This document shows, piece by piece, positions 1 to 64,000 of a DNA stretch of 64,000 bases. The notes under the pieces were generated by a model. The model was not told the DNA's origin. It saw only the letters and a list, made by a program, of their open reading frames with translations, and did no database searches. The stretch spans positions 1-64,000 of the forward strand of contig JAKQCT010000032.1 in the NCBI GenBank assembly GCA_029559035.1, in the 5' to 3' direction. Both the position numbers and the translations under genes were made by a program. Origin of the DNA: Acidobacteriota bacterium (GTDB taxonomy: Bacteria; Acidobacteriota; UBA4820). Position 1 is the first letter of the stretch, and the number at the start of each line of letters is the position of its first letter.

Positions 1-385
1 TGTCGCTCTCCCGAAGAAGGGGGCCCAGCCCCCTCCTTAGGCGCTCCACTCGCAAGCTCGTTTCGCTGATTCACCCCCGTCAAAGTGGCGCCTCCGCGTG
101 AAGTGAATTCAACGCTCGGCGCGATAGTGCTCTTAGAATAGGGATTCAAAAGTGAAAATTGAAAATTTTTAAAATGGAGAAATCAATTTCCCTCTTGAAC
201 TTCATATCTTCAGCTCTTCAGCTCTGGCGCCAGCCATCAGTCTTCAGCTCTCACGCGGATTACTGGCTGCCATCCTCTTATCGGCTGAATTCCCAGCTTA
301 CCGGCTTCCCGCTCTTCCGCGCTGAAAATCGTTGGGCACGGTGAAGCTCTGCTTGTGCTAAAATGCTTTTTTCGGGGAGACGGGA
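1..385. other. Intergenic region upstream of ddl, no gene recognised
   Basis: No convincing coding sequence. A GC-rich hairpin (GGGGGC at 19-24, loop CCA, GCCCCC at 28-33) lies at the left edge and has no T-tract. Positions about 165-350 are AT-richer and contain degenerate short repeats of a TCTTCAGCTCT-like string. A 61-codon reading frame there has repeats and composition unlike the neighbouring genes and is probably chance. No clear -35/-10 pair was found for ddl. A TAAAAT at 359-364 is the only -10-like string close to the start. Confidence 0.5.
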
Positions 386-1486
386 ATGACAATGAAGATC
401 GGGATCGTTTTCGGCGGGAAGAGCGGCGAGCATGAAGTGTCAATTCAGTCGGCGGCCAACATTTTCGAGGCGCTGGACAGGGAAAAATACGAACCCTACC
501 TTCTCGGAGTCGATAAATCCGGGATGTGGAGGTTCGGCAGGGACCTTTCGACAATTCTCAACAGGGACAACCCCAAGACGATCGCGATCGCTCCGGAAAC
601 TCCCGTGGTTGAACCGATAAAGGGAGACGACGGCAAGCTTCACTTTTTCTTCGAAGATAACGGTTCCTACGCGCAGGACATCGATGTCGCCTTTCCGATC
701 CTTCACGGCAGCCAGGGCGAAGACGGCTGCCTTCAAGGGTTCCTCAAGTGGATGGAGATACCTTTCGCGGGAGCGTCCGTTCTTGGTTCCGCAGTCGGAA
801 TGGACAAGGATGTCGCGAAGCGCCTGCTCAAGGAACGGGGCATCCCCGTCTGCAAGTTCAGGACCTATACAAGTAAAGAGTGCGCGGACAAGCTCTTTGA
901 AGCTGGAGCGAAGGAACTCGGCTACCCGCTTTTCGTAAAGCCGTGCAACACCGGTTCATCCCTGGGCATATCGAAGGTGAAGAAAGAGGATGAGCTGAAG
1001 CCTGCAGTGGAAAGGGCCCTTCTGTTCGACAACAAGATCCTCATCGAGGAATTCGTGCAGGGAAGGGAACTTGAATGCGCCGTGCTCGGTAATGAAGATC
1101 CGACAGCTTCCTGTTTCGGAGAGATCGTCCCCAAGGCCGAGTTCTACTCTTACGACGCCAAATACGTGGATGAGGACGGGGCCGAACTGATCGCACCTGC
1201 CGTCATCGACAAGGGGCTCGAAGGGAAGATGAAGGATCTAGCTATCATGACTTTCCGGACCCTAGAGTGCGAGGGGATGGCGAGGGTCGATTTCTTCCTT
1301 ACCAAAGAAGGCGCGCCTTTCGTGAACGAGATCAATACGCTTCCCGGCTTCACCAAGATATCGATGTACCCGAGGCTGTGGGCTCTATCAGGGATTCCCT
1401 ACCCGGAGCTCCTGGAAAGGCTCATAGAGCTAGGCGTCGAAAGATTCAACAGGGAGAAGAAACTCAAGACCACCGCGGAGTTTTAG
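386..1486 (+). CDS. ddl: D-alanine--D-alanine ligase
   Basis: ATP-grasp ligase that joins two D-alanines for the peptidoglycan stem peptide, in the cytoplasm. Seen: the N-terminal FGGKSGEHEVS motif (residues 9-19; Glu15 and Ser19 fall in the family's substrate-binding signature) and the C-terminal NEIN at residues 314-317 followed by TLPGFT, which holds the Mg-ATP ligands. The 366-residue length matches the longer DdlA/VanA-type branch. The start at 386 is preceded by GGAG at 376-379 with a 6-base spacer. A second ATG two codons later is less well placed. In many genomes ddl sits between murB and ftsQ. Here it is about 32 kb upstream of the dcw cluster and stands alone, convergent with the next gene. 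The family assignment is secure; in vivo specificity for D-Ala over D-lactate was not tested. Confidence 0.95.
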   Translation: MTMKIGIVFGGKSGEHEVSIQSAANIFEALDREKYEPYLLGVDKSGMWRFGRDLSTILNRDNPKTIAIAPETPVVEPIKGDDGKLHFFFEDNGSYAQDIDVAFPILHGSQGEDGCLQGFLKWMEIPFAGASVLGSAVGMDKDVAKRLLKERGIPVCKFRTYTSKECADKLFEAGAKELGYPLFVKPCNTGSSLGISKVKKEDELKPAVERALLFDNKILIEEFVQGRELECAVLGNEDPTASCFGEIVPKAEFYSYDAKYVDEDGAELIAPAVIDKGLEGKMKDLAIMTFRTLECEGMARVDFFLTKEGAPFVNEINTLPGFTKISMYPRLWALSGIPYPELLERLIELGVERFNREKKLKTTAEF

Positions 1487-1528
1487 TCGGTCCTTTTCTC
1501 AACGTGATCTGTTTTTCGGATCAAAGGA

Positions 1529-2860
1529 TCAGGACGGCGACAGCAGGCTCTTCGCCATCTCCACTATGCCCGCTTCGAGCTCCGGGCCGAGGGAGTTCTT
1601 AACCGCGAAAAGCTGGAAGTAGAGCAGTTCGTTGAGGTCCCTGACTAGGATGTCCTCTCTCTGCTCTTTCGGGAACTTCGACAGGTTCGAGAGGACCTTC
1701 TTCGGATCGAGGCTCCCATCCTCCTCCAGGCTTAGACCGTAGAGTATGGAACTTTCCTTCTCCAATCCCTTGAAAAAAGGCGAAAGTATCACCTCTGTCC
1801 TCGCTCCTGCCTCGACCTGGAGAGCCATGTAAATGTTGGCGAAGACGGCGTTGTATGAATCTATCTTGCCGGAATACCTTTCTTTCTCCTCTTCATCGAG
1901 GACAATCTGCGACGCGCTCTTCTCTTCTTCCCTGCTCTTTCTCTGCCTGATCAGCCCGGCCGCGAGAAGCGAGACTATCCCCTTCTTGGCGTCTATCTCG
2001 CTGAGCTTCGACCTGATGATCACCTCTTCGACGGTCCTCATCCCGTTTACCTGGGAGAGTACGGCCTCTTCTTCGAAGGACAGCTTGGTCGAGGCGGTGA
2101 CATCCTCGCACAGGTCGAGGAGGGTGTCGGCGAGCGGGAACTGCGCCTGTATCCTGCTGTATTCGTCGAGGCGCCGGGTGGCTTCCATCACGTAGTTGGT
2201 GGCGCTCAGCGGAAGAGTAACCGTCGCGTGCTTGAGCGCGCCGTTGTGGAACGAGAACCTGCCTTTCGAGAACTCGAAAAGGTGGTACAGCATCTCCTCG
2301 ACGGCCTGGACCTCTTCCTTAGCGTATTCCTCGTCGGTGAGCCCCGATATCTCGAACAGAAGGTCCGACTTGTCGCCGCTTCCGTATTTTCTCATCCCCT
2401 CGACCAGGTCCTGCTCAGTGACGAACTGCCTCTTGAGCAGCCTCGCCGCGAGGCCGAATCGGTAGTCCTCTCCCGCGACCATCACAAGGTGGCCGTCGTT
2501 GAAGAAGATCCCCCAGGGGCTGTCGGCGTCTATGAGCAGGCACCCGTATTTCTTGCTCGCCGAAAGGAACAGGAGGACGTCCGAGAGGCTGAGGACGGAA
2601 AGGTCGCCTTCGAACTGAACGCCCTCTTCTGAGGACCTTTCGAACCGGCCGAGGATCTTTTCCAGCCTCTCATCCTCGAAATAGAACGAGAGTACCTTGG
2701 GAAGCTCTCCGGAGTTGAGGTCCACGTATATGGGAGAAAGAGTGAGCGAATGCGTCCTGACGTGGACGACGGCTTCGCGCGCCTTGCCGAACACCTCCTC
2801 GACAATGTCCTTCGGGACGATTATCGAGCCGTCGGGGTTGATCGGAAGCGACTTCCTCAT
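1529..2860 (-). CDS. DUF4388 (PATAN-type) domain protein
   Basis: A 443-residue soluble protein without signal peptide or membrane segment. Residues about 80-200 (FEGDLSVLSLSDVLLFL, then YGCLLID, GIFFNDGHLVMVAG) match the DUF4388/PATAN pattern. This module is frequent in delta-proteobacteria, Acidobacteria and relatives, and is usually tied to signal transduction or gliding/chemotaxis-like regulation. The C-terminal half is predicted helical and acidic, with no catalytic motif I recognise. ATG at 2858-2860 follows GGAGG with a 7-base spacer. The gene has its own consensus-like promoter upstream and diverges from anmK. Molecular function is unknown; the domain call is from motif recognition only. 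Confidence 0.8.
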   Translation of the reverse strand: MRKSLPINPDGSIIVPKDIVEEVFGKAREAVVHVRTHSLTLSPIYVDLNSGELPKVLSFYFEDERLEKILGRFERSSEEGVQFEGDLSVLSLSDVLLFLSASKKYGCLLIDADSPWGIFFNDGHLVMVAGEDYRFGLAARLLKRQFVTEQDLVEGMRKYGSGDKSDLLFEISGLTDEEYAKEEVQAVEEMLYHLFEFSKGRFSFHNGALKHATVTLPLSATNYVMEATRRLDEYSRIQAQFPLADTLLDLCEDVTASTKLSFEEEAVLSQVNGMRTVEEVIIRSKLSEIDAKKGIVSLLAAGLIRQRKSREEEKSASQIVLDEEEKERYSGKIDSYNAVFANIYMALQVEAGARTEVILSPFFKGLEKESSILYGLSLEEDGSLDPKKVLSNLSKFPKEQREDILVRDLNELLYFQLFAVKNSLGPELEAGIVEMAKSLLSPS

Positions 2861-2880
2861 TGAACAACCTCCCTGTAGGA

Positions 2881-2909
2881 ATACTACCCATTGCCGCCCT
2901 TTCTGTCAA
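2881..2909 (-). promoter_or_regulatory. Sigma-70 promoter for the DUF4388 gene
   Basis: On the minus strand TTGACA (2909-2904), a 17-base spacer and TAGTAT (2886-2881) lie about 20 bases upstream of the start codon. The hexamers and spacing fit a housekeeping promoter. Confidence 0.6.
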
Positions 2910-2948
2910 ATAGGTTTTTTTCTGATATTATTGACTATGGAGGTTCAG

Positions 2949-4148
2949 ATGATGCTTCAGAAGATAAGGGATAAAGCAGAAAGGGTGATACTCGGGTTGA
3001 ACTCCGGGACCAGCGCCGACGGCATGGACGCCGCGCTCGTAAAGTTCAGGGGGGCCGGGATCGAATCGGAGATAGAACTCATATGCCACGAGACCTTCCC
3101 GTATCCGGACTCGCTGAGGCTGAGGCTGCTGAAGGACATGGGCCCCAGCTCGGCAGGAGCGGCCGAACTGTGCCTGATATCCTCCTACCTGGGAGAGCTT
3201 TTCGCTTTTTCGGCGAAGAGCCTCTGCAAGAAGAACTCCTTCCCGCTGGAGGATGTCGACGCCATTGCCCTTCACGGCCAGACGATCTACCATCACCCGG
3301 TCCCGTTCGCTTTCCCCGGCTTCCCTGTGACCGGCACCGTGCAGATAGGGAACCCAGCGCTGGTCGCGGAGAGGACGGGAAAGATCGTCGTCTCCGATTT
3401 CAGGTCCCGCGACATGGCGGCCGGCGGACAGGGCGCTCCGCTCGTTTCATACCTGGATTACGTCCTCTTCAACAACAGGGCGAGAGGCAGGATACTGCTG
3501 AACATCGGGGGAGTCGCCAACGTCACCGGAGTACCGGCGGGAGCAACCCCCGACAAGGTCATAGCCTTCGACACGGGTCCGGGCAACGCGCTGATCGACG
3601 CGGCGATAAGCCATTTCTCCGAAGGCAAGAAAAGTTTCGACGAGGGAGGGATCCTTGCGCGCCAGGGGAAGGTGTACGACGACCTTCTCGGCGCCCTCGT
3701 CAGACATCCGTATTTCCAGAAACAGCCACCGAAGTCGCTCGACAAGGAGACCTTCGGGAAAGCGTTCTTCGCGAAGCTCATCAAGGACAATCCCGGCCTC
3801 ACTTCGGCGAACACCGTCGCCACCATGACTCAATTCACCATCCGCACGATCGAGATGGGCATCATGGAGTTCCTCCTTCAGAAGGACATCTCATACGAGG
3901 AGATAATCGTTTCGGGCGGAGGAGCAAAGAACGAGACCATAATAGATTCGCTTAGGAAGAACTTCCCCAGGCTTTCGCTCAACTCCGCCGACGACTACCC
4001 GATCATGGGAAGAGCGAAAGAAGCCGCGCTTTACGCCTTCCTGGCTAATGAGACGATCATGGGCAATCCGGGCAACCTTCCTTCGGCCACGGGAGCGAAG
4101 AACCCGGTCATCCTCGGGAGCATTACGCCGGGCACCGCCGCTTTATGA
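2949..4148 (+). CDS. anmK: Anhydro-N-acetylmuramic acid kinase
   Basis: Cytoplasmic sugar kinase that opens and phosphorylates 1,6-anhydro-MurNAc to MurNAc-6-phosphate during peptidoglycan recycling. Seen: GLNSGTSADGMD near residues 16-27 (the AnmK nucleotide/substrate signature), the Asp-rich FDTGPGNALID segment in the middle, and a glycine-rich IVSGGGAKN segment near the C-terminus. The open frame extends upstream to 2697. GGAGG at 2939-2943 places the start at ATG 2949 (or the adjacent ATG 2952), giving 399 residues, normal for the family. An upstream in-frame ATG at 2937 overlaps the SD and is unlikely. The stop overlaps the next start as ATGA, so the two genes are translationally coupled. 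The presence of AnmK implies lytic-transglycosylase turnover and re-use of wall sugars. Confidence 0.93.
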   Translation: MMLQKIRDKAERVILGLNSGTSADGMDAALVKFRGAGIESEIELICHETFPYPDSLRLRLLKDMGPSSAGAAELCLISSYLGELFAFSAKSLCKKNSFPLEDVDAIALHGQTIYHHPVPFAFPGFPVTGTVQIGNPALVAERTGKIVVSDFRSRDMAAGGQGAPLVSYLDYVLFNNRARGRILLNIGGVANVTGVPAGATPDKVIAFDTGPGNALIDAAISHFSEGKKSFDEGGILARQGKVYDDLLGALVRHPYFQKQPPKSLDKETFGKAFFAKLIKDNPGLTSANTVATMTQFTIRTIEMGIMEFLLQKDISYEEIIVSGGGAKNETIIDSLRKNFPRLSLNSADDYPIMGRAKEAALYAFLANETIMGNPGNLPSATGAKNPVILGSITPGTAAL

Positions 4149-5665
4149 CTGCCCGTTTCCACCGGGCATTTCTCTCCGCCTGCCTTCTTGCCTCTGCGGC
4201 CCTTTTCTTTTCCTGCCATAGGGCAGGACCGGATGGAGCGATCGTGATCGCTATCGAGGCTTTCCCCTCGGCCATGGACCCCCGCATGGGGACCGATCTC
4301 GCCTCCGACCGCCTTTTCGCCCTCTTACACCGCGGGCTTTTCAAAGTGAACGGGTGCCTTGAGCCCGAACCAGATCTGGCCGAATGCTGCGAGCAGATTT
4401 CCCCCCTCGAGTATGTCATAAGGCTGAAAAAAGGCCTGAAGTTCTCCGACGGAAAACCTCTTTCCAGCGCCGACGCCGTTTTCACTATCTCCTCGATTAT
4501 AGCCGACGGATCGCGTTCCCCGAAAAAGGGAGAGCTGGGGCTGATCAGGTCCGTCGAAGCGGTCGATGGAGAGTCATTGAGAATAAGGCTCGATTCGCCC
4601 TCGGCTCCGATCCTGACGCTTCTCAATTTCGGCATACTTCCCGAGGATACCCCCTTCGCCGGCGAAACCTCTCCGCCCGGTCTCGGGCCGTTCAGGGTCG
4701 CCTCGATGAACAGGGGGCGAGATATCTTCCTGGAAGAGAATCCCCACTCCGTTCCGGGGCCGGAAACGGAAGCCATCACGCTCAAGGTGATCGAAGATCC
4801 AGTCCTCAGGGCCCTTGAAATGAAAAGGGGGAGCGTGGATATCGTGGTCAACGACCTTCCTCCCGATTCCGTTTACGAATTTGAACGATCAGGGTTCACC
4901 GTCAAGCGTTTCCCCGGGACCAACTATTCCTACATCGGGATAAACTGCAGAAAAAAGCACCTTGACGATCCGAATGTTCGGAAGGCGATCTCCATGGCGA
5001 TAAACAGGAAAGCGATTCTCAAGAACATCATGAGGGGCTACGGAAGAGAGGCTACGGGAATGCTTTCGCCGGAGAACTGGGCTTACTTCCCGGCCGTCAA
5101 TCCGCCTTACGATCCCTCGGGCGCCGAAGCCATACTGGAGACGGCCGGAATAAAAAGGAATAGCGAAGGCGTAAGAATGAAGCTTTCTTACAAGACGTCC
5201 CTGAACAAGATATCCAGGTTCGCCGCGGAAGCCATGGCAGAGGACCTTCGGGAGGTCGGGATACTCCTGGAGATCCAGTCGCTCGAATGGGGCTCGTTCT
5301 ACTCGGACGTGAAAAAGGGGAACTTCGACCTTTTTTCCCTCAACTGGATAGGCATCAAGGACCCCGACGCCTACAGGCTCAGGTTCGACTCCTCCGCCAC
5401 CCCCCCCTTCGGTTTCAACAGGGGCTGGTACTCGAACCCCGCTCTTGACGCTCTTCTGAGGACTGGCGCGGAAGAGACGGACAGGGAAAAAAGAAAGGAG
5501 ATCTACAGTAAGGTCCAGAGCATCGTTTCTGAGGATGTCCCTTACATCAATCTCTGGTGGCCCGACATAGTCGCTGTTTCAAACGAAAGGATAGAGCCGT
5601 TCGCCATCGCCCCCGACGGAGACTTCTCTTTCGCGGCGGGGCTGAGGATCAAGGGTCATTCCTGA
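4145..5665 (+). CDS. ABC peptide/oligopeptide-binding lipoprotein (SBP family 5)
   Basis: A 506-residue extracytoplasmic solute-binding protein of the OppA/DppA/NikA type. Seen: an N-terminal signal with a lipobox-like LFFS followed by Cys24, so probably a lipoprotein. The mature part carries the family-5 layout, including KLKF-SDG-PL-SADAVF-like text near residues 98-115 and NPNVRKAIS-like DDPNVRKAISMAINR near residues 275-290. No permease or ATPase gene is adjacent, so the transport partner is elsewhere. The 4-base ATGA overlap with anmK suggests a shared role. Murein-peptide uptake, as for MppA, is an attractive inference, but no sequence feature proves the ligand. Its 3' end runs 10 bases into the convergent next gene. 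Confidence 0.88.
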   Translation: MTARFHRAFLSACLLASAALFFSCHRAGPDGAIVIAIEAFPSAMDPRMGTDLASDRLFALLHRGLFKVNGCLEPEPDLAECCEQISPLEYVIRLKKGLKFSDGKPLSSADAVFTISSIIADGSRSPKKGELGLIRSVEAVDGESLRIRLDSPSAPILTLLNFGILPEDTPFAGETSPPGLGPFRVASMNRGRDIFLEENPHSVPGPETEAITLKVIEDPVLRALEMKRGSVDIVVNDLPPDSVYEFERSGFTVKRFPGTNYSYIGINCRKKHLDDPNVRKAISMAINRKAILKNIMRGYGREATGMLSPENWAYFPAVNPPYDPSGAEAILETAGIKRNSEGVRMKLSYKTSLNKISRFAAEAMAEDLREVGILLEIQSLEWGSFYSDVKKGNFDLFSLNWIGIKDPDAYRLRFDSSATPPFGFNRGWYSNPALDALLRTGAEETDREKRKEIYSKVQSIVSEDVPYINLWWPDIVAVSNERIEPFAIAPDGDFSFAAGLRIKGHS

Positions 5666-5877
5666 GGCTCCCTGTTCTGCTCCTCGGCCTCGGCAGCTTT
5701 TCTGATCTGCTCCTCCCTTTCGTCCGTCTTTTCCCTGAGCTCTTTCTTGATCTTCGGCAGGTTCCTGATCGCCGGCTCGGCCTTTTTCACCCCTATGAAC
5801 TGGTTGACCATCATGACCAGAACGACGATCAGGAAGATTATGAGGCCTATCGCGAGAAGGGCTTTGAACGCTTTCAT
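5656..5877 (-). CDS. Small single-pass membrane protein
   Basis: A 73-residue protein. One hydrophobic helix (residues about 6-27, rich in I/L/V) is followed by a charged, probably coiled-coil tail full of K/E/R. The reading frame is open further upstream, but GGAGGT five bases before the ATG at 5877 (minus) supports this start. The upstream extension has no membrane-protein character. I do not recognise a family. It could be a small membrane-anchored adaptor. It converges on the preceding binding-protein gene with a 10-base overlap. Confidence 0.6.
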   Translation of the reverse strand: MKAFKALLAIGLIIFLIVVLVMMVNQFIGVKKAEPAIRNLPKIKKELREKTDEREEQIRKAAEAEEQNREPQE

Positions 5878-5952
5878 CGGCACCTCCGGCTCCATGTTAC
5901 CAAGTAACGGCCCCGCGGGCAACACGGGGGAGGGTTTCCGGGCCGGATCCAT

Positions 5953-5981
5953 TTGACATTTCCAGGGTGTTGTGGTAAAAA
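5953..5981 (+). promoter_or_regulatory. Promoter of the rpsU-mutS2 operon
   Basis: TTGACA at 5953-5958, a 17-base spacer and TAAAAA at 5976-5981. The predicted leader carries a TTCCCC/GGGGAA hairpin (about 5986-6003) before the rpsU ribosome binding site. It could be a leader structure, but no autoregulation can be inferred from one sequence. Confidence 0.5.
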
Positions 5982-6037
5982 CACTTTCCCCCGGGAACGG
6001 GGAACAGCCAACTGGCAAAGATGGGAGGCGAGATTAA

Positions 6038-6244
6038 ATGCCGCTGGTAACAGTAAAAGAGGGTGAGAACGTCGAAGGAGCGCTGCGCCGTTTCAAGAGG
6101 AAATGCGAAAAGGCCGGGATCCTCAGCGAGCTCAAGAAAAGGCAGCATTACGAGAAGCCTTCCGTCAAAAGGAAGAAAAAAGCCATCGCCGCCAGGAAAA
6201 AACTTCTCAAGAGACTGTCACAGGAAAGAAGATACAACGCCTAA
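6038..6244 (+). CDS. rpsU: 30S ribosomal protein bS21
   Basis: A 68-residue, very basic protein matching S21 throughout: an [20 protein letters not shown]-type N-terminus, then a [20 protein letters not shown] core and a Lys/Arg-rich tail. S21 binds the 30S platform near the 3' end of 16S rRNA and assists initiation. GGGAGGCGAG precedes the ATG. It is the first gene of a macromolecular-synthesis operon, as in enterobacteria (rpsU-dnaG-rpoD), but here mutS2 follows directly, 13 bases downstream. Confidence 0.96.
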
Positions 6245-6257
6245 GGAGTCGTAGGGC

Positions 6258-8615
6258 ATGGACACAAGGAGTCTGACGGCCCTCGAATGGCCTCGGCTCC
6301 TGACCCTGCTTTCCCTCTGCGCCACGTCGGAAGAAGGCCGGAAACTGGCCTCGTCCGTCGGGCCCGAGACCGATCCCGCAACGCTGCCGGACCTCCACCG
6401 GAAAGTTTCCGAATGGGTCAGCGCCGAACGGCTCCAGGGCAAATTATCCTTCGAGGGGTACAGGAGAGTTTCAGTCGAAGCTCCGAAAGGGACTTTCCTG
6501 CCCCTCGAATCTTTCAGGAGCCTCCGCAGGGATCTCGCGCTGTGGACGAAGCTGGGCGCATGGCTAAAGGACCGTGAGGTCGCGAAGGAAAACCTTCTCG
6601 GCGCCTACCGCGAGGACGACCGCCTCCGTGAAGCTCTCAGCGAACTCAACAAGGTGTTCGACGAGCGCGGAGAAGTTGCCGACGGAGCGAGCCCCGAGCT
6701 CTTCCGGCTGAGGAGGGAAAGGGAGAAGGCCTGCGAAAGGGCCGCCGGCCTGCTGAGGAAGATCATGGACAACGCCGGTGCTTCGTCCTTTTCCCAGTCG
6801 AACCCGACCATCATCAACGGCAGACTGGTCCTTCCCGTCATCGCCTCGAAAAAGGGGCTGGTCGGAGGCATCCAGCAGGACGCCTCGTCCACCGGGTCCA
6901 CCGTGTACATGGAACCCTTCGAGGCCATCGAGCTCAACAACAGCCTTGCCGATTTCGAGGCGCGCGAAAGGGAGGAGATCAACAGGATACTGACCTCACT
7001 CTCGGAGCGGCTTGCCGGGATCTCGGACGCTTTCCTACTGTTGTTCGAAACCATCGAATACTTCGACCTGATACTGGCAAGGGCGAGGCTCGGAGCCAGG
7101 TGCAAAGGCATCTTCCCGATAATTTCGGAGGACGGGGGAAGGGCAGTCCTGAAACACGCATATCATCCCCTTCTGCACCCTGCGCTGAACGGGCTAAGGG
7201 CGGAAGCCTGGGGCGAGAAGCCGAAGAACGACGTGGTCCCCCTGGACCTCGACCTGGACATGAAAAAGACCAAGACCCTCGTCCTGAGCGGCCCCAACGG
7301 GGGCGGAAAGACCGTGGCGCTCAAGACCCTGGGCATCCTGGGCCTCATGAACCAGAGCGGTATCCCGATCCCCGCCGAGGAAGGCACGACTCTTCCCGTC
7401 TTCAGCTCTTTCCTGGCCGTTATCGGAGACCCGCAGTCCATAGCGGAGGACGCTTCCACCTTCACCGCAAGGATGAGCCACCTCGCTGAAGGCCTGAGAA
7501 ACATCAGGACTCCTTTCCTCGTCCTGCTGGACGAACTGGCATCCGGGACCGACCCTCTGGAAGGTGCGGCGATAGGCAAGGAGATACTTGCCTACCTGCA
7601 CGCGAAAAAAGGGTTCCTGCTGACGACCACCCATGACGAGACCATCAAGGCCCTCGCCCTTACGACTCGGGGCATGGAGAACGCGGCGTTCGGTTTTTCC
7701 GACAGGGCCCAGAAACCCACATACAGGCTCAAGATCGGCGTCATCGGCAGGTCAAGGGCGATAGAGATGGCGAAGAACGCCGGGATCCCCGAAGAGATCA
7801 TTGCGAGGGCGAAGGCTGAGATACCGGAAGAGGGGGTGAAGATCTCCCGTCTTCTTGACGACCTGGAAAAAGAACTCGCTTCTGCCGAGGGCGAGAAAAA
7901 GAAGCTTGACGCGGAAAGGGACGCGCTAGAACTGGCACTGAGAGAAAAGGAAAAAGAGAGGGAGAGCCTGGAAGAAGAAAAGAAAAAGCTTCTCAGGAGC
8001 GTCCCCGCGAGGCTTTCAGAGTGGAAGGAACAGTTCCTCTCGGACCTGAAGGCCGAGGTCAACCGCCAGAAGGTTAAACAGGTCGCAAAAAAAGCCATGG
8101 AAAAGATTACGGAAAAAGCCGGCTGCGACCTCGGCCTTGCAAGCCCGCTAAAGGCTGCGGCGAGTTTCGCCTACCCTCCCGCGGGGACCTGGGTCAAGGT
8201 ACAGCCGCTCGGTTTCGAGGGGAGGATAATCAACGTGGAGGAGGGCAGCGGGAAGATACGCCTCGAAAGGGACGGGAAAGAGATCGTAGTGGGCGCGGGA
8301 GACATAGAGGTCGTCGCGGGAAAGAACGAAAAGGCCCCGGCGCGCTTGACTCCCTCTCCCGAACCGCGGGAATCCTCAAGGGAGATCAACATCATCGGCA
8401 GGACCGTGTTCGAGGCGGAGGCCGAACTGGAGCCTTTCATGGACAGGGCGTTCCTCGACGGCTGTTCCGAGGTGCGGATAATACACGGCATAGGGACCGG
8501 AAAGCTGAGGCAGGCGGTCAGGCAGATGCTGAAAGCGGACAAGAGGGTGCTCTCTTTCTCGGATGCCCCTCCTCGGACGGGCGGAGCGGGGGCAACGGTG
8601 GCGATACTCAAATGA
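6258..8615 (+). CDS. mutS2: MutS2 family endonuclease/ribosome-rescue ATPase
   Basis: A 785-residue MutS2. Seen: an N-terminal helical clamp/core, the MutS-type ATPase with Walker A GPNGGGKT at residues 345-352 and a Walker B/ABC segment LLDELASGTDP, a long charged coiled coil (residues about 525-615), and a C-terminal Smr domain ending in HGIGTGKLR. The usual Smr DLHG-like motif is replaced by NIIGRT. The mismatch-recognition domain of true MutS is absent, as expected. Known family roles are anti-recombination and, in Firmicutes, splitting of collided ribosomes. The position directly behind rpsU fits a translation-linked role, but that is inference. AAGGAG precedes the ATG. Confidence 0.94.
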   Translation: MDTRSLTALEWPRLLTLLSLCATSEEGRKLASSVGPETDPATLPDLHRKVSEWVSAERLQGKLSFEGYRRVSVEAPKGTFLPLESFRSLRRDLALWTKLGAWLKDREVAKENLLGAYREDDRLREALSELNKVFDERGEVADGASPELFRLRREREKACERAAGLLRKIMDNAGASSFSQSNPTIINGRLVLPVIASKKGLVGGIQQDASSTGSTVYMEPFEAIELNNSLADFEAREREEINRILTSLSERLAGISDAFLLLFETIEYFDLILARARLGARCKGIFPIISEDGGRAVLKHAYHPLLHPALNGLRAEAWGEKPKNDVVPLDLDLDMKKTKTLVLSGPNGGGKTVALKTLGILGLMNQSGIPIPAEEGTTLPVFSSFLAVIGDPQSIAEDASTFTARMSHLAEGLRNIRTPFLVLLDELASGTDPLEGAAIGKEILAYLHAKKGFLLTTTHDETIKALALTTRGMENAAFGFSDRAQKPTYRLKIGVIGRSRAIEMAKNAGIPEEIIARAKAEIPEEGVKISRLLDDLEKELASAEGEKKKLDAERDALELALREKEKERESLEEEKKKLLRSVPARLSEWKEQFLSDLKAEVNRQKVKQVAKKAMEKITEKAGCDLGLASPLKAAASFAYPPAGTWVKVQPLGFEGRIINVEEGSGKIRLERDGKEIVVGAGDIEVVAGKNEKAPARLTPSPEPRESSREINIIGRTVFEAEAELEPFMDRAFLDGCSEVRIIHGIGTGKLRQAVRQMLKADKRVLSFSDAPPRTGGAGATVAILK

Positions 8616-8621
8616 CCTATG

Positions 8622-8650
8622 TTGCACATTTTAAGGCCGGACATTATATT
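8622..8650 (+). promoter_or_regulatory. Internal promoter for dnaG-rpoD
   Basis: TTGCAC at 8622-8627, a 17-base spacer and TATATT at 8645-8650, in the 52-base gap between mutS2 and dnaG. It would let dnaG and rpoD be transcribed apart from rpsU-mutS2. Confidence 0.5.
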
Positions 8651-8667
8651 GTTTACTTGGATGCCGA

Positions 8668-10410
8668 ATGACAAAAATCTCCACAGTCGACGAGCTTAAA
8701 TCATACATCGCCCCGATAACCGTCTACGAGGATTACCTGAAGCTCTCCGCGAAGGGCAGGAGAAGGCTCGCGCTTTGTCCTTTCCACAAGGAGAAGACCC
8801 CTTCGTTCTCCGTCGATACCGACTCCGGGCTTTTCTACTGTTTCGGGTGCCACAAGGGCGGAGACGTGATCAAGTTCATAGAAGAGATCGAGCGGTGTTC
8901 CTTCGAGGAAGCCATCTCGATCCTGGCCAGGAAGGCGGGCGTAGAGCTCGAAAGGTCGGGACGCTACAACGAAACGGGCGGCGAAGACGGAAAAAAGAGG
9001 GAGAAGCTCCTCAATCTACTCTCTTTCGCCGCCGGGTATTACCGGGAATGCCTGGCAGGTTCTCCCGAAGGTTCTCCCGTCAAGCGATACATCAGGGAAA
9101 GGGAGATCCCCGAAAACGCGGTGAACGAACTCCAGCTGGGATACGCCCCCGAAAGGAGCTCTCTGATCTCCGGGATCATCAGGGCGGGATTCACGAAAGA
9201 AGAGGCGGTCGAAGCGGGCGTCCTCAAGGAAAGTAAAAGAGGGGAATATTTCGAGTACTTCCGCGACAGGCTGATGTTCCCGATAATAGACGTCGGAGGA
9301 CGGGTGGTGGGCTTCGGAGGAAGGACCATCGGGAAGGACGAACCGAAGTACCTCAACACGCCCGAGACCGCGGTCTTCAGAAAAAGGGACCTGCTTTACG
9401 GCCTTAATTTCAGCAGGGACTCTATTCGGCAGGAGGACAGAGGGGTGCTCGTGGAAGGCTACATGGACTTCCTGAGCCTCTACGCCAGGGGCGTCAGGTG
9501 CGTCGCCGCCTCCCTCGGGACGGCGCTCACTCCATCCCAGGCGGCCCTGATGAAAAGGTACTCTCACACCGTGGTGCTCCTTTACGACACGGACGAAGCC
9601 GGCCAGGCCGCGATGGAGAGGGCTCTTCCCATACTGCTGGGCCAGGGGCTCAAGGTAAAAATAGCCCTGATGGAGGGGGCCAAGGACCCGGACGAATGCG
9701 TGAAAAGCATAGGCGCCGAAAGGTTCCGCGAGCTTCTTGACCGCTCGGAGCCTTTCTTCAGGCACATCCTTGGTCGTTTCCGCGCAAGGGACCTCGGGAG
9801 TGTCGAGGAGAAGCTCAAGTTCCTAGACTACGCCGCGCCGCATCTTTCTTCTATTCCCGACCCGATAGAGAGGGAGGCTTTCATCAACGAGTTCTCCGAA
9901 CGGACCGGGCTCAAAAAGAGCCTGGTGGTCGAGAAGATAGACAAGAAGGGGCCCGCCCCGAAACCCTCGGAACAGCCGGCGGAGGAGGAAATTTCACTCT
10001 CCGTGAGCGAGCACGTGCTCGTGAAGGCGGCCCTCTCCGGAAACAACGATTTCATGAAGAAACTGCTGGAGATCCCCCCGAAACTTCTCGATTCTATGGC
10101 GTCCGGACGACTCCTCAGAAAGAAACTGGAAGGAACCTACATCACGGACGAGAAGGAATTAAAACTGGAGGCTTTTGTTAAGAACTCCTGCCACGAGGTG
10201 CAGAGCGTCGACGACATCGACGGCGCCGTGTATTCCCTGGAAAAGGAACTCCTCGAAAAGAACAGGAGAGAGGTCACTCTAAGGCTGCGCGAATCGAGGG
10301 AAAAGGGCGACAGGGAACTCGAAGAAATATACACCCGGGAATTGCTTGCTATTGTAAATGAAGCCAAAAACATTCAAAATACTAGGTTCGGGAGCCTCAA
10401 AGGAGATTAG
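8668..10410 (+). CDS. dnaG: DNA primase
   Basis: Synthesises RNA primers at the replication fork. Seen: an N-terminal CHCC zinc ribbon (Cys37, His40, Cys58, Cys61), the RNA-polymerase-like core, and a Toprim domain with the catalytic Glu263 in LVEGYMDF and the DTDEAG acidic motif (Asp307, Asp309). A C-terminal helical region, presumably for DnaB helicase binding, follows from about residue 440. Length 580 is typical. The ATG lies in a poor SD context (GGATGCCGA), so expression may be weak. It is followed after 5 bases by rpoD. Confidence 0.96.
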
Positions 10411-10415
10411 AAGAT

Positions 10416-12083
10416 ATGGATGAGCACATCGAAGACCTTTATGACATTATTTTATACGCCAGGAAAAAAGGCTGCATCTATTTCGACGAACTGAACGAGC
10501 TTCTCCCTCAGGAGTACCAGTCCACCGAGGGGTTGGACTATTTCTGCCAGCTCCTCGAACTGGAAGGCATCGGCATACTGGACAAGAACGCCGAGAACGC
10601 CGAGGAGGAATCAACGTTCATCGGAGAAAGGCCCCAGTTCACTCCCGCGTTCGGGATGGCGAGCGATCCGGAGAAGATCTCCGACCCGGTCAAGATGTAC
10701 CTCAAGGACATGGGACAGACTCCGCTTCTGGACAAAGAGGGGGAAATAAGGATCGCCAAGAACATCGAGCAGGGCAAGAGGATGATGATAAAGGCCCTTT
10801 CCCGGTCGAGGTACGCCGCGCAGTTCATCCTGGACATCGGAAGCAGGCTGGAGGATGACAGGGAGAGCGCCCAGGAGTTCTTCTCCTTTTTCGAGGACCT
10901 GGACGACGAATTGGAGATCCTGAAGAAGATCGATGACCAGAAAAAGACCATTCAGCGGATCTCCGAGATACAGGACGAGGTCGAGAAGCTCACGAAGCGG
11001 AGCGGCCGCATCAAGAACCCGGAAGGCAAGGCCGCTACCAGGCTGAAATGGCAGCTCAGCAGGTATTACGTCGAGCTGACACAGAGCATCAGGCTTCTAG
11101 AGCTCAGCCCGAAGATCATCAACGAGATGATCGGCGAGTTCAAGAAGGCGTACAGCGAGATAATCGCCCTCGAACAGCAGCTCAAAAGGGCGGAAAAGAG
11201 GCTCAAGCGGCTTACCAGCAAGCCTCAGCGGCGCGACTGCCGCGGCAGGATGGAGGAGATCAGGGCTGGCTTGTCGGGCATAGAGGAAAAGATGTTCTCC
11301 ACCGTGGACGAAATCAAGCACATCACCCAGATGATCGTGAAGGGCGAGAGCGACATGGAGAAGGCCAAGCACGAGCTCATCGAGGCCAACCTCCGCCTGG
11401 TGGTATCCATCGCCAAAAAGTACATGAACAGGGGCCTCCAGTTCCTTGACCTCATCCAGGAAGGCAACATCGGGCTGATGAAGGCGGTCGAGAAATTCGA
11501 ATACAGGAGGGGCTACAAGTTTTCCACATACGCGACCTGGTGGATCAGACAGGCAATAACCAGGGCGATAGCCGACATGGCGAGGACCATCAGGATACCC
11601 GTCCACATGATCGAGACGATAAATAAGCTCTTCAAGACCATGAGGACCCTCGTGCAGGAGATAGGGCGTGAACCCACCCCCGAGGAGGTCGCGGAAAGGA
11701 TGGGGATCAGCGTCCCGAAGGTCCGGAAGATCCTGAAGATAGCCCAGGAACCCATTTCCCTGGAAACTCCCGTCGGAGAGGAGGACGACAGCCACCTAGG
11801 CGATTTCATCGAGGACCAGGAGATCCCCTCCCCGGTCGACCATGTGATGCACGAGGACCTCAAGGGCCACATCGTCGCCCTGCTCGGCCAGCTCCCCGAA
11901 CGCGAGGCGAAGGTCATCCAGATGAGGTTCGGCCTGGGCTACGACTGCGAGCACACTCTGGAGGAAGTCGGGAAGGCTTTCGCCGTCACGAGGGAGAGGA
12001 TCAGGCAGATCGAGGCCAAGGCGCTCAACAAGCTCCCAAAGTACAGCAGGCACCTGAAGACTTTCCTCAAAGGCACCCGTTGA
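10416..12083 (+). CDS. rpoD: RNA polymerase primary sigma factor (sigma-70)
   Basis: A 555-residue housekeeping sigma factor. Seen: region 1.1-like N-terminus, region 1.2 ([11 protein letters not shown]), a non-conserved insert with helical charged text (residues about 145-300), the region 2 block ([36 protein letters not shown]), region 3, and the region 4 helix-turn-helix ([20 protein letters not shown]) at the C-terminus. The AAGGAGATTAGAAGAT leader provides an SD. Promoters seen elsewhere in the window (TTGACA/TATAAT, 17-base spacers) are consistent with this sigma factor. Confidence 0.97.
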
Positions 12084-12110
12084 GATACAATACAGGTTTG
12101 GAGGGACGAA

Positions 12111-13064
12111 ATGTTCAGAAAAGCGTTGTTGTTCCTTTTGATTTGTTCCGCATCCGTAATGCTGTCGGCACAGCTCAGCAAGGGCATCAAGGGCAAAGTG
12201 CTGGACAGGGACGGGAACCCGGCTACGGAAACCGTTGTCACCTTCGTTGACCAGTCCAACGCGCAGAACCGATACGAGATTAAGACCGACAAGGAAGGCG
12301 TCTATCTTTACGCCGGACTCCCCTATTCTTCGGACGGCTATGCGGTCAGCGTCAAGGTCAAGGACCTTCCTGAAGTGTCGAAGGTGACAAAGGTCAAGAC
12401 CCTCGAAATGGTCGAGCTGAACTTCGACATGAGGACCGACCTCGTCATGCAGCAGTCGACGCAGGAAGTGGCCAACCCGGCCGCCGACGCCCAGGACCTG
12501 CTGAAGATGGAGGATTACGCAGGCGCCCTGGCCAAGACGGAGGAGGCGCTGAAGCTCGAGGACAAGACGAACGAGAAGGCGGTCCTTCTCATCAGGGCGA
12601 CCTGCTTCGAGAAAATGAGCAGGAAGGACGAAGAGCTCGAGACCTACCTGAAGTTCCAGGAACTTTACCCCAAGTCGGACAACGAAAAGCAGATCATCGG
12701 CAAGATAGCCGACCTTTACGCCGACAAGGGAGACAAGGCCAACGCGGAAAAATACAAAAAACTTTACAAGGACATGGGCGGCCTGGTGATAGCCGAGAAC
12801 TACAACGAAGGGGTCAACAGGCTCAACTCGGGTGATGCCCAGGGAGCGGCGGAATTCTTCAGGAAGGCGATAGCCGACGACGCCAACGACGCCGACGCCC
12901 ACAGGGAGCTGGCGAGCGCGCTGGCAAGGACGGGAGACTTCGGAGGCGCGGTCGAGCACCTTAAGATCTACCTCAAGATGAAGCCCGACGCGGACGACGC
13001 CGCCCAGTGGAAAGAAGCCATAAAGCAGCTGGAGCCGATGGTTAAAGGGTCCAAGGGCAAGTAG
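12111..13064 (+). CDS. Secreted carboxypeptidase-regulatory-like/TPR protein
   Basis: A 317-residue exported protein. A Sec signal peptide ends near residue 20 (VMLSA, then QL). Next comes a beta-sandwich like the carboxypeptidase regulatory domain (KGIKGKVLDRDGNPA, then YLYAGLPY; residues about 22-110). The C-terminal part holds TPR-type helical repeats (residues about 120-310, with Ala/Asp-rich helices such as GDAQGAAEFFRKAIADD). No catalytic motif is seen. It probably acts as a periplasmic or surface scaffold. GGAGG precedes the ATG. It follows rpoD after 27 bases and could share its transcript, ending at the strong terminator downstream. Confidence 0.75.
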   Translation: MFRKALLFLLICSASVMLSAQLSKGIKGKVLDRDGNPATETVVTFVDQSNAQNRYEIKTDKEGVYLYAGLPYSSDGYAVSVKVKDLPEVSKVTKVKTLEMVELNFDMRTDLVMQQSTQEVANPAADAQDLLKMEDYAGALAKTEEALKLEDKTNEKAVLLIRATCFEKMSRKDEELETYLKFQELYPKSDNEKQIIGKIADLYADKGDKANAEKYKKLYKDMGGLVIAENYNEGVNRLNSGDAQGAAEFFRKAIADDANDADAHRELASALARTGDFGGAVEHLKIYLKMKPDADDAAQWKEAIKQLEPMVKGSKGK

Positions 13065-13100
13065 GAGGACGGGGGGTTTTCATCCTGCTAATCCAGGCGG

Positions 13101-13131
13101 TCCCGGGCGAAAGCCCGGGATTTGCTTTTTT
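13101..13131 (+). terminator. Rho-independent terminator of the dnaG-rpoD-TPR operon
   Basis: TCCCGGGC, GAAA tetraloop, GCCCGGGA, then TTTGCTTTTTTT. The 8-bp GC-rich stem with a GNRA loop and T-tract makes it a strong terminator. Confidence 0.9.
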
Positions 13132-13150
13132 TCCCCAAAAATGGTATCTT
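13122..13150 (+). promoter_or_regulatory. Candidate promoter of the tRNA gene
   Basis: TTGCTT at 13122-13127, a 17-base spacer and TATCTT at 13145-13150, about 15 bases before the tRNA. The -35 would lie inside the T-tract of the preceding terminator. Confidence 0.4.
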
Positions 13151-13164
13151 GCGGTGTTGTGCTG

Positions 13165-13240
13165 GGGCCCTTAGCTCAGCGGTTAGAGCCGCCGGCTCAT
13201 AACCGGCCGGTCCCAGGTTCGAATCCTGGAGGGCCCACCA
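13165..13240 (+). tRNA. tRNA with CAT anticodon (elongator Met, or Ile2)
   Basis: A 76-nt cloverleaf: acceptor GGGCCCT/AGGGCCC, D-arm GCTC/GAGC, anticodon stem GCCGG/CCGGC with loop CTCATAA (anticodon CAT), T-arm CCAGG/CCTGG with loop TTCGAAT, and encoded CCA. The paired G1-C72 rules out initiator tRNA. Elongator Met and lysidine-modified Ile2 cannot be separated with certainty by eye. The GC-rich anticodon stem favours Met slightly. Confidence 0.93.
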
Positions 13241-13301
13241 GAAGACCGAAAGGAGACAGGTTGCTCAAAGGTCTTTACTTTCAATTTCTTGAAACCAAGA
13301 A

Positions 13302-13330
13302 GGGGTGCCAAAGTGCACCCCTATTTTTTT
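13302..13330 (+). terminator. Terminator of the tRNA transcript
   Basis: GGGGTGC (13302-13308), a 6-base loop, GCACCCC, then TATTTTTTT. It ends only 15 bases before the next start codon. Confidence 0.85.
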
Positions 13331-13345
13331 ACGCGGGGTTAGAAG

Positions 13346-14062
13346 GTGAATAACATTCTTGAAAAGCTTATCGGGCTTCAGAAACTTGACCTGGAGATCA
13401 GGAAGCTGGGCCACAGCCTCCAGCAGATCCCGAAAAAGGAAAAGCTGATCGACAAGACCATAGAAGCGTCAAAACTTCCTTTCGACGAGGCCAGGGCGAG
13501 GAGCGGGGAGCTCAAGGCAAGGATCGACGCGCTGGCAGAATCTGTCATCGCTCTCGAAGAGAACGAACGGCAGCTCAAGCTGAGGATGCCCAAGATAAAG
13601 TCCAACGAGGAATACAGCGCCCTCCTGAAGGAAATGGACAACTCGAAGAAGAAAAGGGAAGAATCCGAAGAGGAACAACTGAAGTTGATAGAAGAATCGG
13701 AATCGCTGGAAAGAGAGCTGCCGGCCCTTGAAGCCCTGTACCTCGAACAGGAGAAGGGCGTTTCTTCCGAAAGGGACCTCCTGGAGAAGGAGAAGGCGGA
13801 CCTGGAATCCGTCCTGATCAGGAGAAAAGAGGAAAGGAACAAGCTCCAGGCCGATTTTCCGCAGAACTGGCTCTCGAAGTACAACCACATCGCTTCGGCA
13901 AGGAACGGACTCGCCGTGGTCCCGGTGAGGAAAGGGATCTGCCAGGGCTGTTTCATCGGGGTCAGGCCCAAGATTGTCCAAGACCTTCATTATGCCGAAG
14001 AGGTTATCTCCTGCGAAGGATGCCAGCGGCTCCTCTACCTGGATGAGGAAACGAACGCCTGA
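13346..14062 (+). CDS. Coiled-coil C4-type zinc ribbon protein
   Basis: A 238-residue protein of the CT398/zf-RING_7 type. A long antiparallel coiled-coil hairpin (residues about 5-180, E/K/L-rich) is followed by a C4 zinc ribbon with CQGCF and CEGCQ pairs near residues 197-227. Proteins of this family are widespread and poorly characterised; nucleic-acid or ribosome association has been suggested. The start is GTG with only a weak purine-rich leader, and it lies directly behind the tRNA terminator, so expression may depend on readthrough or a promoter I cannot see. It heads a cluster with DUF507 and a flavoenzyme. Confidence 0.85.
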   Translation: MNNILEKLIGLQKLDLEIRKLGHSLQQIPKKEKLIDKTIEASKLPFDEARARSGELKARIDALAESVIALEENERQLKLRMPKIKSNEEYSALLKEMDNSKKKREESEEEQLKLIEESESLERELPALEALYLEQEKGVSSERDLLEKEKADLESVLIRRKEERNKLQADFPQNWLSKYNHIASARNGLAVVPVRKGICQGCFIGVRPKIVQDLHYAEEVISCEGCQRLLYLDEETNA

Positions 14063-14098
14063 TAGCCGGCATTCCGGCCTGTCGGAAAGGATCCGCCG

Positions 14099-14662
14099 AT
14101 GAGGCTGCCTCCGGCACTCATTGAAATAATAGCCAAGGGAGTTCTGAGGACGCTCAGTTCAAGAGGGACAGTGTCCAGCGAAAAACCTTCGGAGACGGCT
14201 GCAAAAATCCAAAGGCTGCTCGAACTGGACCTTCAGAGGGACGAAACGATCTCGGAAAAGGCGAAATCGCTGCTTCAAAGCCGGCACGGGGAGATAGAGT
14301 CGTCAAGGGATATCGATTACAGGTCTCTTCTCGGAAGAGCCAGGAACGAGCTGGCCGCCAAGGAGGGTTTCGTTCCCTGGGGAGGGGCGGAGAAGATCTC
14401 CTCCGACAAGGTCCGCCAGCTGGCGAGGGAGATCCTCGAGCTGCTCAAGGGCGACGATAACGTTGAATATTTCACCGGCGCGGAGAACCTCAAGAGGGAG
14501 GTCGCCCTCGCGCTCGAAAAGGAAAAAGCAAGGGACAACGAGAGGATGGCCAGGGCAACGGCAAAAGTGCGATCGATCAAAAGGAACATTCCCGAAGGAT
14601 CCTCGGAGTTCGTGACTCTCGCGGAGCAGTTCTACAGGGAGTTCCTGGAAAAGGAACGGTGA
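14099..14662 (+). CDS. DUF507 family protein (two DUF507 units)
   Basis: A 187-residue helical, charged protein. The C-terminal half (residues about 98-187: ISSDKVRQLAREILELL, then KRNIPEGSSEF-TLAEQFYREFL) matches the DUF507 pattern closely. The N-terminal half (MRLPPALIEIIAKGVLRTL to about residue 90) looks like a second, diverged unit. Function is unknown in any organism I know of. It is 36 bases downstream of the zinc ribbon gene and 8 bases before the flavoenzyme, so these probably form one operon. Confidence 0.8.
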   Translation: MRLPPALIEIIAKGVLRTLSSRGTVSSEKPSETAAKIQRLLELDLQRDETISEKAKSLLQSRHGEIESSRDIDYRSLLGRARNELAAKEGFVPWGGAEKISSDKVRQLAREILELLKGDDNVEYFTGAENLKREVALALEKEKARDNERMARATAKVRSIKRNIPEGSSEFVTLAEQFYREFLEKER

Positions 14663-14669
14663 CCCGGCG

Positions 14670-16019
14670 ATGCCCAGGCTTGTAGTCATAGGAGGCAACG
14701 CGGCGGGGATGAGCGCTGCTAGCCGCGCGGCGAGGACTTCTTCAGAATGGGAGGTGTCGGTCTTCGATGCGGGAAGCGACCTCTCCTGGGGGGCTTGCGG
14801 GATGCCCTATGTTTTTTCCGGAGAAGCGGCCGGGTTCGACAGCCTTTTCGCCCTTTCCCCGGAAAAAATATCCGAAAGGGGCATCGAAACACGAATTCAC
14901 AGCAGGGCTTTAGAACTGTCCGAAGGCAGGAAAAAGGTCGTTTTCCGGGACGAGAAGAACGGGAAGACGTTCGAAGAAGCCTACGACGCGCTGCTCATAG
15001 CGACAGGAAGCGTTCCCGTCATTCCTGACATTAGAGACATTTCTGGCGACAATTTCTTCGTACTTCACGCTCTCAGCGACGGAACCGGGATTGACGCGTA
15101 CATAAAAAAGGAGAGGCCCCGCTCGGTATGCATAATAGGGGGAGGCTACATCGCCTGCGAGATGGCCGAAACGCTATCCAGATGCGGCATGATGGTCACC
15201 ATTGCGACAAGGTCCGAGAGGTTTCTTGGAAGGCTCAACAAGAAATTCAGGGAAAAGCTCGCGCTGGAACTCGAGGATAACGGGGTAAGAATGTTCAGGG
15301 GCGCGGAGATAACCGCCGTGAACAGGGACCGCGGAAGGGTAATCAGCCTGGAGACGACCAGGGGAAAGGTCCCTGCGGACTTCTTCCTCTGCGCCACGGG
15401 CGTCAGGGCCGCCACTGATTTCCTGAAGGGCGGCCCGATCCCCCTCGGGAAAAAAGGAGGGATCGAAACGGACGGCATGTGCAGGACCGGAGTATCCTCG
15501 ATCTGGGCGGCGGGAGACTGCTGCTGCGTCCGGAACATCGTTACGGGAAAGCATTCGTACGCCCCCCTTGGAACTACGGCCAACAAGATGGGAAGGGTGG
15601 CGGGCTTCAACATAACAGGAGGAAGGGAGGAATTCCCCGGCGTCCTCGGAACGGCAATAACAAGGGTCTTCGGGCTCGAGATCGCATTGACCGGGCTCGG
15701 CCACAGGGAGGCACTTGAAGAAGGCTTCGACGCGGAAGAGGCTTCGACCCTGGAACTCACGAGGCCGGCCTACTTCCGCGGGGCGAAAGAGACATCGGTC
15801 AGCATCGTATGCGACAGGAACGGCAGGATCATCGGAGGACAGGTGATCGGCGGCGAGGGAGCCAAGGGAAGGATAGATGCCCTCGCAGCTGTCATCACGG
15901 GCGGGCTGACGGTAAGGGACGCCATGCATCTCGACCTGGCTTACGCGCCACCCTTCTCGCCGGCAAGAGACCCTCTCCTGACCTGTCTTTACGCGCTGGA
16001 GAAGAAACTGGCGCGGTAA
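14670..16019 (+). CDS. CoA-disulfide reductase-like FAD/NAD(P) oxidoreductase
   Basis: A 449-residue pyridine-nucleotide-disulfide oxidoreductase of the single-cysteine (CoADR/NADH oxidase/polysulfide reductase) group. Seen: the FAD-binding GGNAAGMSAA motif at residues 8-17, WGACGMPY near residue 45 with the single redox Cys, the NAD-binding GGGYIACEMAE motif near residues 157-167, the ATG and GD (WAAGD) flavin motifs, and the dimerisation domain with LAYAPPFSPARDP near the C-terminus. The family keeps CoA (or polysulfide/peroxide) reduced in organisms that often lack glutathione. The exact substrate cannot be read from sequence. It ends right at the -35 of the ompA promoter. Confidence 0.87.
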   Translation: MPRLVVIGGNAAGMSAASRAARTSSEWEVSVFDAGSDLSWGACGMPYVFSGEAAGFDSLFALSPEKISERGIETRIHSRALELSEGRKKVVFRDEKNGKTFEEAYDALLIATGSVPVIPDIRDISGDNFFVLHALSDGTGIDAYIKKERPRSVCIIGGGYIACEMAETLSRCGMMVTIATRSERFLGRLNKKFREKLALELEDNGVRMFRGAEITAVNRDRGRVISLETTRGKVPADFFLCATGVRAATDFLKGGPIPLGKKGGIETDGMCRTGVSSIWAAGDCCCVRNIVTGKHSYAPLGTTANKMGRVAGFNITGGREEFPGVLGTAITRVFGLEIALTGLGHREALEEGFDAEEASTLELTRPAYFRGAKETSVSIVCDRNGRIIGGQVIGGEGAKGRIDALAAVITGGLTVRDAMHLDLAYAPPFSPARDPLLTCLYALEKKLAR

Positions 16020-16048
16020 TTGACTTGATACACTTAAAATGTTATAAA
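16020..16048 (+). promoter_or_regulatory. Strong sigma-70 promoter of the OmpA-family gene
   Basis: TTGACT at 16020-16025, exactly 17 bases, then TATAAA at 16043-16048. The first T is the last base of the upstream stop codon. Confidence 0.75.
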
Positions 16049-16089
16049 ATAATCTGGTGTGAGAGAGAAGTTTGAGAAAGGAGGAATAA

Positions 16090-17148
16090 ATGAGCAAGAA
16101 GGTATTGGTTTCCGCATTGATCTTCGTTTTCGCAGCCCTGCCCATCCTTGCCCAGGTTCAGGACGGTGACTGGGAATTCAGCCCGATGTTCGGCATGTCC
16201 TATCCCGGCGCAGAACTCAAGAGAGGCTGGCAGGGTTCGTTCTCTACGGCTTACAATTTCACCACCAATTGGGCCGGTGAAGCCCAGCTCCACTACATCA
16301 ACACCGATCTCCGTCAGTACGACAGGGATGCCTGCGGACTCAGGCTTTCGGGCATTTACAACATCAACCCCGAAAACTCCCTCGTTCCCTACGTTAAGTT
16401 CGGGATCGGCGGAAGGGCTCTAAGCCCCGACAAGTTCGACGACGTGTTCGACGAGGAATTACTTACCCACGTCGGATTCGGCTTGAAAAAGTTCCTGTCC
16501 GAAAAAGTTGCTTTCAAGGTTGAAGGCGTTGTAGGTTATTGCTGGAACAGCGACTACATCAACGACTACTCCTGGAGGCTCGCCAGCACTCACCCCCACA
16601 ACCCCAATGAACCTTACTTCTTCGGGGAAGAGAAATTCTTCACCTACGAACTGATGATGGGATTATCCTTCATCGGAAGAAAAGCTCCGCCGCCTCCGCC
16701 GCCTCCGCCGCCTCCGCCGCCTCCGCCGCCGGAGCCGAAGAAGGAAACCCCTCCTCCTCCGCCGCCGAAGCCTGAAATGATCAAGATCACTCTCGACGAA
16801 AGCGTGCTCAACTTCGCGGTGGACAAATGGAACATCCCGAAGGACGGAGAACCCGCCCTCGACGAAGCCATCGCAAAACTCAACAAGTACAATGCCCTCG
16901 ATATCAACATCACGGGCCACACCTGCTCCCTCGGCAGCAACTCCTGGAACAACACCCTCAGCATGAGGAGAGCCGAAGCCGTCAAGAAATATTTCCTTGA
17001 CCACGGAATCACCGCTTCCAGGATCAACAAGGTCGACGGCAAGGGCGAGTCCGAACCAGCCTTCGACAACAAGACCAAGGAAGGAAGATCGAAGAACAGA
17101 AGAGTCGAGATCTCCGCGGTCGCGCCCATCGAAGTTCCGAAGAAGTAG
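16090..17148 (+). CDS. OmpA-family outer membrane porin with polyproline linker
   Basis: A 352-residue protein. The signal peptide is cleaved after ILA (residue about 21). An N-terminal beta-barrel of about 170 residues with alternating aromatic strands follows, then a 16-proline run plus a second proline-rich stretch (residues about 199-227), then a C-terminal OmpA peptidoglycan-binding domain (ITGHTCSLGS, LSMRRAEAVKKYF, GRSKNRRVEI; residues about 235-345). The barrel sits in the outer membrane and the C-domain binds meso-DAP peptidoglycan, tethering the envelope. GAGAAAGGAGGAATAA is a near-ideal SD. With its own promoter and terminator it is a monocistronic, probably highly expressed gene. 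Confidence 0.9.
   Translation: MSKKVLVSALIFVFAALPILAQVQDGDWEFSPMFGMSYPGAELKRGWQGSFSTAYNFTTNWAGEAQLHYINTDLRQYDRDACGLRLSGIYNINPENSLVPYVKFGIGGRALSPDKFDDVFDEELLTHVGFGLKKFLSEKVAFKVEGVVGYCWNSDYINDYSWRLASTHPHNPNEPYFFGEEKFFTYELMMGLSFIGRKAPPPPPPPPPPPPPPPEPKKETPPPPPPKPEMIKITLDESVLNFAVDKWNIPKDGEPALDEAIAKLNKYNALDINITGHTCSLGSNSWNNTLSMRRAEAVKKYFLDHGITASRINKVDGKGESEPAFDNKTKEGRSKNRRVEISAVAPIEVPKK
16684..16728 (+). repeat. In-frame 9-bp tandem repeat coding for polyproline
   Basis: Four perfect copies of CCTCCGCCG (16693-16728) preceded by one near copy (16684-16692), inside the OmpA gene. The 9-bp unit keeps the reading frame, so copy-number change would only alter linker length. Confidence 0.9.
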
Positions 17149-17170
17149 TTTTTGTTCAATAAAAGTTCAA

Positions 17171-17199
17171 GGGGAGCCGATCAGGCTCCCCTTTTTTTA
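17171..17199 (+). terminator. Terminator of the OmpA gene
   Basis: GGGGAGCC (17171-17178), loop GATCA, GGCTCCCC (17184-17191), then seven T. The reverse strand lacks a T-tract, so it serves mainly the plus-strand gene. Confidence 0.88.
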
Positions 17200-17221
17200 T
17201 CCTTTGCGGGCACCGGGAATG

Positions 17222-18910
17222 TTAATCGGAGCAAACCTTGGGCCCTTTCCCAGCCTCGGTTTCCGTTTTTTCCCTCTTTGCCTCCGCGACGGGGCTCCAA
17301 TCTCCCGCCTTGAGCACCGCAAGCTTCACCGGCCCCCTGGCGCTGAAGGAAGAGTTGGAGTTGTAGTCCCAGTTCAGATACTCGCTGGACCCTCCGCCGA
17401 TGGTCGTGATGAGGAACCTGTTATCTAGGCCTGCGAATGCCTTCGCCTGTTCCTCCGGGACTTTAGAATCCCCTCCCGACGGATCCACGGGTACCCATCC
17501 CACGGAAGGAAGATAGACCTCCACCCACCTGTGGAAAACATCATCCCTGCTTGCGTTGTCCCCCCTCACCACGACAGACCCCGCGTACCTCGCGGGTATC
17601 CCCGCCGCACGGCACATGGCGATCATGACGAAAGAATACTCGGAACACGACCCTGATCCCCTGGCGAGTACCACCGGCGCGATGTTCCAGCCTCCGACGA
17701 GTTCATACCTCATCTTTTCGTGGATGTACTGGTATATCTTCCTGGCCGCGTAATAGCAGTTCTTCTCGTCTCCGACTGCTTCCCTGACTGCGGCTCTTAT
17801 AACCGGGTCGCCCGCCTGCAGTTTGACGTCATCGCCCAGAAACTGTTTGCGTAGCGGCTCGGGGACATCCCCGATTTTTCCGCATTTCGCAGGGTCGATG
17901 AAATACCTTACGCTGTAAAGCGTCGCATCCACCGAATAACCTGCTGAAACCGCCTCCTGAGGCTTTACGCCCCTGAAGGTGAAAAGCGCGACTTTCTGTC
18001 CCCACTTGTCGATCTGAAAAGAATCCGGTTCCCGGCTCCATTCGATTTTGGAGCCTAGATCCTGGAACGGGAGGTCTTCCGGAACGGCAATGTTTATCTT
18101 CAACTCTTCCACTGTCCCGGGCCCGAAGTTCCTGTAAGACTCCCCGAACGCGACACTTTCCCTCCTGGGATTGAAACGGATCGGTTTCCCGTGCTGAGGC
18201 AGGATAACAATATCTATCGTTCTCTTTTCGTAGTCAAGGCAGGCCAGCTTTTCTCCGAAGAAGGCGATCCCGGAGCAGAACGGGCCCGGCGTTTCAAGCA
18301 TGTTCAGGACATATCCGGTTTCCGGATCCACCTGGTAAAGAGTGTCGCCGAGCCTGTCGGCTGTCCAGAGGTAATTATCATGGCCCGTAAAAGCGATTAG
18401 CTGGCTTCGTTTGCCGCTTCCCGCGGACGGCGCGGAAACTGAGGCGTAAGTCGTCCCGTCCCCTTTGTCTATTTTTACAAGCAATCCTTCCCCCCCGTCA
18501 GAGACCCAGATATCTTTTCCATCGAAGGCGATTCCCTGAGGCGTATCCAGGTCAAGTGCGAGGGTCTTTTCGGTCAAGCCCCTCTCCGGATCCAGTCCAA
18601 AGACAGCCTTCTCGACGGGGTCCAGGACCCAGATCATCTTTCCGTCCCAAGCCAGCCCCCCTACAGTAAAACAAGGGGCCTCGTATTTTTTGAGGATCGC
18701 TCCTGTGCCAGGGTCCAGCCTTGCTATGACGTTCTCTTTCACATCGCCCACCCAGAAAGCTCTTCCATCAAAAACAAATCCCGTCGGGGTTTTCAGGTCA
18801 ACGCTCATGCTCCTTTCCACTTCCGCCTCCGGGACCTGTGAAAAGAGAGGCGGCTGGAAGACGAGCACCGCCAGGAATAACATGCATGATAACGCCTTTT
18901 TAAGATCCAT
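17222..18910 (-). CDS. Secreted beta-propeller transglutaminase-like protein
   Basis: A 562-residue exported protein. The signal peptide spans residues 1-25 (LVFQPPLFS). Residues about 35-270 form an NHL/SMP-30-like propeller with repeated GLAWDGKMIWVLDP / GIAFDGKDIWVSD strands. A linking domain with TG-like N-terminal sheet follows, and then a transglutaminase-core domain. The complete triad is visible: Cys422 in GSGSCSEYS, His460 in VFHRWVEVY, Asp476 in PVDPSGGD. Bacterial members mostly act as cysteine peptidases or amide-bond enzymes on the cell surface; the substrate here is unknown. GGAGG precedes the ATG. It is the last gene of the eno-ftsB-comF string, 33 bases after comF. Confidence 0.85.
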   Translation of the reverse strand: MDLKKALSCMLFLAVLVFQPPLFSQVPEAEVERSMSVDLKTPTGFVFDGRAFWVGDVKENVIARLDPGTGAILKKYEAPCFTVGGLAWDGKMIWVLDPVEKAVFGLDPERGLTEKTLALDLDTPQGIAFDGKDIWVSDGGEGLLVKIDKGDGTTYASVSAPSAGSGKRSQLIAFTGHDNYLWTADRLGDTLYQVDPETGYVLNMLETPGPFCSGIAFFGEKLACLDYEKRTIDIVILPQHGKPIRFNPRRESVAFGESYRNFGPGTVEELKINIAVPEDLPFQDLGSKIEWSREPDSFQIDKWGQKVALFTFRGVKPQEAVSAGYSVDATLYSVRYFIDPAKCGKIGDVPEPLRKQFLGDDVKLQAGDPVIRAAVREAVGDEKNCYYAARKIYQYIHEKMRYELVGGWNIAPVVLARGSGSCSEYSFVMIAMCRAAGIPARYAGSVVVRGDNASRDDVFHRWVEVYLPSVGWVPVDPSGGDSKVPEEQAKAFAGLDNRFLITTIGGGSSEYLNWDYNSNSSFSARGPVKLAVLKAGDWSPVAEAKREKTETEAGKGPKVCSD

Positions 18911-18943
18911 CGGGCCTCCTTTTCTTGAAGCTTTAAAACCCTA

Positions 18944-19741
18944 TCAGGGCGGAGCATGAGCTCCGACGCTTCCATCATCCGCGTCCGCTGTGGCCTTTTT
19001 ACCCTCTTCCGACCAGACCATCGCAAAAGTGGCCGTGTAGACGATCGCGCCCTTCTTCTTGAGTGTCGCAGACGCTTCTTCTAGAGTCGAGCCCGTTGTA
19101 AAAACGTCGTCCACTATCAGGACTTTTTCCTTGTTTTTAAAAAAGACGTTACTTTCAAAAGCGTTTTTTACATTCTTCCGCCGTTCTTCGGCGTTCAACC
19201 CCTTCTGGATCCTGGTATTTTTCACCAGTCGGAGAAAACCGGCCAGAGGCACGTGTAACTCTTTCGAGACAGTAAGGGCTACTAACTCTGCCGGACAAAA
19301 CCTCCTTGCCAGCTTTCTCCTGAAGGGACCGGGTATGAAAGTGATAAAATCGAAATCAACTCCTTTGCCACTTTTTGTCACTTCCCGGCTGATGCTCCTG
19401 CCCATAATTTTTGCTAAAGGATACCGTTTTTCAATCTTGAAAAGCAACACCAATTCTCGTATCGCTCCTTCGTACTGATACCGATTGAAGTGTTTTTGAT
19501 AGCTCGGTTGATCGTTGACGCAGCGGCCGCAAACAATGGAGCATGAAGAAACTGGAAGCCTGTCAGAGCAAAACCTGCAAAACTCTCCTCCGGTTTTTTT
19601 ACTTTTTTTAAAACAGGAAAAGCATATTCCCGGAACCGCACCGGTCCCGTTATTTTTTCCACAAACGCGACATTGCCCCCGTGGAAGAAAAAATCCGGTG
19701 ACCGCTTTCGCTGTCCTGGAAAAGAGAATTTTCGGGTTCAA
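18944..19741 (-). CDS. comF: ComF family phosphoribosyltransferase-like protein
   Basis: A 265-residue cytosolic protein. An N-terminal double zinc-ribbon (CRVCGK, CFSCF, CRFC, CGRC; residues about 24-77) is followed by a PRT fold with the PRPP-binding loop VLIVDDVFTTGSTLEE near residues 210-225. The family is linked to DNA uptake in competent bacteria, with further roles in genome maintenance. The start is TTG and overlaps the ftsB stop by 4 bases (TTGA), so initiation is coupled. The C-terminal tail after residue 245 is variable. A solitary comF does not prove competence. Confidence 0.85.
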   Translation of the reverse strand: MNPKILFSRTAKAVTGFFLPRGQCRVCGKNNGTGAVPGICFSCFKKSKKTGGEFCRFCSDRLPVSSCSIVCGRCVNDQPSYQKHFNRYQYEGAIRELVLLFKIEKRYPLAKIMGRSISREVTKSGKGVDFDFITFIPGPFRRKLARRFCPAELVALTVSKELHVPLAGFLRLVKNTRIQKGLNAEERRKNVKNAFESNVFFKNKEKVLIVDDVFTTGSTLEEASATLKKKGAIVYTATFAMVWSEEGKKATADADDGSVGAHAPP

Positions 19742-20058
19742 TGGCCCTGTTTTTTACCTTCCTCTTCTTTTTGTTCCGGAGGAAGGTAGATCACGATCTC
19801 TCCCGGCTTTTTCATCAGAAGCTTCTCTCGTGCGTGGACTTCATATACATAAGGTGAAGATTCAAGTTGCTCTACTTGCGTCTTCAGGTCACGTATTTCA
19901 GCTTCAAGGCGGTCCACATCTTTACGGATCTCGAACGCTTTCTGCCGGGCTACCTTGATGTCCTTGTAACCGCCCTTGCCCCAGATGGCGGCGATTCCCA
20001 CCGCCATCCAGACAACCAGCATCGAGAAAAGGATGATCTTCAGGCTTTTTCTGCTCAC
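19738..20058 (-). CDS. ftsB: FtsB/DivIC-like septum formation initiator
   Basis: A 106-residue bitopic membrane protein. A short basic N-terminus, one membrane helix (residues about 7-27, [19 protein letters not shown]), a periplasmic coiled coil (residues about 35-67) and a C-terminal segment [23 protein letters not shown], the FtsB/DivIC signature. It partners FtsL and FtsQ in the divisome; both are encoded in the dcw cluster here. The reading frame is open upstream into eno. The GTG at 20058, overlapping the enolase stop as GTGA, gives the expected size. The eno-ftsB neighbourhood is also seen in many proteobacteria. Confidence 0.88.
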
Positions 20059-21335
20059 ATGCCAATCCTGCGGAGCATATCCTCTCCCGCGAATCTTGCC
20101 GAATCCCCGAGTTCTTCTTCTATCCTCAGAAGCTGGTTGTACTTGCAAAGCCTGTCCATGCGGCAAGGAGCCCCGGTCTTGATGAAATCGGCGTTGACGG
20201 CGACCGAGAGGTCCGCGATGAATGGTTCTTCGGTCTCTCCCGACCTGTGGCTGACGACCACGCCGTAACCTGCCCTTTTGGTGATCTCGATGGCTTCCAT
20301 CGTCTCCGTGACCGTTCCTATCTGGTTCGGCTTGATGAGCATGGCGTTCGAGATGCCGTCCTTTATCGCCTTCCTGATAAGAGCAGGGTTCGTCACGCAG
20401 TAGTCGTCCGCGACAAGCTGGACCTTGCTTCCTATGGCCTTCGTCAGGGATATCCAGCCGTCCCTGTCGTGCTCCCCGACGCCGTCCTCTATCGATATGA
20501 ATGGATATTTGCCGACCCAGGAGTCATACAGGGCTATAACTTCTTCCGAGCGCCTCGGCCTTCCGATCCTGTAAGTCTTCGTCTCGTCGTCGTAAAGGCT
20601 GGATGCCGCAGTGTCGATCGCCAGGAAGACTTCCGTTCCCGGTTTGTACCCGGCCTTTTCTATGGCTTTCACCAGGTATTCAAGAGCTTCCTCGTCCTCC
20701 TTGAGGTCGGGGGCGAACCCGCCCTCGTCCCCGATCGCCGTCGAGAGCTTCTTTTCCTTCAACAGGCTTTTCAGCGAGTGGTAAACTTCCGCGCCCATCC
20801 TGAACGATTCGGCGAAGCTCCCCGCTCCTGCCGGGACTATCATGAACTCCTGAACGTCCACGTTGTTGTCGGCGTGAGACCCTCCGTTGAGGACATTCAT
20901 CATCGGAACGGGCAGCCTGTGAGCGTTCACCCCGCCTAGGTACCGGTATAACGGCATGTCCAGGAAAGCCGCGGCGCCTTTCGCCACCGCCATAGAAGCG
21001 GCAAGTATCGCGTTAGCCCCGAGGACCTCCTTGTTGGGAGTTCCGTCCTTCCGGATGAGAGAGAGGTCTATCCCCCTCTGGTCGATCACCATTTCTCCTT
21101 CGAGAATATCGGCGATGGGACCTTCCACGTTTTGCACCGCTTTCAGGACGCCCTTCCCCGAGAACCTCGATTTGTCGCCGTCCCTCAGTTCGAGCGCTTC
21201 GCCTTCTCCCGTCGACGCGCCAGAAGGGACTGAAGCGGTAACCGCTATGCCGTCCGACAGAATCAGCTCCGCTTCGACTGTCGGGTTGCCTCTTGAATCG
21301 AGAATCTCTCTTCCCAGAATGGTCTCGATGATCAT
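20055..21335 (-). CDS. eno: Enolase
   Basis: Glycolytic 2-phosphoglycerate dehydratase, 426 residues from the ATG at 21335 ([16 protein letters not shown]). The frame is open further upstream, but GGGAG six bases before this ATG and the family N-terminus fix the start. Seen: the GASTG loop, the MNVLNGG(S)[12 protein letters not shown] motif, the SIEDGV and [13 protein letters not shown] Mg-ligand segments, the LIKPNQIGT motif (catalytic Lys) and the C-terminal [18 protein letters not shown]. It is also a component of RNA degradosomes in some lineages. First gene of an operon with ftsB, comF and a secreted transglutaminase. Confidence 0.97.
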
Positions 21336-21360
21336 TTCGCTCTCCCTATAAAAAGAGCTT

Positions 21361-21389
21361 ATTATAGAACAAAACACCGGCTTTGATAA
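21361..21389 (-). promoter_or_regulatory. Promoter of the eno operon
   Basis: On the minus strand TTATCA (21389-21384), 17 bases, then a perfect TATAAT (21366-21361), 26 bases before the ATG. Confidence 0.55.
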
Positions 21390-21446
21390 TACGCGAACCG
21401 ACACGGCAGCCTAAGGACCCGTTCCGATCCGCACGATCCGAGGCGG

Positions 21447-24400
21447 TCAATTGCATGCCGCGGTGAGCTCCACCTGTCTGGCGCCGGCCGTGGCGCTTCC
21501 GGGAGGCCCCAGATATACCGCGTCAGGATCTTCGCAGTCGTACCCCTGTATGATGTAGTAATAGCAGCGTCCGGAAACACCAGAAGAATCGTCCGTCCCG
21601 TCGAAAACAAACCCGGTCGCCCCGTCCGATATCCCGAACGACCGGCAGGAGAAATCGGCACCGCTGGTTATCAACGCAGGGAGGTTCGACTGAATGCCCC
21701 GGGCGACCCTGTAATAATCGGCGCCGCTGATGTTCGTCCACTTGAACCCGCTCTTGTCCGTGTTGACTGTCTCGATAACTTCCGAAACCGGGGCGATGCA
21801 GGAAACGGCTCCGCAGTCCGGGTCGCTCTGAGCGTAAAGCGGGGAATCGGCATAGCAGGACCCGTTGACTGCCCTGACCATGAAATTGTGCATATTCCCG
21901 TCGGAAGGAGAATAATAAACAGGAGATGAGATGTTGGTAAGAACCGGAGTTCCTTCTCCGTCAAGATAGAGGTCGTGCTGAACGGCGGGAGCCCCCTGAG
22001 TAAAGACGATCATCAGACTGCAGCTCCCGTCCAGGTTCGAAATGCCATCTATTGACGGAGGCGTCATCGTCGTGCAGCCGCCAAAGGTCGCTATGAAATC
22101 TATGGTGGCGCATGGGTTGACGGGGTCGCAGTACTCAGTGAAGATCTTGAGGACAGGGTCTGTCTGGCTGTTAGACCAGTTCGAAAAAGTGTAAGTAAAA
22201 CCGCCTTCCTCCTGGGGGGAAACCGCTATGACCTCCCGGTCGTAATTTGAGGCCCAGGCAAAGGTGTGTTTTGTCGCGTAGGTAACTCCGTCGAGGCTTA
22301 TGACCAGATTGAGGTAATCGCTGCCAGAATACGAGTAGAAGGAATAGTTGTCACCGAGAGTGGTGCAGAAGATATCGTCGTTTGCCCCGCCGCTCACGTG
22401 GCTGATCTCCTTGTTGAAGGTTGCCCCGGCTCCGGCATAGGATAAACCCCAGTAATTGAAGGCGTTGATCGTCCTCGGGACCGGAGAAACCAGGTTGTCG
22501 GGATCAGATATCGTATAGGAAGCAGTGAAATAGTACCAATAGGCGTAAATGAACCCGTCGCAGGTCTCGTCTGAAGGATCCGAAAGGATCATCTGCACTT
22601 CGCCCAGTTCCGACGGGCTGTCGGCCGCCCTGTGGAAATAAGCCATGTAGATGAACGGGTGTTCTGAGAGTCCGCTTGTTTGCAGGCCCGCTCCGTCCTG
22701 GATAAGGGACGGATACCTCTCGTCCCCCCTGCCGTCATAGAACCACCCCTCCTGCCAGTTCCTGCTAAGCGTGTCTTCACCGCAGGTCATCGTCCCGCAG
22801 GTCGTACCGCCGTTGCACATGTTCCAGGCGAAGCACACCTGGTGTCTTTCGAGGTCCGCCGGATCGGGGTTTCCCGCCGGGAAATGCTGGTCGGCGGCGA
22901 CCACGACCCTCGCCTGAGTCCATGAAGCCGAGCCTCCGCCGTGGGTCGATATGACCGATGGCGCTCCGTAATCCCAGCCGATGCCGTAGTCGCTCAGGAC
23001 CGTTATCTTGCCCGCAGCCTGAAGGCCGGCGGGATACGATGTGCCGCCGGGGTGCTGAGCCCTCGCGTACCTTACCTCGTAGCCCGAAGGAAGCGTAACA
23101 TTCAAGGCAGTGTCGTCAAGGAAGAAACTGGTGATGTTCGTCGAATCGGTTGTAGCGAGGAAATAGGCCCTGACAGTTTGTCCGGCATAGGGCAGCATGT
23201 CGAACGAGAGCGGCTGATACGCCGCGTAGGTGTTCTTGTCTTTATTGCTCAAAGTCTGAAGAGTGGCAAGGACGTTGTTCGAAGTGTCCCTTAACTGGAT
23301 GTAAAGAAAATCGTAGGCGGTTGTCGTCCCTTCCGCGGACGTAATCTTCAAATAGAAAGAAAGGTTCGCTGAAACAGCATTCGCGGGAACAACGACATCC
23401 TGGTAGATGAAGTCGGTGTAACTGTTTATCCCGGCGAGCCATGCGCAACAGCTCCCCGTCCGCTGGTACCCCCCCCCGCAGTTGATGTCGCCCGTTGAGT
23501 TGACGGTCCAATTTCCGTCGTTCCCCGATTCGAATCCGCTGTTCAGGAGCAGTTGATTCGTTGAATAAACATCATAATTATAAGCGAGATGCATGTACTG
23601 CGTGAAAGTGGAGTTCCCGGAAGCTCCGTTGGACAGGGAAGGGTTCCGCTCGGAATTGGTGTCGGCGGCGACGGAGACGGCGGCGCTCCAGTCAGCGGAT
23701 GCTCCCGCGCCTGTGGACTGGCTGGCAAGGATATCATAATTATAGCTTCCCGCGGAGGCCTCCTTTTCGAACACTGCGACTCTGTACGAGGTCTGCCCCG
23801 CCTGGTAATCGGAAGCGATATCGGGGTTCCTCTCCATGAGCGTGGATGTCCCGATCCCCACATCCTGGGCGTTCGGAGTCGAGCTGAAACTCTCCGAATA
23901 GACGTAGATGTCGTGGTCGGTCTCGCTGTAGGCGTATTCGTAGGCGATGAAGAACCTGTTATCGCCGGGTAGAATGTCGATGGCGAGGCGCGGGTTGATC
24001 AGGTCTTTTCCCCCCGTGTCGTAAAGGATCTCGTAAAGCCACCATGTCGAGCCGCCGTCGGGTGAAAGGTAGATTGCTAGAGAATAGCTGGGATTGGGGT
24101 GGTCGGGGAAATTGGCGGTGTCCGAAAAATAAAAAGACTGAACGTGCCATACCCATCCGTCGTCGTCCACCTCGATGTCGCTGGCCCCCTCGTCGTTGGA
24201 CCTGATGTCGACCGGCAAGGTGGGATAAGTCTTTTCCACTATAAGGTCGTATATCTTCTGGTCGAATATCCAGCCCGTGTTGTATTTCTCGCCTCCCAGG
24301 AATCCGGAAATGAAAGACTCCCCGCGGCCGCCCCCAAGCGGGGTGTTCCTGATGGAGCGTAGTTTTTTATGACCCTTCAGTGCAAGACCCAGCAGGTTCT

Positions 24401-24791
24401 GAAGGCGGTACTTCGAATCCACGAGAGACAATATTCTTTCCGGGAGCGGTTCATCCCCGGCAGAGATTTCTTCCAAAAGAGATTCATGCCCGGCAAGGGA
24501 ATCGGATAATTCCCTCCTCAGGAGGTCATCTTCGATTATTCCTGAGGCCAGCAGGTCCTGAGCCTCTTTCCCGACCCTCAACGCGTCTTCGATGTCGAAG
24601 GGCGGAGGAGCGTTCTGATTTTCCTGCCCCGAAGTACCTCTAAATATTACATCTCTTTGCGGAAGATCCGATAACCGGTTGTCTCCGTAAAACGCGTTCC
24701 CTGAGTGATTCCTTTTCATCGGCTCAATGGTCGACACGGTTATCGGGAAAAACATGACCCCAACTGCCATCAGGAAAAGAATCCTTTTCAT
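21447..24791 (-). CDS. Giant secreted protein: BNR-like propeller with jelly-roll insert and FN3-like C-terminal domain
   Basis: A 1114-residue exported protein with a signal peptide in residues 1-22. Residues about 155-400 and about 580-830 carry beta-propeller-like strands, with an Asp-box-like SPDGGSTWW near residue 240. Between them (about 415-575) lies a jelly-roll/CBM-like module (LLNSGFESGNDGNW, then FFLDDTALNVT). A close relative of this module ends the neighbouring metalloprotease. The C-terminus (about 1000-1114) is an FN3-like domain with conserved Cys (VETVNTDKSGFKW, ADYYRVARG, GRCYYYIIQGYDCEDPD); it recurs in the truncated gene at the right edge of the window. No catalytic residues are recognised. 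It may be an adhesin or a glycan-binding surface protein. The SD GGAGGCGGA overlaps the tail of an upstream terminator. Confidence 0.75.
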   Translation of the reverse strand: MKRILFLMAVGVMFFPITVSTIEPMKRNHSGNAFYGDNRLSDLPQRDVIFRGTSGQENQNAPPPFDIEDALRVGKEAQDLLASGIIEDDLLRRELSDSLAGHESLLEEISAGDEPLPERILSLVDSKYRLQNLLGLALKGHKKLRSIRNTPLGGGRGESFISGFLGGEKYNTGWIFDQKIYDLIVEKTYPTLPVDIRSNDEGASDIEVDDDGWVWHVQSFYFSDTANFPDHPNPSYSLAIYLSPDGGSTWWLYEILYDTGGKDLINPRLAIDILPGDNRFFIAYEYAYSETDHDIYVYSESFSSTPNAQDVGIGTSTLMERNPDIASDYQAGQTSYRVAVFEKEASAGSYNYDILASQSTGAGASADWSAAVSVAADTNSERNPSLSNGASGNSTFTQYMHLAYNYDVYSTNQLLLNSGFESGNDGNWTVNSTGDINCGGGYQRTGSCCAWLAGINSYTDFIYQDVVVPANAVSANLSFYLKITSAEGTTTAYDFLYIQLRDTSNNVLATLQTLSNKDKNTYAAYQPLSFDMLPYAGQTVRAYFLATTDSTNITSFFLDDTALNVTLPSGYEVRYARAQHPGGTSYPAGLQAAGKITVLSDYGIGWDYGAPSVISTHGGGSASWTQARVVVAADQHFPAGNPDPADLERHQVCFAWNMCNGGTTCGTMTCGEDTLSRNWQEGWFYDGRGDERYPSLIQDGAGLQTSGLSEHPFIYMAYFHRAADSPSELGEVQMILSDPSDETCDGFIYAYWYYFTASYTISDPDNLVSPVPRTINAFNYWGLSYAGAGATFNKEISHVSGGANDDIFCTTLGDNYSFYSYSGSDYLNLVISLDGVTYATKHTFAWASNYDREVIAVSPQEEGGFTYTFSNWSNSQTDPVLKIFTEYCDPVNPCATIDFIATFGGCTTMTPPSIDGISNLDGSCSLMIVFTQGAPAVQHDLYLDGEGTPVLTNISSPVYYSPSDGNMHNFMVRAVNGSCYADSPLYAQSDPDCGAVSCIAPVSEVIETVNTDKSGFKWTNISGADYYRVARGIQSNLPALITSGADFSCRSFGISDGATGFVFDGTDDSSGVSGRCYYYIIQGYDCEDPDAVYLGPPGSATAGARQVELTAACN

Positions 24792-24800
24792 TCCGCCTCC

Positions 24801-24833
24801 AAAAATACGGGCTCCCTTTTTTCAGGGAGCCCG
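24801..24833 (-). terminator. Terminator between metalloprotease and propeller-protein genes
   Basis: Minus-strand CGGGCTCCCT (24833-24824), loop of six bases, AGGGAGCCCG, then TATTTTT. The T-tract touches the SD of the downstream gene, which starts at 24791, so it may act as an attenuator as well as an end point. Confidence 0.85.
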
Positions 24834-24877
24834 AATTCAAAACTTGGACCTAATAACTAGCTGCTCGGGACCCTTGC

Positions 24878-27800
24878 CTACTTGGTCACGTTAAGCGTCA
24901 GGTCGTCGAGCGAGAACTGGGTCCCCAGAGAGCTGTCCGTCACAGCTTTGAAGCGGATCCTCACCGTCTGGCCCTTGTACGCGAGAAGGTTCAAGCCTGT
25001 CTTTGCGGTCCAGGCGCTGGTCTTGTTGAGGTTGCTCAGCGTGAGCAAGGTCGCGAGAGTCGTCCCGGATGTATTCTCGACAGTAACGGTGAACTTGTCG
25101 TACGCGGTAGAAGTGGTTGTCTCCGTCGTCTTGATGTAGTAGTAGAAGTTGAGGGTCGCCGCCGTCGCAGCCGAGTCTATGGTCACCGTTTGGTAGACCG
25201 AATCCGTCGTCGAATTCTCGTAAGCCGTGTTGAAGCAGAATGACGCCATGTAGGAGCCGGTCCTCGGCGATACGCTGTTCCTTGTTCCTCCTATCGACGT
25301 CCCCGAGATAGTCCAACTGGTCGTTCCCGATTCGAAACCGGGGTTGAGCAGGACTTGCGTGGTAGTTCCGCCGCCCGATGCCGTGGATGTGAAGTTCTTT
25401 CCGGATTGGCTGGCGCCGGAGATGGTCACGGAGATGCTTGTCGGAGAGAATGTATAGCCGCTCTTCGAAGGCGTCACGGTGTAGGTCCCGTTGGGAAGTC
25501 CCGACAGGGTGTAGGATCCGTCGGTGGCGGTCGTCGTCGTCGCCGAGCCTGCCGTTATCGTCACGCCGGAGGCCGTAGCCCCGCTGACCGTTCCGGAAAT
25601 GCTGTAAGTCGTTCCGCCCGCCGTGTAGGTGGCCGTAACCGTGTAGGAGCCGGCGGCGTAGCCGTAAGCTCCGATCGCCCAGGTTCCGTAGGTCGGGCTC
25701 GAATGGGAGAGGGATTCGTTCGTCGTCCCGCTGTTCCAGGAACGCCCGGTATAACTGGACGTTGTCGGGTTGCTTGCGACTCCGCCCGCCGTTGATGGAG
25801 CCTTGTCGTACAGGTCCACGTCTGCGCTGAGGCCGGTAAGGGTGACGGTCAGGTTCGTCGCGCCGCTCGGAACGACTATCGTGTAATAGGTGTAGGCGCC
25901 CTGAGATACCGTTCCGCTGACTCCGACTCCGGAAGTAAGGACGTTCCCGCCTCCGGAAGCCGTGGAAGTGAAGTTTTTGCCGGTCTGGCTGGCACCGGAG
26001 AGCGTTACCGAGGTGCTGGCGGGCGAGAATGTGTATCCGGTCTTGCTTGGCGTGATCGTGTAGGTTCCGTTGGCAAGGCCGCTGAACGAATAGGTACCGT
26101 CGGTGGCGGTCGTCGTACTTGCCGTGGCCGCGCCGGTCAGGTTCATCGTAACGCCGGAAGCCGTCGCGCCGCTGACGGTGCCGGAAATGCTGTAGGTAAT
26201 GGTCGACGAGGCAGTAAAGTTCTTGCCCGTCTGGTTCGCTCCCGAGATCGTAACCGAAGTGCTGGCGGGCGAGAATGTGTACCCCGACTTTGACGGCGTC
26301 ACCGTGTATGATCCGTTGGCGAGTCCCGAGAAAGTATATGTTCCGTCCGTGGCCGTGGTAGTGGTCGCGGTCGAGGCTCCCGTCAGGTTCATCGTAACAC
26401 CGGAGGCCGTCGCGCCGGAGACCGTTCCCGAGATCGAATAAGTCGCCCCGCCGCCGGCGGTCGTGAAAACCAGGTCGTCAGCGTCGTTGTAGCTTCCACT
26501 TACGCAGGATGTGAAGGTCGGAGTACTTGTTGAATAAACCATCTGGGCCCTCACCGCCTGCACACTGCCGGCAGTGCCGGTAAGAGTGAACGTCCAGGAA
26601 AGGGTCCCCGTTCCAGTGGTTGTGGGGTGCTGGTAAGAACCCACCTGTGTCCACGAGGGAGATGCTGCGCTGTTGCTGTAATAGAGGGCCACCCAGTCGG
26701 CGGTCGTGCTGTAAGCATAGCACGTGACTGTAACCGTGACAGAAGATCCGACGGCCATGCAGCCGCTGGCGGTCGAGATCGTGATCGCCTCTATTGATTC
26801 GTCGCTATGACATGTTCCTGATGCTCCATCGGCACAGCTGCCGTTTAGCGTGTTGGGATAGTTTGCTTCGCCCGTGGAGTGGCACTGCAGGAGCGCGGTG
26901 GATGCGGTGCATGAAGTGCCGGAGTTCGTGCAGGTCGGGCACTTGTAAGTAGCACTGTAGGCGGCGGTTTGTGGAGAGCAGGAAGAAACGGAGGCGGTGA
27001 AGTTCTTTCCCGTCTGGTTGGCGCCGGAGATCGTCACGGCGACGTTGGCGGGAGAGAACTCGTATCCGCTCTTGCTCGGAGTGACCGTGTAGGAGCCGTT
27101 CCCCAATCCGCTGAACGTGTAAGTACCGTCGGTGGCGGTCGTCGTGCTGGCCGTCGATGCGCCGGTGAGGCTCATCGTCACGCCTGAAGCGGTCGCCCCG
27201 GAAACCGTGCCGGATATGCTGTAGGTGGCTGCCGCCGTGGCTGTGAAGTTCTTTCCGGTCTGATTGGCGCCGGAGATCGTCACCGAAGCGCTTGTCGGCG
27301 AGAATGTGTACCCGGTCTTGCTCGGGGTCACGGTGTAGCTTCCGTTCGCAAGGCCGCTGAAAGAATAAGTTCCGTCGGTCGCCGTGGTGGTTGTGGCCGT
27401 CGCGGTGCCGGTAAGGTTAATGGTGACGCCCGAAGCGGTCGCTCCGCTGACGGTTCCCGATATCGAATAGGTGGTCGTTCCGCCTCCGGTCGGAGTGGCG
27501 TTCTTTACTGCGGCCATGGCTCCGAAGCAGGAGTTGCTCGAAGCGAGCGGGAGGACGCTGTAGTAATAAGTGATGTTGGGAGAGACCAGCGTGTCCGTGT
27601 AGCTGGTCGAAGTCACTTCCGCGATCTTCATCATTCCCGCGGTCGAGTTGAGCTCGTTCCTCATGATCCAATAGCGGGTGGCGTTGGTTACGGAACCCCA
27701 GGAGAGGGAGACCTGCCCGGCTCCTGCCGTCGCCGTCAGTGTCGGCTGAGAGATCGTTGAACAGGTGGTCTGGTTCGTGTTGTAGCCGGAAGCCGAGGAG

Positions 27801-29803
27801 CAGCCGATTCCGTGGGCGTTGAAAGCGCTCCAGATGGCGGAGGCGTGGGGAGTGCCGTTGCTCGTTCCGTCGCCGGTGTCGTCAATCGCCCTGAAGGTGG
27901 TGAACCATGAAGATGTTCCGCAGCCGTCCGAGGCAAAGGTGGAGGTGTTGCATGTAAAAGCAGCGCTTGCGGAAGGACGGCTGAGGTAGAACAACCTTTC
28001 AAGGATGAACCATGAAGTATTGGCATCGTAACCCGCCGCAGGCAGCGCGCGTACCGCCAGATCCCAGGTTGCTTCGGCGGCTATGTATCCCTCGCAGTGT
28101 CCTTCCCTGCCGCAGGGCCCTTTATAAGAGGAAGAAGTCGGGCAATAGACCTTTACGAAATTCAGAGGCGTGTGCGAAGTGGCGGAAGTGTGCTTGGCGT
28201 AATCCACGTCCCTGATCCCGGTGCACTGCGTGCAGGCGTCGCCGTAGCCCGAGCATTTCGACCCGTCGCTGAAAAATCCCGAGCCCATGCAGGAGTCGTG
28301 GGTCAGGAGAAAACCGTTCGTATCGCCGTAGGACTCGCCCGTGCCGTAGTCGGCGGAGGCGCTACCGTCGTTGCTGTCGAGGCCGTGGCCAACTTCGTGG
28401 AGGACCACCGTCGGAAGCTCGCCGCTGTTCCTGCAGCCGCCGCCCGACTTGAACATGTTTACGGTGGTTCCGCTCCAGTAGGCGTTGCAGGTCTGGTTCA
28501 GATTCACGTTGTCGGTAAGCTGGCCGGTCAGCCAGGTGTTGGAGGGAAGCCAGGTCTGCGCCTTGAGCTTCCACGCGGTAAGATGGTAATAGCCCGAACG
28601 GGAGGCGTGGGTGTTTCCGGCTCCTCCGACTCCCGGAGTGGTGCAGTCGGTCCCGGTGGATTTGTTGAAAGCCAGGTCGCCCGGCGAAGCCGTAGTGCTG
28701 AGGGACGAGGTCCCGCAGGAGTCGGAAACCTTGACATATTTTCCGGTAAGAGCCGCGGATGCTGTCCCCGTGGCGAAGGAGTAGTTGCCTCCGATGTCAG
28801 TGTATTTCGTCGTTCCGTTGCTGATAGTAAGCGAAGGGAAAGGCTTCACCACTTCGGTATCCAGCGGCGATACGGGATAGATTCCTCCGGTAACAGTTCC
28901 GTACCTGTTCTCGTCCTCGAAGCTTAGGATCTCGCCGCTGTGAGCGTCGATCCTCGCCCTCCAAGTCCCCATGACGCCAGGCCTGCGGAACTTTATGTCG
29001 TAACAGAGACTGTATTCCGTTCCCCGGCCGAGCTCCCCGTCGTAAATATCGGAAAATTCCCTCGTGGACACTGGCACGATGATCAGTTTTCCGCTCTCCA
29101 GGATCTCGTCGTTCTCGTCGAGCCTTCCGACATATCCCTCCAGGATCCCCAGAGCCGTCTCTCTCGAAAATGAGGGCATCGTATCGACCCGGGCGGAAGG
29201 ATTGACCCCTTCCATCCCGAACTGAATCAGGTTTCCGTTGTTAACCCTGAATATCACCCTGGCCCCCTCGACCGGGATCCTGTCCTTCAGGTACTGGAAC
29301 TGAACGTGCCAGAAGAAACCTCCAACTTCGACCGTTCCTTCCGGTATCAGCTCGAGTTCTTCCGGGCGGAACGGGAACAACCCCTCGTTCTTGGTCATGA
29401 AATCGCGTGCTATCTTTTCCATCTGAAAAGAGGTCACGACGCCCAGGCTTTCATCCCTGAGGTCGTTGGCCGCTCCGGGTATCCAGGGAATGAAGGAACC
29501 TTCCACCAGGGCGGGCATTCCGGTCCTGGTGTCCAGCTTAAGCTCCCACGCGCCTTCGTTCCGGGTCAGGAAGTCTTCCCATCCTTCGGTCAATCTCGCG
29601 AATTGCGGCAAACCTTCCGTACGGCTTCCGGAAGCTCTCAACGAATCCAGCCCCTCTATGTTTTGGGGGACCCGGAGCTTCGAAGAAACATTGACAAGGT
29701 CGTCAAGCGAATTCTGCGCTTTTTTCACGACCGCCGCGGGCGTGAGCAGGACCACCATCAGGACGAAAAGAACGCCGACCAGCAAACCCTTTTTCCCGAC
29801 CAT
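24878..29803 (-). CDS. Secreted M36/M4-like metalloprotease with Cna-B-like repeats, PPC and jelly-roll domains
   Basis: A 1641-residue exported protease. Order seen: signal peptide (residues 1-24); FTP propeptide and PepSY-like region (about 60-300); gluzincin catalytic domain with HEVGH at about 468-472 and a candidate third ligand Glu in EGYIAAEATWD further on; an FN3-like domain (about 685-770); five Cna-B/SdrD-like repeats of about 80 residues starting YSISGTVSGATASGV; a Cys-rich segment plus beta-domain between repeats 2 and 3; a PPC-type domain between repeats 4 and 5 (about 1283-1394); and a C-terminal jelly-roll module (about 1477-1641). Such proteases degrade extracellular protein and mature by propeptide removal. 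SD AGGAGGT precedes the ATG. An M36-type enzyme is more likely than classic M4, but neither is certain. Confidence 0.85.
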   Translation of the reverse strand: MVGKKGLLVGVLFVLMVVLLTPAAVVKKAQNSLDDLVNVSSKLRVPQNIEGLDSLRASGSRTEGLPQFARLTEGWEDFLTRNEGAWELKLDTRTGMPALVEGSFIPWIPGAANDLRDESLGVVTSFQMEKIARDFMTKNEGLFPFRPEELELIPEGTVEVGGFFWHVQFQYLKDRIPVEGARVIFRVNNGNLIQFGMEGVNPSARVDTMPSFSRETALGILEGYVGRLDENDEILESGKLIIVPVSTREFSDIYDGELGRGTEYSLCYDIKFRRPGVMGTWRARIDAHSGEILSFEDENRYGTVTGGIYPVSPLDTEVVKPFPSLTISNGTTKYTDIGGNYSFATGTASAALTGKYVKVSDSCGTSSLSTTASPGDLAFNKSTGTDCTTPGVGGAGNTHASRSGYYHLTAWKLKAQTWLPSNTWLTGQLTDNVNLNQTCNAYWSGTTVNMFKSGGGCRNSGELPTVVLHEVGHGLDSNDGSASADYGTGESYGDTNGFLLTHDSCMGSGFFSDGSKCSGYGDACTQCTGIRDVDYAKHTSATSHTPLNFVKVYCPTSSSYKGPCGREGHCEGYIAAEATWDLAVRALPAAGYDANTSWFILERLFYLSRPSASAAFTCNTSTFASDGCGTSSWFTTFRAIDDTGDGTSNGTPHASAIWSAFNAHGIGCSSASGYNTNQTTCSTISQPTLTATAGAGQVSLSWGSVTNATRYWIMRNELNSTAGMMKIAEVTSTSYTDTLVSPNITYYYSVLPLASSNSCFGAMAAVKNATPTGGGTTTYSISGTVSGATASGVTINLTGTATATTTTATDGTYSFSGLANGSYTVTPSKTGYTFSPTSASVTISGANQTGKNFTATAAATYSISGTVSGATASGVTMSLTGASTASTTTATDGTYTFSGLGNGSYTVTPSKSGYEFSPANVAVTISGANQTGKNFTASVSSCSPQTAAYSATYKCPTCTNSGTSCTASTALLQCHSTGEANYPNTLNGSCADGASGTCHSDESIEAITISTASGCMAVGSSVTVTVTCYAYSTTADWVALYYSNSAASPSWTQVGSYQHPTTTGTGTLSWTFTLTGTAGSVQAVRAQMVYSTSTPTFTSCVSGSYNDADDLVFTTAGGGATYSISGTVSGATASGVTMNLTGASTATTTTATDGTYTFSGLANGSYTVTPSKSGYTFSPASTSVTISGANQTGKNFTASSTITYSISGTVSGATASGVTMNLTGAATASTTTATDGTYSFSGLANGTYTITPSKTGYTFSPASTSVTLSGASQTGKNFTSTASGGGNVLTSGVGVSGTVSQGAYTYYTIVVPSGATNLTVTLTGLSADVDLYDKAPSTAGGVASNPTTSSYTGRSWNSGTTNESLSHSSPTYGTWAIGAYGYAAGSYTVTATYTAGGTTYSISGTVSGATASGVTITAGSATTTTATDGSYTLSGLPNGTYTVTPSKSGYTFSPTSISVTISGASQSGKNFTSTASGGGTTTQVLLNPGFESGTTSWTISGTSIGGTRNSVSPRTGSYMASFCFNTAYENSTTDSVYQTVTIDSAATAATLNFYYYIKTTETTTSTAYDKFTVTVENTSGTTLATLLTLSNLNKTSAWTAKTGLNLLAYKGQTVRIRFKAVTDSSLGTQFSLDDLTLNVTK
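25376..27475 (-). repeat. Five protein-level repeats in the metalloprotease gene
   Basis: Copies of about 240 bp at roughly 27475-27231, 26990-26991 boundary to 27230, 26446-26206, 26205-25957 and 25617-25376. They encode almost the same 80 residues. Copies 1-2 and 3-4 are adjacent; the other gaps carry a Cys-rich domain and a PPC domain. Codons differ at many synonymous positions between copies. Confidence 0.85.
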
Positions 29804-29818
29804 CTCGAACCTCCTATC

Positions 29819-29841
29819 AAAAAACGTCCCTTTCAGGACGT
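29819..29841 (-). terminator. Terminator-like hairpin in the metalloprotease leader
   Basis: Minus-strand ACGTCC (29841-29836), loop of six bases, GGACGT, with a six-T tract ending 15 bases before the ATG. The 6-bp stem is modest. Its place between promoter region and SD suggests attenuation rather than gene-end termination. Confidence 0.5.
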
Positions 29842-30057
29842 ATGAAATTAAGCAATTTTCATGCCTACCCGCCAGACTTCTAACATCTTCTTTAAAATCA
29901 ACAAGATACGAGAAAGGATGTGATCCCGGTCATGTGAACCCAGTTCCTTGGGGAATCCCGTCACCTTTGCAATCTGTATAAATCCTTATTTTTCTGACAG
30001 ATAGAGTGGTGATACAATGTTCACGCCGAACGTGGTAACCCAGTTCACGGTTTGTGC

Positions 30058-30082
30058 AAAAAAAGGGGGGCTTTCGCCCCCC
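30058..30082 (-). terminator. Terminator of the EF-G-like gene
   Basis: Minus-strand GGGGGGC, GAAA loop, GCCCCCC, then seven T, about 30 bases after the stop codon. Confidence 0.9.
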
Positions 30083-30112
30083 CTTCTTTGGGTCGCTATC
30101 CTGTCCGCCAGG

Positions 30113-32200
30113 TCAGTTTTCTTCTGCCTTGGCTTTCTTCGCTTCTTCAATGATCTTCGTCTGTTGCTGTGCCGGGACTTCCTCGTACGTGGAGAATTCC
30201 ATGGAGAAGCTTCCCCTGTCGGCAGTGATCGATTTAAGCGTGGAGGCGTAAGTGAGCATTTCAGCGAGAGGCACCTGCGCTTTGATTATCTGGTTCGTCC
30301 CCTTCTGGCTCATCCCTCCGATCCTGCCGCGCCTGCTGTTCAGGTCTCCCATGACATCACCCATGCATTCGTCGGGGACGACCACCTCCACGTTCATTAT
30401 GGGTTCGAGAAGAGTGGGCCTTGCTTTTTCCATCGCCTCCTTGAACCCCATGTGAGCCGCGATCTTGAAGGCCATTTCGGATGAATCGACCGGATGGTAC
30501 TGGCCGTCGAACAGGGCGATCCTGAGATCGACCACCTGGTAACCTGCCAGGGCTCCGCTTTCAAGAGCCTCAAGCATGCCTTTTTCGACCGCGGGGATGA
30601 AGTTCCTGGGGACCGACCCTCCGAAGATCTCGTCCTTGAACTCGAAGCCCGTGCCTCTCGGAAGAGGCTCCATCCTTATGTGGATGTCCGCGAACTGGCC
30701 GTGGCCGCCCGTCTGCTTCTTGTGCCTGGCGTGCACCTCGGCCTTGCCTTTGATCGTCTCCTTGTACGGGACCTTCGGCTGCTTCAGGTTCATCTCCACC
30801 CCGTAGCGCTTCTGGACCCGGTGGATGACGGTCTCTACGTGCTGCGTGCCGGAACCGGACACGAGCAGCTCCTTCGTCTGGGGGTCCCTTCCGACGCGGA
30901 AGCACCGATCCTCTTCGACCATCTTCTGAAGGGCCGCGGCGATCTTTTCTTCGTCGCCCCTGCTCTTGGGCTCGACCGCGAACGAGATGGCCGGGATCGG
31001 GTATTTAGTGGCCTCGAAAGAGATCGGCTTCTCCTTTCCGCAAAGGGTGTCTCCCATCTGTGTGTCCTTCAGCTTCATCACCGCGGCGATGTCGCCCGCC
31101 GCGACCTGTTCGCACTTTATCCTCTCCTTGCCCTTCATGTGGAACGGCCCCGCCATTCTTTCCTGCCCCTCGTTCCTCGAGTTTACAAGATTGGCGTCGG
31201 CCGCCATCGTGCCGGAGATCACCTTGAAAACCGAGATCCTTCCCTGAGTGGGATCCGAGATGGTCTTGAAAACATACAGGGACACCGGCGCCCCCGGGTC
31301 GCACTGGACATCGACTTCCTGCTGGGAGTGGTCCTTTGCCCTCCAGGCTGTCGAATCCTTGGGCGACGGGGTGAAAGAACAGATGAAATTGATGAGGTCC
31401 TGGCTCCCCATGTTCCTGGCCCCCGCGGAGCACAGGACCGGATATATCTTGTGCTGGGCGATCCCCATTCTCAGCGCCTGTTCGAGCTCTTCTCCGCTCA
31501 GGTCTCCGCTCTCGAAGTACTTTTCCATCAGCTTTTCGTCCAGCTCGGCCACCATCTCGACCAGTTCGCCGCGCTTCTTCTGCGCGTCTTCCTTCTGGAC
31601 GTCGGGGATGGGCGCCTCTTTGAACGAACCGGAATCGTCTGTCGAATAAATATGTGCTTTCATGTGCACGAGGTCGATGACGCCGGCGAAATCCTTCTGT
31701 GAACCGATCGGAAGCATGACCGGCGTGGCTTCCCTTCCGAAGTTCTCCCTTATGCTCTCGAGGCTCTTCTCGAAGTTTGCGTTCTCCCTGTCCATCTTGT
31801 TGATGATGAAGAATCTCGGGCGTCCGAACTCCTCGGTGTAGTCCCAGCTTTTCGAGGTCATGACCTCGACCCCGGAAACAGCCGAAATGACGATGCCCAC
31901 GGCGTCGGAGATCCTGATCGCGCCCCTGGATTCGGCTATGAAATTGCCGTAGCCGGGGGTGTCCAGCAGGTTTATCTTAACCTTTTCCCATTCGAGGCAG
32001 GCGATGCCTGTGGAGATCGAAAGCTTGCGCTCGATCTCGTCGTCCTCGTAATCGGTGGGAGCCGTCCCGTCGTCGGTTCTTCCGAACCTGGTGATCGCCT
32101 TGGCGGTGAAAAGAAGCGCGGACGTGAGCGTCGTTTTCCCCACTCCTCCGTGTCCGGCAAATGCTATGTTGCGGATTTCGCTAGGACCGTAAACTTTCAT
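30113..32200 (-). CDS. EF-G-like translation factor GTPase (FusA2 type)
   Basis: A 695-residue translational GTPase with all EF-G domains. Seen: G1 GHGGVGKTT at residues 16-24 (canonical EF-G has AHIDAGKTT), G3 DTPGYGNF, G4 NKMD, and domain IV/V text (SVPRNFIPAVEKG, VVPDECMGDVMGDLNSRRGRIGGM). The GHGGVGKTT variant and the shortened spacing place it in the EF-G-like (EF-G-II/FusA2) group, a paralogue found beside the true fusA. Its role varies and is mostly unproven: stress, recycling, or none essential. No rps12/rps7/tuf neighbours are present, which supports a paralogue. AAGGAGGGAGC precedes the ATG. Confidence 0.9.
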   Translation of the reverse strand: MKVYGPSEIRNIAFAGHGGVGKTTLTSALLFTAKAITRFGRTDDGTAPTDYEDDEIERKLSISTGIACLEWEKVKINLLDTPGYGNFIAESRGAIRISDAVGIVISAVSGVEVMTSKSWDYTEEFGRPRFFIINKMDRENANFEKSLESIRENFGREATPVMLPIGSQKDFAGVIDLVHMKAHIYSTDDSGSFKEAPIPDVQKEDAQKKRGELVEMVAELDEKLMEKYFESGDLSGEELEQALRMGIAQHKIYPVLCSAGARNMGSQDLINFICSFTPSPKDSTAWRAKDHSQQEVDVQCDPGAPVSLYVFKTISDPTQGRISVFKVISGTMAADANLVNSRNEGQERMAGPFHMKGKERIKCEQVAAGDIAAVMKLKDTQMGDTLCGKEKPISFEATKYPIPAISFAVEPKSRGDEEKIAAALQKMVEEDRCFRVGRDPQTKELLVSGSGTQHVETVIHRVQKRYGVEMNLKQPKVPYKETIKGKAEVHARHKKQTGGHGQFADIHIRMEPLPRGTGFEFKDEIFGGSVPRNFIPAVEKGMLEALESGALAGYQVVDLRIALFDGQYHPVDSSEMAFKIAAHMGFKEAMEKARPTLLEPIMNVEVVVPDECMGDVMGDLNSRRGRIGGMSQKGTNQIIKAQVPLAEMLTYASTLKSITADRGSFSMEFSTYEEVPAQQQTKIIEEAKKAKAEEN

Positions 32201-32358
32201 GCTCCCTCCTTGTAAGACCCTTCATGGGGATTTCCGAAAACAAAAGGAGATTTTATCCAAAGCCGTCGGCAATCGTCAAGTGGAGCACGGGGATTTGGCG
32301 CGCGACTCCGGCCGGGCCCGAAAGCGGCCTTGAAGTGACATTCAACGGGAGGAAGGTC

Positions 32359-32925
32359 TTACCTGCCGGTTCCGCTCACAAGGTCCCTGGGAGCGTAGCT
32401 TCCAGCCGTGTAATCCGAGAGCAGTTCTTCCTCGGTTATCCAGATGACCTCTCCGGAATCGATAACGAGGATCTCGTATCCCCTGTGCTCTTCTCCGTCG
32501 GCGAAATCGTGTTCCGCTTCGAATTTCCTAAGGACAGCGGAGCTTTCGCCCGTTGATGTCGATACAAGATAGACGCCTGGATTGATGCCGGGTCGAGGAG
32601 TTCCTTTAATTTTTGCGGGGATGTACAGGATGCCCAGCAAGATCGCCACTGCAGCCAGGATCATCAGAGCGACCGCCGACTTGCTGATGTGCGTGCTTTC
32701 GTTCACTGATTTCTCAGGTTTTGGAGGTTTAATACCAAGCTTCTTATCATATTCAACCCTGTTGATGGGGTTCAGCAGGGTATCCTGCGCTTCCCTGAGG
32801 ATCCTGTACTGTTCCTGGCTCCCACCCTTCCTCTGAAGGTCCTGATAAGCCATGTCCAGGGCTCCCTTTACTTCCTCGTGGCCGGCCGTCGGATCGATAC
32901 CAAAATGTTTATAGTAATTGTACAT
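32359..32925 (-). CDS. Membrane protein with degenerate J-like domain (no HPD)
   Basis: A 188-residue protein. Residues 1-65 read like a J-domain (NYYKHFGIDPTAGHEEVKGAL, then YRILREAQDTLLNPINRVEYDKKLG), but the HPD tripeptide needed to stimulate DnaK ATPase is missing and helix II is altered. A membrane helix follows (about 88-110, ALMILAAVAILLGILYIP), then a beta-rich C-terminal domain (about 118-185). The frame is open upstream. GGAGG five bases before ATG 32925 decides the start. An Hsp70-independent adaptor role is possible; nothing shows a partner. It precedes the EF-G-like gene by 158 bases and diverges from mraZ. Confidence 0.7.
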   Translation of the reverse strand: MYNYYKHFGIDPTAGHEEVKGALDMAYQDLQRKGGSQEQYRILREAQDTLLNPINRVEYDKKLGIKPPKPEKSVNESTHISKSAVALMILAAVAILLGILYIPAKIKGTPRPGINPGVYLVSTSTGESSAVLRKFEAEHDFADGEEHRGYEILVIDSGEVIWITEEELLSDYTAGSYAPRDLVSGTGR

Positions 32926-32942
32926 CGGTTCCTCCCTCAGAT

Positions 32943-32971
32943 ATCCTATTCCATAGCCGTACTCAAGTAAA
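32943..32971 (-). promoter_or_regulatory. Candidate promoter for the J-like gene
   Basis: Minus-strand TTTACT (32971-32966), 17 bases, then TAGGAT (32948-32943). Each hexamer matches consensus at four of six positions; the leader would be very short. Confidence 0.3.
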
Positions 32972-33044
32972 CCCCTCCGCCGCCGAACGCGATAGCAGCG
33001 TTTTTCCCCCGGGAAAGGGCAAAACCCCTTTTGATTTGAACCAC

Positions 33045-33073
33045 TTGACAAAGCCTTTCTTTGTCAATATAAT
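33045..33073 (+). promoter_or_regulatory. Perfect-consensus promoter of the dcw cluster (PmraZ)
   Basis: TTGACA at 33045-33050, 17 bases, TATAAT at 33068-33073: every position matches the sigma-70 consensus. The predicted start point (about 33080) falls inside the operator repeats that follow. Confidence 0.9.
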
Positions 33074-33077
33074 TGAA

Positions 33078-33107
33078 GTGGTCGAAAGTGGTCGAAAGTA
33101 GCCGACC
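33078..33107 (+). promoter_or_regulatory. MraZ-type operator (three 10-bp direct repeats)
   Basis: GTGGTCGAAA twice in tandem (33078-33087, 33088-33097), then GTAGCCGACC (33098-33107). The TGGNN repeats with 5-base spacers have the layout known for MraZ autoregulatory sites. They overlap the transcription start, so repression by MraZ is expected. Confidence 0.8.
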
Positions 33108-33139
33108 TTCACCAATATTGCTTTTTGATGGAGTCGTGG

Positions 33140-33649
33140 ATGTTCAGAGGCGGTGCCGAAGCGACGGTTGACGAGAAGGGTAGGGTGAAGATCCCTTCCA
33201 AGTTCCGCGTCCCGCTCGTCGAGACTTTCGGCCCCAGGCTCTTCATAACTTCATGGGCTGTGCCCTCAGTGAGGATATACCCCCTCAGCGAATGGGAAAA
33301 GATCGAGAACATCATGAGGAGTTCCGGTCGGGCGAACGATCCCCGGGTCAGGAGATTCCTCTGGAGCACCAGCCTTTACGGCGACGAGCAGGACATAGAC
33401 GGCCAGGGTCGGATCCTGATCCCCCCGAGGCTGAGGAAGTTCGCGAGGATGGAAGGCGAGGTGGTCGTCTGCGGCTACCCGACCAACGAACTTGAGATCT
33501 GGAAAGAATCGCTGTTCTACAAGAGGTTCGGCGAAGAGCCGATGTCTGAAGGCGATCAGAGCTATATCTCGGACTTGATCAAAGAGGGGACCGATGCGGA
33601 GATACGTTCACGTTCCGGTGATGACAAGGGAGGTCCTGAGAACTCTTGA
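33140..33649 (+). CDS. mraZ: Transcriptional regulator MraZ
   Basis: A 169-residue AbrB-fold DNA-binding protein with two MraZ repeats (DEKGRVKIPSKFR near residues 9-21 and DGQGRILIPPRLRKFA in the second half). MraZ represses its own dcw promoter by binding TGG-type direct repeats, which are present just upstream. Upstream start codons exist at 33125 and 33128, but the GGAG at 33130-33133 and the family N-terminus (MFRGG) favour 33140. The 3' end overlaps rsmH by 56 bases in another frame, and the C-terminal tail is longer than usual (typical family length about 150). Confidence 0.93.
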   Translation: MFRGGAEATVDEKGRVKIPSKFRVPLVETFGPRLFITSWAVPSVRIYPLSEWEKIENIMRSSGRANDPRVRRFLWSTSLYGDEQDIDGQGRILIPPRLRKFARMEGEVVVCGYPTNELEIWKESLFYKRFGEEPMSEGDQSYISDLIKEGTDAEIRSRSGDDKGGPENS

Positions 33650-34523
33650 TCTAGCCGGAGGAGGGTGGTTCGTGGATTGCACACTGGGTCTCGGAGGACA
33701 CAGCGAGAAAATACTTGAATCGAGCCCTTCGGCCAGAGTGCTGGGCATCGACCGGGACGCTTCCGCCCTTGACATCGCGAAAGATAGGCTCTCCCGCTTC
33801 GGCGATCGGATCCTGTTCCACCACGGGAATTTCAAGGACATCGGGGAATGGGAGCGTCTCCTCCCCGAGGCGCCCAACGGCATCCTGGCGGACCTGGGGC
33901 TTTCCTCGCTCCAGCTCCAGGACGGCAGGGGATTCAGTTTCAGGGACGAGGGCTCTCTCGACATGCGGATGGACTGCGGCTCGGGGCGGAGCGCTTCCGA
34001 GCTGATCGCTTCCGAAACGGTGGAGGAGCTGGCCAGGATCTTCCGCGAATACGGAGAGGTCGAATTTCCGGGCCGCATCGCAAAATCCATAGCGGCCAGG
34101 AGGGAGCTTTCCCCCGTTTCGACCGCAAAAGAACTTGCGGATATAGTTAGGGATGCTGTGCCTCGCAAGTCCCGCCCCGAAAAGATAAATCCTGCGACCA
34201 AAGTGTTTCAGGCGATAAGGATAGCCGTGAACGGCGAACTGGAGGGACTCGGAGAGTTCATTCGCGGAGCCGTTTCGATTCTCGCGGCTTCGGGCCGGAT
34301 AGTGGTAATAGCCTACCATTCGCTCGAAGACAGGATAGTCAAGACCGTCATGAGAGACCTCGAGAAGGACTGCATTTGCCCTCCCAGGCTGCCTGTATGC
34401 GGTTGCGGCCGCAGGGCCTCTTTAAGGCTTCCGGAACGGAACGCGCTCAGGCCTTCAATGGAGGAGGTCCTCGAGAACCCCTCGTCCAGGAGCGCGCGCC
34501 TCAGATACGCGGAGAAGGTATGA
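33594..34523 (+). CDS. rsmH: 16S rRNA (cytosine-1402 N4) methyltransferase
   Basis: A 309-residue SAM-dependent methyltransferase (MraW) that modifies C1402 in the ribosomal P site. Seen: HVPVMTREVL at the N-terminus, the SAM motif CTLGLGGHSEKIL (residues about 29-41) and GIDRDASAL, LADLGLSSLQL, and the C-terminal AYHSLEDRIVK. A start at 33594 (after GAGGGGACCG) lies inside mraZ, so the two overlap by 56 bases. The stop overlaps ftsL by ATGA. This is the standard second gene of dcw clusters. Confidence 0.95.
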   Translation: MRRYVHVPVMTREVLRTLDLAGGGWFVDCTLGLGGHSEKILESSPSARVLGIDRDASALDIAKDRLSRFGDRILFHHGNFKDIGEWERLLPEAPNGILADLGLSSLQLQDGRGFSFRDEGSLDMRMDCGSGRSASELIASETVEELARIFREYGEVEFPGRIAKSIAARRELSPVSTAKELADIVRDAVPRKSRPEKINPATKVFQAIRIAVNGELEGLGEFIRGAVSILAASGRIVVIAYHSLEDRIVKTVMRDLEKDCICPPRLPVCGCGRRASLRLPERNALRPSMEEVLENPSSRSARLRYAEKV

Positions 34524-34894
34524 GGAACCAGGAGATCATAGTCGGCAAGCCGATAGCCCAGCCCGACAGGAACGCAGGGTCGGACCTGCTCAGGATCTTC
34601 TTCATCGGGCTTGTCTTCGCGGTCCCCCTCGTGATCTACATAGCCCTGTCCGTGAAGTACCTCGCGATCGAGTACCAGATCTCCGAACTGATCACGCGGA
34701 AGGAGGAGCTCAAGCGGGAGAGGGCCATCCTCCTTCTGAAAAAAGAGCGCCTCCTCAGCCTTGGGGCCGTCGAAGAGATCGCGGGCCAGAAGCTTGGAAT
34801 GGTGAGGGAGGCTCCGACAGAGATCAGGACCGATTTCACCCAGGAAGAGATAAAATCGGCGCTCAACAAGCAGAAGGAAGGAGAGCCGAAGTGA
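34520..34894 (+). CDS. ftsL: FtsL-like cell division protein
   Basis: A 124-residue bitopic protein. Cytoplasmic N-terminus about 22 residues, one membrane helix (about 23-45, LLRIFFIGLVFAVPLVIYIAL), then a periplasmic leucine-zipper-like coiled coil (about 55-95). Sequence identity in FtsL is always low. The call rests on topology, size and position between rsmH and ftsI. GGAGAAGGT precedes the ATG; the long frame upstream of it belongs to rsmH's shadow. Coupled on both sides by 4-base overlaps (ATGA, GTGA). Expected to form a complex with FtsB and FtsQ, both present. Confidence 0.85.
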   Translation: MRNQEIIVGKPIAQPDRNAGSDLLRIFFIGLVFAVPLVIYIALSVKYLAIEYQISELITRKEELKRERAILLLKKERLLSLGAVEEIAGQKLGMVREAPTEIRTDFTQEEIKSALNKQKEGEPK

Positions 34895-36597
34895 GGAAGC
34901 ACCTGCTTTCCTCCAGGATGGCGCTGTTCGCGCTGGCTGTCCTTTTGATGGCCGCGGGAGTCGTTTCGAAGCTGGTTTACCTCCAGGTCTTCCACTGCAG
35001 GGAGTACAGGGCCGAGGCTCAGGAACAGGCAGAGGGGCGCATCAAGATCGAACTGCCGAGGCCACAGTTCCTGGACAGGAACGGCGTCGTCCTAGCGGGC
35101 AGCGTCGAGAAACCATCCCTGTGCGTCATGAAGCCGCAGGAGATAGAAAATGTCAACGCGCTCGCGGACAGGGTCTCGAGGATGAGCGGCGAACCTTCGA
35201 GATCGATCCTTTCGAGGCTGAGCTCCAGGAAGACATTCACCTGGCTCGCGAGGAAACTGCCTGCAGAAATGACCGAAGAAGCGGAGCATATCGCCTCCTC
35301 TTTCGAAGGGGTCTCGCTGGTCAGGGAATGGGGCAGGTACTATCCCAAGGGAAGGCTCGCCTCCAACCTGATAGGGACCGTGGGCATCGACGGCGGCCTT
35401 TCGGGCCTGGAGGACAATTGGAACAGGCAGCTAAGCCAGGGTGAAAGGGAATACATCATCTTCAGGGTCGGGAAAAAGACGAAACTTTACCCCATCGAAT
35501 CCCTGGGCTCGCTGGTGGAAGAGCCTCCCGCCATTGTCCTCACGATAGACGAAGCCATCCAGTACGAGGTGGAAAAAAAGCTGGACGAGGCATTCGAGAC
35601 ATACAAACCCGTCTCGGCGGCCGCCATAGTGATGTCTGTGCCGGACGGAGAGATACTGGCCATGGGAGTAAGGCCCAATTTCGATCCGAACAGGCCGGGG
35701 GATTCGCGGCCGAGGGACTGGCGCAACATTGCGGTGCTCGACAGTTACGAACCCGGAAGCACTTTCAAGCTGATAACCGTGGCGGCCGCGCTGGAAACGG
35801 GCGCTATCACCCCTTACGACCAGATACTCGTGGGCGACGGGTCGCTGACCATCGGAGACCACACGATCCACGACGACCACCCGCCTCACAAGTCGTTCTA
35901 CAGCGTCGAAGAGGTGATCACCTTCAGCTCCAACGTGGGCGCGGCCAGGATAGGCATGATGATCCCGAGGCAGGCTTTCTACGATTTCATGACGGAGAAG
36001 TTCGGATTCGGCAGGCCGACCAAGCTGCGCATGAAAGGAGAATCCTCCGGATACATAAGCCGCCCGAAGAGCTGGTCGGCGCTCTCCGCGCCGTCGATAT
36101 CTTTCGGGCAGGAAGTTAGGGTCAGCCCCCTTCAGCTGGCCGTAGCATACGGGACTGTGGCTTCCGAGGGAGTGAGAGTTACACCGAAGATCATAAGGGG
36201 GGTTCCGTCCCCTCCTCCCGAGAAAGTGCTTTCCGAATCGAACGCGAGAGCTCTCATAAGAATGCTGACGAACGTCGTTGACGAGGGGACGGGCAAGAGC
36301 GCCCGCATCCCGTTGGTCGAAGTGGCGGGTAAAACAGGCACGGCTCAGAAACTCGGTCTGAAGCTGGAGGCCGGGAGAAGAGGAAGGATCGCTTACTTCG
36401 TCGGGTTCGCTCCGGCCGAGGATCCGAGGATCGTGACGCTGGTAATGGTCGACGACCCCGTGGGACAGGTATACGGCGGCGCGGTATCCGCCCCCATCTT
36501 CGCGGACATAACTTCCTTCGCTCTCAAGAGACTCAATATAAGGTTCCGGCCCTACGTGCCGGAGGACCTGGCGATGCTCTCGAGGGAGAACAGATGA
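34891..36597 (+). CDS. ftsI: Division-specific penicillin-binding protein (transpeptidase)
   Basis: A 568-residue class B PBP that cross-links septal peptidoglycan. Seen: N-terminal membrane anchor (residues about 9-28), pedestal domain, and the transpeptidase with Ser290 in GSTFK, SSN at 346-348 and KTG at 481-483, the three active-site motifs. No C-terminal PASTA repeats are present, unlike Spo/DivIB-type Gram-positive homologues. The start is GTG and overlaps ftsL by GTGA; the stop overlaps murE by ATGA. Confidence 0.95.
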   Translation: MRKHLLSSRMALFALAVLLMAAGVVSKLVYLQVFHCREYRAEAQEQAEGRIKIELPRPQFLDRNGVVLAGSVEKPSLCVMKPQEIENVNALADRVSRMSGEPSRSILSRLSSRKTFTWLARKLPAEMTEEAEHIASSFEGVSLVREWGRYYPKGRLASNLIGTVGIDGGLSGLEDNWNRQLSQGEREYIIFRVGKKTKLYPIESLGSLVEEPPAIVLTIDEAIQYEVEKKLDEAFETYKPVSAAAIVMSVPDGEILAMGVRPNFDPNRPGDSRPRDWRNIAVLDSYEPGSTFKLITVAAALETGAITPYDQILVGDGSLTIGDHTIHDDHPPHKSFYSVEEVITFSSNVGAARIGMMIPRQAFYDFMTEKFGFGRPTKLRMKGESSGYISRPKSWSALSAPSISFGQEVRVSPLQLAVAYGTVASEGVRVTPKIIRGVPSPPPEKVLSESNARALIRMLTNVVDEGTGKSARIPLVEVAGKTGTAQKLGLKLEAGRRGRIAYFVGFAPAEDPRIVTLVMVDDPVGQVYGGAVSAPIFADITSFALKRLNIRFRPYVPEDLAMLSRENR

Positions 36598-38081
36598 CGA
36601 CGCGGATGACCATCGGCGATCTTCTCTCCGTGATCCCCTTTTCGAGCGTCACCGGCTCTCCCGAGACGGTCGTCGGAGGGATTACATGTTTCAGCTGGGA
36701 CGTGGAAAAAGGAGACATCTTCGCCGCTCTCGTCGGGTTCAGGGATGACGGAAGGAAGTACGCCGTGCAGGCGGTGGAAAAAGGAGCCGCCGCGGTCCTG
36801 TCGGACGGCGGGCCGCTTCCGGGATTCCCCACTTCCGTTCCGTGGATCGTGTCGGGAAAAGCTAGGAAGGCTCTGTCGGCGGCCGCAGCCCACTTTTATC
36901 CCCCGGCCGGGGATGCCCCCGCGCTCGCCGGAATAACCGGCACCAACGGGAAGACAACGATAACCTATCTTCTCAGGAACATCTTCAGGGAGGCGGGAGG
37001 CGGTGGGATTCTCAGCACTATCGAGTACGACGACGGGGAGAAACTGGTCGAGGCTTCGCGGACCACTCCCGAGGCTCCCTTCATCCACAAGTGGATCAGG
37101 AAACTCTCCCTCGGGAAAACTCCTTTTTCCGCGATGGAGGTTTCGTCGCACTCTCTCGAGCTTCACAGGGTGACCTCGCTGAAGTTCGACGCCGCCGCGT
37201 TCACGAATCTGACCAGGGACCACCTCGACTTCCACGGCACGATGGAAAAATATTACGAAGCGAAGAGGAAGCTTTTCGATCTTGTAAAACCGGGCGGAGC
37301 TTCGGTCATTAACATCGAAGACAACTACGGCGTCCGCCTGGCGTCCGAGATGGACGGAAAAAAGGTGATCAAGGTCGGTTCCTCCGCCCCCGCGGACATC
37401 CGCCCCGGGAACATCGAAATGTCCATCGCGGGAATCCGTGGCACCGCCCTGACGCCTTTCGGAGACCTCGTCATCGATTCGCCCCTGGTCGGGAGGTACA
37501 ACCTCTTCAACATCCTGACCGCCGCCGGGGTCGCCCTTTCCATGGGGATAAGCCGTGAGGCGGCTGCGCTCGGGATATCGAAAACTCTCGGGATACCGGG
37601 AAGGCTGGAGAGGGTCGACGCGGGCCAGGAGTTCTCGGTCTTCGTGGATTACGCCCATACCGACGACGCGCTCAAGAACCTGCTTTCGAACCTAAAGCCG
37701 CTTATCAAGGGCAGGCTCATAACCGTGTTCGGGTGCGGAGGGAACCGCGACAGGACGAAAAGGCCACTCATGGGAGCGGTCTCGGCGAGGCTCAGCGACG
37801 TCGTGGTCCTCACGGCAGACAATTCGCGCGACGAAGACCCCGCAGACATAGCCCGCGACATCGAAGCGGGAATAACCCCGGAACTCACTGGCGCGAAAAA
37901 GTACATCAGGGAGCTGGACAGGAGGGAGGCGATCAGGAAGGCCTTCGCCGAAGCCGGCCGGGATGACGCCGTCGTGATAGCCGGCAAAGGCCACGAAAAG
38001 ACTCAGACCGCCCGCGGAGTTTCAATCGCTTTCCACGATCCGACCGTGGCCATGGAGATACTCGGGGAGGCACGCGGATGA
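36594..38081 (+). CDS. murE: UDP-MurNAc-tripeptide synthetase
   Basis: A 495-residue Mur ligase that adds the third stem residue. Seen: the ATP loop GTNGKTT near residues 116-122, the substrate segment NLTRDHLDFHGTMEKY, the central FVDYAHTDDALKN, and the amino-acid recognition motif DNSR at 409-412 followed by DEDP. Family knowledge: DNPR marks meso-diaminopimelate enzymes, and the Arg contacts the DAP carboxylate. The Arg is kept here, while Pro is replaced by Ser. Meso-DAP is the likely substrate, in line with the OmpA protein. Overlaps both neighbours by 4 bases. Confidence 0.95.
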   Translation: MTTRMTIGDLLSVIPFSSVTGSPETVVGGITCFSWDVEKGDIFAALVGFRDDGRKYAVQAVEKGAAAVLSDGGPLPGFPTSVPWIVSGKARKALSAAAAHFYPPAGDAPALAGITGTNGKTTITYLLRNIFREAGGGGILSTIEYDDGEKLVEASRTTPEAPFIHKWIRKLSLGKTPFSAMEVSSHSLELHRVTSLKFDAAAFTNLTRDHLDFHGTMEKYYEAKRKLFDLVKPGGASVINIEDNYGVRLASEMDGKKVIKVGSSAPADIRPGNIEMSIAGIRGTALTPFGDLVIDSPLVGRYNLFNILTAAGVALSMGISREAAALGISKTLGIPGRLERVDAGQEFSVFVDYAHTDDALKNLLSNLKPLIKGRLITVFGCGGNRDRTKRPLMGAVSARLSDVVVLTADNSRDEDPADIARDIEAGITPELTGAKKYIRELDRREAIRKAFAEAGRDDAVVIAGKGHEKTQTARGVSIAFHDPTVAMEILGEARG

Positions 38082-39457
38082 GAATCTTCAGCGCGTCGGA
38101 AGCGGCGAAGACAACCGGAGCGGAACTGCTGGGAGATCCCGGCACCGCGTTCTCGGGGGTTTCCTATGATTCCCGCTCGGTCCTTGAAGGAAGCCTGTTC
38201 GTCGCTGTCAAGGGCGAGAAAGCTGACGGAGCCGATTATATCGAAGCTTCGTTCGCCCGGGGTGCCTCAGTCGCCCTCACTTCGAGGCGCGTGGAACCGC
38301 CGCCGGGCAGGGCGCTTCTTCTGGCAGAGTCTCCAGAGGAGGCAGTGCGGCTTCTGGCGATCTCGGCAAGGAGGGACTTCAAAGGCACCGTGATCAGCGT
38401 AGTAGGGTCCGCGGGAAAAACCACGACCAAGGAATTCTCGGCGAAATTCCTCTCCACGCTCGGCCGGACCTTCGCGACGAGCGGCAACAGGAACAATCTG
38501 CTCGGGCTTCCGGAAATGATACTCGGCGCGGATGAAACGGCCTCCTACTGGGTGCTGGAGATGGGCATTTCCAAGCCCGGAGAAATGGAAAGCCTCGCCC
38601 CGATAGCATCCCCGAATGTGGTGCTGTTCACTTCCATCAGGCCTGTCCACACCGAGTTCTTTCCTTCGCTGGAATCCATAAGGGACGAAAAGGCGAAAGT
38701 CCTGTGTCATCTCTCCCGTCCGTCTTTCTTCGTTTACAACGCTGACGACGCCCTTCTTTGTGAGCTTCCGGCCCTTTTCGGAACAACTTCCTACTCGTTC
38801 GGCCGTTCGGAAAAGGCCGACCTCCGGATACTGTCTATCGAAGACAAGGGCGAGAACGGCTTCTCCCTGGAACTGCTATACAGGGGAGAGTCGGTGACCG
38901 TGCCCATACCATTCCTCAATATGGTCCAGTGCCACAATTTCTCCGCCGCGCTTATGCTTACCCTTGCCCTGGGAGGCGACCTGTCATCTGCGCTCGAGGT
39001 CGCGCCGCTCCTATCTCCAGCAGCTCACCGAGGCGTCCCTCACTGTCTGAAGCAAGGGATACTTCTCTACGACGACAGCTACAATTCGAACCCGGAAGCC
39101 CTTGTATCGCTCATAAAAAGCGCTTCGGGTTGGAAGAGGCGCCTGGTCGGGGTTTTCGGCGAAATGAAGGAGCTCGGCGCCGAAAGCGAAAAATACCACA
39201 GGGAGGCCGGAGCGCTGGCCAGCGAAGTTTTTTCTTCTCTCCTTTGCGTCGGCGCTGACGGCGCAAGGACGCTCGCTCTCGAGTTCAGCGGCTCGGACCG
39301 CCAGGTCTTCTGGGCCGGCAGCTGGGAGGACGGCTACAGGTGGCTGAGGGGGCAGGTCGATCCCGGCGACGCCGTCATAGTGAAAGGATCCAGGTCGATA
39401 GGCCTCGACAAGCTCGTTGACAGATTCCTGGAAGATTATAAGGAAGGCGCGTCATGA
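38078..39457 (+). CDS. murF: UDP-MurNAc-pentapeptide synthetase (D-Ala-D-Ala adding)
   Basis: A 459-residue Mur ligase that attaches D-Ala-D-Ala made by Ddl. Seen: the N-terminal substrate domain, P-loop GSAGKTTTK at residues 110-118 (the usual form is GSNGKTTTK), EMGISKPGEM (acidic Mg-binding block), and DDSYNSNP in the C-terminal half. Length is normal. In most dcw clusters mraY follows murF. Here murD follows directly with an ATGA overlap. Confidence 0.94.
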   Translation: MRIFSASEAAKTTGAELLGDPGTAFSGVSYDSRSVLEGSLFVAVKGEKADGADYIEASFARGASVALTSRRVEPPPGRALLLAESPEEAVRLLAISARRDFKGTVISVVGSAGKTTTKEFSAKFLSTLGRTFATSGNRNNLLGLPEMILGADETASYWVLEMGISKPGEMESLAPIASPNVVLFTSIRPVHTEFFPSLESIRDEKAKVLCHLSRPSFFVYNADDALLCELPALFGTTSYSFGRSEKADLRILSIEDKGENGFSLELLYRGESVTVPIPFLNMVQCHNFSAALMLTLALGGDLSSALEVAPLLSPAAHRGVPHCLKQGILLYDDSYNSNPEALVSLIKSASGWKRRLVGVFGEMKELGAESEKYHREAGALASEVFSSLLCVGADGARTLALEFSGSDRQVFWAGSWEDGYRWLRGQVDPGDAVIVKGSRSIGLDKLVDRFLEDYKEGAS

Positions 39458-40797
39458 AGGTGATGGTGCTTGGGCTCGGTTTGTCGGGGATATCCGCCGC
39501 GAAGCTCTCGATATCTCTGGGCCACGCGACCTCCGGGACCGACCAGCTTCCTTTCCGCTCCCTCCCCGCGGGTGTCAGAGACCTCCAAGGAAATGGATTC
39601 AAGTTCATGGACGAAGAGAACGCCATGGAAGCGATAAGGGATTTCGACCTGCTGGTGATCTCCCCGGGGGTTCCTCCAGGGAACAACCTGGTGATGAAAG
39701 CCCGGTCGCTCGGCGTCGAGGTGATAGGCGAGGTCGAATGGGCCTTCAGGAATTGCAAGGGAAGGATCGTAGGCATAACGGGCTCGAACGGGAAGAGCAC
39801 GACCACGGCTCTTGCCGCATCGCTCCTGAAGGCGTGCGGTTTTGACGCGAGGCTCGGAGGGAACATCGGCATTCCTTTCTCCGGGCTCGTCGAGGGGGCT
39901 GGCGAGGGAACCATATTCGTTCTCGAACTCTCGTCCTTTCAGCTCGAGACCGTTGCGGATTTCAGGGCCGACATAGCAGTTCTGCTGAATGTCACACCGG
40001 ATCATCAGGACCGGTACGCAGGGATCGAAGATTACGCCCGCGCCAAGGCGAGAGTGTTCGAAAGACAGGACGGAAATTGCGCCGCGATCCTCAACATCGA
40101 CGACCCGTTCGCCGTTGAAGCGGCGAAAACGACAGAAGGAGAACGTTACTTCTTCTCGCTCAAAAGGCATGAAGAGCGGGGAGCGTTCCTAGCCGGCCGG
40201 GATGTGATGTACAGGAACGATTCCGGCGATGTCTCGACTTTGTTCTCCGCGGCCGAGCTCTCGATAAAGGGCCCGCACAACCTCGAGAACGCAATGGCCG
40301 CCTCGATGGCTGCGTTGCTCTGCGGAGGGACCGCGAAAAAAATACGGGAAGCGCTCCCCTCTTTCCCGGCCCTGCCTCACAGGCTGGAGCTTGTGTCTGA
40401 CAGGCGTGGAGTGAAGGTCTACAACGACTCCAAGGCGACCAACACGGACTCCGTGCTGAAAGCGCTCGCGTCCTTCGACGGAAGGATAATCCTCCTGCTC
40501 GGGGGAAAGGACAAGGGCGCCGATTTCACTCTGCTGCTGCCGGGGATCAGGGAACGCTGCAGGAAGGTAGTCGCGTTCGGAGCAGCCGCCGGAAAGGTCG
40601 TGGAACAGATCGGAAAGGAAACGGGGGCGATCGCTTTCGGAACCCTGAAGGAAGCGACGCGGTTCGCCATCTCTTCCGCCGAACAGGGCGACATCGTCCT
40701 TCTTTCCCCCGCGTGCGCGTCGTTCGACGAATTCAGGAACTTCGAGGACCGCGGGGACCGCTTCAGGGAATACGTGCTGGAGGCCACGGACAGATGA
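39454..40797 (+). CDS. murD: UDP-MurNAc-L-Ala D-glutamate ligase
   Basis: A 447-residue Mur ligase that adds D-glutamate as the second stem residue. Seen: an N-terminal Rossmann-like GLGLSGISAAKLS, the P-loop GSNGKSTTT from residue 110, ELSSFQLE (Mg/UMAG site), NVTPDHQDRY, and the YNDSKATNTDSVLKAL segment. Coupled by ATGA overlaps to murF and ftsW. Confidence 0.94.
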   Translation: MKVMVLGLGLSGISAAKLSISLGHATSGTDQLPFRSLPAGVRDLQGNGFKFMDEENAMEAIRDFDLLVISPGVPPGNNLVMKARSLGVEVIGEVEWAFRNCKGRIVGITGSNGKSTTTALAASLLKACGFDARLGGNIGIPFSGLVEGAGEGTIFVLELSSFQLETVADFRADIAVLLNVTPDHQDRYAGIEDYARAKARVFERQDGNCAAILNIDDPFAVEAAKTTEGERYFFSLKRHEERGAFLAGRDVMYRNDSGDVSTLFSAAELSIKGPHNLENAMAASMAALLCGGTAKKIREALPSFPALPHRLELVSDRRGVKVYNDSKATNTDSVLKALASFDGRIILLLGGKDKGADFTLLLPGIRERCRKVVAFGAAAGKVVEQIGKETGAIAFGTLKEATRFAISSAEQGDIVLLSPACASFDEFRNFEDRGDRFREYVLEATDR

Positions 40798-41873
40798 AGG
40801 AAGCCAGGTTCGACCGCACTATCCTTGTCCTGACGAGCATCCTGCTCTTCATCGGGATAATCGCGATATATTCGGCCTCGTTCATATTCGCCCTGACAAG
40901 GAAGGGGGACCCGAACTATTTCCTCTGGAGACAGCTCCTCTTTGTCCTGGCCGGGGTGGCGGTGTTGACGGCAACCCTGAACTTCCCCGTCAAGCTGCTT
41001 AAAAACAGGAACTTCATCCTGGCCGTCTTCGGGCTTCAGGCTCTGGCGCTCCTCGTGGTGATGTTCGCGCCCAAGATAAACGGCTCCCACAGATGGCTGA
41101 AGTTCGCGGGATTTTCCATCCAGCCGTCGGAGTTCGCGAAGATCGTAGTGATACTTCTCACCGCTTACGCGCTGCAGAAAAAGATCGAGAAAAAGCTCGA
41201 ATGGGGACACGTGATAGTGAAGGCGGGAATTCCGGTCCTGATCCTTTTCGCCCTGATAATAATCGAACCGGACATGGGGATGTCCGCGATGCTTCTTTTC
41301 ATAGCCGCCTCCATGTTCTTCGTCGCGGGCCTTCCGTGGAAGGGTATCGTACCGATAGGAGCGGTGCTCGCACTGGGACTCGCGGTGCTGATAATAATAG
41401 CGCCGTACAGGCTGCAGAGGATAGTCGGGAACCCCGACAACGACCCTCAGCATTCGGGTTTCCAGGTGAGGCAGTCCCTCATAGCCGTCGGCAGCGGAGG
41501 CGTGTGGGGCAAGACTCTCGGAGGAGGAAGCCAGAAAAGGCTCTTCCTCCCGTTACCGCACACGGACTTCATCTTCGCGAACATTGCGGAGGAAATGGGG
41601 CTCTGGGGGTGCTCGATGATCCTGTTCCTGTATCTTTTCTTCGGCTACAGAGGTTTCAGGATAGCCGCGAAGCTGCAGGATCCTTACCTTTCTTACATAG
41701 CTTTCGGAGTGACAGCCTGGATCGTGGTCCAGGCGCTGATCCACATCTCCGTGAACCTTTACCTTCTGCCTCCGAAGGGGATGCCGCTTCCTTTCATTTC
41801 CTACGGCGGTTCTTCGATGCTTTCGACGATGGCGGGCGTCGGGCTTCTGCTCAACGTCAGCAGGCAGGTGTGA
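40794..41873 (+). CDS. ftsW: SEDS-family peptidoglycan polymerase FtsW
   Basis: A 359-residue polytopic membrane protein with about ten helices. Seen: the SEDS signature segments (KINGSHRWLKFAGFSIQPSEFAKI, and the C-terminal LPPKGMPLPFISYGGSSM). FtsW polymerises lipid II at the septum together with FtsI, which lies upstream. The annotated frame opens upstream inside murD, but the ATGA overlap start gives the expected N-terminus. In typical clusters murG follows ftsW. Here only 8 bases separate it from murC. Confidence 0.94.
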   Translation: MKEARFDRTILVLTSILLFIGIIAIYSASFIFALTRKGDPNYFLWRQLLFVLAGVAVLTATLNFPVKLLKNRNFILAVFGLQALALLVVMFAPKINGSHRWLKFAGFSIQPSEFAKIVVILLTAYALQKKIEKKLEWGHVIVKAGIPVLILFALIIIEPDMGMSAMLLFIAASMFFVAGLPWKGIVPIGAVLALGLAVLIIIAPYRLQRIVGNPDNDPQHSGFQVRQSLIAVGSGGVWGKTLGGGSQKRLFLPLPHTDFIFANIAEEMGLWGCSMILFLYLFFGYRGFRIAAKLQDPYLSYIAFGVTAWIVVQALIHISVNLYLLPPKGMPLPFISYGGSSMLSTMAGVGLLLNVSRQV

Positions 41874-41881
41874 GGTGAAAA

Positions 41882-43267
41882 GTGCGGTTTGAGCGGCTCG
41901 GCAGAATTCATTTCATCGGCATCGCCGGCGTCGGCATGAGCGGGATCGCCGAAGTCCTGCTCACGATGGGCTTCAAGGTCAGCGGTTCCGACCTCAGGTC
42001 CAACGATACTACAGAGAGGCTCAAGTCGCTCGGAGCGGTCATCTCCGAAGGCCATTCTCCGGGCAATGTCGCAGGCGCGGAACTGGCGGTGTTCTCTTCG
42101 GCCGTCGGACGGGAGAACCCGGAGATCGTCGAAGCCGCGCGGATCGGAATCCCCGTGATCCCGAGGGGGGAGATGCTCGCGGAACTCACCCGCCTGAAGG
42201 ATTCCGCGGTCGTATCCGGATCGCACGGCAAGACGACCGTCACGGCGATGATCTCCCACATAGCCCACGATCTGGGACTCGATCCCACGGTGATAATCGG
42301 GGGAAGGCTTTCGTCGATAGGATCGACGGCGAGGCTGGGGAGATCGTCCCTCATGGTCGCGGAAGCCGACGAATCTGACAGGAGCTTCCTCCTTCTTCAT
42401 CCGTCCGTAGGCGTCATCACGAACATAGACTGGGAGCACGTCGACACGTATCCTTCCCTGGAATCTATGAAAGATGCCTACGTGGAGTTCGCCAACAAGG
42501 TCCCCTTTTACGGAGCGGTCGTCGCCTTCGGGGACGATCCGAACGTGAGGGAGATAATGCCGAAGTTCCGGAGAAGGACGATCACATACGGATTTCATCC
42601 CTCGAACGAATGGACCGCCGCGAAGGCAGGGGGGGGCGACGGGGAAAGTTTCGAAGTGTTCTTCAACGGCAAAAGCGCGGGGCTGTTCGGGATTCCCCAG
42701 AAGGGCACCCACATGATCCTCAACAGCCTGGCTTCGATAGCGGTCTCGAGCCAGATAGGAGTCCCCCCCGGAGAAGTCGCAAGAAGCCTGGCTTCGTTCC
42801 CCGGAGTGGACAGGAGGTTCCAGCTTGTCGGACGGGCCGCCGGGGTACGGATATACGATGACTACGCCCATCATCCCACCGAGATGAAAGCCCTCTTCGA
42901 TGCCGCGAGGTCGGAGGCCGGGAATGGCCGCATGGTGGCGTTGTTCCAGCCACACCGTTTCACGAGGCTTCAGAAGTTCGAGGATGATTTCGCGAGGGTC
43001 CTGCTTTCGTCGGACGTCGCCGTCGTGACGGAGGTATACGCCGCCAGCGAACTACCCATACCCGGGATAACCGGCGAAGCCCTGGTGAACAAGACCAGGA
43101 AGCTAGGGCACGGAAACTGTCATTTCGTCCCGGACGTGGCCGACGTGGCGGGATTCGTAGCCCCGCTTCTGAGAGAAGGCGATCTGGTCATGACGGTAGG
43201 CGCGGGAACTATCACGAAGGTGGGCCCGGCGCTTGCCCGGCTGCTCGGAGCTGAAAATGAGCTTTGA
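41882..43267 (+). CDS. murC: UDP-MurNAc L-alanine ligase
   Basis: A 461-residue Mur ligase that adds the first stem residue. Seen: the N-terminal HFIGIAGVGMSGIAEVL, the P-loop SGSHGKTTVT near residues 112-121, EADESDRSFL, NIDWEHVDTY, and the late DDYAHHPTE motif. Start codon GTG with GAGGTG four bases upstream. The stop lies 11 bases inside murB. Confidence 0.95.
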   Translation: MRFERLGRIHFIGIAGVGMSGIAEVLLTMGFKVSGSDLRSNDTTERLKSLGAVISEGHSPGNVAGAELAVFSSAVGRENPEIVEAARIGIPVIPRGEMLAELTRLKDSAVVSGSHGKTTVTAMISHIAHDLGLDPTVIIGGRLSSIGSTARLGRSSLMVAEADESDRSFLLLHPSVGVITNIDWEHVDTYPSLESMKDAYVEFANKVPFYGAVVAFGDDPNVREIMPKFRRRTITYGFHPSNEWTAAKAGGGDGESFEVFFNGKSAGLFGIPQKGTHMILNSLASIAVSSQIGVPPGEVARSLASFPGVDRRFQLVGRAAGVRIYDDYAHHPTEMKALFDAARSEAGNGRMVALFQPHRFTRLQKFEDDFARVLLSSDVAVVTEVYAASELPIPGITGEALVNKTRKLGHGNCHFVPDVADVAGFVAPLLREGDLVMTVGAGTITKVGPALARLLGAENEL

Positions 43268-44153
43268 CCAGCTGAAAAACCTTCTCGCATCTGCCGACGG
43301 GATCTTCAGGGAAAAGGAACCCCTTGCCCCCTACACCAGCCTCAAGATAGGCGGGCGGGCGCTCTTCTACATCAAGCCGAGCAGGTGGGATTCGCTGCCG
43401 GCGATCTTGAGTTTTCTCGACCTCAATTCCCTTCCGTTCAAAGTGCTTGGAAGGGGGACCAACCTGCTCGTGTCGGACGGCGATCTAGGCTTCGGAGTGA
43501 TACACATCCTCAGGATGGACGGGAAGGTGAGCGTTGAGGACTGCACGGTGGAGGCGGATGCCGACGTCCTTCTCGGCGAATGCTGCAGGGAGAGCTTCCA
43601 GAACTCACTGACCGGACTTGAGACCCTGGAGATGGTCCCCGGCAGTATCGGAGGCGCGGCGGTAATGAACGCCGGCGCCTACGGCAGGTCGATCTTCAAT
43701 TTCATCAGGGAGGTCACCGTCCTTGACCACGAAGGAAAAGAAAGAAGGCTGTTTCCCGGCGACCTTGCGATCGGCTACAGGCACACCGACCTCGGCGATT
43801 TCGGAGTGGTCAGGAAGGTCAGGATGTGGCTGAAAAAGGGAGTTAGGCACGACATCGACATAAAAGCCAAGGAGTTCGTGAGGAAACGCAAAGAATCCCA
43901 GCCCTGGAACGCCCGGACTGCAGGCAGCGTCTTCAAGAACCCAGAGGGCGCCTTCGCCGGGAAGATCCTGGAGGATCTTGGCTTCAAGGGAAAAGCCCGG
44001 GGCGGTGCGTCTTTTTCCGGAACGCACGCGAATTTTCTCATCAACTCGGGGACAGCTTCCTTCGAGGACGCCTACGGACTGACTGAAGAGGCAAGGTCGA
44101 AAGCCCGGGATAAAGGCTTCAACCTGGAGTATGAGATGGAGGTATGGAAGTGA
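43257..44153 (+). CDS. murB: UDP-N-acetylenolpyruvoylglucosamine reductase
   Basis: A 298-residue FAD enzyme that reduces UDP-GlcNAc-enolpyruvate to UDP-MurNAc. Seen: YTSLKIGGRA near the N-terminus, the FAD segment LGRGTNLLVSDGDLG, PGSIGGAAVMNAGAYG, and the catalytic-site text AGSVFKNPEG with GGASFSGTHANFLIN. The length and absence of the extra type I loop suggest the shorter type II form. GGAG six bases before the ATG at 43257 selects this start inside the murC end. Confidence 0.95.
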   Translation: MSFDQLKNLLASADGIFREKEPLAPYTSLKIGGRALFYIKPSRWDSLPAILSFLDLNSLPFKVLGRGTNLLVSDGDLGFGVIHILRMDGKVSVEDCTVEADADVLLGECCRESFQNSLTGLETLEMVPGSIGGAAVMNAGAYGRSIFNFIREVTVLDHEGKERRLFPGDLAIGYRHTDLGDFGVVRKVRMWLKKGVRHDIDIKAKEFVRKRKESQPWNARTAGSVFKNPEGAFAGKILEDLGFKGKARGGASFSGTHANFLINSGTASFEDAYGLTEEARSKARDKGFNLEYEMEVWK

Positions 44154-44971
44154 TCGAAGCAAGGGACCTTTACAGGTCCGAAGAGGCCGTGAAGCTGCTC
44201 CTGCCGCTTAAAAAACCGCAGGTCGTGAAACGGCGGGGCAATCTTCTTCGCCTGGCCCTTCTCCTGGCGGTGGCGGCCGCAGTGATGGTTCCCGCGTGTT
44301 TCGCGGCGGGAGGCAAGGCCTCCTCGATAAGGGAAAGCCTTTTGTTCCCGATCAGGACCATTAACGTAAGAGGTGTGGACGGCGTCAACTCCCAAACGGT
44401 GAAAGACGCACTCTCCTCTTTGAGCGGAAGGAGTCTATGGGCCCTTTCCGCTTCAGACGTAGAGGAGGCAGTTTCCAAGTTCGGCTTCGCGGAGGGATTC
44501 CTGATGAAGAAGCAGTACCCCTCGGAAGTGACGATAGAGATCAGGCAGAGGGCATCATCGGGCGCAGTGCGTTTTGGTTCGAGATTCTACCAGTTCGACG
44601 GGCTTGGCAATTACTGGGAACTGGAATCCCACCCCGGAGAGGTCCCCGAACTTAACGGCAATTTCATACTGAGCGACATCAAGCTGCAGGAACTTGTCGG
44701 GGAGATCCATAAGTGCGGCCTGTACAAGATCATTTCAACGATAGCGCCGCAGCAGCCCGATTCCTTCCTGCTCAGGACAAGGGAAGGAAGGGAACTGGTG
44801 GTATTCGCGGAAGATTTCATGGGCCAGTGGACCAAATACCAGAGCACCGAAGGATGGATACGGAGGAACATCGGGGCAGGCGGCAGGATAGACCTGAGGT
44901 GGAGCAACAGGGTGGTCATTGTCCCGTCCGCGGCTCCGCAGGAGGAGGTTGAGGAAAATGGCAAAGCATGA
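44150..44971 (+). CDS. ftsQ: Cell division protein FtsQ/DivIB
   Basis: A bitopic protein of about 273 residues. Cytoplasmic basic N-terminus, membrane helix (about 32-54, LLRLALLLAVAAAVMVPACFA), a POTRA domain (IRTINVRGVDGVNSQTVKDAL onward, about 72-140) and a beta domain for FtsB/FtsL contact. An ATG at 44144 is in frame, but GGAGG at 44138-44142 fits better with GTG 44150 (7-base spacer), which also makes the usual GTGA overlap with murB. Either start changes only two residues. It overlaps ftsA by 14 bases. Confidence 0.87.
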   Translation: MIEARDLYRSEEAVKLLLPLKKPQVVKRRGNLLRLALLLAVAAAVMVPACFAAGGKASSIRESLLFPIRTINVRGVDGVNSQTVKDALSSLSGRSLWALSASDVEEAVSKFGFAEGFLMKKQYPSEVTIEIRQRASSGAVRFGSRFYQFDGLGNYWELESHPGEVPELNGNFILSDIKLQELVGEIHKCGLYKIISTIAPQQPDSFLLRTREGRELVVFAEDFMGQWTKYQSTEGWIRRNIGAGGRIDLRWSNRVVIVPSAAPQEEVEENGKA

Positions 44972-46181
44972 CGCCCACGTTGTAGGAATAGACATCGGCA
45001 CTTCAAAGATCTCGGTGATCATAGCGAAGCTCCAGCCCTCGGGCGAACTGGAGATCATCGGCATAGGAAAGAGCGACGCCAGGGGCATGAGAAGGGGAAG
45101 CATATCGAACCTCAAGGAGGTGGAAGGCAGCATCAAGAGCGCCGTGCACGAAGCCGAATCGATGTCGGGATTCTCGATCCAGAGCGCGTTCGTCAGCGTC
45201 GGGGGATGCTATCTCAACAGTATCAACAGCAGGGGCGTCATCGCGATCGAGTCCAAGGACAAGCCGATAACCCACGCCCATGTGCAGAGGGTACTCCAGA
45301 GCGCGTCGACGATAACGATCAGCGGCGACCAGAAGATATTCCACACCATCCCGCAGGAGTTCATCGTCGACGACCAGGACGGTATATCAGACCCCGCCGG
45401 GATGTTCGGCCAGAGGCTCGAGACCAACGTGCACATACTCACGGCCTCGGTCACCTCCCTTCAGAACATCGGCACCGTCGTCCACAACTCAGGCATCGAG
45501 GTCGCGGGTTTCGTGTTCAACCTTCTCGCGGATTCATACAGCGTGCTGACCCCCGAAGAGACGGAACTGGGCGTCGCCCTGATCAACATCGGCCACGGCA
45601 CGACCGGTATAGCGATCTTCGAAAAAGGCGCGATCTGCCACAGCCACATTATTCCCATCGGAGGAGAGCACTTCACGAACGATCTTTCGGTCGGACTTAA
45701 GACCGGAACGCTCGACGCCGAGATAATAAAGAAAAAATACGGCTGCGCCCTTTCGAGCATGGTGGGCGATGACGAGATGGTCGAAGTCTCTACGGCCTCA
45801 CAGAAGAAAATGGTCGTGGTCCCGAGAATCAGGGTTGCGGAGATACTCGAACCCAGGTGCGAAGAGCTTTTCCAGCTGCTCTACGAGAACATCCGCGACG
45901 CTAAGCTCGTGAAGACAGTGAATTCAGGCCTGGTGCTCACGGGGGGAGGCTCTCTCCTGCCGGGCGTCACGGAGGTGGCAGAGAAGATATTCGACCACCA
46001 CACGAGGATCGGAGAACCGATGGGGGTCAGCGGACTGACCAACCTGATCGGGACTCCCATCTTCTCGACGCCGGTCGGACTTGTGATCTATGGAGCAAGA
46101 TCTATCGAGAGCGGAAGGCTCTCGGCGAAGAAGGGTTTTTTCTCGAAGACTTTCGGAAAATTATTTGAATATTTTGAATAG
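44958..46181 (+). CDS. ftsA: Cell division actin homologue FtsA
   Basis: A 407-residue actin-fold ATPase that tethers FtsZ to the membrane. Seen: phosphate-1 motif VGIDIGTSKISVIIA at the N-terminus, the SHS2/1C region, phosphate-2 INIGHGTTGIAIF, adenosine motif LTGGGSLLPGV, and a C-terminal amphipathic stretch ending FFSKTFGKLFEYFE that serves as the membrane-targeting helix. The ATG at 44958 is preceded by GAGG; longer frames upstream overlap ftsQ and lack the family start. Confidence 0.95.
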   Translation: MAKHDAHVVGIDIGTSKISVIIAKLQPSGELEIIGIGKSDARGMRRGSISNLKEVEGSIKSAVHEAESMSGFSIQSAFVSVGGCYLNSINSRGVIAIESKDKPITHAHVQRVLQSASTITISGDQKIFHTIPQEFIVDDQDGISDPAGMFGQRLETNVHILTASVTSLQNIGTVVHNSGIEVAGFVFNLLADSYSVLTPEETELGVALINIGHGTTGIAIFEKGAICHSHIIPIGGEHFTNDLSVGLKTGTLDAEIIKKKYGCALSSMVGDDEMVEVSTASQKKMVVVPRIRVAEILEPRCEELFQLLYENIRDAKLVKTVNSGLVLTGGGSLLPGVTEVAEKIFDHHTRIGEPMGVSGLTNLIGTPIFSTPVGLVIYGARSIESGRLSAKKGFFSKTFGKLFEYFE

Positions 46182-46207
46182 GACCTTTTAAAGAAAAGGA
46201 GAGAACG

Positions 46208-47527
46208 ATGAACTTTGAGGACGGTATCCGAGAGGGTAAGGCGAACGATCAGGCCGAGGTGAACGAGCTTAATTTCCTTCTGGCCCCGGAGGAGAACCCG
46301 CAGGGAGAGTACAAGGTGCGCATCAAGGTCGTAGGAGTGGGCGGCGCCGGCGGCAACGCTGTGAACAACATGATACGGGCGGGGCTGACGGGAGTCGAGT
46401 TCTATCATCTCAATTCGGACTTCAAGGACCTGGAAAAATCGCTGGCCCCGAACAAGATCCCGATCGGCTCGAAACTGACCGAAGGCCACGGGACGGGAGG
46501 CGACCACACGCTCGGCGAAAAGGCGGCTCTCGAGGACATGGACGCCATATGCGACAACCTCCAGGGAGCCGACATAGTCTTCATCGCAGCGGGAATGGGC
46601 GGCGGAACGGGTTCGGGCGCTTCGGGCGTCGTAGCGGCCTGCGCGGAGAAGATCAGCGCGATCACAATCGCCGTGGTGACTAGGCCATTCACCTGGGAAG
46701 GGCCGCAGAAGGGCTCGAAAGCGGAGTACGGGATCGGCAAGCTGCAGGAAGCCGCCGCGACGCTGCTCATTATTCCGAACGACAACATCCAGTCGACTCT
46801 TCCGGAGGACCATAACGTGCTCGACGCCTTCAGGGCTGCGGATGACATCCTCAGGCAGGGAGTTCAGGGAATCGCCAACCTGATCAACAAGCAGGGAATG
46901 ATCCACAGGGACTTCGGCGACGTCAAGGCAGTGCTCAAGAAGGGCGGGAAGGCGATACTCGGAATAGGCAAGGCGAAAGGCGCGAACAGGGCTCTGGAAG
47001 CCGTCAAGATGGCCGCGAACAACCCCCTGCTGGAGAACGCCTCGCTCAACAACGTCGACAAGGTCCTGCTGGTATTCTCCCAGAGCGTCCCGAAGCCGGC
47101 CGAGCTGGTCATCGCCGCCGACTACATCAAGGAGCTTTCGGGCTCGGCATGCGATATCTCCTGGGGAACCTACGACGAAGAACCGGGATCCGACGAGCTG
47201 TGCATAACCGTCATAGCGGCGTCTTCCAAGAACGCGGGCAAGGAAGCCGAGATAATCTCTCTTCCGAGGGTCGCAGTTGCGGGCAGAAGCGCCTCTTTCC
47301 CCGCCACGAAGACCGCCAGTTTCCTGGACGCCGTCAACAATGACGACATTCCGAAGGCTGACATGGTGAACCCCAACACGACGGTCATAAGGGGCAGGGA
47401 CAACAACCTCTTCGACAAGCCGGCGGTCCCCGGAATGGTCGCCGAACAGCAGCAGAAGTCATACGAGGTCGAACAGGTGCCCACATTCCTCAGGACCCCG
47501 CAGATCCTGAAGAAGAAGCAGGTATGA
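46208..47527 (+). CDS. ftsZ: Cell division tubulin homologue FtsZ
   Basis: A 439-residue GTPase that forms the division ring. Seen: VVGVGGAGGNAVNNM, the tubulin signature GGGTGSG at residues 131-137, T7-loop text HRDFGDV with the two catalytic Asp (235, 238), and a C-terminal peptide QVPTFLRTP for FtsA binding after a variable linker. Some positions are unusual: the T7 Asn is His233, and the loop that normally reads GAGANPE is GHGTGGDHTLG. AAAGGAGAGAACG precedes the ATG, 26 bases after ftsA. Last gene of the dcw cluster. Confidence 0.96.
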   Translation: MNFEDGIREGKANDQAEVNELNFLLAPEENPQGEYKVRIKVVGVGGAGGNAVNNMIRAGLTGVEFYHLNSDFKDLEKSLAPNKIPIGSKLTEGHGTGGDHTLGEKAALEDMDAICDNLQGADIVFIAAGMGGGTGSGASGVVAACAEKISAITIAVVTRPFTWEGPQKGSKAEYGIGKLQEAAATLLIIPNDNIQSTLPEDHNVLDAFRAADDILRQGVQGIANLINKQGMIHRDFGDVKAVLKKGGKAILGIGKAKGANRALEAVKMAANNPLLENASLNNVDKVLLVFSQSVPKPAELVIAADYIKELSGSACDISWGTYDEEPGSDELCITVIAASSKNAGKEAEIISLPRVAVAGRSASFPATKTASFLDAVNNDDIPKADMVNPNTTVIRGRDNNLFDKPAVPGMVAEQQQKSYEVEQVPTFLRTPQILKKKQV

Positions 47528-47542
47528 GAAATATGGAAGCAT

Positions 47543-47641
47543 AGGAGGAAGATTGTAGTTCACTTGCCCTCACCAATGGGACACCTCCTTCCCATTGCAC
47601 TGAATCGGGCGGAAATGCGTTTCTTTCCGCCCCCTTTTTTT
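47543..47641 (+). ncRNA. Candidate small RNA or 3'-UTR RNA with anti-Shine-Dalgarno loop
   Basis: Between ftsZ and queG. A perfect 8-bp stem CAATGGGA (47574-47581) / TCCCATTG (47590-47597) displays the loop CACCTCCT, the same string as the 3' end of 16S rRNA. It is followed by the terminator hairpin. AGGAGG at 47543-47548 could pair with the loop. The two-hairpin form resembles small RNAs with C-rich anti-SD loops. No promoter of its own is evident, so it may be a processed ftsZ 3' UTR. Confidence 0.3.
47607..47641 (+). terminator. Terminator of the dcw cluster
   Basis: GGGCGGAAA (47607-47615), 8-base loop, TTTCCGCCC (47624-47632), then CC and eight T. Confidence 0.9.
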
Positions 47642-47706
47642 CATCCAAAAAAGGGGGCGCTGCGTCTTACCCTGAGCCCTGTAAATGGAATATAATTGCA
47701 GGCGGG

Positions 47707-48666
47707 ATGATGGACGAAAGGCTGACCAGAGAGATCAAAGAGCTGCTCGCGAAGGAAGGGATAAAGGTCTTCGGCTTCGCACCCCTCCCCTCCCCCGGAG
47801 AACTTGAAGAGTTGCTATGCAGTGATTATCTCGACTCGCTCCCGGACTCACTCTCCTACATGAAAAAACCCGCCTGGAGAGATCCACGCCTTTTTCTTTC
47901 CTGGGCAAGAAGCGCCGTCTGCGTGGCTCTTCCCTACAACACGACGAGGGAATCATCGACAGAACACATTTCGAAAGGCAGGGCATGGATCTCCCGTTAC
48001 GCCTGGGGACGAGACTATCACGACCTCCTCAGGATGAAGCTGAAGCCGGTAAGGTCGTTGCTCCGGGCCCTGGGATTCAAGGCGAAGATCGCAGTAGACT
48101 CCTTCCCCGTGCTCGAAAGGACTCTCGCCCAGCGGGCAGGGCTTGGATTCATAGGGAACAACGGCCTTTTGATCAATCCTGATTTCGGCAGCTATCTATT
48201 CCTCGGAGAAGTGCTGACCGACGCCGAACTGCTTCACACGGAACCACTGGCCATGATGTGCCTCGATTGCGCGAAGTGCGTTTCCGCCTGTCCTTCAGGA
48301 GCTCTCACCGGGAACGGCAGGGTGAAACCGTCGCTCTGCGTTTCGAGTTACAACGTCGAGTGGAAAGGCGAGTTGCCGTCCTCGGCTCCCCTTTTCGCGG
48401 GAAGGCTTTACGGCTGCGATCTCTGCCAGGAAGCTTGTCCATACAACCGTTCCGCTCCGTTGTCAGATGAAAAAGGCTTCGAACCCGGAGCGGGGCTCTT
48501 CGCTCCTGAATTGAATTTCTTCTTGAACGGCGGGGCGGAAATAATGGAGACGCTTATAAAAAGGACGCCTCTCGCAAGGAGGGGCGTCCGGGGTCTCAGG
48601 CTGTCGGCGGAGAGGATCCGCCGCGAATGTCAGACGAAAAGCGAGGAGACCGAGCTCTCCTCGTGA
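47707..48666 (+). CDS. queG: Epoxyqueuosine reductase
   Basis: A 319-residue cobalamin- and two-[4Fe-4S]-dependent enzyme that performs the last step of tRNA queuosine synthesis. Seen: DSFPVLERTLAQRAGLGFIGNNGLLI in the middle (family signature including the catalytic Asp), cluster ligands CLDCAKCVSACP and CDLCQEACP. The C-terminus is shorter than in E. coli and lacks the HEAT-like repeats. Two adjacent ATGs (47707, 47710) are possible starts. A TATAAT at 47691-47696 directly upstream may be its -10. Its 3' end overlaps the convergent prs gene by 37 bases. Confidence 0.93.
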   Translation: MMDERLTREIKELLAKEGIKVFGFAPLPSPGELEELLCSDYLDSLPDSLSYMKKPAWRDPRLFLSWARSAVCVALPYNTTRESSTEHISKGRAWISRYAWGRDYHDLLRMKLKPVRSLLRALGFKAKIAVDSFPVLERTLAQRAGLGFIGNNGLLINPDFGSYLFLGEVLTDAELLHTEPLAMMCLDCAKCVSACPSGALTGNGRVKPSLCVSSYNVEWKGELPSSAPLFAGRLYGCDLCQEACPYNRSAPLSDEKGFEPGAGLFAPELNFFLNGGAEIMETLIKRTPLARRGVRGLRLSAERIRRECQTKSEETELSS

Positions 48667-49574
48667 ATCCTCTTTATCGCTTCCGCGAGCAGTGCCGCCA
48701 TCGACAGGATCTCTATCTTTCGGCACTTCTCGGCCTTGTCGGCGGCTGCGATAGTATCTGTAACGAATAGCTTCTCGAGAGGAGCCTTCTCAAGGTTCTC
48801 AAGCGCCTTGCCGGAAAGGACCGGATGCGTGGCCGCGCAGAAGAGCTTCTCCGCTCCCTTGGCCTTGAGGGCTTTCACGGTTTCGCAGAGCGTTCCCGCG
48901 GTGTCCACCATGTCGTCGACGATCACGCAGTTCCTTCCTTCGACCTGGCCTATGATGTTCATGACCTCCGCCACGTTGGCTTTCTCTCTCCTTTTATCGA
49001 TGATCGCCAGGTCCGCGTCCAGTCTCTTGGCGTAAGCCCTCGCCCTTTCCACGCCTCCCGCATCGGGTGAGATGATAGTGAGCTTATCAAGTTTCAGGGA
49101 TGCGACGTGCTTTATCAGGACAGGGGCGGCGAAAAGATGGTCAACCGGTATCTTGAAGAATCCCTGAATCTGCGCGGCATGAACGTCAACGCAGAGTATC
49201 CTGTCTGCGCCGGCCGCCTCGATCAGGTCCGCGACCAGCCTTGAAGTTATCGGGACCCTCGGCTTGTCCTTCCTGTCCTGCCTGGCGTATCCGTAATAAG
49301 GAATGACGGCGGTGATCCTGCGGGCCGAAGCCCTTTTGAAGGCGTCGATCAGGATAAGCAGTTCCATGAGGTTCTCGTTCACCGGAGTCGATGTCGGCTG
49401 CACTATGAATACATCACGCCCCCTGACATTGTCGTTGATCTGACAGTAAAGCTCCCCGTCCGCGAAATTGGTTATACGGATCTCGCCGAGTTCGTTCTCC
49501 AGATCAGCGGCGATAGCCTTCGCCAAAGCGGGATTTCCCCTCCCAGAAAAGATCAGAGCCTTTCCGTCACACAT
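48630..49574 (-). CDS. prs: Ribose-phosphate pyrophosphokinase
   Basis: A 314-residue enzyme making PRPP from ribose-5-phosphate and ATP, the shared precursor for purines (see purF), pyrimidines, His and NAD. Seen: FADGELYCQINDNVRGRDVFIVQP, YYGYARQDRKDKPR (ATP loop), DVHAAQIQGFF, and the PRPP loop CVIVDDMVDTAGT. GGAGG five bases before the ATG at 49574 selects this start over an ATG 12 bases upstream. It lies 19 bases behind tRNA-Gln, so they are probably co-transcribed and processed. Confidence 0.95.
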   Translation of the reverse strand: MCDGKALIFSGRGNPALAKAIAADLENELGEIRITNFADGELYCQINDNVRGRDVFIVQPTSTPVNENLMELLILIDAFKRASARRITAVIPYYGYARQDRKDKPRVPITSRLVADLIEAAGADRILCVDVHAAQIQGFFKIPVDHLFAAPVLIKHVASLKLDKLTIISPDAGGVERARAYAKRLDADLAIIDKRREKANVAEVMNIIGQVEGRNCVIVDDMVDTAGTLCETVKALKAKGAEKLFCAATHPVLSGKALENLEKAPLEKLFVTDTIAAADKAEKCRKIEILSMAALLAEAIKRIHEESSVSSLFV

Positions 49575-49593
49575 GCCTTCCTCCATATTCGAT

Positions 49594-49668
49594 TGGCTGG
49601 GGAGGAAGGATTCGAACCTTCGGATGGCGGCTCCAAAGGCCGCTGCCGTACCGCTTGGCTACTCCCCA
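49594..49668 (-). tRNA. tRNA-Gln (TTG)
   Basis: A 75-nt cloverleaf on the minus strand: acceptor TGGGGAG/CTCCCCA, D-arm GCC/GGC, anticodon stem GCGGC/GCCGC with loop CTTTGGA (anticodon TTG), T-arm GAAGG/CCTTC with TTCGAAT, discriminator G and encoded CCA. The U1-A72 weak first pair is typical of tRNA-Gln. Confidence 0.95.
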
Positions 49669-49684
49669 GCAGCGGTAAGCGCTA

Positions 49685-49713
49685 ATTTTAACTCTTTTGG
49701 CATTGAGTGGCAA
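49685..49713 (-). promoter_or_regulatory. Promoter of tRNA-Gln-prs
   Basis: Minus-strand TTGCCA (49713-49708), 17 bases, TAAAAT (49690-49685), 16 bases before the tRNA. Confidence 0.55.
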
Positions 49714-49740
49714 ATGAATTTGGCGCCGCAGAAACGAAGG

Positions 49741-49770
49741 AAAAAGGAAAACGGGGCCCGAAGGCCCCGT
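49741..49770 (-). terminator. Terminator of the PQQ-like propeller gene
   Basis: Minus-strand ACGGGGCC (49770-49763), TTCG loop, GGCCCCGT (49758-49751), then TTTTCCTTTTT. Confidence 0.85.
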
Positions 49771-49795
49771 CATGATTTAGATGGGCGTTCTCCGC

Positions 49796-51529
49796 CTACT
49801 TCGTCTTGTCTATGACGAAAGCTTTGTAATTGACCTCGCCCCCGTACTTGCCGACGGCTCTCCAGTAGAAAGTGGTCTGGTTGGAAGGCTGGGAGATCGC
49901 GTATTTGATTATCTTTTTCCACTTCTTCTTGGACGGGCTCCAGGAGAGCATCTTCCTGAAACCTCTTTCAGGCGTGGCGCTTGAAGCGAGGACATAGTAA
50001 AAGGACGGATCCGGGCTTATGTTAACCTGGTATTTGACGTCCTGGCTGTTGGGGAGCCACGAGAAGAGAGGCGGCGTGGAATAGAGCCCGTAAACCGGAA
50101 CCGGGGTTTGCACGTTGACGTTTGCCTCTGCTATCGTCTGGTTGCCGGCGTAATCCCTTGCCACAACGCTTACAGCGTATACCCCGTCTTGGAAGTTGGA
50201 GGCGTCAATGCTCGTAATGAGAGACTCCTGGTTTGTTTTCATTATGAAATCATCGTTGATGAAAAGCTCCATAGATTTCAGTCCGAAGTCATCCGCTGCC
50301 GAAGACTTAACGATTATATAAGGGGGTATTATATCTTCATCTTGAAACGGCCTTTCCAAGAGGATCATCGGCGCGTCGTCCCTTCTCTGGAGGTGGGCGG
50401 GGTTGCCCAGCCACTGGCTCCATGGGCCGCCCGCAGGACCGGTCCAGTGCGTGAACGCCACTATCGATTTTTTCCCTTGGCCGCTGGCCGCTATCACCAA
50501 TCCTCCCGTGTTTCTTCCGGTCAGAATGGGGCTCGTTCCCGCGTAACCCTCGACCGTGGGATGCCAGCCTATTTCATGTCCGCATCCGGCGTCGAAGTAC
50601 ACCAGGGTCCCTTCAAGATCGCACCACACGCCGTACCCCCAGGAATCGATCGCGGGAACGCCCGCGATGTCGGGGCTCCAGTCGTTCTTCCAATCGTCGC
50701 ACGTCTTCGAGAAACGCCAGTTCGTAACCCCGCTGAACACGTCAAGCGAAATAATATCGCCCGCGCCCTTCAGCACAAGTATCGCGGAATCACCGTAAAC
50801 TACAGCCGGCCGGTGCTCGAACTCGATCAGTTTTCCCTTGTCGTCGTATGCTTCCCAGATGTGGTTCCCGAACTTGTCGTAGACGTCCAGGATGCCGCTC
50901 CTTACATAGAAAAGATGGTCGTAAGAATCGACCGCGATAGGAACTTCCGAATAATTGAAGCAGTTAACCCGCCAGACTGTGTTTCCGGTCTGGCTTATGG
51001 CGTGCAGGAAGTTCTCCGACGCGCAGTACACTGTCCCGTCGGCGCCTATCGTCGGCGGACCCACGGTGTAACCGAGCTTTTTCTTCCAGATCACAGCGCC
51101 GCCGTGCCCGTCCACGCAGTAGAGGTACCCGTCCTCCGTGCCGAGGAAAATCCTTTTCTCTCCGCTTACGGCAAGCGGGCCCGTAGGCTTCGCGGAGATG
51201 TTGGTGGACCACACCTTTTTCCCGTCAACGCCGTATCCCATGAGTTCGTTCATGCTTACGGCGAAGTACAGCCTGTCTTCCGCAACGACAACGGGAGTGA
51301 TGACAACGCCGCCCGGTTTGACCTCCCACGCAGGCTGCCCTTTCGGATCCAGCGCCCTGAGCATGCCCTCTTCCGTTGCGAAATATGCATAACCGTTTGG
51401 TCCCGAAGAGGGATCAAAAACGAGAGCCGTAGGTGAATTATATTGCCACAGAGTAGTCTGCCCGAAGGTGGATAAGCCGATTAGGAGACCAAACAAAAGA
51501 ACCAAATTTTTCAATCCCTTATGGCGCAT
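49796..51529 (-). CDS. Secreted PQQ-like beta-propeller protein
   Basis: A 577-residue exported protein with signal peptide (residues 1-23, ending LSTFG). Residues about 28-370 form PQQ/BamB-like propeller blades with repeated GxVYxxxxxxxLxAxxxxGxxxW patterns (for example YFATEEGMLRALDPKGQPAWEV, and IFLGTEDGYLYCVDGHGGAVIW). The C-terminal part has an Ig-like strand set around DNFQDGVYAVSVVARDYAGN-type text (Bap/“Y-x-V-x-A-x-D-x-x-G” pattern) and an FN3-like end (FSWLPNSQDVKYQVNIS). No PQQ dehydrogenase residues are apparent, so a binding or scaffold role is more likely. Monocistronic, with its own promoters and terminator. Confidence 0.8.
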   Translation of the reverse strand: MRHKGLKNLVLLFGLLIGLSTFGQTTLWQYNSPTALVFDPSSGPNGYAYFATEEGMLRALDPKGQPAWEVKPGGVVITPVVVAEDRLYFAVSMNELMGYGVDGKKVWSTNISAKPTGPLAVSGEKRIFLGTEDGYLYCVDGHGGAVIWKKKLGYTVGPPTIGADGTVYCASENFLHAISQTGNTVWRVNCFNYSEVPIAVDSYDHLFYVRSGILDVYDKFGNHIWEAYDDKGKLIEFEHRPAVVYGDSAILVLKGAGDIISLDVFSGVTNWRFSKTCDDWKNDWSPDIAGVPAIDSWGYGVWCDLEGTLVYFDAGCGHEIGWHPTVEGYAGTSPILTGRNTGGLVIAASGQGKKSIVAFTHWTGPAGGPWSQWLGNPAHLQRRDDAPMILLERPFQDEDIIPPYIIVKSSAADDFGLKSMELFINDDFIMKTNQESLITSIDASNFQDGVYAVSVVARDYAGNQTIAEANVNVQTPVPVYGLYSTPPLFSWLPNSQDVKYQVNISPDPSFYYVLASSATPERGFRKMLSWSPSKKKWKKIIKYAISQPSNQTTFYWRAVGKYGGEVNYKAFVIDKTK

Positions 51530-51551
51530 TTTCTCCTCCTCACCTTTACAA

Positions 51552-51584
51552 TTTATAGTATAGCTGATTCTTTTGTCAAGTCAA
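51552..51584 (-). promoter_or_regulatory. Two overlapping promoters of the propeller gene
   Basis: Minus strand: TTGACA (51579-51574)-16-TATAAA (51557-51552), and, shifted by five bases, TTGACT (51584-51579)-16-TATACT (51562-51557). Either would start transcription about 15 bases before the SD GAGGAGG. Confidence 0.6.
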
Positions 51585-51785
51585 GTAGGGGGGGGTCCTC
51601 TCAGGGACTGCACAACGCAAGGACCACCCCCGCGCAGATCCACGCGGATGGTGCTTCATGATTCTGCAAGCCTTCCCTGGACCTATAACTCTATTACCGG
51701 AAAGGAGTTCCGGATTTGTCACCGCTGCCCCCCTTCCAGATTTCTCAAAAGGTAGTAAAATAGACTCTGGGCATTGGAGGATAAA

Positions 51786-53300
51786 ATGGTCACGCTAGAA
51801 AAGGAAAGAGAGCTATTCTACGACGAAGAACTTTTGTCGAAACTGGCCGCCCTGAAGGACCGCAATCCGGGATCTTACGAAGAATCAGCCAGGGCTTTGA
51901 ATCTGAGAGCCATGCCCGCGCTCGCGGACAGGGTCTCCAGGGAAGGGATCAAGCTTCACCCGTCCAGCGTCCAGCTTTACAAGGAACTGATACTGGCCAA
52001 CACCCTGTACCCCGAAAGAATGGTTGAGATACGGTCCCGTCTGAAGAAAAGCAAGCTCGGAAAGGACGACCTGGTCAAAGTCCGAGTTCTCCTGTCATAT
52101 TACCTGGACGAGGACGAATGGTCCACCGAGCTTTCATCCGTAGGCCCCGCGGGAAGGGACCCTTTGTTTTTCGAGATAACCGGGCATGTCTGCATGGAGT
52201 CGGGCGATTTTCAGGACGCGGCAAAAAATTATGAGAAAGCCGGAAAGATGAGCGGAGACGACCCCAGGCCCTTCTTCTACAGGACAGAAGCGCTGAAGGC
52301 TGCGGGAAAAAGGGACGAAGCTTTCACCGAACTGGTATCCCTCGCCAAAAAACACAGGTGTTTCGTCCAGGCCTGGAACGGCCTTGCCAAGACCTACCTG
52401 GAAGAATCCAAGCTTCATCTCGCCTACCAGGCAGTCGGGATGGCCCTATCCATAAACCCGAACGACTGGGGAGCGTTCCTTGCCCTTGCGGACTACTACT
52501 TCGATACCGGAGCGCACGGAAGGGCGAGGGGCGTCCTGGAGATACTCCTCGGTCTCGAACCTTCAAAAGCGATAACGGCCGAGATCTGCAACTACCTGGG
52601 ATACCTGTTTTCCCTGGACGGGCGATATTCCGAGGCGAGGAACGCCCTTGACCAGGCTCTGAGGCTCAACCCCGATCTGGCGGAAGCGTGGTATAACCTG
52701 GGCAACATCGCCTTCCACAAGAAGAGCCTTAAGGAAGCTCTGGCCTGCTACGAAAGAGCGGCCATGTCGGACCCCAAGATGGCCGCGGTTTACACGCAGA
52801 TCGGCCTGACCCTGCTCGAAATGGGGAACATCTCGTCCGCTTACAAGCCGCTCGAAAAAGCTCTTGAGCTCGACGCTTCGGAATACCTTTCGAACCTTGG
52901 CCTGTCGGAGTACTACAGGAGGGCAAAAGACGGCGCAAAGGCGCTGCAGGAAGCCCAGAAAGCGCTCCTGATAGAGCCTCAGGATCCCAACGTCCACAAC
53001 ATACTGGGTATCGCTTACGAATGCACCAGGGATTTCGAGAAAGCGGAAAAATCCTACAAGAAAGCGCTGGAACTCTCGCCCCGGCACCGCTGGGCAGCTA
53101 ACAACCTGGGATACCTCTATGAAAAGCTGATGAAGTTCGACCCCAGGTACAAGAAGCTCGCGATCGAGGCCTGGAAAAAGAGGCTCCTCATATGCAGCGA
53201 GACCGGAGCTTCGATCAGGGGCGCCGTCAACCACCTTCTCAAGCTCGGTTCGACATCGTCCCAGATCAAACTGTGGCTCAACAAAAAATCTTCGTCCTGA
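51786..53300 (+). CDS. TPR-repeat protein
   Basis: A 504-residue soluble protein without a signal peptide, built mainly of tetratricopeptide repeats from about residue 120 to 480 (for example AWYNLGNIAFHKKSLKEALACYERA, and NNLGYLYEKLMKFDPRYKK). The N-terminal 110 residues are helical and not TPR-like. It is probably a cytoplasmic scaffold. The frame runs upstream to a TTG at 51774, but GGAGG at 51776-51780 points to ATG 51786. acpS follows after one base, so the two are co-transcribed, although no functional link is evident. Confidence 0.85.
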   Translation: MVTLEKERELFYDEELLSKLAALKDRNPGSYEESARALNLRAMPALADRVSREGIKLHPSSVQLYKELILANTLYPERMVEIRSRLKKSKLGKDDLVKVRVLLSYYLDEDEWSTELSSVGPAGRDPLFFEITGHVCMESGDFQDAAKNYEKAGKMSGDDPRPFFYRTEALKAAGKRDEAFTELVSLAKKHRCFVQAWNGLAKTYLEESKLHLAYQAVGMALSINPNDWGAFLALADYYFDTGAHGRARGVLEILLGLEPSKAITAEICNYLGYLFSLDGRYSEARNALDQALRLNPDLAEAWYNLGNIAFHKKSLKEALACYERAAMSDPKMAAVYTQIGLTLLEMGNISSAYKPLEKALELDASEYLSNLGLSEYYRRAKDGAKALQEAQKALLIEPQDPNVHNILGIAYECTRDFEKAEKSYKKALELSPRHRWAANNLGYLYEKLMKFDPRYKKLAIEAWKKRLLICSETGASIRGAVNHLLKLGSTSSQIKLWLNKKSSS

Positions 53301-53301
53301 C

Positions 53302-53676
53302 ATGCTCATCGGACTGGGCAGCGACATCGTTTCCGTTATCCGCATCGCGGGAGTCGCTTCGCGCAGGCATGGTTTCGCCGGCAGGATCCTCGCTCGAACG
53401 GAGATGGAGATCTACGAAGAACGGAAGCGTTCGCCTGAATTCCTCGCGGGAAGGTTCGCCGCCAAGGAAGCTTTCCTTAAAGCACTGGGTACGGGGCTGG
53501 GAAACGGGATACTTTTCCCGGAAATAGAAATAAGACCCGGGGCTTCCGGGAACCCCCTCATTGATTTCCGTGGCCGTGCGATGGATGTTTTCAGAAGTAT
53601 TGGCGGAAAGAAAGCTTTCGTGTCCATTTCCCACGAGAAGGATTACGCCCTGGCAGTAGCAGTGATCGAGGGCTGA
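53302..53676 (+). CDS. acpS: Holo-[acyl-carrier-protein] synthase
   Basis: A 124-residue phosphopantetheinyl transferase that activates acyl carrier protein with CoA. Seen: the N-terminal GLGSDIV with Mg-binding Asp8, RFAAKEAFLKALGTG with Glu56 and Lys in the second metal/CoA motif, and the C-terminal SISHEKDYALAVAV. Length is normal. It lies between a TPR gene and a glycosyltransferase gene, with 3-base gaps. Confidence 0.95.
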   Translation: MLIGLGSDIVSVIRIAGVASRRHGFAGRILARTEMEIYEERKRSPEFLAGRFAAKEAFLKALGTGLGNGILFPEIEIRPGASGNPLIDFRGRAMDVFRSIGGKKAFVSISHEKDYALAVAVIEG

Positions 53677-53679
53677 GGA

Positions 53680-55284
53680 ATGAAGAACGCCCGCCTCGCC
53701 TCCCTTTTGATACTGTTCGAATTAACGCTGCTTCTGGCGGGCAACGGGATGATCGGGCTTTTCGAATCCTCCGAGGCCCGCTACGCCGAAGTTTCCAGGG
53801 AAATGATCGAGACCGGCGATTTCCTTTCACCGCAGATGGATTATGTTTACCACTTCACGAAGCCTCCGATGACTTACTGGCTCACTTCGCTCGGGATGAC
53901 GATCTTCGGCACGAATCCTTTCGGGGCCAGGTTTTTCGTGACCCTCTTCGCGATCCTGACGATGGTCGTGGTCTACCTTTCCGGAAGGGAAGATGATGAG
54001 GAGGAAGGATTCTACGCCTTTCTCATACTTGGCGCCTCTCCGCTTTTTTTCATCATGGCCAAGGTCCTGACGACGGACATCTTCCTGACCTTCTTCATTG
54101 CTCTCGGGTACTATTTTTTCAAGCTCATGGAAAGAGGCAGGCTGAGCCGTATAATGTTCGAACTCTCGTTCGGAGCGGTGGCCGCTATGTCAATCCTGAC
54201 CAAGGGACAGGTCCCGATCCTTTACTGGGCGCTTATTTTCGGAGGGCTGGCTCTTTTCCGCCGGGATTGGGGGCCGCTCAAGACCCTGCTGTCCCCCATC
54301 CTCCTGATCACCATGGCGGCCTTGTCGGGATGGTGGTTCATTGCGGTGGGGCTCAAACATCCCGGCCTTCTCCAGTATCTGTTTTTAAAGGAATCGGTCG
54401 AAGCGAGCTATTCAGCGAACAGATTCCACCCCGGGCCCGTCTACTACTACATACCCGTGATGCTAGGGGCTCTTTTCCCTTTCTGGTTCCTGACGCCGTC
54501 CCCGAAAAAACTTTTCGGCGACGACCGTTTCACGGCTCTCATCGGCTACACGGTTTTTCCCCTTTTTCTCTTCAGCCTCTTCCCGGCAAAGCTTCCCACC
54601 TATCTTTTACCGTCCATGCCGGGGTGGGCATTGCTCCTCGCAGGAAGCGTGAAAGGAGCCTCCCGGAAAAGGGTTGCATTGATGTGCTCGTCGCTGTTCG
54701 TCCTCCAGGCAGCAATCGCCCTTTTCATTTTCGTCAGGGGAGGCAGGTATATCAGGGCCGACTTCACGGACGTGGTGGTGATCATGGCGGCCGGGGCCGG
54801 AGTCTCCCTCGCGGGACTGTGCCTGGCGCTAAGGAAAAGGTCCCGAGCCGCGCTGATCGCGGTTTTCCTCTCCCTTCTCTCGGCCGGGATCGCCGCCCCG
54901 TCGATCGTGGCCAAGCATCCCGAGAAGTTCAAGATAGCCGAGAGAACGGCATTGGCGATCAGGCAGAAGATCCATCCGGAAGACAAGGTGATGGAACTCA
55001 GGACCACTGCCTTCTCTATCCCGTTCTACCTGGAAAGGAAGGTATACGCTTTCGAGAATAACTTCTTCAGGAAGAAATTCCTCAGGGAAAAGCCGCCGCA
55101 CATCCTCCAGGGAAAAGAAGAACTGGACAGGTTCATTGCAGGAAATCCGGCTGTCTGGGTCCTGGTGGACAAAAAGAGCGAACCCTACTTAAAAGAGCAT
55201 TACCCGTCGTTCAGGTTGTTCGCTTCAGGGGACCGTTATATCGTATATGTATCTCCGGAAGTGGCGGATAGAATCAGTAAATGA
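53680..55284 (+). CDS. ArnT/PMT-type (GT39/GT83) membrane glycosyltransferase
   Basis: A 534-residue polytopic membrane protein. Seen: the first lumenal/periplasmic loop FESSEARYAEVSREMIETGDFLSPQMDYVYHFTKPPMTYWL, the acidic-Arg signature of ArnT and protein O-mannosyl transferases, followed by about 11 further membrane helices, and a soluble C-terminal domain (about 410-534). Such enzymes move a sugar from an undecaprenyl- or dolichyl-phosphate carrier to lipid A, protein or polysaccharide outside the membrane. The acceptor cannot be told from sequence. Its end overlaps the convergent next gene by 11 bases. Confidence 0.85.
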   Translation: MKNARLASLLILFELTLLLAGNGMIGLFESSEARYAEVSREMIETGDFLSPQMDYVYHFTKPPMTYWLTSLGMTIFGTNPFGARFFVTLFAILTMVVVYLSGREDDEEEGFYAFLILGASPLFFIMAKVLTTDIFLTFFIALGYYFFKLMERGRLSRIMFELSFGAVAAMSILTKGQVPILYWALIFGGLALFRRDWGPLKTLLSPILLITMAALSGWWFIAVGLKHPGLLQYLFLKESVEASYSANRFHPGPVYYYIPVMLGALFPFWFLTPSPKKLFGDDRFTALIGYTVFPLFLFSLFPAKLPTYLLPSMPGWALLLAGSVKGASRKRVALMCSSLFVLQAAIALFIFVRGGRYIRADFTDVVVIMAAGAGVSLAGLCLALRKRSRAALIAVFLSLLSAGIAAPSIVAKHPEKFKIAERTALAIRQKIHPEDKVMELRTTAFSIPFYLERKVYAFENNFFRKKFLREKPPHILQGKEELDRFIAGNPAVWVLVDKKSEPYLKEHYPSFRLFASGDRYIVYVSPEVADRISK

Positions 55285-56119
55285 CCTTTATCTTTCCGTC
55301 CTCGATACTTACCCTGAGGCTGTCTCCGGGGACTCCCGCAAGCTCATAAAAGACCAGCGGAACCGACTCGCCGAGGTCCGTTGTTTCATGCGGGAACGTA
55401 TCTCCAGGCGCGAATCCGCCTTTTTCAAGGTCATCTGTCCCGGAAAGCGCCGGATATAGGGGATAGGCCTGAACGAAGATGGAAGAGAGAGGAGGAGAAA
55501 CGGGGTTCAGGGAAGTTATCTCGCCGTTCCTGAGAAGTGAAATCGAGAACACGGTGAAATCCTTTTCCGCGAGTGAATGTGCCATGGACGAAGAATAGGC
55601 CGGAGCGAAAGATCCCTGAGGAAAAACGACCATGTGGAACAAACCCTCCCCAAGAGACGAAGCGGTGAACTGATGTTTCAGGTTCCCGGCGCTGTCAGCT
55701 TGTACGTCAGCAAAGGAAAGCAGTTCACCGCCCTCAGCGTACAGCGCCAAAGAGTGATAAGCAGACGGCTCATACCCCTCTCCGCTGAAATAAACGGTGC
55801 CGGAAGCCGGGAACATGCTCTTGGGGATCGTCGCTTCCTCGTCTTCATAACTCTCCCAGCGAACGACATAGAAGGTAGAACAGCCGAAGGCGATATCGTC
55901 CACCGAGCTTGTCTCCGATCCGCAGGAAAGATCCCAGTATGAACAGAGCGAATAGGGGCCGTATGACGGGAATGAGACGCCCGCGAAGCCGCAGGTGACG
56001 GCAGAAACATCCCCAGCCGCCGTGTCCACCCCTCCGACCAACCTCGTATACCATCCTTCGGAATAGCTTCCCCACGACCCGTCGTCCTTCAAGTAGAGCG
56101 TCCCGTCTTCGTTTCTCAC
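55274..56119 (-). pseudogene. C-terminal fragment of a frameshifted secreted protein
   Basis: A 281-residue frame (GTG start possible, GTGA overlap with the upstream stop) of beta-rich, Cys-containing sequence typical of exported proteins, yet without any signal peptide. If one T were added to the T6 run at 56129-56124, the upstream 784-residue gene would continue directly into this frame (…SVF-FLVRNEDGTLYL…), giving one protein of about 1070 residues. This is either a broken gene, a -1 frameshifting site, or a homopolymer sequencing error. No known family is recognised. Confidence 0.6.
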
Positions 56120-58470
56120 CAGGAAAAAACGCTTCCGTCAAATATTGGTGCGAAGGGGTTCTGGTTCCCGAGAACGGCTTCCATAACCAACGGTGACGAG
56201 AGCGTCCTCCCGAGAGGTTCTGCCGATACCGATACCGTTCCGTTTTTCTCGATGTAAAGCGGCTTGTCGTCTATCACCACGCCGTCGTCCTGAAGTACGA
56301 GTCTGTATGTTCCCGGCTGGCTGACGGCTTCCAGCGAGAAGCTGTCGGTGAAAGACCCGGAGGCATCTGTGTTCTTTACGACGTTCCTGACTTCGTTGGA
56401 AAGCGGGTCGCGGACTATGAGCGAGTACCTTCCGGCCTGGTTTGGAACAACGTTGTATGCCTTGCAGTGGATCATTCGGCACGGAGCGAAGTGGTTCTCC
56501 TGCATCGAAAAGATCTCGTCCGCGTAAGGAACTATGTAGGAAACTCTCAGGTCGTCCTCCGTCGACGCCGTCACCGCGGGATCCCAGGAGGAACAATCGG
56601 ATGCGAGACACCTGACCGCCGTCACGAGGGCATCCGAAGATGCCGGCGGAGTTACCGAAGGGGGGATCTGGACCTGCACTACCACGTATGACTCACCGCC
56701 CATGGCGGGGATCTCGTCCGTGAAAGTTATGTCGGCTCCGTCCGATATCTTTCCGTCGCCGTCCGGATCGCTCCAGACGGTCATCTGCCAGGAGGAACCG
56801 TTGAAAGGCTCGTAACCCGCCGCACGGAAAGTGAACCTGGCCGGGGATCCCGAATTGTTCTGAAGTTTATGGGGGAAAAATACTGATGTCCCCGCCGCTC
56901 CGTATTTCTCGGTGCCGTCAGTCATGGAATAAGACGGGGTCAGGGTGAGGGAAGCCCTGATCGTTATCATATCGCTCGCTGAAACGGCGCTTCCGTTGGA
57001 GAACGCCCCGGCAAAGAGATCTATCTGATCCACCGTCCCTAAGACAGCTCCCGGCGGGACCGATACGGCAAGCGACAGTGAAACCGATCCGTTCTGGTCG
57101 AGGAACAGGTCGGGAGCCCCGTCAAGATCGGCATCGAACGCCGGATCAACAACATCCCAGTTCCCATCGCTGTCGTGATCGGTCCCGAGAATGGCCGATC
57201 CCCAATAAAGCGAAACGGAATAACCTTGGGTCCCCAGAAGTGAGAGCTCGAACCTGTCCCCGGCACGACCGTTAAAGAGAGTGTGTTCTAGGACGGCCGT
57301 TTCTCCCGCCGAGATAGATACTGACCGGTCAGGGTAAAGGAGAGCTTCTCCGACGTACGTCGTGTCGGTGACCGTGGCGCCGGAACCGTCGCCCGCCGAC
57401 ACGGCGTGAAGCCTTGATATTTCTGCGCACCCCGGCGGAACGCCCGAAGTGTCGGCGACGAGGGACACCGCGCGGGTCGTCCATGGAGAAAGCGCCATGT
57501 CCGGCCTTCCGTCGGAATTGGAATCATGACCCGGCGCCAGGTAATCCCCCGCGTCGGCAAAGCTTCCGTTGCCCGTCGCGTCGGTAGCTATAAGCGTGTC
57601 GTCCCAATAGATCGACAGAGGGACTCCCGAAGAGGATTCCGCGTAAAAATCGGCGGTGTCGTCGAACGATCCGTTGTTCTTGACCGTGTGGACGTATGCA
57701 GCCTGGGTTCCGGGAGACACCGATGAATAAGAATCAGGCCAGAGCTGTATCCAGTAGTAGGCAAAAGCGCCTATGCCCCCTCCCGGGCCTCCCAGGTTGT
57801 CATCCACCTGGGAAAGGGAGGCGTTGTTGCCGGAAGACACGTGGTAGAAAATCGGAGTCCCGTATGCGGCGCCTACTTTGGCCCAGGGCACGTAGCTTTC
57901 AAATGCCGAGCCGGTCGAATTACCTGCTTTCAGTCCGGTCACAGAGAAATAGTGGGGATCTCCCGCAGGTATCACCGATAGGGAACCGGGCATGTCGTAA
58001 CCGTCTATCAGGCCGGAAGCGTCTGTCAGGGAATCCCCCCCCGGTTCCAAAGGATCGTACCGGTATAGCGTAAGGTCCGTATTCTTTGTGGATCCCTGGA
58101 ACGAGACATGCAGGACAAGATCCGTTGAATCGGCTTTCTTATCCTGCGCGAGGTCCATTATGAAGAAGAAATTCTGGATGTTGGTCGAACTTCCGACCCT
58201 TTCTACATACAGGTAAATGTTGTCGGTATCGTATGTCCAGGCGAATTTCAGCATGTCCCTGCCGGTGGACTGCACGGGGCAGTCCCTGTCGGCAGAATTG
58301 GCGCAGTCCGATGCCGACGCCCCGTCAAGGGTCACGTTGTTGGGATTCTGGAGCACAGCTGTCCAATCGGTCATGTTCCCGTTGACTACGATGGTCTCGA
58401 GCGTCGGCGCTCCCGCCCAGGAGAACAGACCCGTGACCGCGAAAGCCGCAACCGCAATCAGCCGTTTCAT
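56116..58470 (-). CDS. Secreted protein with DOMON/CBM9-like N-terminus and calcium-type loops
   Basis: A 784-residue exported protein from ATG 58470. Signal peptide residues 1-20, ending FSWAGA. Residues about 24-250 resemble a CBM9/DOMON-like sandwich (IVVNGNMTDW, FAWTYDTDNIYLYVERV). Beta-sandwich domains follow, with several Asp-rich D-x-D-x-D-G loops (DSNSDGRPD, DHDSDGNWD, DADLDGAPD), as in calcium-binding thrombospondin-3/EF-hand-like motifs. No enzyme motif is seen. It ends at a TGA just after a T6 run, with a second frame continuing (previous entry). The frame extends upstream to 58488, but AGAGGTG fits ATG 58470. Confidence 0.7.
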   Translation of the reverse strand: MKRLIAVAAFAVTGLFSWAGAPTLETIVVNGNMTDWTAVLQNPNNVTLDGASASDCANSADRDCPVQSTGRDMLKFAWTYDTDNIYLYVERVGSSTNIQNFFFIMDLAQDKKADSTDLVLHVSFQGSTKNTDLTLYRYDPLEPGGDSLTDASGLIDGYDMPGSLSVIPAGDPHYFSVTGLKAGNSTGSAFESYVPWAKVGAAYGTPIFYHVSSGNNASLSQVDDNLGGPGGGIGAFAYYWIQLWPDSYSSVSPGTQAAYVHTVKNNGSFDDTADFYAESSSGVPLSIYWDDTLIATDATGNGSFADAGDYLAPGHDSNSDGRPDMALSPWTTRAVSLVADTSGVPPGCAEISRLHAVSAGDGSGATVTDTTYVGEALLYPDRSVSISAGETAVLEHTLFNGRAGDRFELSLLGTQGYSVSLYWGSAILGTDHDSDGNWDVVDPAFDADLDGAPDLFLDQNGSVSLSLAVSVPPGAVLGTVDQIDLFAGAFSNGSAVSASDMITIRASLTLTPSYSMTDGTEKYGAAGTSVFFPHKLQNNSGSPARFTFRAAGYEPFNGSSWQMTVWSDPDGDGKISDGADITFTDEIPAMGGESYVVVQVQIPPSVTPPASSDALVTAVRCLASDCSSWDPAVTASTEDDLRVSYIVPYADEIFSMQENHFAPCRMIHCKAYNVVPNQAGRYSLIVRDPLSNEVRNVVKNTDASGSFTDSFSLEAVSQPGTYRLVLQDDGVVIDDKPLYIEKNGTVSVSAEPLGRTLSSPLVMEAVLGNQNPFAPIFDGSVFSW

Positions 58471-58493
58471 CACACACCTCTTAAGCACTATAT

Positions 58494-58522
58494 ACTATGG
58501 GCTTTGCGGAGTCGAACGTCAA
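58494..58522 (-). promoter_or_regulatory. Promoter of the split secreted-protein gene
   Basis: Minus-strand TTGACG (58522-58517), 17 bases, CATAGT (58499-58494). The -35 is good and the -10 mediocre, as expected for an activator-dependent promoter. Confidence 0.4.
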
Positions 58523-58538
58523 GAAACAAAAGAAGAAA

Positions 58539-58554
58539 TGTGACACCCGTCACA
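58539..58554 (-). promoter_or_regulatory. CRP/FNR-family binding site
   Basis: TGTGA-CACCCG-TCACA, a perfect inverted repeat with 6-base centre, flanked by AAA and TTT-like bases as in the CRP consensus. Its centre lies about 60 bases upstream of the predicted start point (about 58487), the class I activator position. The regulator itself is not in the window. Confidence 0.6.
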
Positions 58555-58646
58555 CTTTTGAAAGCCCTGCGCGGCGGATATGCGATGAGGGCTAGAGCTT
58601 CGCTCAGACATGACGTGAGGCCCTGAACTCATTGTGGACAGTGGTT

Positions 58647-60017
58647 TCAGGAGACCAGCGAAGGGTGCTTCTTTTCTCCTGCCGGGTAATCGCCCCTGAA
58701 ACAGGCGTAACAGTAATCGTCGGGATTTGAGACTGTTCCCCTGAGATCTTCGATGGTCAGGTATTTTAGGGTATCCGCGCCAATGAAAGCCCTGATGTCC
58801 TCGATCTCCATCTTCGAAGCGATAAGCTTTTCCCTGTTGGGGGTATCAACGCCGTAATAACACGAATACCTTATGGGAGGCGAGCCTATCCTCAGGTGGA
58901 CTTCGAGGGCGCCGTTCTCCCTCAGCATGCGGATCAGCTTCTTGATCGTCGTTCCCCTGACGATCGAATCGTCGACGATCACAAGCTTCTTCCCCGCGAT
59001 GAAGCCCGGCAGGGGGTTGAACTTGAACCTCACCCCTTCGTCCCTCGTGATCTGGTCCGGGGCTATGAATGTCCTCCCGACGTAGTGGTTCCGCACAAGG
59101 CCGAGCGCGAACGGTATCCCGCTCCTGTTGGCGTACCCGAGGGCGATGTAGTTCGAGGAGTCGGGGACCGCGATCACGTGGTCAGCCTTCACGTCGTCGC
59201 CCGAAGCGAGCGCTTCCCCTATCTTTCTTCTCACCTCGAACACCTTTTCGCCGAAAATGACGCTGTCGGGCCTGGAAAAATATATGTGCTCGAAAATGCA
59301 GTGCCGGGCTGGTTTCTCGACCCTGCGCGGGTAGGTCATAGAACCGTCCGGCCCCCACCTGAAGATAGAACCGGCGGGGATCTCGCCCTTGTAGGGGATC
59401 CTCAGGATGTCGAGGGCCACGCTCTCGCTGGCGATAGCCGCGACTCCATCCTTATCGCCGTAGCACATCGGCCGGAACGCCCACGGGTCCCTGAAGGCGT
59501 AGAGCTCCTCATCCGTCATCAGTACGGCGGAGAAAGCTCCGAGCGCCTTTTCCATCAGCAGGTACATAGCCTCCACCAGGCCTTTGTTCCGTCGGAAGGC
59601 AACCATGCCGACGAACTTCGCCATGACCTCCGCGTCGTTGTCGCCTTCGAGTGCGAACCCTTCCTTCTCAATTTCTTCAATGAGTTCGGGAAGGTTGGTG
59701 ATGTCCCCGTTCGAGGCGAGGGCGAATATCGGTTTTCCGTCCATGGAAAATATGTGCGGCTGGCAGTTGCAGAGGCTTACCGGCCCCTGAGTCGGATACC
59801 TGACGTGCCCGATCGCCATGGAGCCGGGCAGGCTTTTCAGCTTCTCCTGGGAGAAAGTGTCCTTGACGAGGCCCAAGCCGAAATGGCTGTGAAGCCCCTC
59901 TTTGTCCCAGGATACGATCCCGGCGGAATCCTGCCCCCTGTGCTGCTCGGCGAACAGCGCCTCGGCGACACCGAAGGAAGCGTTCTCTTTTTTGAAAATA
60001 CCGGCGATACCGCACAT
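58647..60017 (-). CDS. purF: Amidophosphoribosyltransferase
   Basis: A 456-residue enzyme for the first step of purine synthesis (PRPP plus glutamine). Seen: Met-Cys at the N-terminus, so Cys2 is the Ntn glutaminase nucleophile with no propeptide; EQHRGQDSAGI; GHVRYPTQG; and the PRPP loop KLVIVDDSIVRGTT. Four Cys suited to a [4Fe-4S] cluster are present (ARHCIFEH, YSCYYG, YCYACF), as in the B. subtilis type, which implies oxygen sensitivity. GGAGG precedes the ATG. Its promoter has been entered by a MITE. Confidence 0.95.
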   Translation of the reverse strand: MCGIAGIFKKENASFGVAEALFAEQHRGQDSAGIVSWDKEGLHSHFGLGLVKDTFSQEKLKSLPGSMAIGHVRYPTQGPVSLCNCQPHIFSMDGKPIFALASNGDITNLPELIEEIEKEGFALEGDNDAEVMAKFVGMVAFRRNKGLVEAMYLLMEKALGAFSAVLMTDEELYAFRDPWAFRPMCYGDKDGVAAIASESVALDILRIPYKGEIPAGSIFRWGPDGSMTYPRRVEKPARHCIFEHIYFSRPDSVIFGEKVFEVRRKIGEALASGDDVKADHVIAVPDSSNYIALGYANRSGIPFALGLVRNHYVGRTFIAPDQITRDEGVRFKFNPLPGFIAGKKLVIVDDSIVRGTTIKKLIRMLRENGALEVHLRIGSPPIRYSCYYGVDTPNREKLIASKMEIEDIRAFIGADTLKYLTIEDLRGTVSNPDDYCYACFRGDYPAGEKKHPSLVS

Positions 60018-60048
60018 TCCACGGCCTCCACGGAAAAAGAAGCTTTGG

Positions 60049-60054
60049 ATTATA
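60049..60054 (-). promoter_or_regulatory. -10 element of the purF promoter
   Basis: Minus-strand TATAAT at 60054-60049. The matching -35 (about 60077-60072 with 17-base spacing) falls inside the left terminal repeat of the MITE and reads GGATAG, a poor match. Confidence 0.5.
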
Positions 60055-60067
60055 GCACAAAAACCTA

Positions 60068-60337
60068 GAGCCTATCCGGAAATAAGACATAGCCGCGACG
60101 GTTGCTGTCGGATGTGCATGGCGAGGAAGCGAACGAAGGCCGATGTCTGGCGCATCGGATGAGCGAGCTGACAAAGCCGGGTGCGCTGGCAGCCCCGTCC
60201 CGAAGGGCGCGGACGGCGGGCTTCGCATAACTGTGTTGTCCTCCTTTGAAAGGCAGACCAGCCTTACTTCAGTCGGCCGCCTTGTTCTGCTCGCCCGGCG
60301 TCTAGCGCGCGACTGTGTCCTATTTCCGGATAGGCTC
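60068..60337. mobile_element. MITE-like element, 270 bp, 22-bp terminal inverted repeats
   Basis: GAGCCTATCCGGAAATAAGACA (60068-60089; start quoted, 22 bases) pairs with its inverted copy at 60316-60337 with a single mismatch. The element carries no open frame for a transposase. Its interior is GC-rich with short self-complementary pieces. Flanks are CTA on the left and TTA on the right, so a short TA-containing target duplication is possible but imperfect. The ends look like those of IS5/IS427-type or similar DDE elements, an unproven guess. It fills nearly the whole 330-base gap between purF and the hydrolase gene. Confidence 0.75.
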
Positions 60338-60347
60338 TTAATCCGGA

Positions 60348-61094
60348 TTAACTCCGGCACAAGCGGGACGGGCAGCCGGCAGGGCCAACTTTGAGAGGGT
60401 CCACCAGCACCTCCCCGCGGAAAGGAAGGTCGATCTCGTAAAGCGAGTCGTCAATAGCGGGCGCTTCGTTCCCGAGAGGGTCGAACAGGTAATTGCCCGC
60501 CCCGGAGAACTTCTCCCCGCCGAGGTCTGCCGACGAGACGCAGCAGCCGGCTACATGGATGGCGTTTTCGATGGCCCTGGCTCTGAGCAGCGTTCTCCAT
60601 GTTCCGTTTCTGCGCCACGGCCACCAGGCGGGAACCAGGAGGAGCCCGATCTTCTGCTCCATCCTCAGCACCCTCGAAGCTTCGGGAAACCTTATGTCGT
60701 TGCAGACCACGACTCCGACCCTTCCGAACGGAGTTTCCGCGGCGGAGTAATGATCTCCTCTTTCCCACAGTCTATCCTCCCCGTTGGGAAGGAATAGGTT
60801 GACCTTGTCGTAGCTGAGGACCTCCTTTCCTCCGCGCCACATCAGCGCCCTGTTCCTGTTTTCCTCGGATATGGTACCGAAAAGGATGAGCTTTTCGGGG
60901 TTGTCTCCCGACAGTTCCGAAAAGCATCTTCTGGCCTCTTCCGGCTCTACGATCCCCGAGTAACCTGTCAGGAACAGCTCGGGAAACACGACCGCATCAG
61001 CACCGGCGGAAAAGGCTCTTTCCAATTCCTCGCGGGTTCTCCGCAAGTTGTCCTGCGGCCTGCCTGTCACCCATCTGGAAAGCCATATTTTCAT
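60348..61094 (-). CDS. Carbon-nitrogen hydrolase (nitrilase superfamily)
   Basis: A 248-residue cytosolic hydrolase with the Glu-Lys-Cys triad: Glu39 in FPELFLTGY, Lys97 in YDKVNLF, Cys131 in VVCNDIRFPE. Closest in style to omega-amidase/YafV-type or beta-ureidopropionase-like branches, but the substrate is not readable. Start overlaps the permease stop by ATGA, so the two are co-translated. A link to purine or pyrimidine breakdown through the permease is inference. The stop codon lies 11 bases from the MITE end. Confidence 0.88.
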   Translation of the reverse strand: MKIWLSRWVTGRPQDNLRRTREELERAFSAGADAVVFPELFLTGYSGIVEPEEARRCFSELSGDNPEKLILFGTISEENRNRALMWRGGKEVLSYDKVNLFLPNGEDRLWERGDHYSAAETPFGRVGVVVCNDIRFPEASRVLRMEQKIGLLLVPAWWPWRRNGTWRTLLRARAIENAIHVAGCCVSSADLGGEKFSGAGNYLFDPLGNEAPAIDDSLYEIDLPFRGEVLVDPLKVGPAGCPSRLCRS

Positions 61095-62647
61095 TCTGCC
61101 TCCTTCTCAGGCCTGGTAAGCCATTTTGCAGAGACAAAGATCAGCCCCATCGCCAGGTACGCGATGAAGAACCGGTAATGCGGCGAAAGATTCATAACGG
61201 TATCCGACTGCTGAACGGAATAATTGTGCATCAGGCCCGTCAGGCATATGGCCGCGCCTATGAAGGATGACGCTCCTGCTTTCGCGAACTTCCTTTCTAT
61301 TACAAAGACGGTGATAGCCGAAAGGATCATCGCGCTGAATATGAACCCCTGTTCCAGCGCGAACGCGCCTTCGATCCAGGTATCGGAAGAGTGGAACATC
61401 TCGATCATCTTGTCAGAGAACGGGTTCGAGGCTGTCCCCGCCCCGCCTGCCCTGAGGCCGGTCTTGGCCATCATAGCCCCCCAGGCGGCGAGCGAAGGCA
61501 GGAGCCCTACGACGACGGCGGGAGCGTGCGCCCTTGGAGTCGCGGAGAAAGCCTGCGCCGAGATCACGATCCCAATCCAGAGGACGATCGCCATTCCCGC
61601 GTCGACAGGCACCGCCCACGCTATCGCAGAGAAGGTCCCGGAGAAGCACACGGCCGTGAAGAAGACCCCGTTGAGTACGGAATATCCCGCGCGGGCTCCC
61701 AGCGCCTTCCAGCCTGGATGGCCGATGTAAAGAGTGGTCGGGAAACAGGACCCAAAAAAGGCGGCCGCAAGTGTACCCAGGCCGTTCACCGCAAGCGAAG
61801 GGGCTGTCGGGTAAGAGTCTCCGGCGGCTTCCGCGGATTCTATGTTCTGCAGGGACCCAATCAGGTTGAAAAGGCCCATCGGGATGATCACCGACAGGTA
61901 AGGCAAAATATATTCTCCCGAGAATGCCTCCAGGATCCCGGAAACAGCGGGGACGGGAAAATAGAGCCCGGGAGCCAGAGTAGCCGCCCCCTGTGGAGCT
62001 ATCCCGGTAAGCCAGGAAAGCAAAGCGCCTACCGAAACGGCGACGAGCCCTCCCGGAAGGCCCAAAAGGAACTTCACTCTACCGAAATAGGTCAGGAGTA
62101 TGATGGCAAGGGTGACCAGACCGACCAGAGGATGTGCGAAGGTCCTCAGCAAAAACCCGATGGAAATGAATCCGAGCGCTATGCCCGAAAGTGTCGAAAG
62201 AAGGGCGGCCCTCGGAGTGGCCCTCCGCACTCTCTCTGCTACGAACGCGCCGGCAAATTCTATGAGTCCCGAACCTATGCACGCGACAAGGCCGGCCTTC
62301 CACGCCGCCATGTAAGGCTGTGGCAGGCCGGCAGCTTCGGCGGAAAGCTTCGCGGGAAGCATGACAAGAAAGACATAGCCGAAAAGCGATACGGTGTTGA
62401 TACCGTAGGGAAGCGCGCAGTGGTCCTTCCTGCCCGTCTTTTCCGCGAGCTTCTTCGCCTGCCAAGAATAATAGAGGTTGCCGAAGATAAGCGAAACCGC
62501 CACTCCCGGAAGGACGCGGCTGTAGACGAAAGCCCTCGGGAATCCAAGCACGCCTGTCATGAGGGCCTCGATGAGCAGCACCTGCACAAGGTTGTCGAGC
62601 GCCAGCCCGAAGAACCCGTCTATGTCGCCTTTCACGAAAAGCTTCAT
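61091..62647 (-). CDS. NCS2/AzgA-like purine/pyrimidine permease
   Basis: A 518-residue polytopic membrane protein with about 12-14 helices. Family-type text: GDIDGFFGLALDNLVQ at the N-terminus, FNLIGSLQNIESAEAAGD in the middle (acidic transport motif region), and GLGTLAAAFFGSCFPTTLYIGHPGWKALGARAGYS. This layout matches the nucleobase-cation symporter-2 family in its AzgA-like (COG2252) branch, which imports adenine, guanine or hypoxanthine, though exact specificity is unknown. It heads a two-gene unit with the hydrolase. purF lies beyond the MITE, so purine supply genes cluster here. Confidence 0.82.
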   Translation of the reverse strand: MKLFVKGDIDGFFGLALDNLVQVLLIEALMTGVLGFPRAFVYSRVLPGVAVSLIFGNLYYSWQAKKLAEKTGRKDHCALPYGINTVSLFGYVFLVMLPAKLSAEAAGLPQPYMAAWKAGLVACIGSGLIEFAGAFVAERVRRATPRAALLSTLSGIALGFISIGFLLRTFAHPLVGLVTLAIILLTYFGRVKFLLGLPGGLVAVSVGALLSWLTGIAPQGAATLAPGLYFPVPAVSGILEAFSGEYILPYLSVIIPMGLFNLIGSLQNIESAEAAGDSYPTAPSLAVNGLGTLAAAFFGSCFPTTLYIGHPGWKALGARAGYSVLNGVFFTAVCFSGTFSAIAWAVPVDAGMAIVLWIGIVISAQAFSATPRAHAPAVVVGLLPSLAAWGAMMAKTGLRAGGAGTASNPFSDKMIEMFHSSDTWIEGAFALEQGFIFSAMILSAITVFVIERKFAKAGASSFIGAAICLTGLMHNYSVQQSDTVMNLSPHYRFFIAYLAMGLIFVSAKWLTRPEKEAE

Positions 62648-62737
62648 CCGGCATCCGTCCAGAACATGATTTTATAACATGAATGGCCGGGATGCGAACA
62701 CATCCCCTGATTACCGTGTCTCCTTCAACACATCCGA

Positions 62738-62766
62738 TTGACAGGATTTCCGATGTCATATAAAAT
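62738..62766 (+). promoter_or_regulatory. Promoter of the zinc-ribbon gene
   Basis: TTGACA at 62738-62743, 17 bases, TAAAAT at 62761-62766 (or TATAAA at 62759-62764 with a 15-base spacer). Confidence 0.6.
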
Positions 62767-62797
62767 AACGACTACTGTTTGAGCAGTGGAGGTTTGC

Positions 62798-63424
62798 ATG
62801 ATCCAGGATTTTACTTGCCCGTCTTGCGGAAACAAATTTTCACTTCCCGCGGAAAAGATCGCGCCGCAGGGTTCCCGCGGCAAATGCAACGGATGCTCTA
62901 AATCCCTGATGGTGTTCCGCGACGGGCACGCCGTCGTCGCGGAATCCGACAAACCCCAGGCGGTACCGCAGGTCAGTCGTGAGGACCAGGACCCCCCGAT
63001 CTGGCAGGTCCGCCTCAAGGAGATGCAGGTCACGCTCAAGACCCCCTTCAGGCTGGCCGACATCAGGAACATGATACTGGAAGGAAAACTGACCCTGGAG
63101 GACGAGGCGGCAATCCAGGGCGCAGGTTGGCTCCCCCTGAAGGCATATGACGCCATGGACCCGTTCTGGGCGGAGAAAGCTATTAAGGAAAGAGAGGAAT
63201 TCGGCGATCTCGACCATTGCGTCAACCATCCATCGAGCCCTTCAAAATGGCGCTGCCCCAAATGCCTGAAGTTCTTCTGCGAACAGTGCGTCGAGAACAA
63301 GCCCTACGTGGAAGGGGGAGAACCACACTATGTCTGCAAGACCTGCGACATGGACCTCATGCCGCTCAAGAGAAAAGGTTTCGGGCTGGGTTCGATAATC
63401 GGTTCCATCAAAGGCAAAAAATAA
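62798..63424 (+). CDS. MJ0042-type zinc ribbon protein with C-terminal treble-clef-like region
   Basis: A 208-residue cytosolic protein. An N-terminal zinc ribbon of the MJ0042/zinc_ribbon_5 type (CPSCGNKF at residues about 7-14, CNGCSKSL at about 32-39), a middle domain (about 65-125) resembling GYF-like/DUF4339 text (MILEGKLTLEDEAAIQGAGWLPLK), and a C-terminal B-box-like Cys/His cluster (CVNHPSSPSKWRCPKCLKFFCEQCV, then CKTCDMDL). GGAGG five bases before the ATG at 62798 decides the start over GTG 62786. Function unknown. Delta-proteobacterial and acidobacterial genomes have many such proteins. Confidence 0.75.
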   Translation: MIQDFTCPSCGNKFSLPAEKIAPQGSRGKCNGCSKSLMVFRDGHAVVAESDKPQAVPQVSREDQDPPIWQVRLKEMQVTLKTPFRLADIRNMILEGKLTLEDEAAIQGAGWLPLKAYDAMDPFWAEKAIKEREEFGDLDHCVNHPSSPSKWRCPKCLKFFCEQCVENKPYVEGGEPHYVCKTCDMDLMPLKRKGFGLGSIIGSIKGKK

Positions 63425-63454
63425 TCGATCTTTGCAAGATCGTGATCGAAAAAC

Positions 63455-63482
63455 GAAAGGGGCCGGTTTTCCGGCCCCTTTC
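63455..63482. terminator. Bidirectional terminator between converging genes
   Basis: GAAAGGGGCCGG, TTTT loop, CCGGCCCCTTTC (12-bp stem). Read on the minus strand it is followed by GTTTTTCG and serves the right-edge gene. On the plus strand the T-run is only CCTTTC, so termination there is weaker. Confidence 0.8.
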
Positions 63483-63504
63483 AAAGAAGTTCTATCTGAT
63501 CCGT

Positions 63505-64000
63505 TCAGTCGCCGCCGCAGTTTGTAACCGGAAGATTCCTGGTCACGACTCCATCGCCCGCAGGCCCGAGATACTCATCGGGGTCTTCGCAGTCGTAACC
63601 CTGGACGATATAGTAGAAGCATCTTCCCGCGACGCCCTGAGAGTCATCCTCGGTCGCGTCGAAAACAAAACCTGTCGCTCCGGTCGAGATCCCGAATCCG
63701 CGGCTTCCTATGCAACCGAAGCTGTAAGTGGAAAGATCCGCATTCAAAGCGCGCACCACCCTGTAATAATCTGCTCCGGCAATATCCGCCCATTTAAATC
63801 CCGTCTTGTCCGTGTTTACAGTTTCTACAACGGGATCCGAAGGCGCGGTACAAGCCACGCAAAGGTCCGCCGCGGCCAGCGAACCTGAATCGGCGTAGCA
63901 GGCTCCGTTGTATGTCCTGACGGCATAGCTATGGGACGCACTGTCACCCGGATCATGAAGGTAAGGACTCGTTATATTGGTGGCCACCTGTGAGCCATCT
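63505..64000 (-). CDS. 3' end of a large secreted protein (truncated by window edge)
   Basis: About 165 C-terminal residues; the gene continues beyond the right edge. The last 115 residues are an FN3-like domain with conserved Cys (VETVNTDKTGFKW, ADYYRVVRA, GFGISTGATGFVFDATEDDS, GRCFYYIVQGYDCEDPD). It aligns almost end to end with the C-terminus of the 1114-residue protein at 21447-24791, and the preceding segment (ITSPYLHDPGDSASHSYAVRTYNGACYADS) also matches there. A paralogous surface protein is likely. Confidence 0.8.
   Translation of the reverse strand, partial: DGSQVATNITSPYLHDPGDSASHSYAVRTYNGACYADSGSLAAADLCVACTAPSDPVVETVNTDKTGFKWADIAGADYYRVVRALNADLSTYSFGCIGSRGFGISTGATGFVFDATEDDSQGVAGRCFYYIVQGYDCEDPDEYLGPAGDGVVTRNLPVTNCGGD

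Follow-up and report, generated by a model that had tools for sequence, protein, structure and literature searches.

The window, the whole 64,000-nucleotide stretch analysed here, carries on its reverse strand a gene for a 1114-aa protein with a signal peptide and, at its far edge, the C-terminal part of a gene for a second exported protein (Table 1). The original prediction placed the former at 21447-24000; the lower coordinate stands, but the open reading frame extends to 24791. No Pfam domain was found above cut-off in the 1114-aa protein. The second protein continues up to approximately position 70167 of contig C93 as a 2220-aa open frame (stop-to-stop), which includes a signal peptide, a P-domain match and tandem FN3/Ig-like repeats. 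All of the motifs quoted earlier as shared by the two tails (VETVNTDK(S/T)GFKW, GADYYRV, GATGFVFD, GRC(Y/F)YYI and QGYDCEDPD) were found, and their proposed homology was borne out by BLASTP (57% identity over 157 aa, 166 bits, E 5e-52). The length of this match indicates that the homology also takes in about 50 aa upstream of the tail; this segment is an Ig/FN3-like repeat, of which the 2220-aa protein has many tandem copies. In the 1114-aa protein the cysteines of the C-terminal domain (CTD) are Cys52 and the terminal Cys116, numbered along the 117-aa segment. The adjoining gene encodes a 1641-aa exported metalloprotease-like protein with an HEVGH motif, five carboxypeptidase-regulatory-like repeats and a MAM-like C-terminus, and no CTD.

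Table 1. Positions of the features described in the text (contig or locus given where the feature lies outside the window)
Feature	Position	Strand	Basis
1114-aa protein with signal peptide, MKRILFLMAVGVMFFPITVS	21447..24791	-	ORF read
CTD of the 1114-aa exported protein, ending ...VELTAACN-stop	21450..21800	-	tail comparison
Metalloprotease-like protein, 1641 aa	24878-29803	-	
C-terminal part of the second exported protein	63505..64000	-	ORF read 63505-63999, runs past window edge
CTD of the second exported protein, ending ...LPVTNCGGD-stop	63508..63852	-	tail comparison
Short exported protein, own genome	L061:1691-2344	+	
CTD copy with in-frame TGA	L105:111-695	+	
CTD copy with in-frame TGA	L124:3-815	+	
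CTD copy with in-frame TGA	L128:521-3133	-	
T2SS/T4P-like operon	C54:55500-75400		
Lipoprotein secretin	L288:9404-11761	+	

The genome from which the window derives (2.86 Mb) was matched 36 times at E<=0.01 by a profile of the tail (A1), and 32 non-duplicate copies scoring at least 35 bits were counted. The observation of a shared C-terminal domain is thus confirmed, and the family is larger than described, since only two copies had been noticed. The domain is about 95-115 aa long and closes its protein in 30 of the 32 cases; one copy is cut by a contig end, and one (L051) is internal, with 168 aa of Cys-rich repeats behind it. Of the 30 terminal copies, 29 have their final Cys 0-4 aa before the stop; L061 has lost this residue. 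Within the class, 10 of the 13 genomes examined have the domain, and at E<=1e-8 the number of matches falls from 32 in the own genome to 8-12 in genomes of the same family and 1-7 in other genera. Terminal copies number 76 among those readable and internal copies two (L051 and L110), and every terminal copy but one has its last Cys 0-4 aa from the stop. The other class copies are interrupted by TGA (three), cut by contig ends (three) or run into Ns (L119). Those relatives that have names are labelled Thermoanaerobaculaceae, Thermoanaerobaculum or Candidatus Aminicenantes, in keeping with an acidobacterial origin of the window.

Two sets of variants were observed. A short exported family with the pattern SxSY...EHV.N.GG.P (L061, L174, L176 and L179) ends in the same kind of domain and occurs in several families of the phylum; its own-genome member lacks the final Cys. 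In genomes G001 and G003, of a sister genus, three copies have an in-frame TGA in place of the expected Gly of the FG-loop motif (GE[TGA]PAG, NPG[TGA]EGPSG and GQE[TGA]TAG), and the frame beyond it runs on to the usual Cys end. Genome-wide recoding of TGA is unlikely, since other long reading frames read from these two genomes are open; candidate causes are mutation, assembly error and programmed truncation.

Carriers of the domain had been described as exported and otherwise different proteins, and both statements are upheld. In the own genome 24 copies belong to proteins whose N-terminus is intact, and in 21 of these a hydropathy rule detected a signal peptide; the rule is crude, since it also flags 12 of the window's 33 long reading frames, membrane and cytoplasmic proteins among them. 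In the remaining three (L034, L043 and L055) a signal peptide was recognised by eye, the rule having missed them because of a GTG start, the lack of Lys/Arg and a start further in than the span inspected, respectively. No carrier among the class copies was clearly cytoplasmic. Their architectures are unrelated and include subtilase, M14 carboxypeptidase, Kelch/PD40/LVIVD propellers, CBM96, Big_7 and P-domains, while some proteins have nothing recognisable ahead of the domain. Judged by N-termini, particular cargo-CTD pairs recur across genera, for example an M14-carboxypeptidase-type protein (L035/L107/L125/L118/L148) and a QIPGEGW protein (L036/L103/L132/L139/L149/L152). Two genes of a tandem array share 93.7% DNA identity from 71 bp ahead of the domain to the stop and only patchy identity of about 80% upstream, whereas another pair shares 86.5% until about 30 bp ahead of the domain but not across it. 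This DNA comparison suggests that the CTD may be exchanged as a detachable module.

Beyond a P-x-E-[IVT] start, the invariant or nearly invariant positions, in the numbering of the window copy, are W21, Y30, R34, L40, L43, C52, Y82, G98, G101, R108 and C116, and an LxxL...DSC insertion is conserved. The two cysteines are nearly invariant across copies, and their co-conservation points to a probable Cys52-Cys116 disulphide. Searches of Pfam and NCBIfam gave no family match at a meaningful level, in line with the earlier remark that it was not recognised as a named sorting domain, and among the papers listed by our literature searches none described it. The Pfam fn3 model (PF00041) matched none of the members of A1 or of a wider profile, A6. 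An FN3-like character, also proposed originally, is nevertheless suggested by the sandwich predicted by AF2 for a canonical copy, L041 (pLDDT 84.1), the strand order of which is compatible with FN3; it has a helical insertion after the strand taken as C, and a terminal strand is predicted at 108-111. FN3 domains ranked first in Foldseek with weak E-values (best 1qg3, probability 0.98, TM 0.49, E 0.15), those of the pectate lyases Pel3/PelI being among the weak top hits. An earlier AF2 model, of the window copy (pLDDT 72.8), had no clear structural match. In class copies there is no C-terminal hydrophobic helix (maximum 15-aa hydropathy of the last 45 aa <=1.49), and a transmembrane tail of the CTERM/LPXTG type is not supported.

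In order to describe the distribution across the phylum we used A6, which found relatives in 68 of 297 sampled Acidobacteriota genomes; as at most 16 candidates were scored per genome, its high per-genome counts are to be read as "at least". The distribution is uneven, with at least 5 copies in 43 of the 297 genomes and none in 229, and one complete genome of 6.0 Mb has 114 copies at E<=1e-5. Among 54 copies read from this genome and a few others, 39 have no more than 12 aa between the domain and the stop, for the most part with CP directly before the stop. About half to three quarters of the copies are terminal in the genomes G014 and G029, and the internal share beyond the class is roughly a quarter to a half; internal copies retain the Cys pair. 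These internal copies mean that the strict terminal rule is true of the class and not of the superfamily. The proposed restriction to the extreme C-terminus of exported proteins therefore holds in the class and in part elsewhere, and the equal frequency of internal or cytoplasmic copies that had been named as counting against it is absent from the class and, for internal copies, partly seen in the rest of the phylum. We conclude that exported proteins bear the CTD as a terminal module, and that it descends from an FN3 type which is also able to be internal.

The operon on contig C54 contains GspF-like, GspE-like, PilMNOP-like (by eye) and lipoprotein-secretin genes. Its secretin (L288) has TPR repeats and, at the C-terminus, an additional domain that is cohesin-like by eye and lies in a region with no Pfam match; another secretin of the genome, PilQ-like by eye, lies on C43. 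A GspK profile (PF03934) had no match in the own genome, and among the CTD-rich genomes it matched no reading frame of GspK size. A canonical T2SS link thus received no support, but this negative is weak because the 63-position model is short and also matches non-T2SS proteins and Gram-positive controls. The genome also encodes three C25 (gingipain-family) peptidases, L050 (C32), L183 (C6) and L184 (C54), one of them directly downstream of a CTD gene, with no T9SS detected. As CTD cargo these were rejected, since the two complete ones have no CTD and the third is truncated where its contig stops.

In this acidobacterium and its class, dozens of unrelated Sec-exported proteins thus end in one FN3-like domain, amplified in the lineage and bearing two near-invariant cysteines. 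Its position, the export and unrelatedness of its cargo, its persistence on similar cargo from genus to genus and its all-or-many distribution favour a common tag, and we consider the most likely, if putative, function of the CTD to be that of a folded-state export or surface-retention tag (probability roughly 0.45). Its cysteines would form a disulphide in the periplasm and so staple the end of the chain to the conserved insertion that follows strand C; once folded and stapled, the domain would be read as the common tag, a plausible candidate reader being the T2SS/T4P-like operon with its lipoprotein secretin. Against a tag, no machine demonstrably co-occurs with the CTD, the domain is internal in two proteins of the class and in parts of the wider phylum, and some exported proteins, such as the neighbouring metalloprotease, do without it. 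The sorting, anchoring or translocation role originally envisaged would fit the terminal placement on exported, unrelated cargo, but no dedicated machine could be tied to it. The conserved residues (core Trp/Tyr, disulphide, Gly turns) lend themselves to a structural reading, and the main rival is a partner-free end cap, in which disulphide-stapled last residues shield the C-terminus from fraying and carboxypeptidases and the domain is fixed at the end because a staple is useful there. This serious alternative explains much of the same data, including the co-conserved cysteines, the last of them so close to the stop, the pair kept in internal copies and the predicted terminal strand. It leaves unexplained why most genomes of the phylum lack the domain while one has over a hundred copies, and why exported neighbours have none; we regard it as possible, though less likely than the tag.

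That the CTD is an ordinary FN3 accessory domain for adhesion or polymer binding, multiplied through duplication and recombination and terminal by descent, appears unlikely: its probable FN3-like fold, the internal copies outside the class and the module-like DNA identity would agree with this, but 76 of 78 class copies are terminal on unrelated cargo and Pfam fn3 matches no member of A1 or A6. Far less probable still is a T9SS cargo signal of the Por_Secre_tail or CHU_C type. A predicted C-terminal beta-sandwich on Sec-exported cargo, as in T9SS, was found, and C25 peptidases are present in the genome, but SprA_N was not found in 40 genomes, nor TIGR04189 in the own genome at E<=10 (positive controls were weak), the PorV model matched only FadL-like barrels below cut-off, and the T9SS tail models did not match the CTD, apart from CHU_C in one member at E 0.038. 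T9SS membership is thus unsupported.

Returning to the export or surface-retention tag, one may tentatively hypothesise an undescribed Acidobacteriota route which would recognise the folded, stapled FN3-like C-terminus as an address on dozens to more than 100 proteins per genome. Whichever function applies, this unnamed family turns up in numerous Acidobacteriota genomes, where it is a mark of many large extracellular proteins. As a sorting tag it would give access to secretion in one of the major phyla of soil and sediment, and even as a cap it provides an annotation model by which otherwise hypothetical proteins can be named as exported.

Among known systems, the logic of such a tag would be closest to that of the T9SS CTDs of Bacteroidota, where a folded C-terminal sandwich serves as the address, only without T9SS parts. 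Those domains are likewise small Ig-like sandwiches at the C-terminus of unrelated Sec-exported cargo (PMC11285876, PMC4804311), with a conserved extreme C-terminus and inter-strand loop, and the C-terminus and one loop are their conserved signals (PMC11285876). The present domain differs in being probably FN3-like, in its two near-invariant cysteines, in matching no T9SS tail model, in that no SprA was found and in its phylum. MYXO-CTERM, PEP-CTERM, GlyGly-CTERM and LPXTG tails are also C-terminal tags on many exported proteins of a lineage, and MYXO-CTERM also has an invariant Cys (PMC11980579); unlike these, the CTD is a globular domain of about 100 aa with no C-terminal hydrophobic helix. 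In the pectate lyases Pel3/PelI, loop 3 of the Fn3 domain, which joins strands C and C', acts as a signal for secretion by the T2SS (PMC7949064). The LxxL...DSC insertion sits near this position, after the strand taken as C. Both domains belong to exported proteins, and the CTD is probably FN3-like too, but that of Pel3/PelI is N-terminal and belongs to one enzyme family, whereas the CTD is C-terminal, probably stapled by its cysteines, and borne by many cargos.
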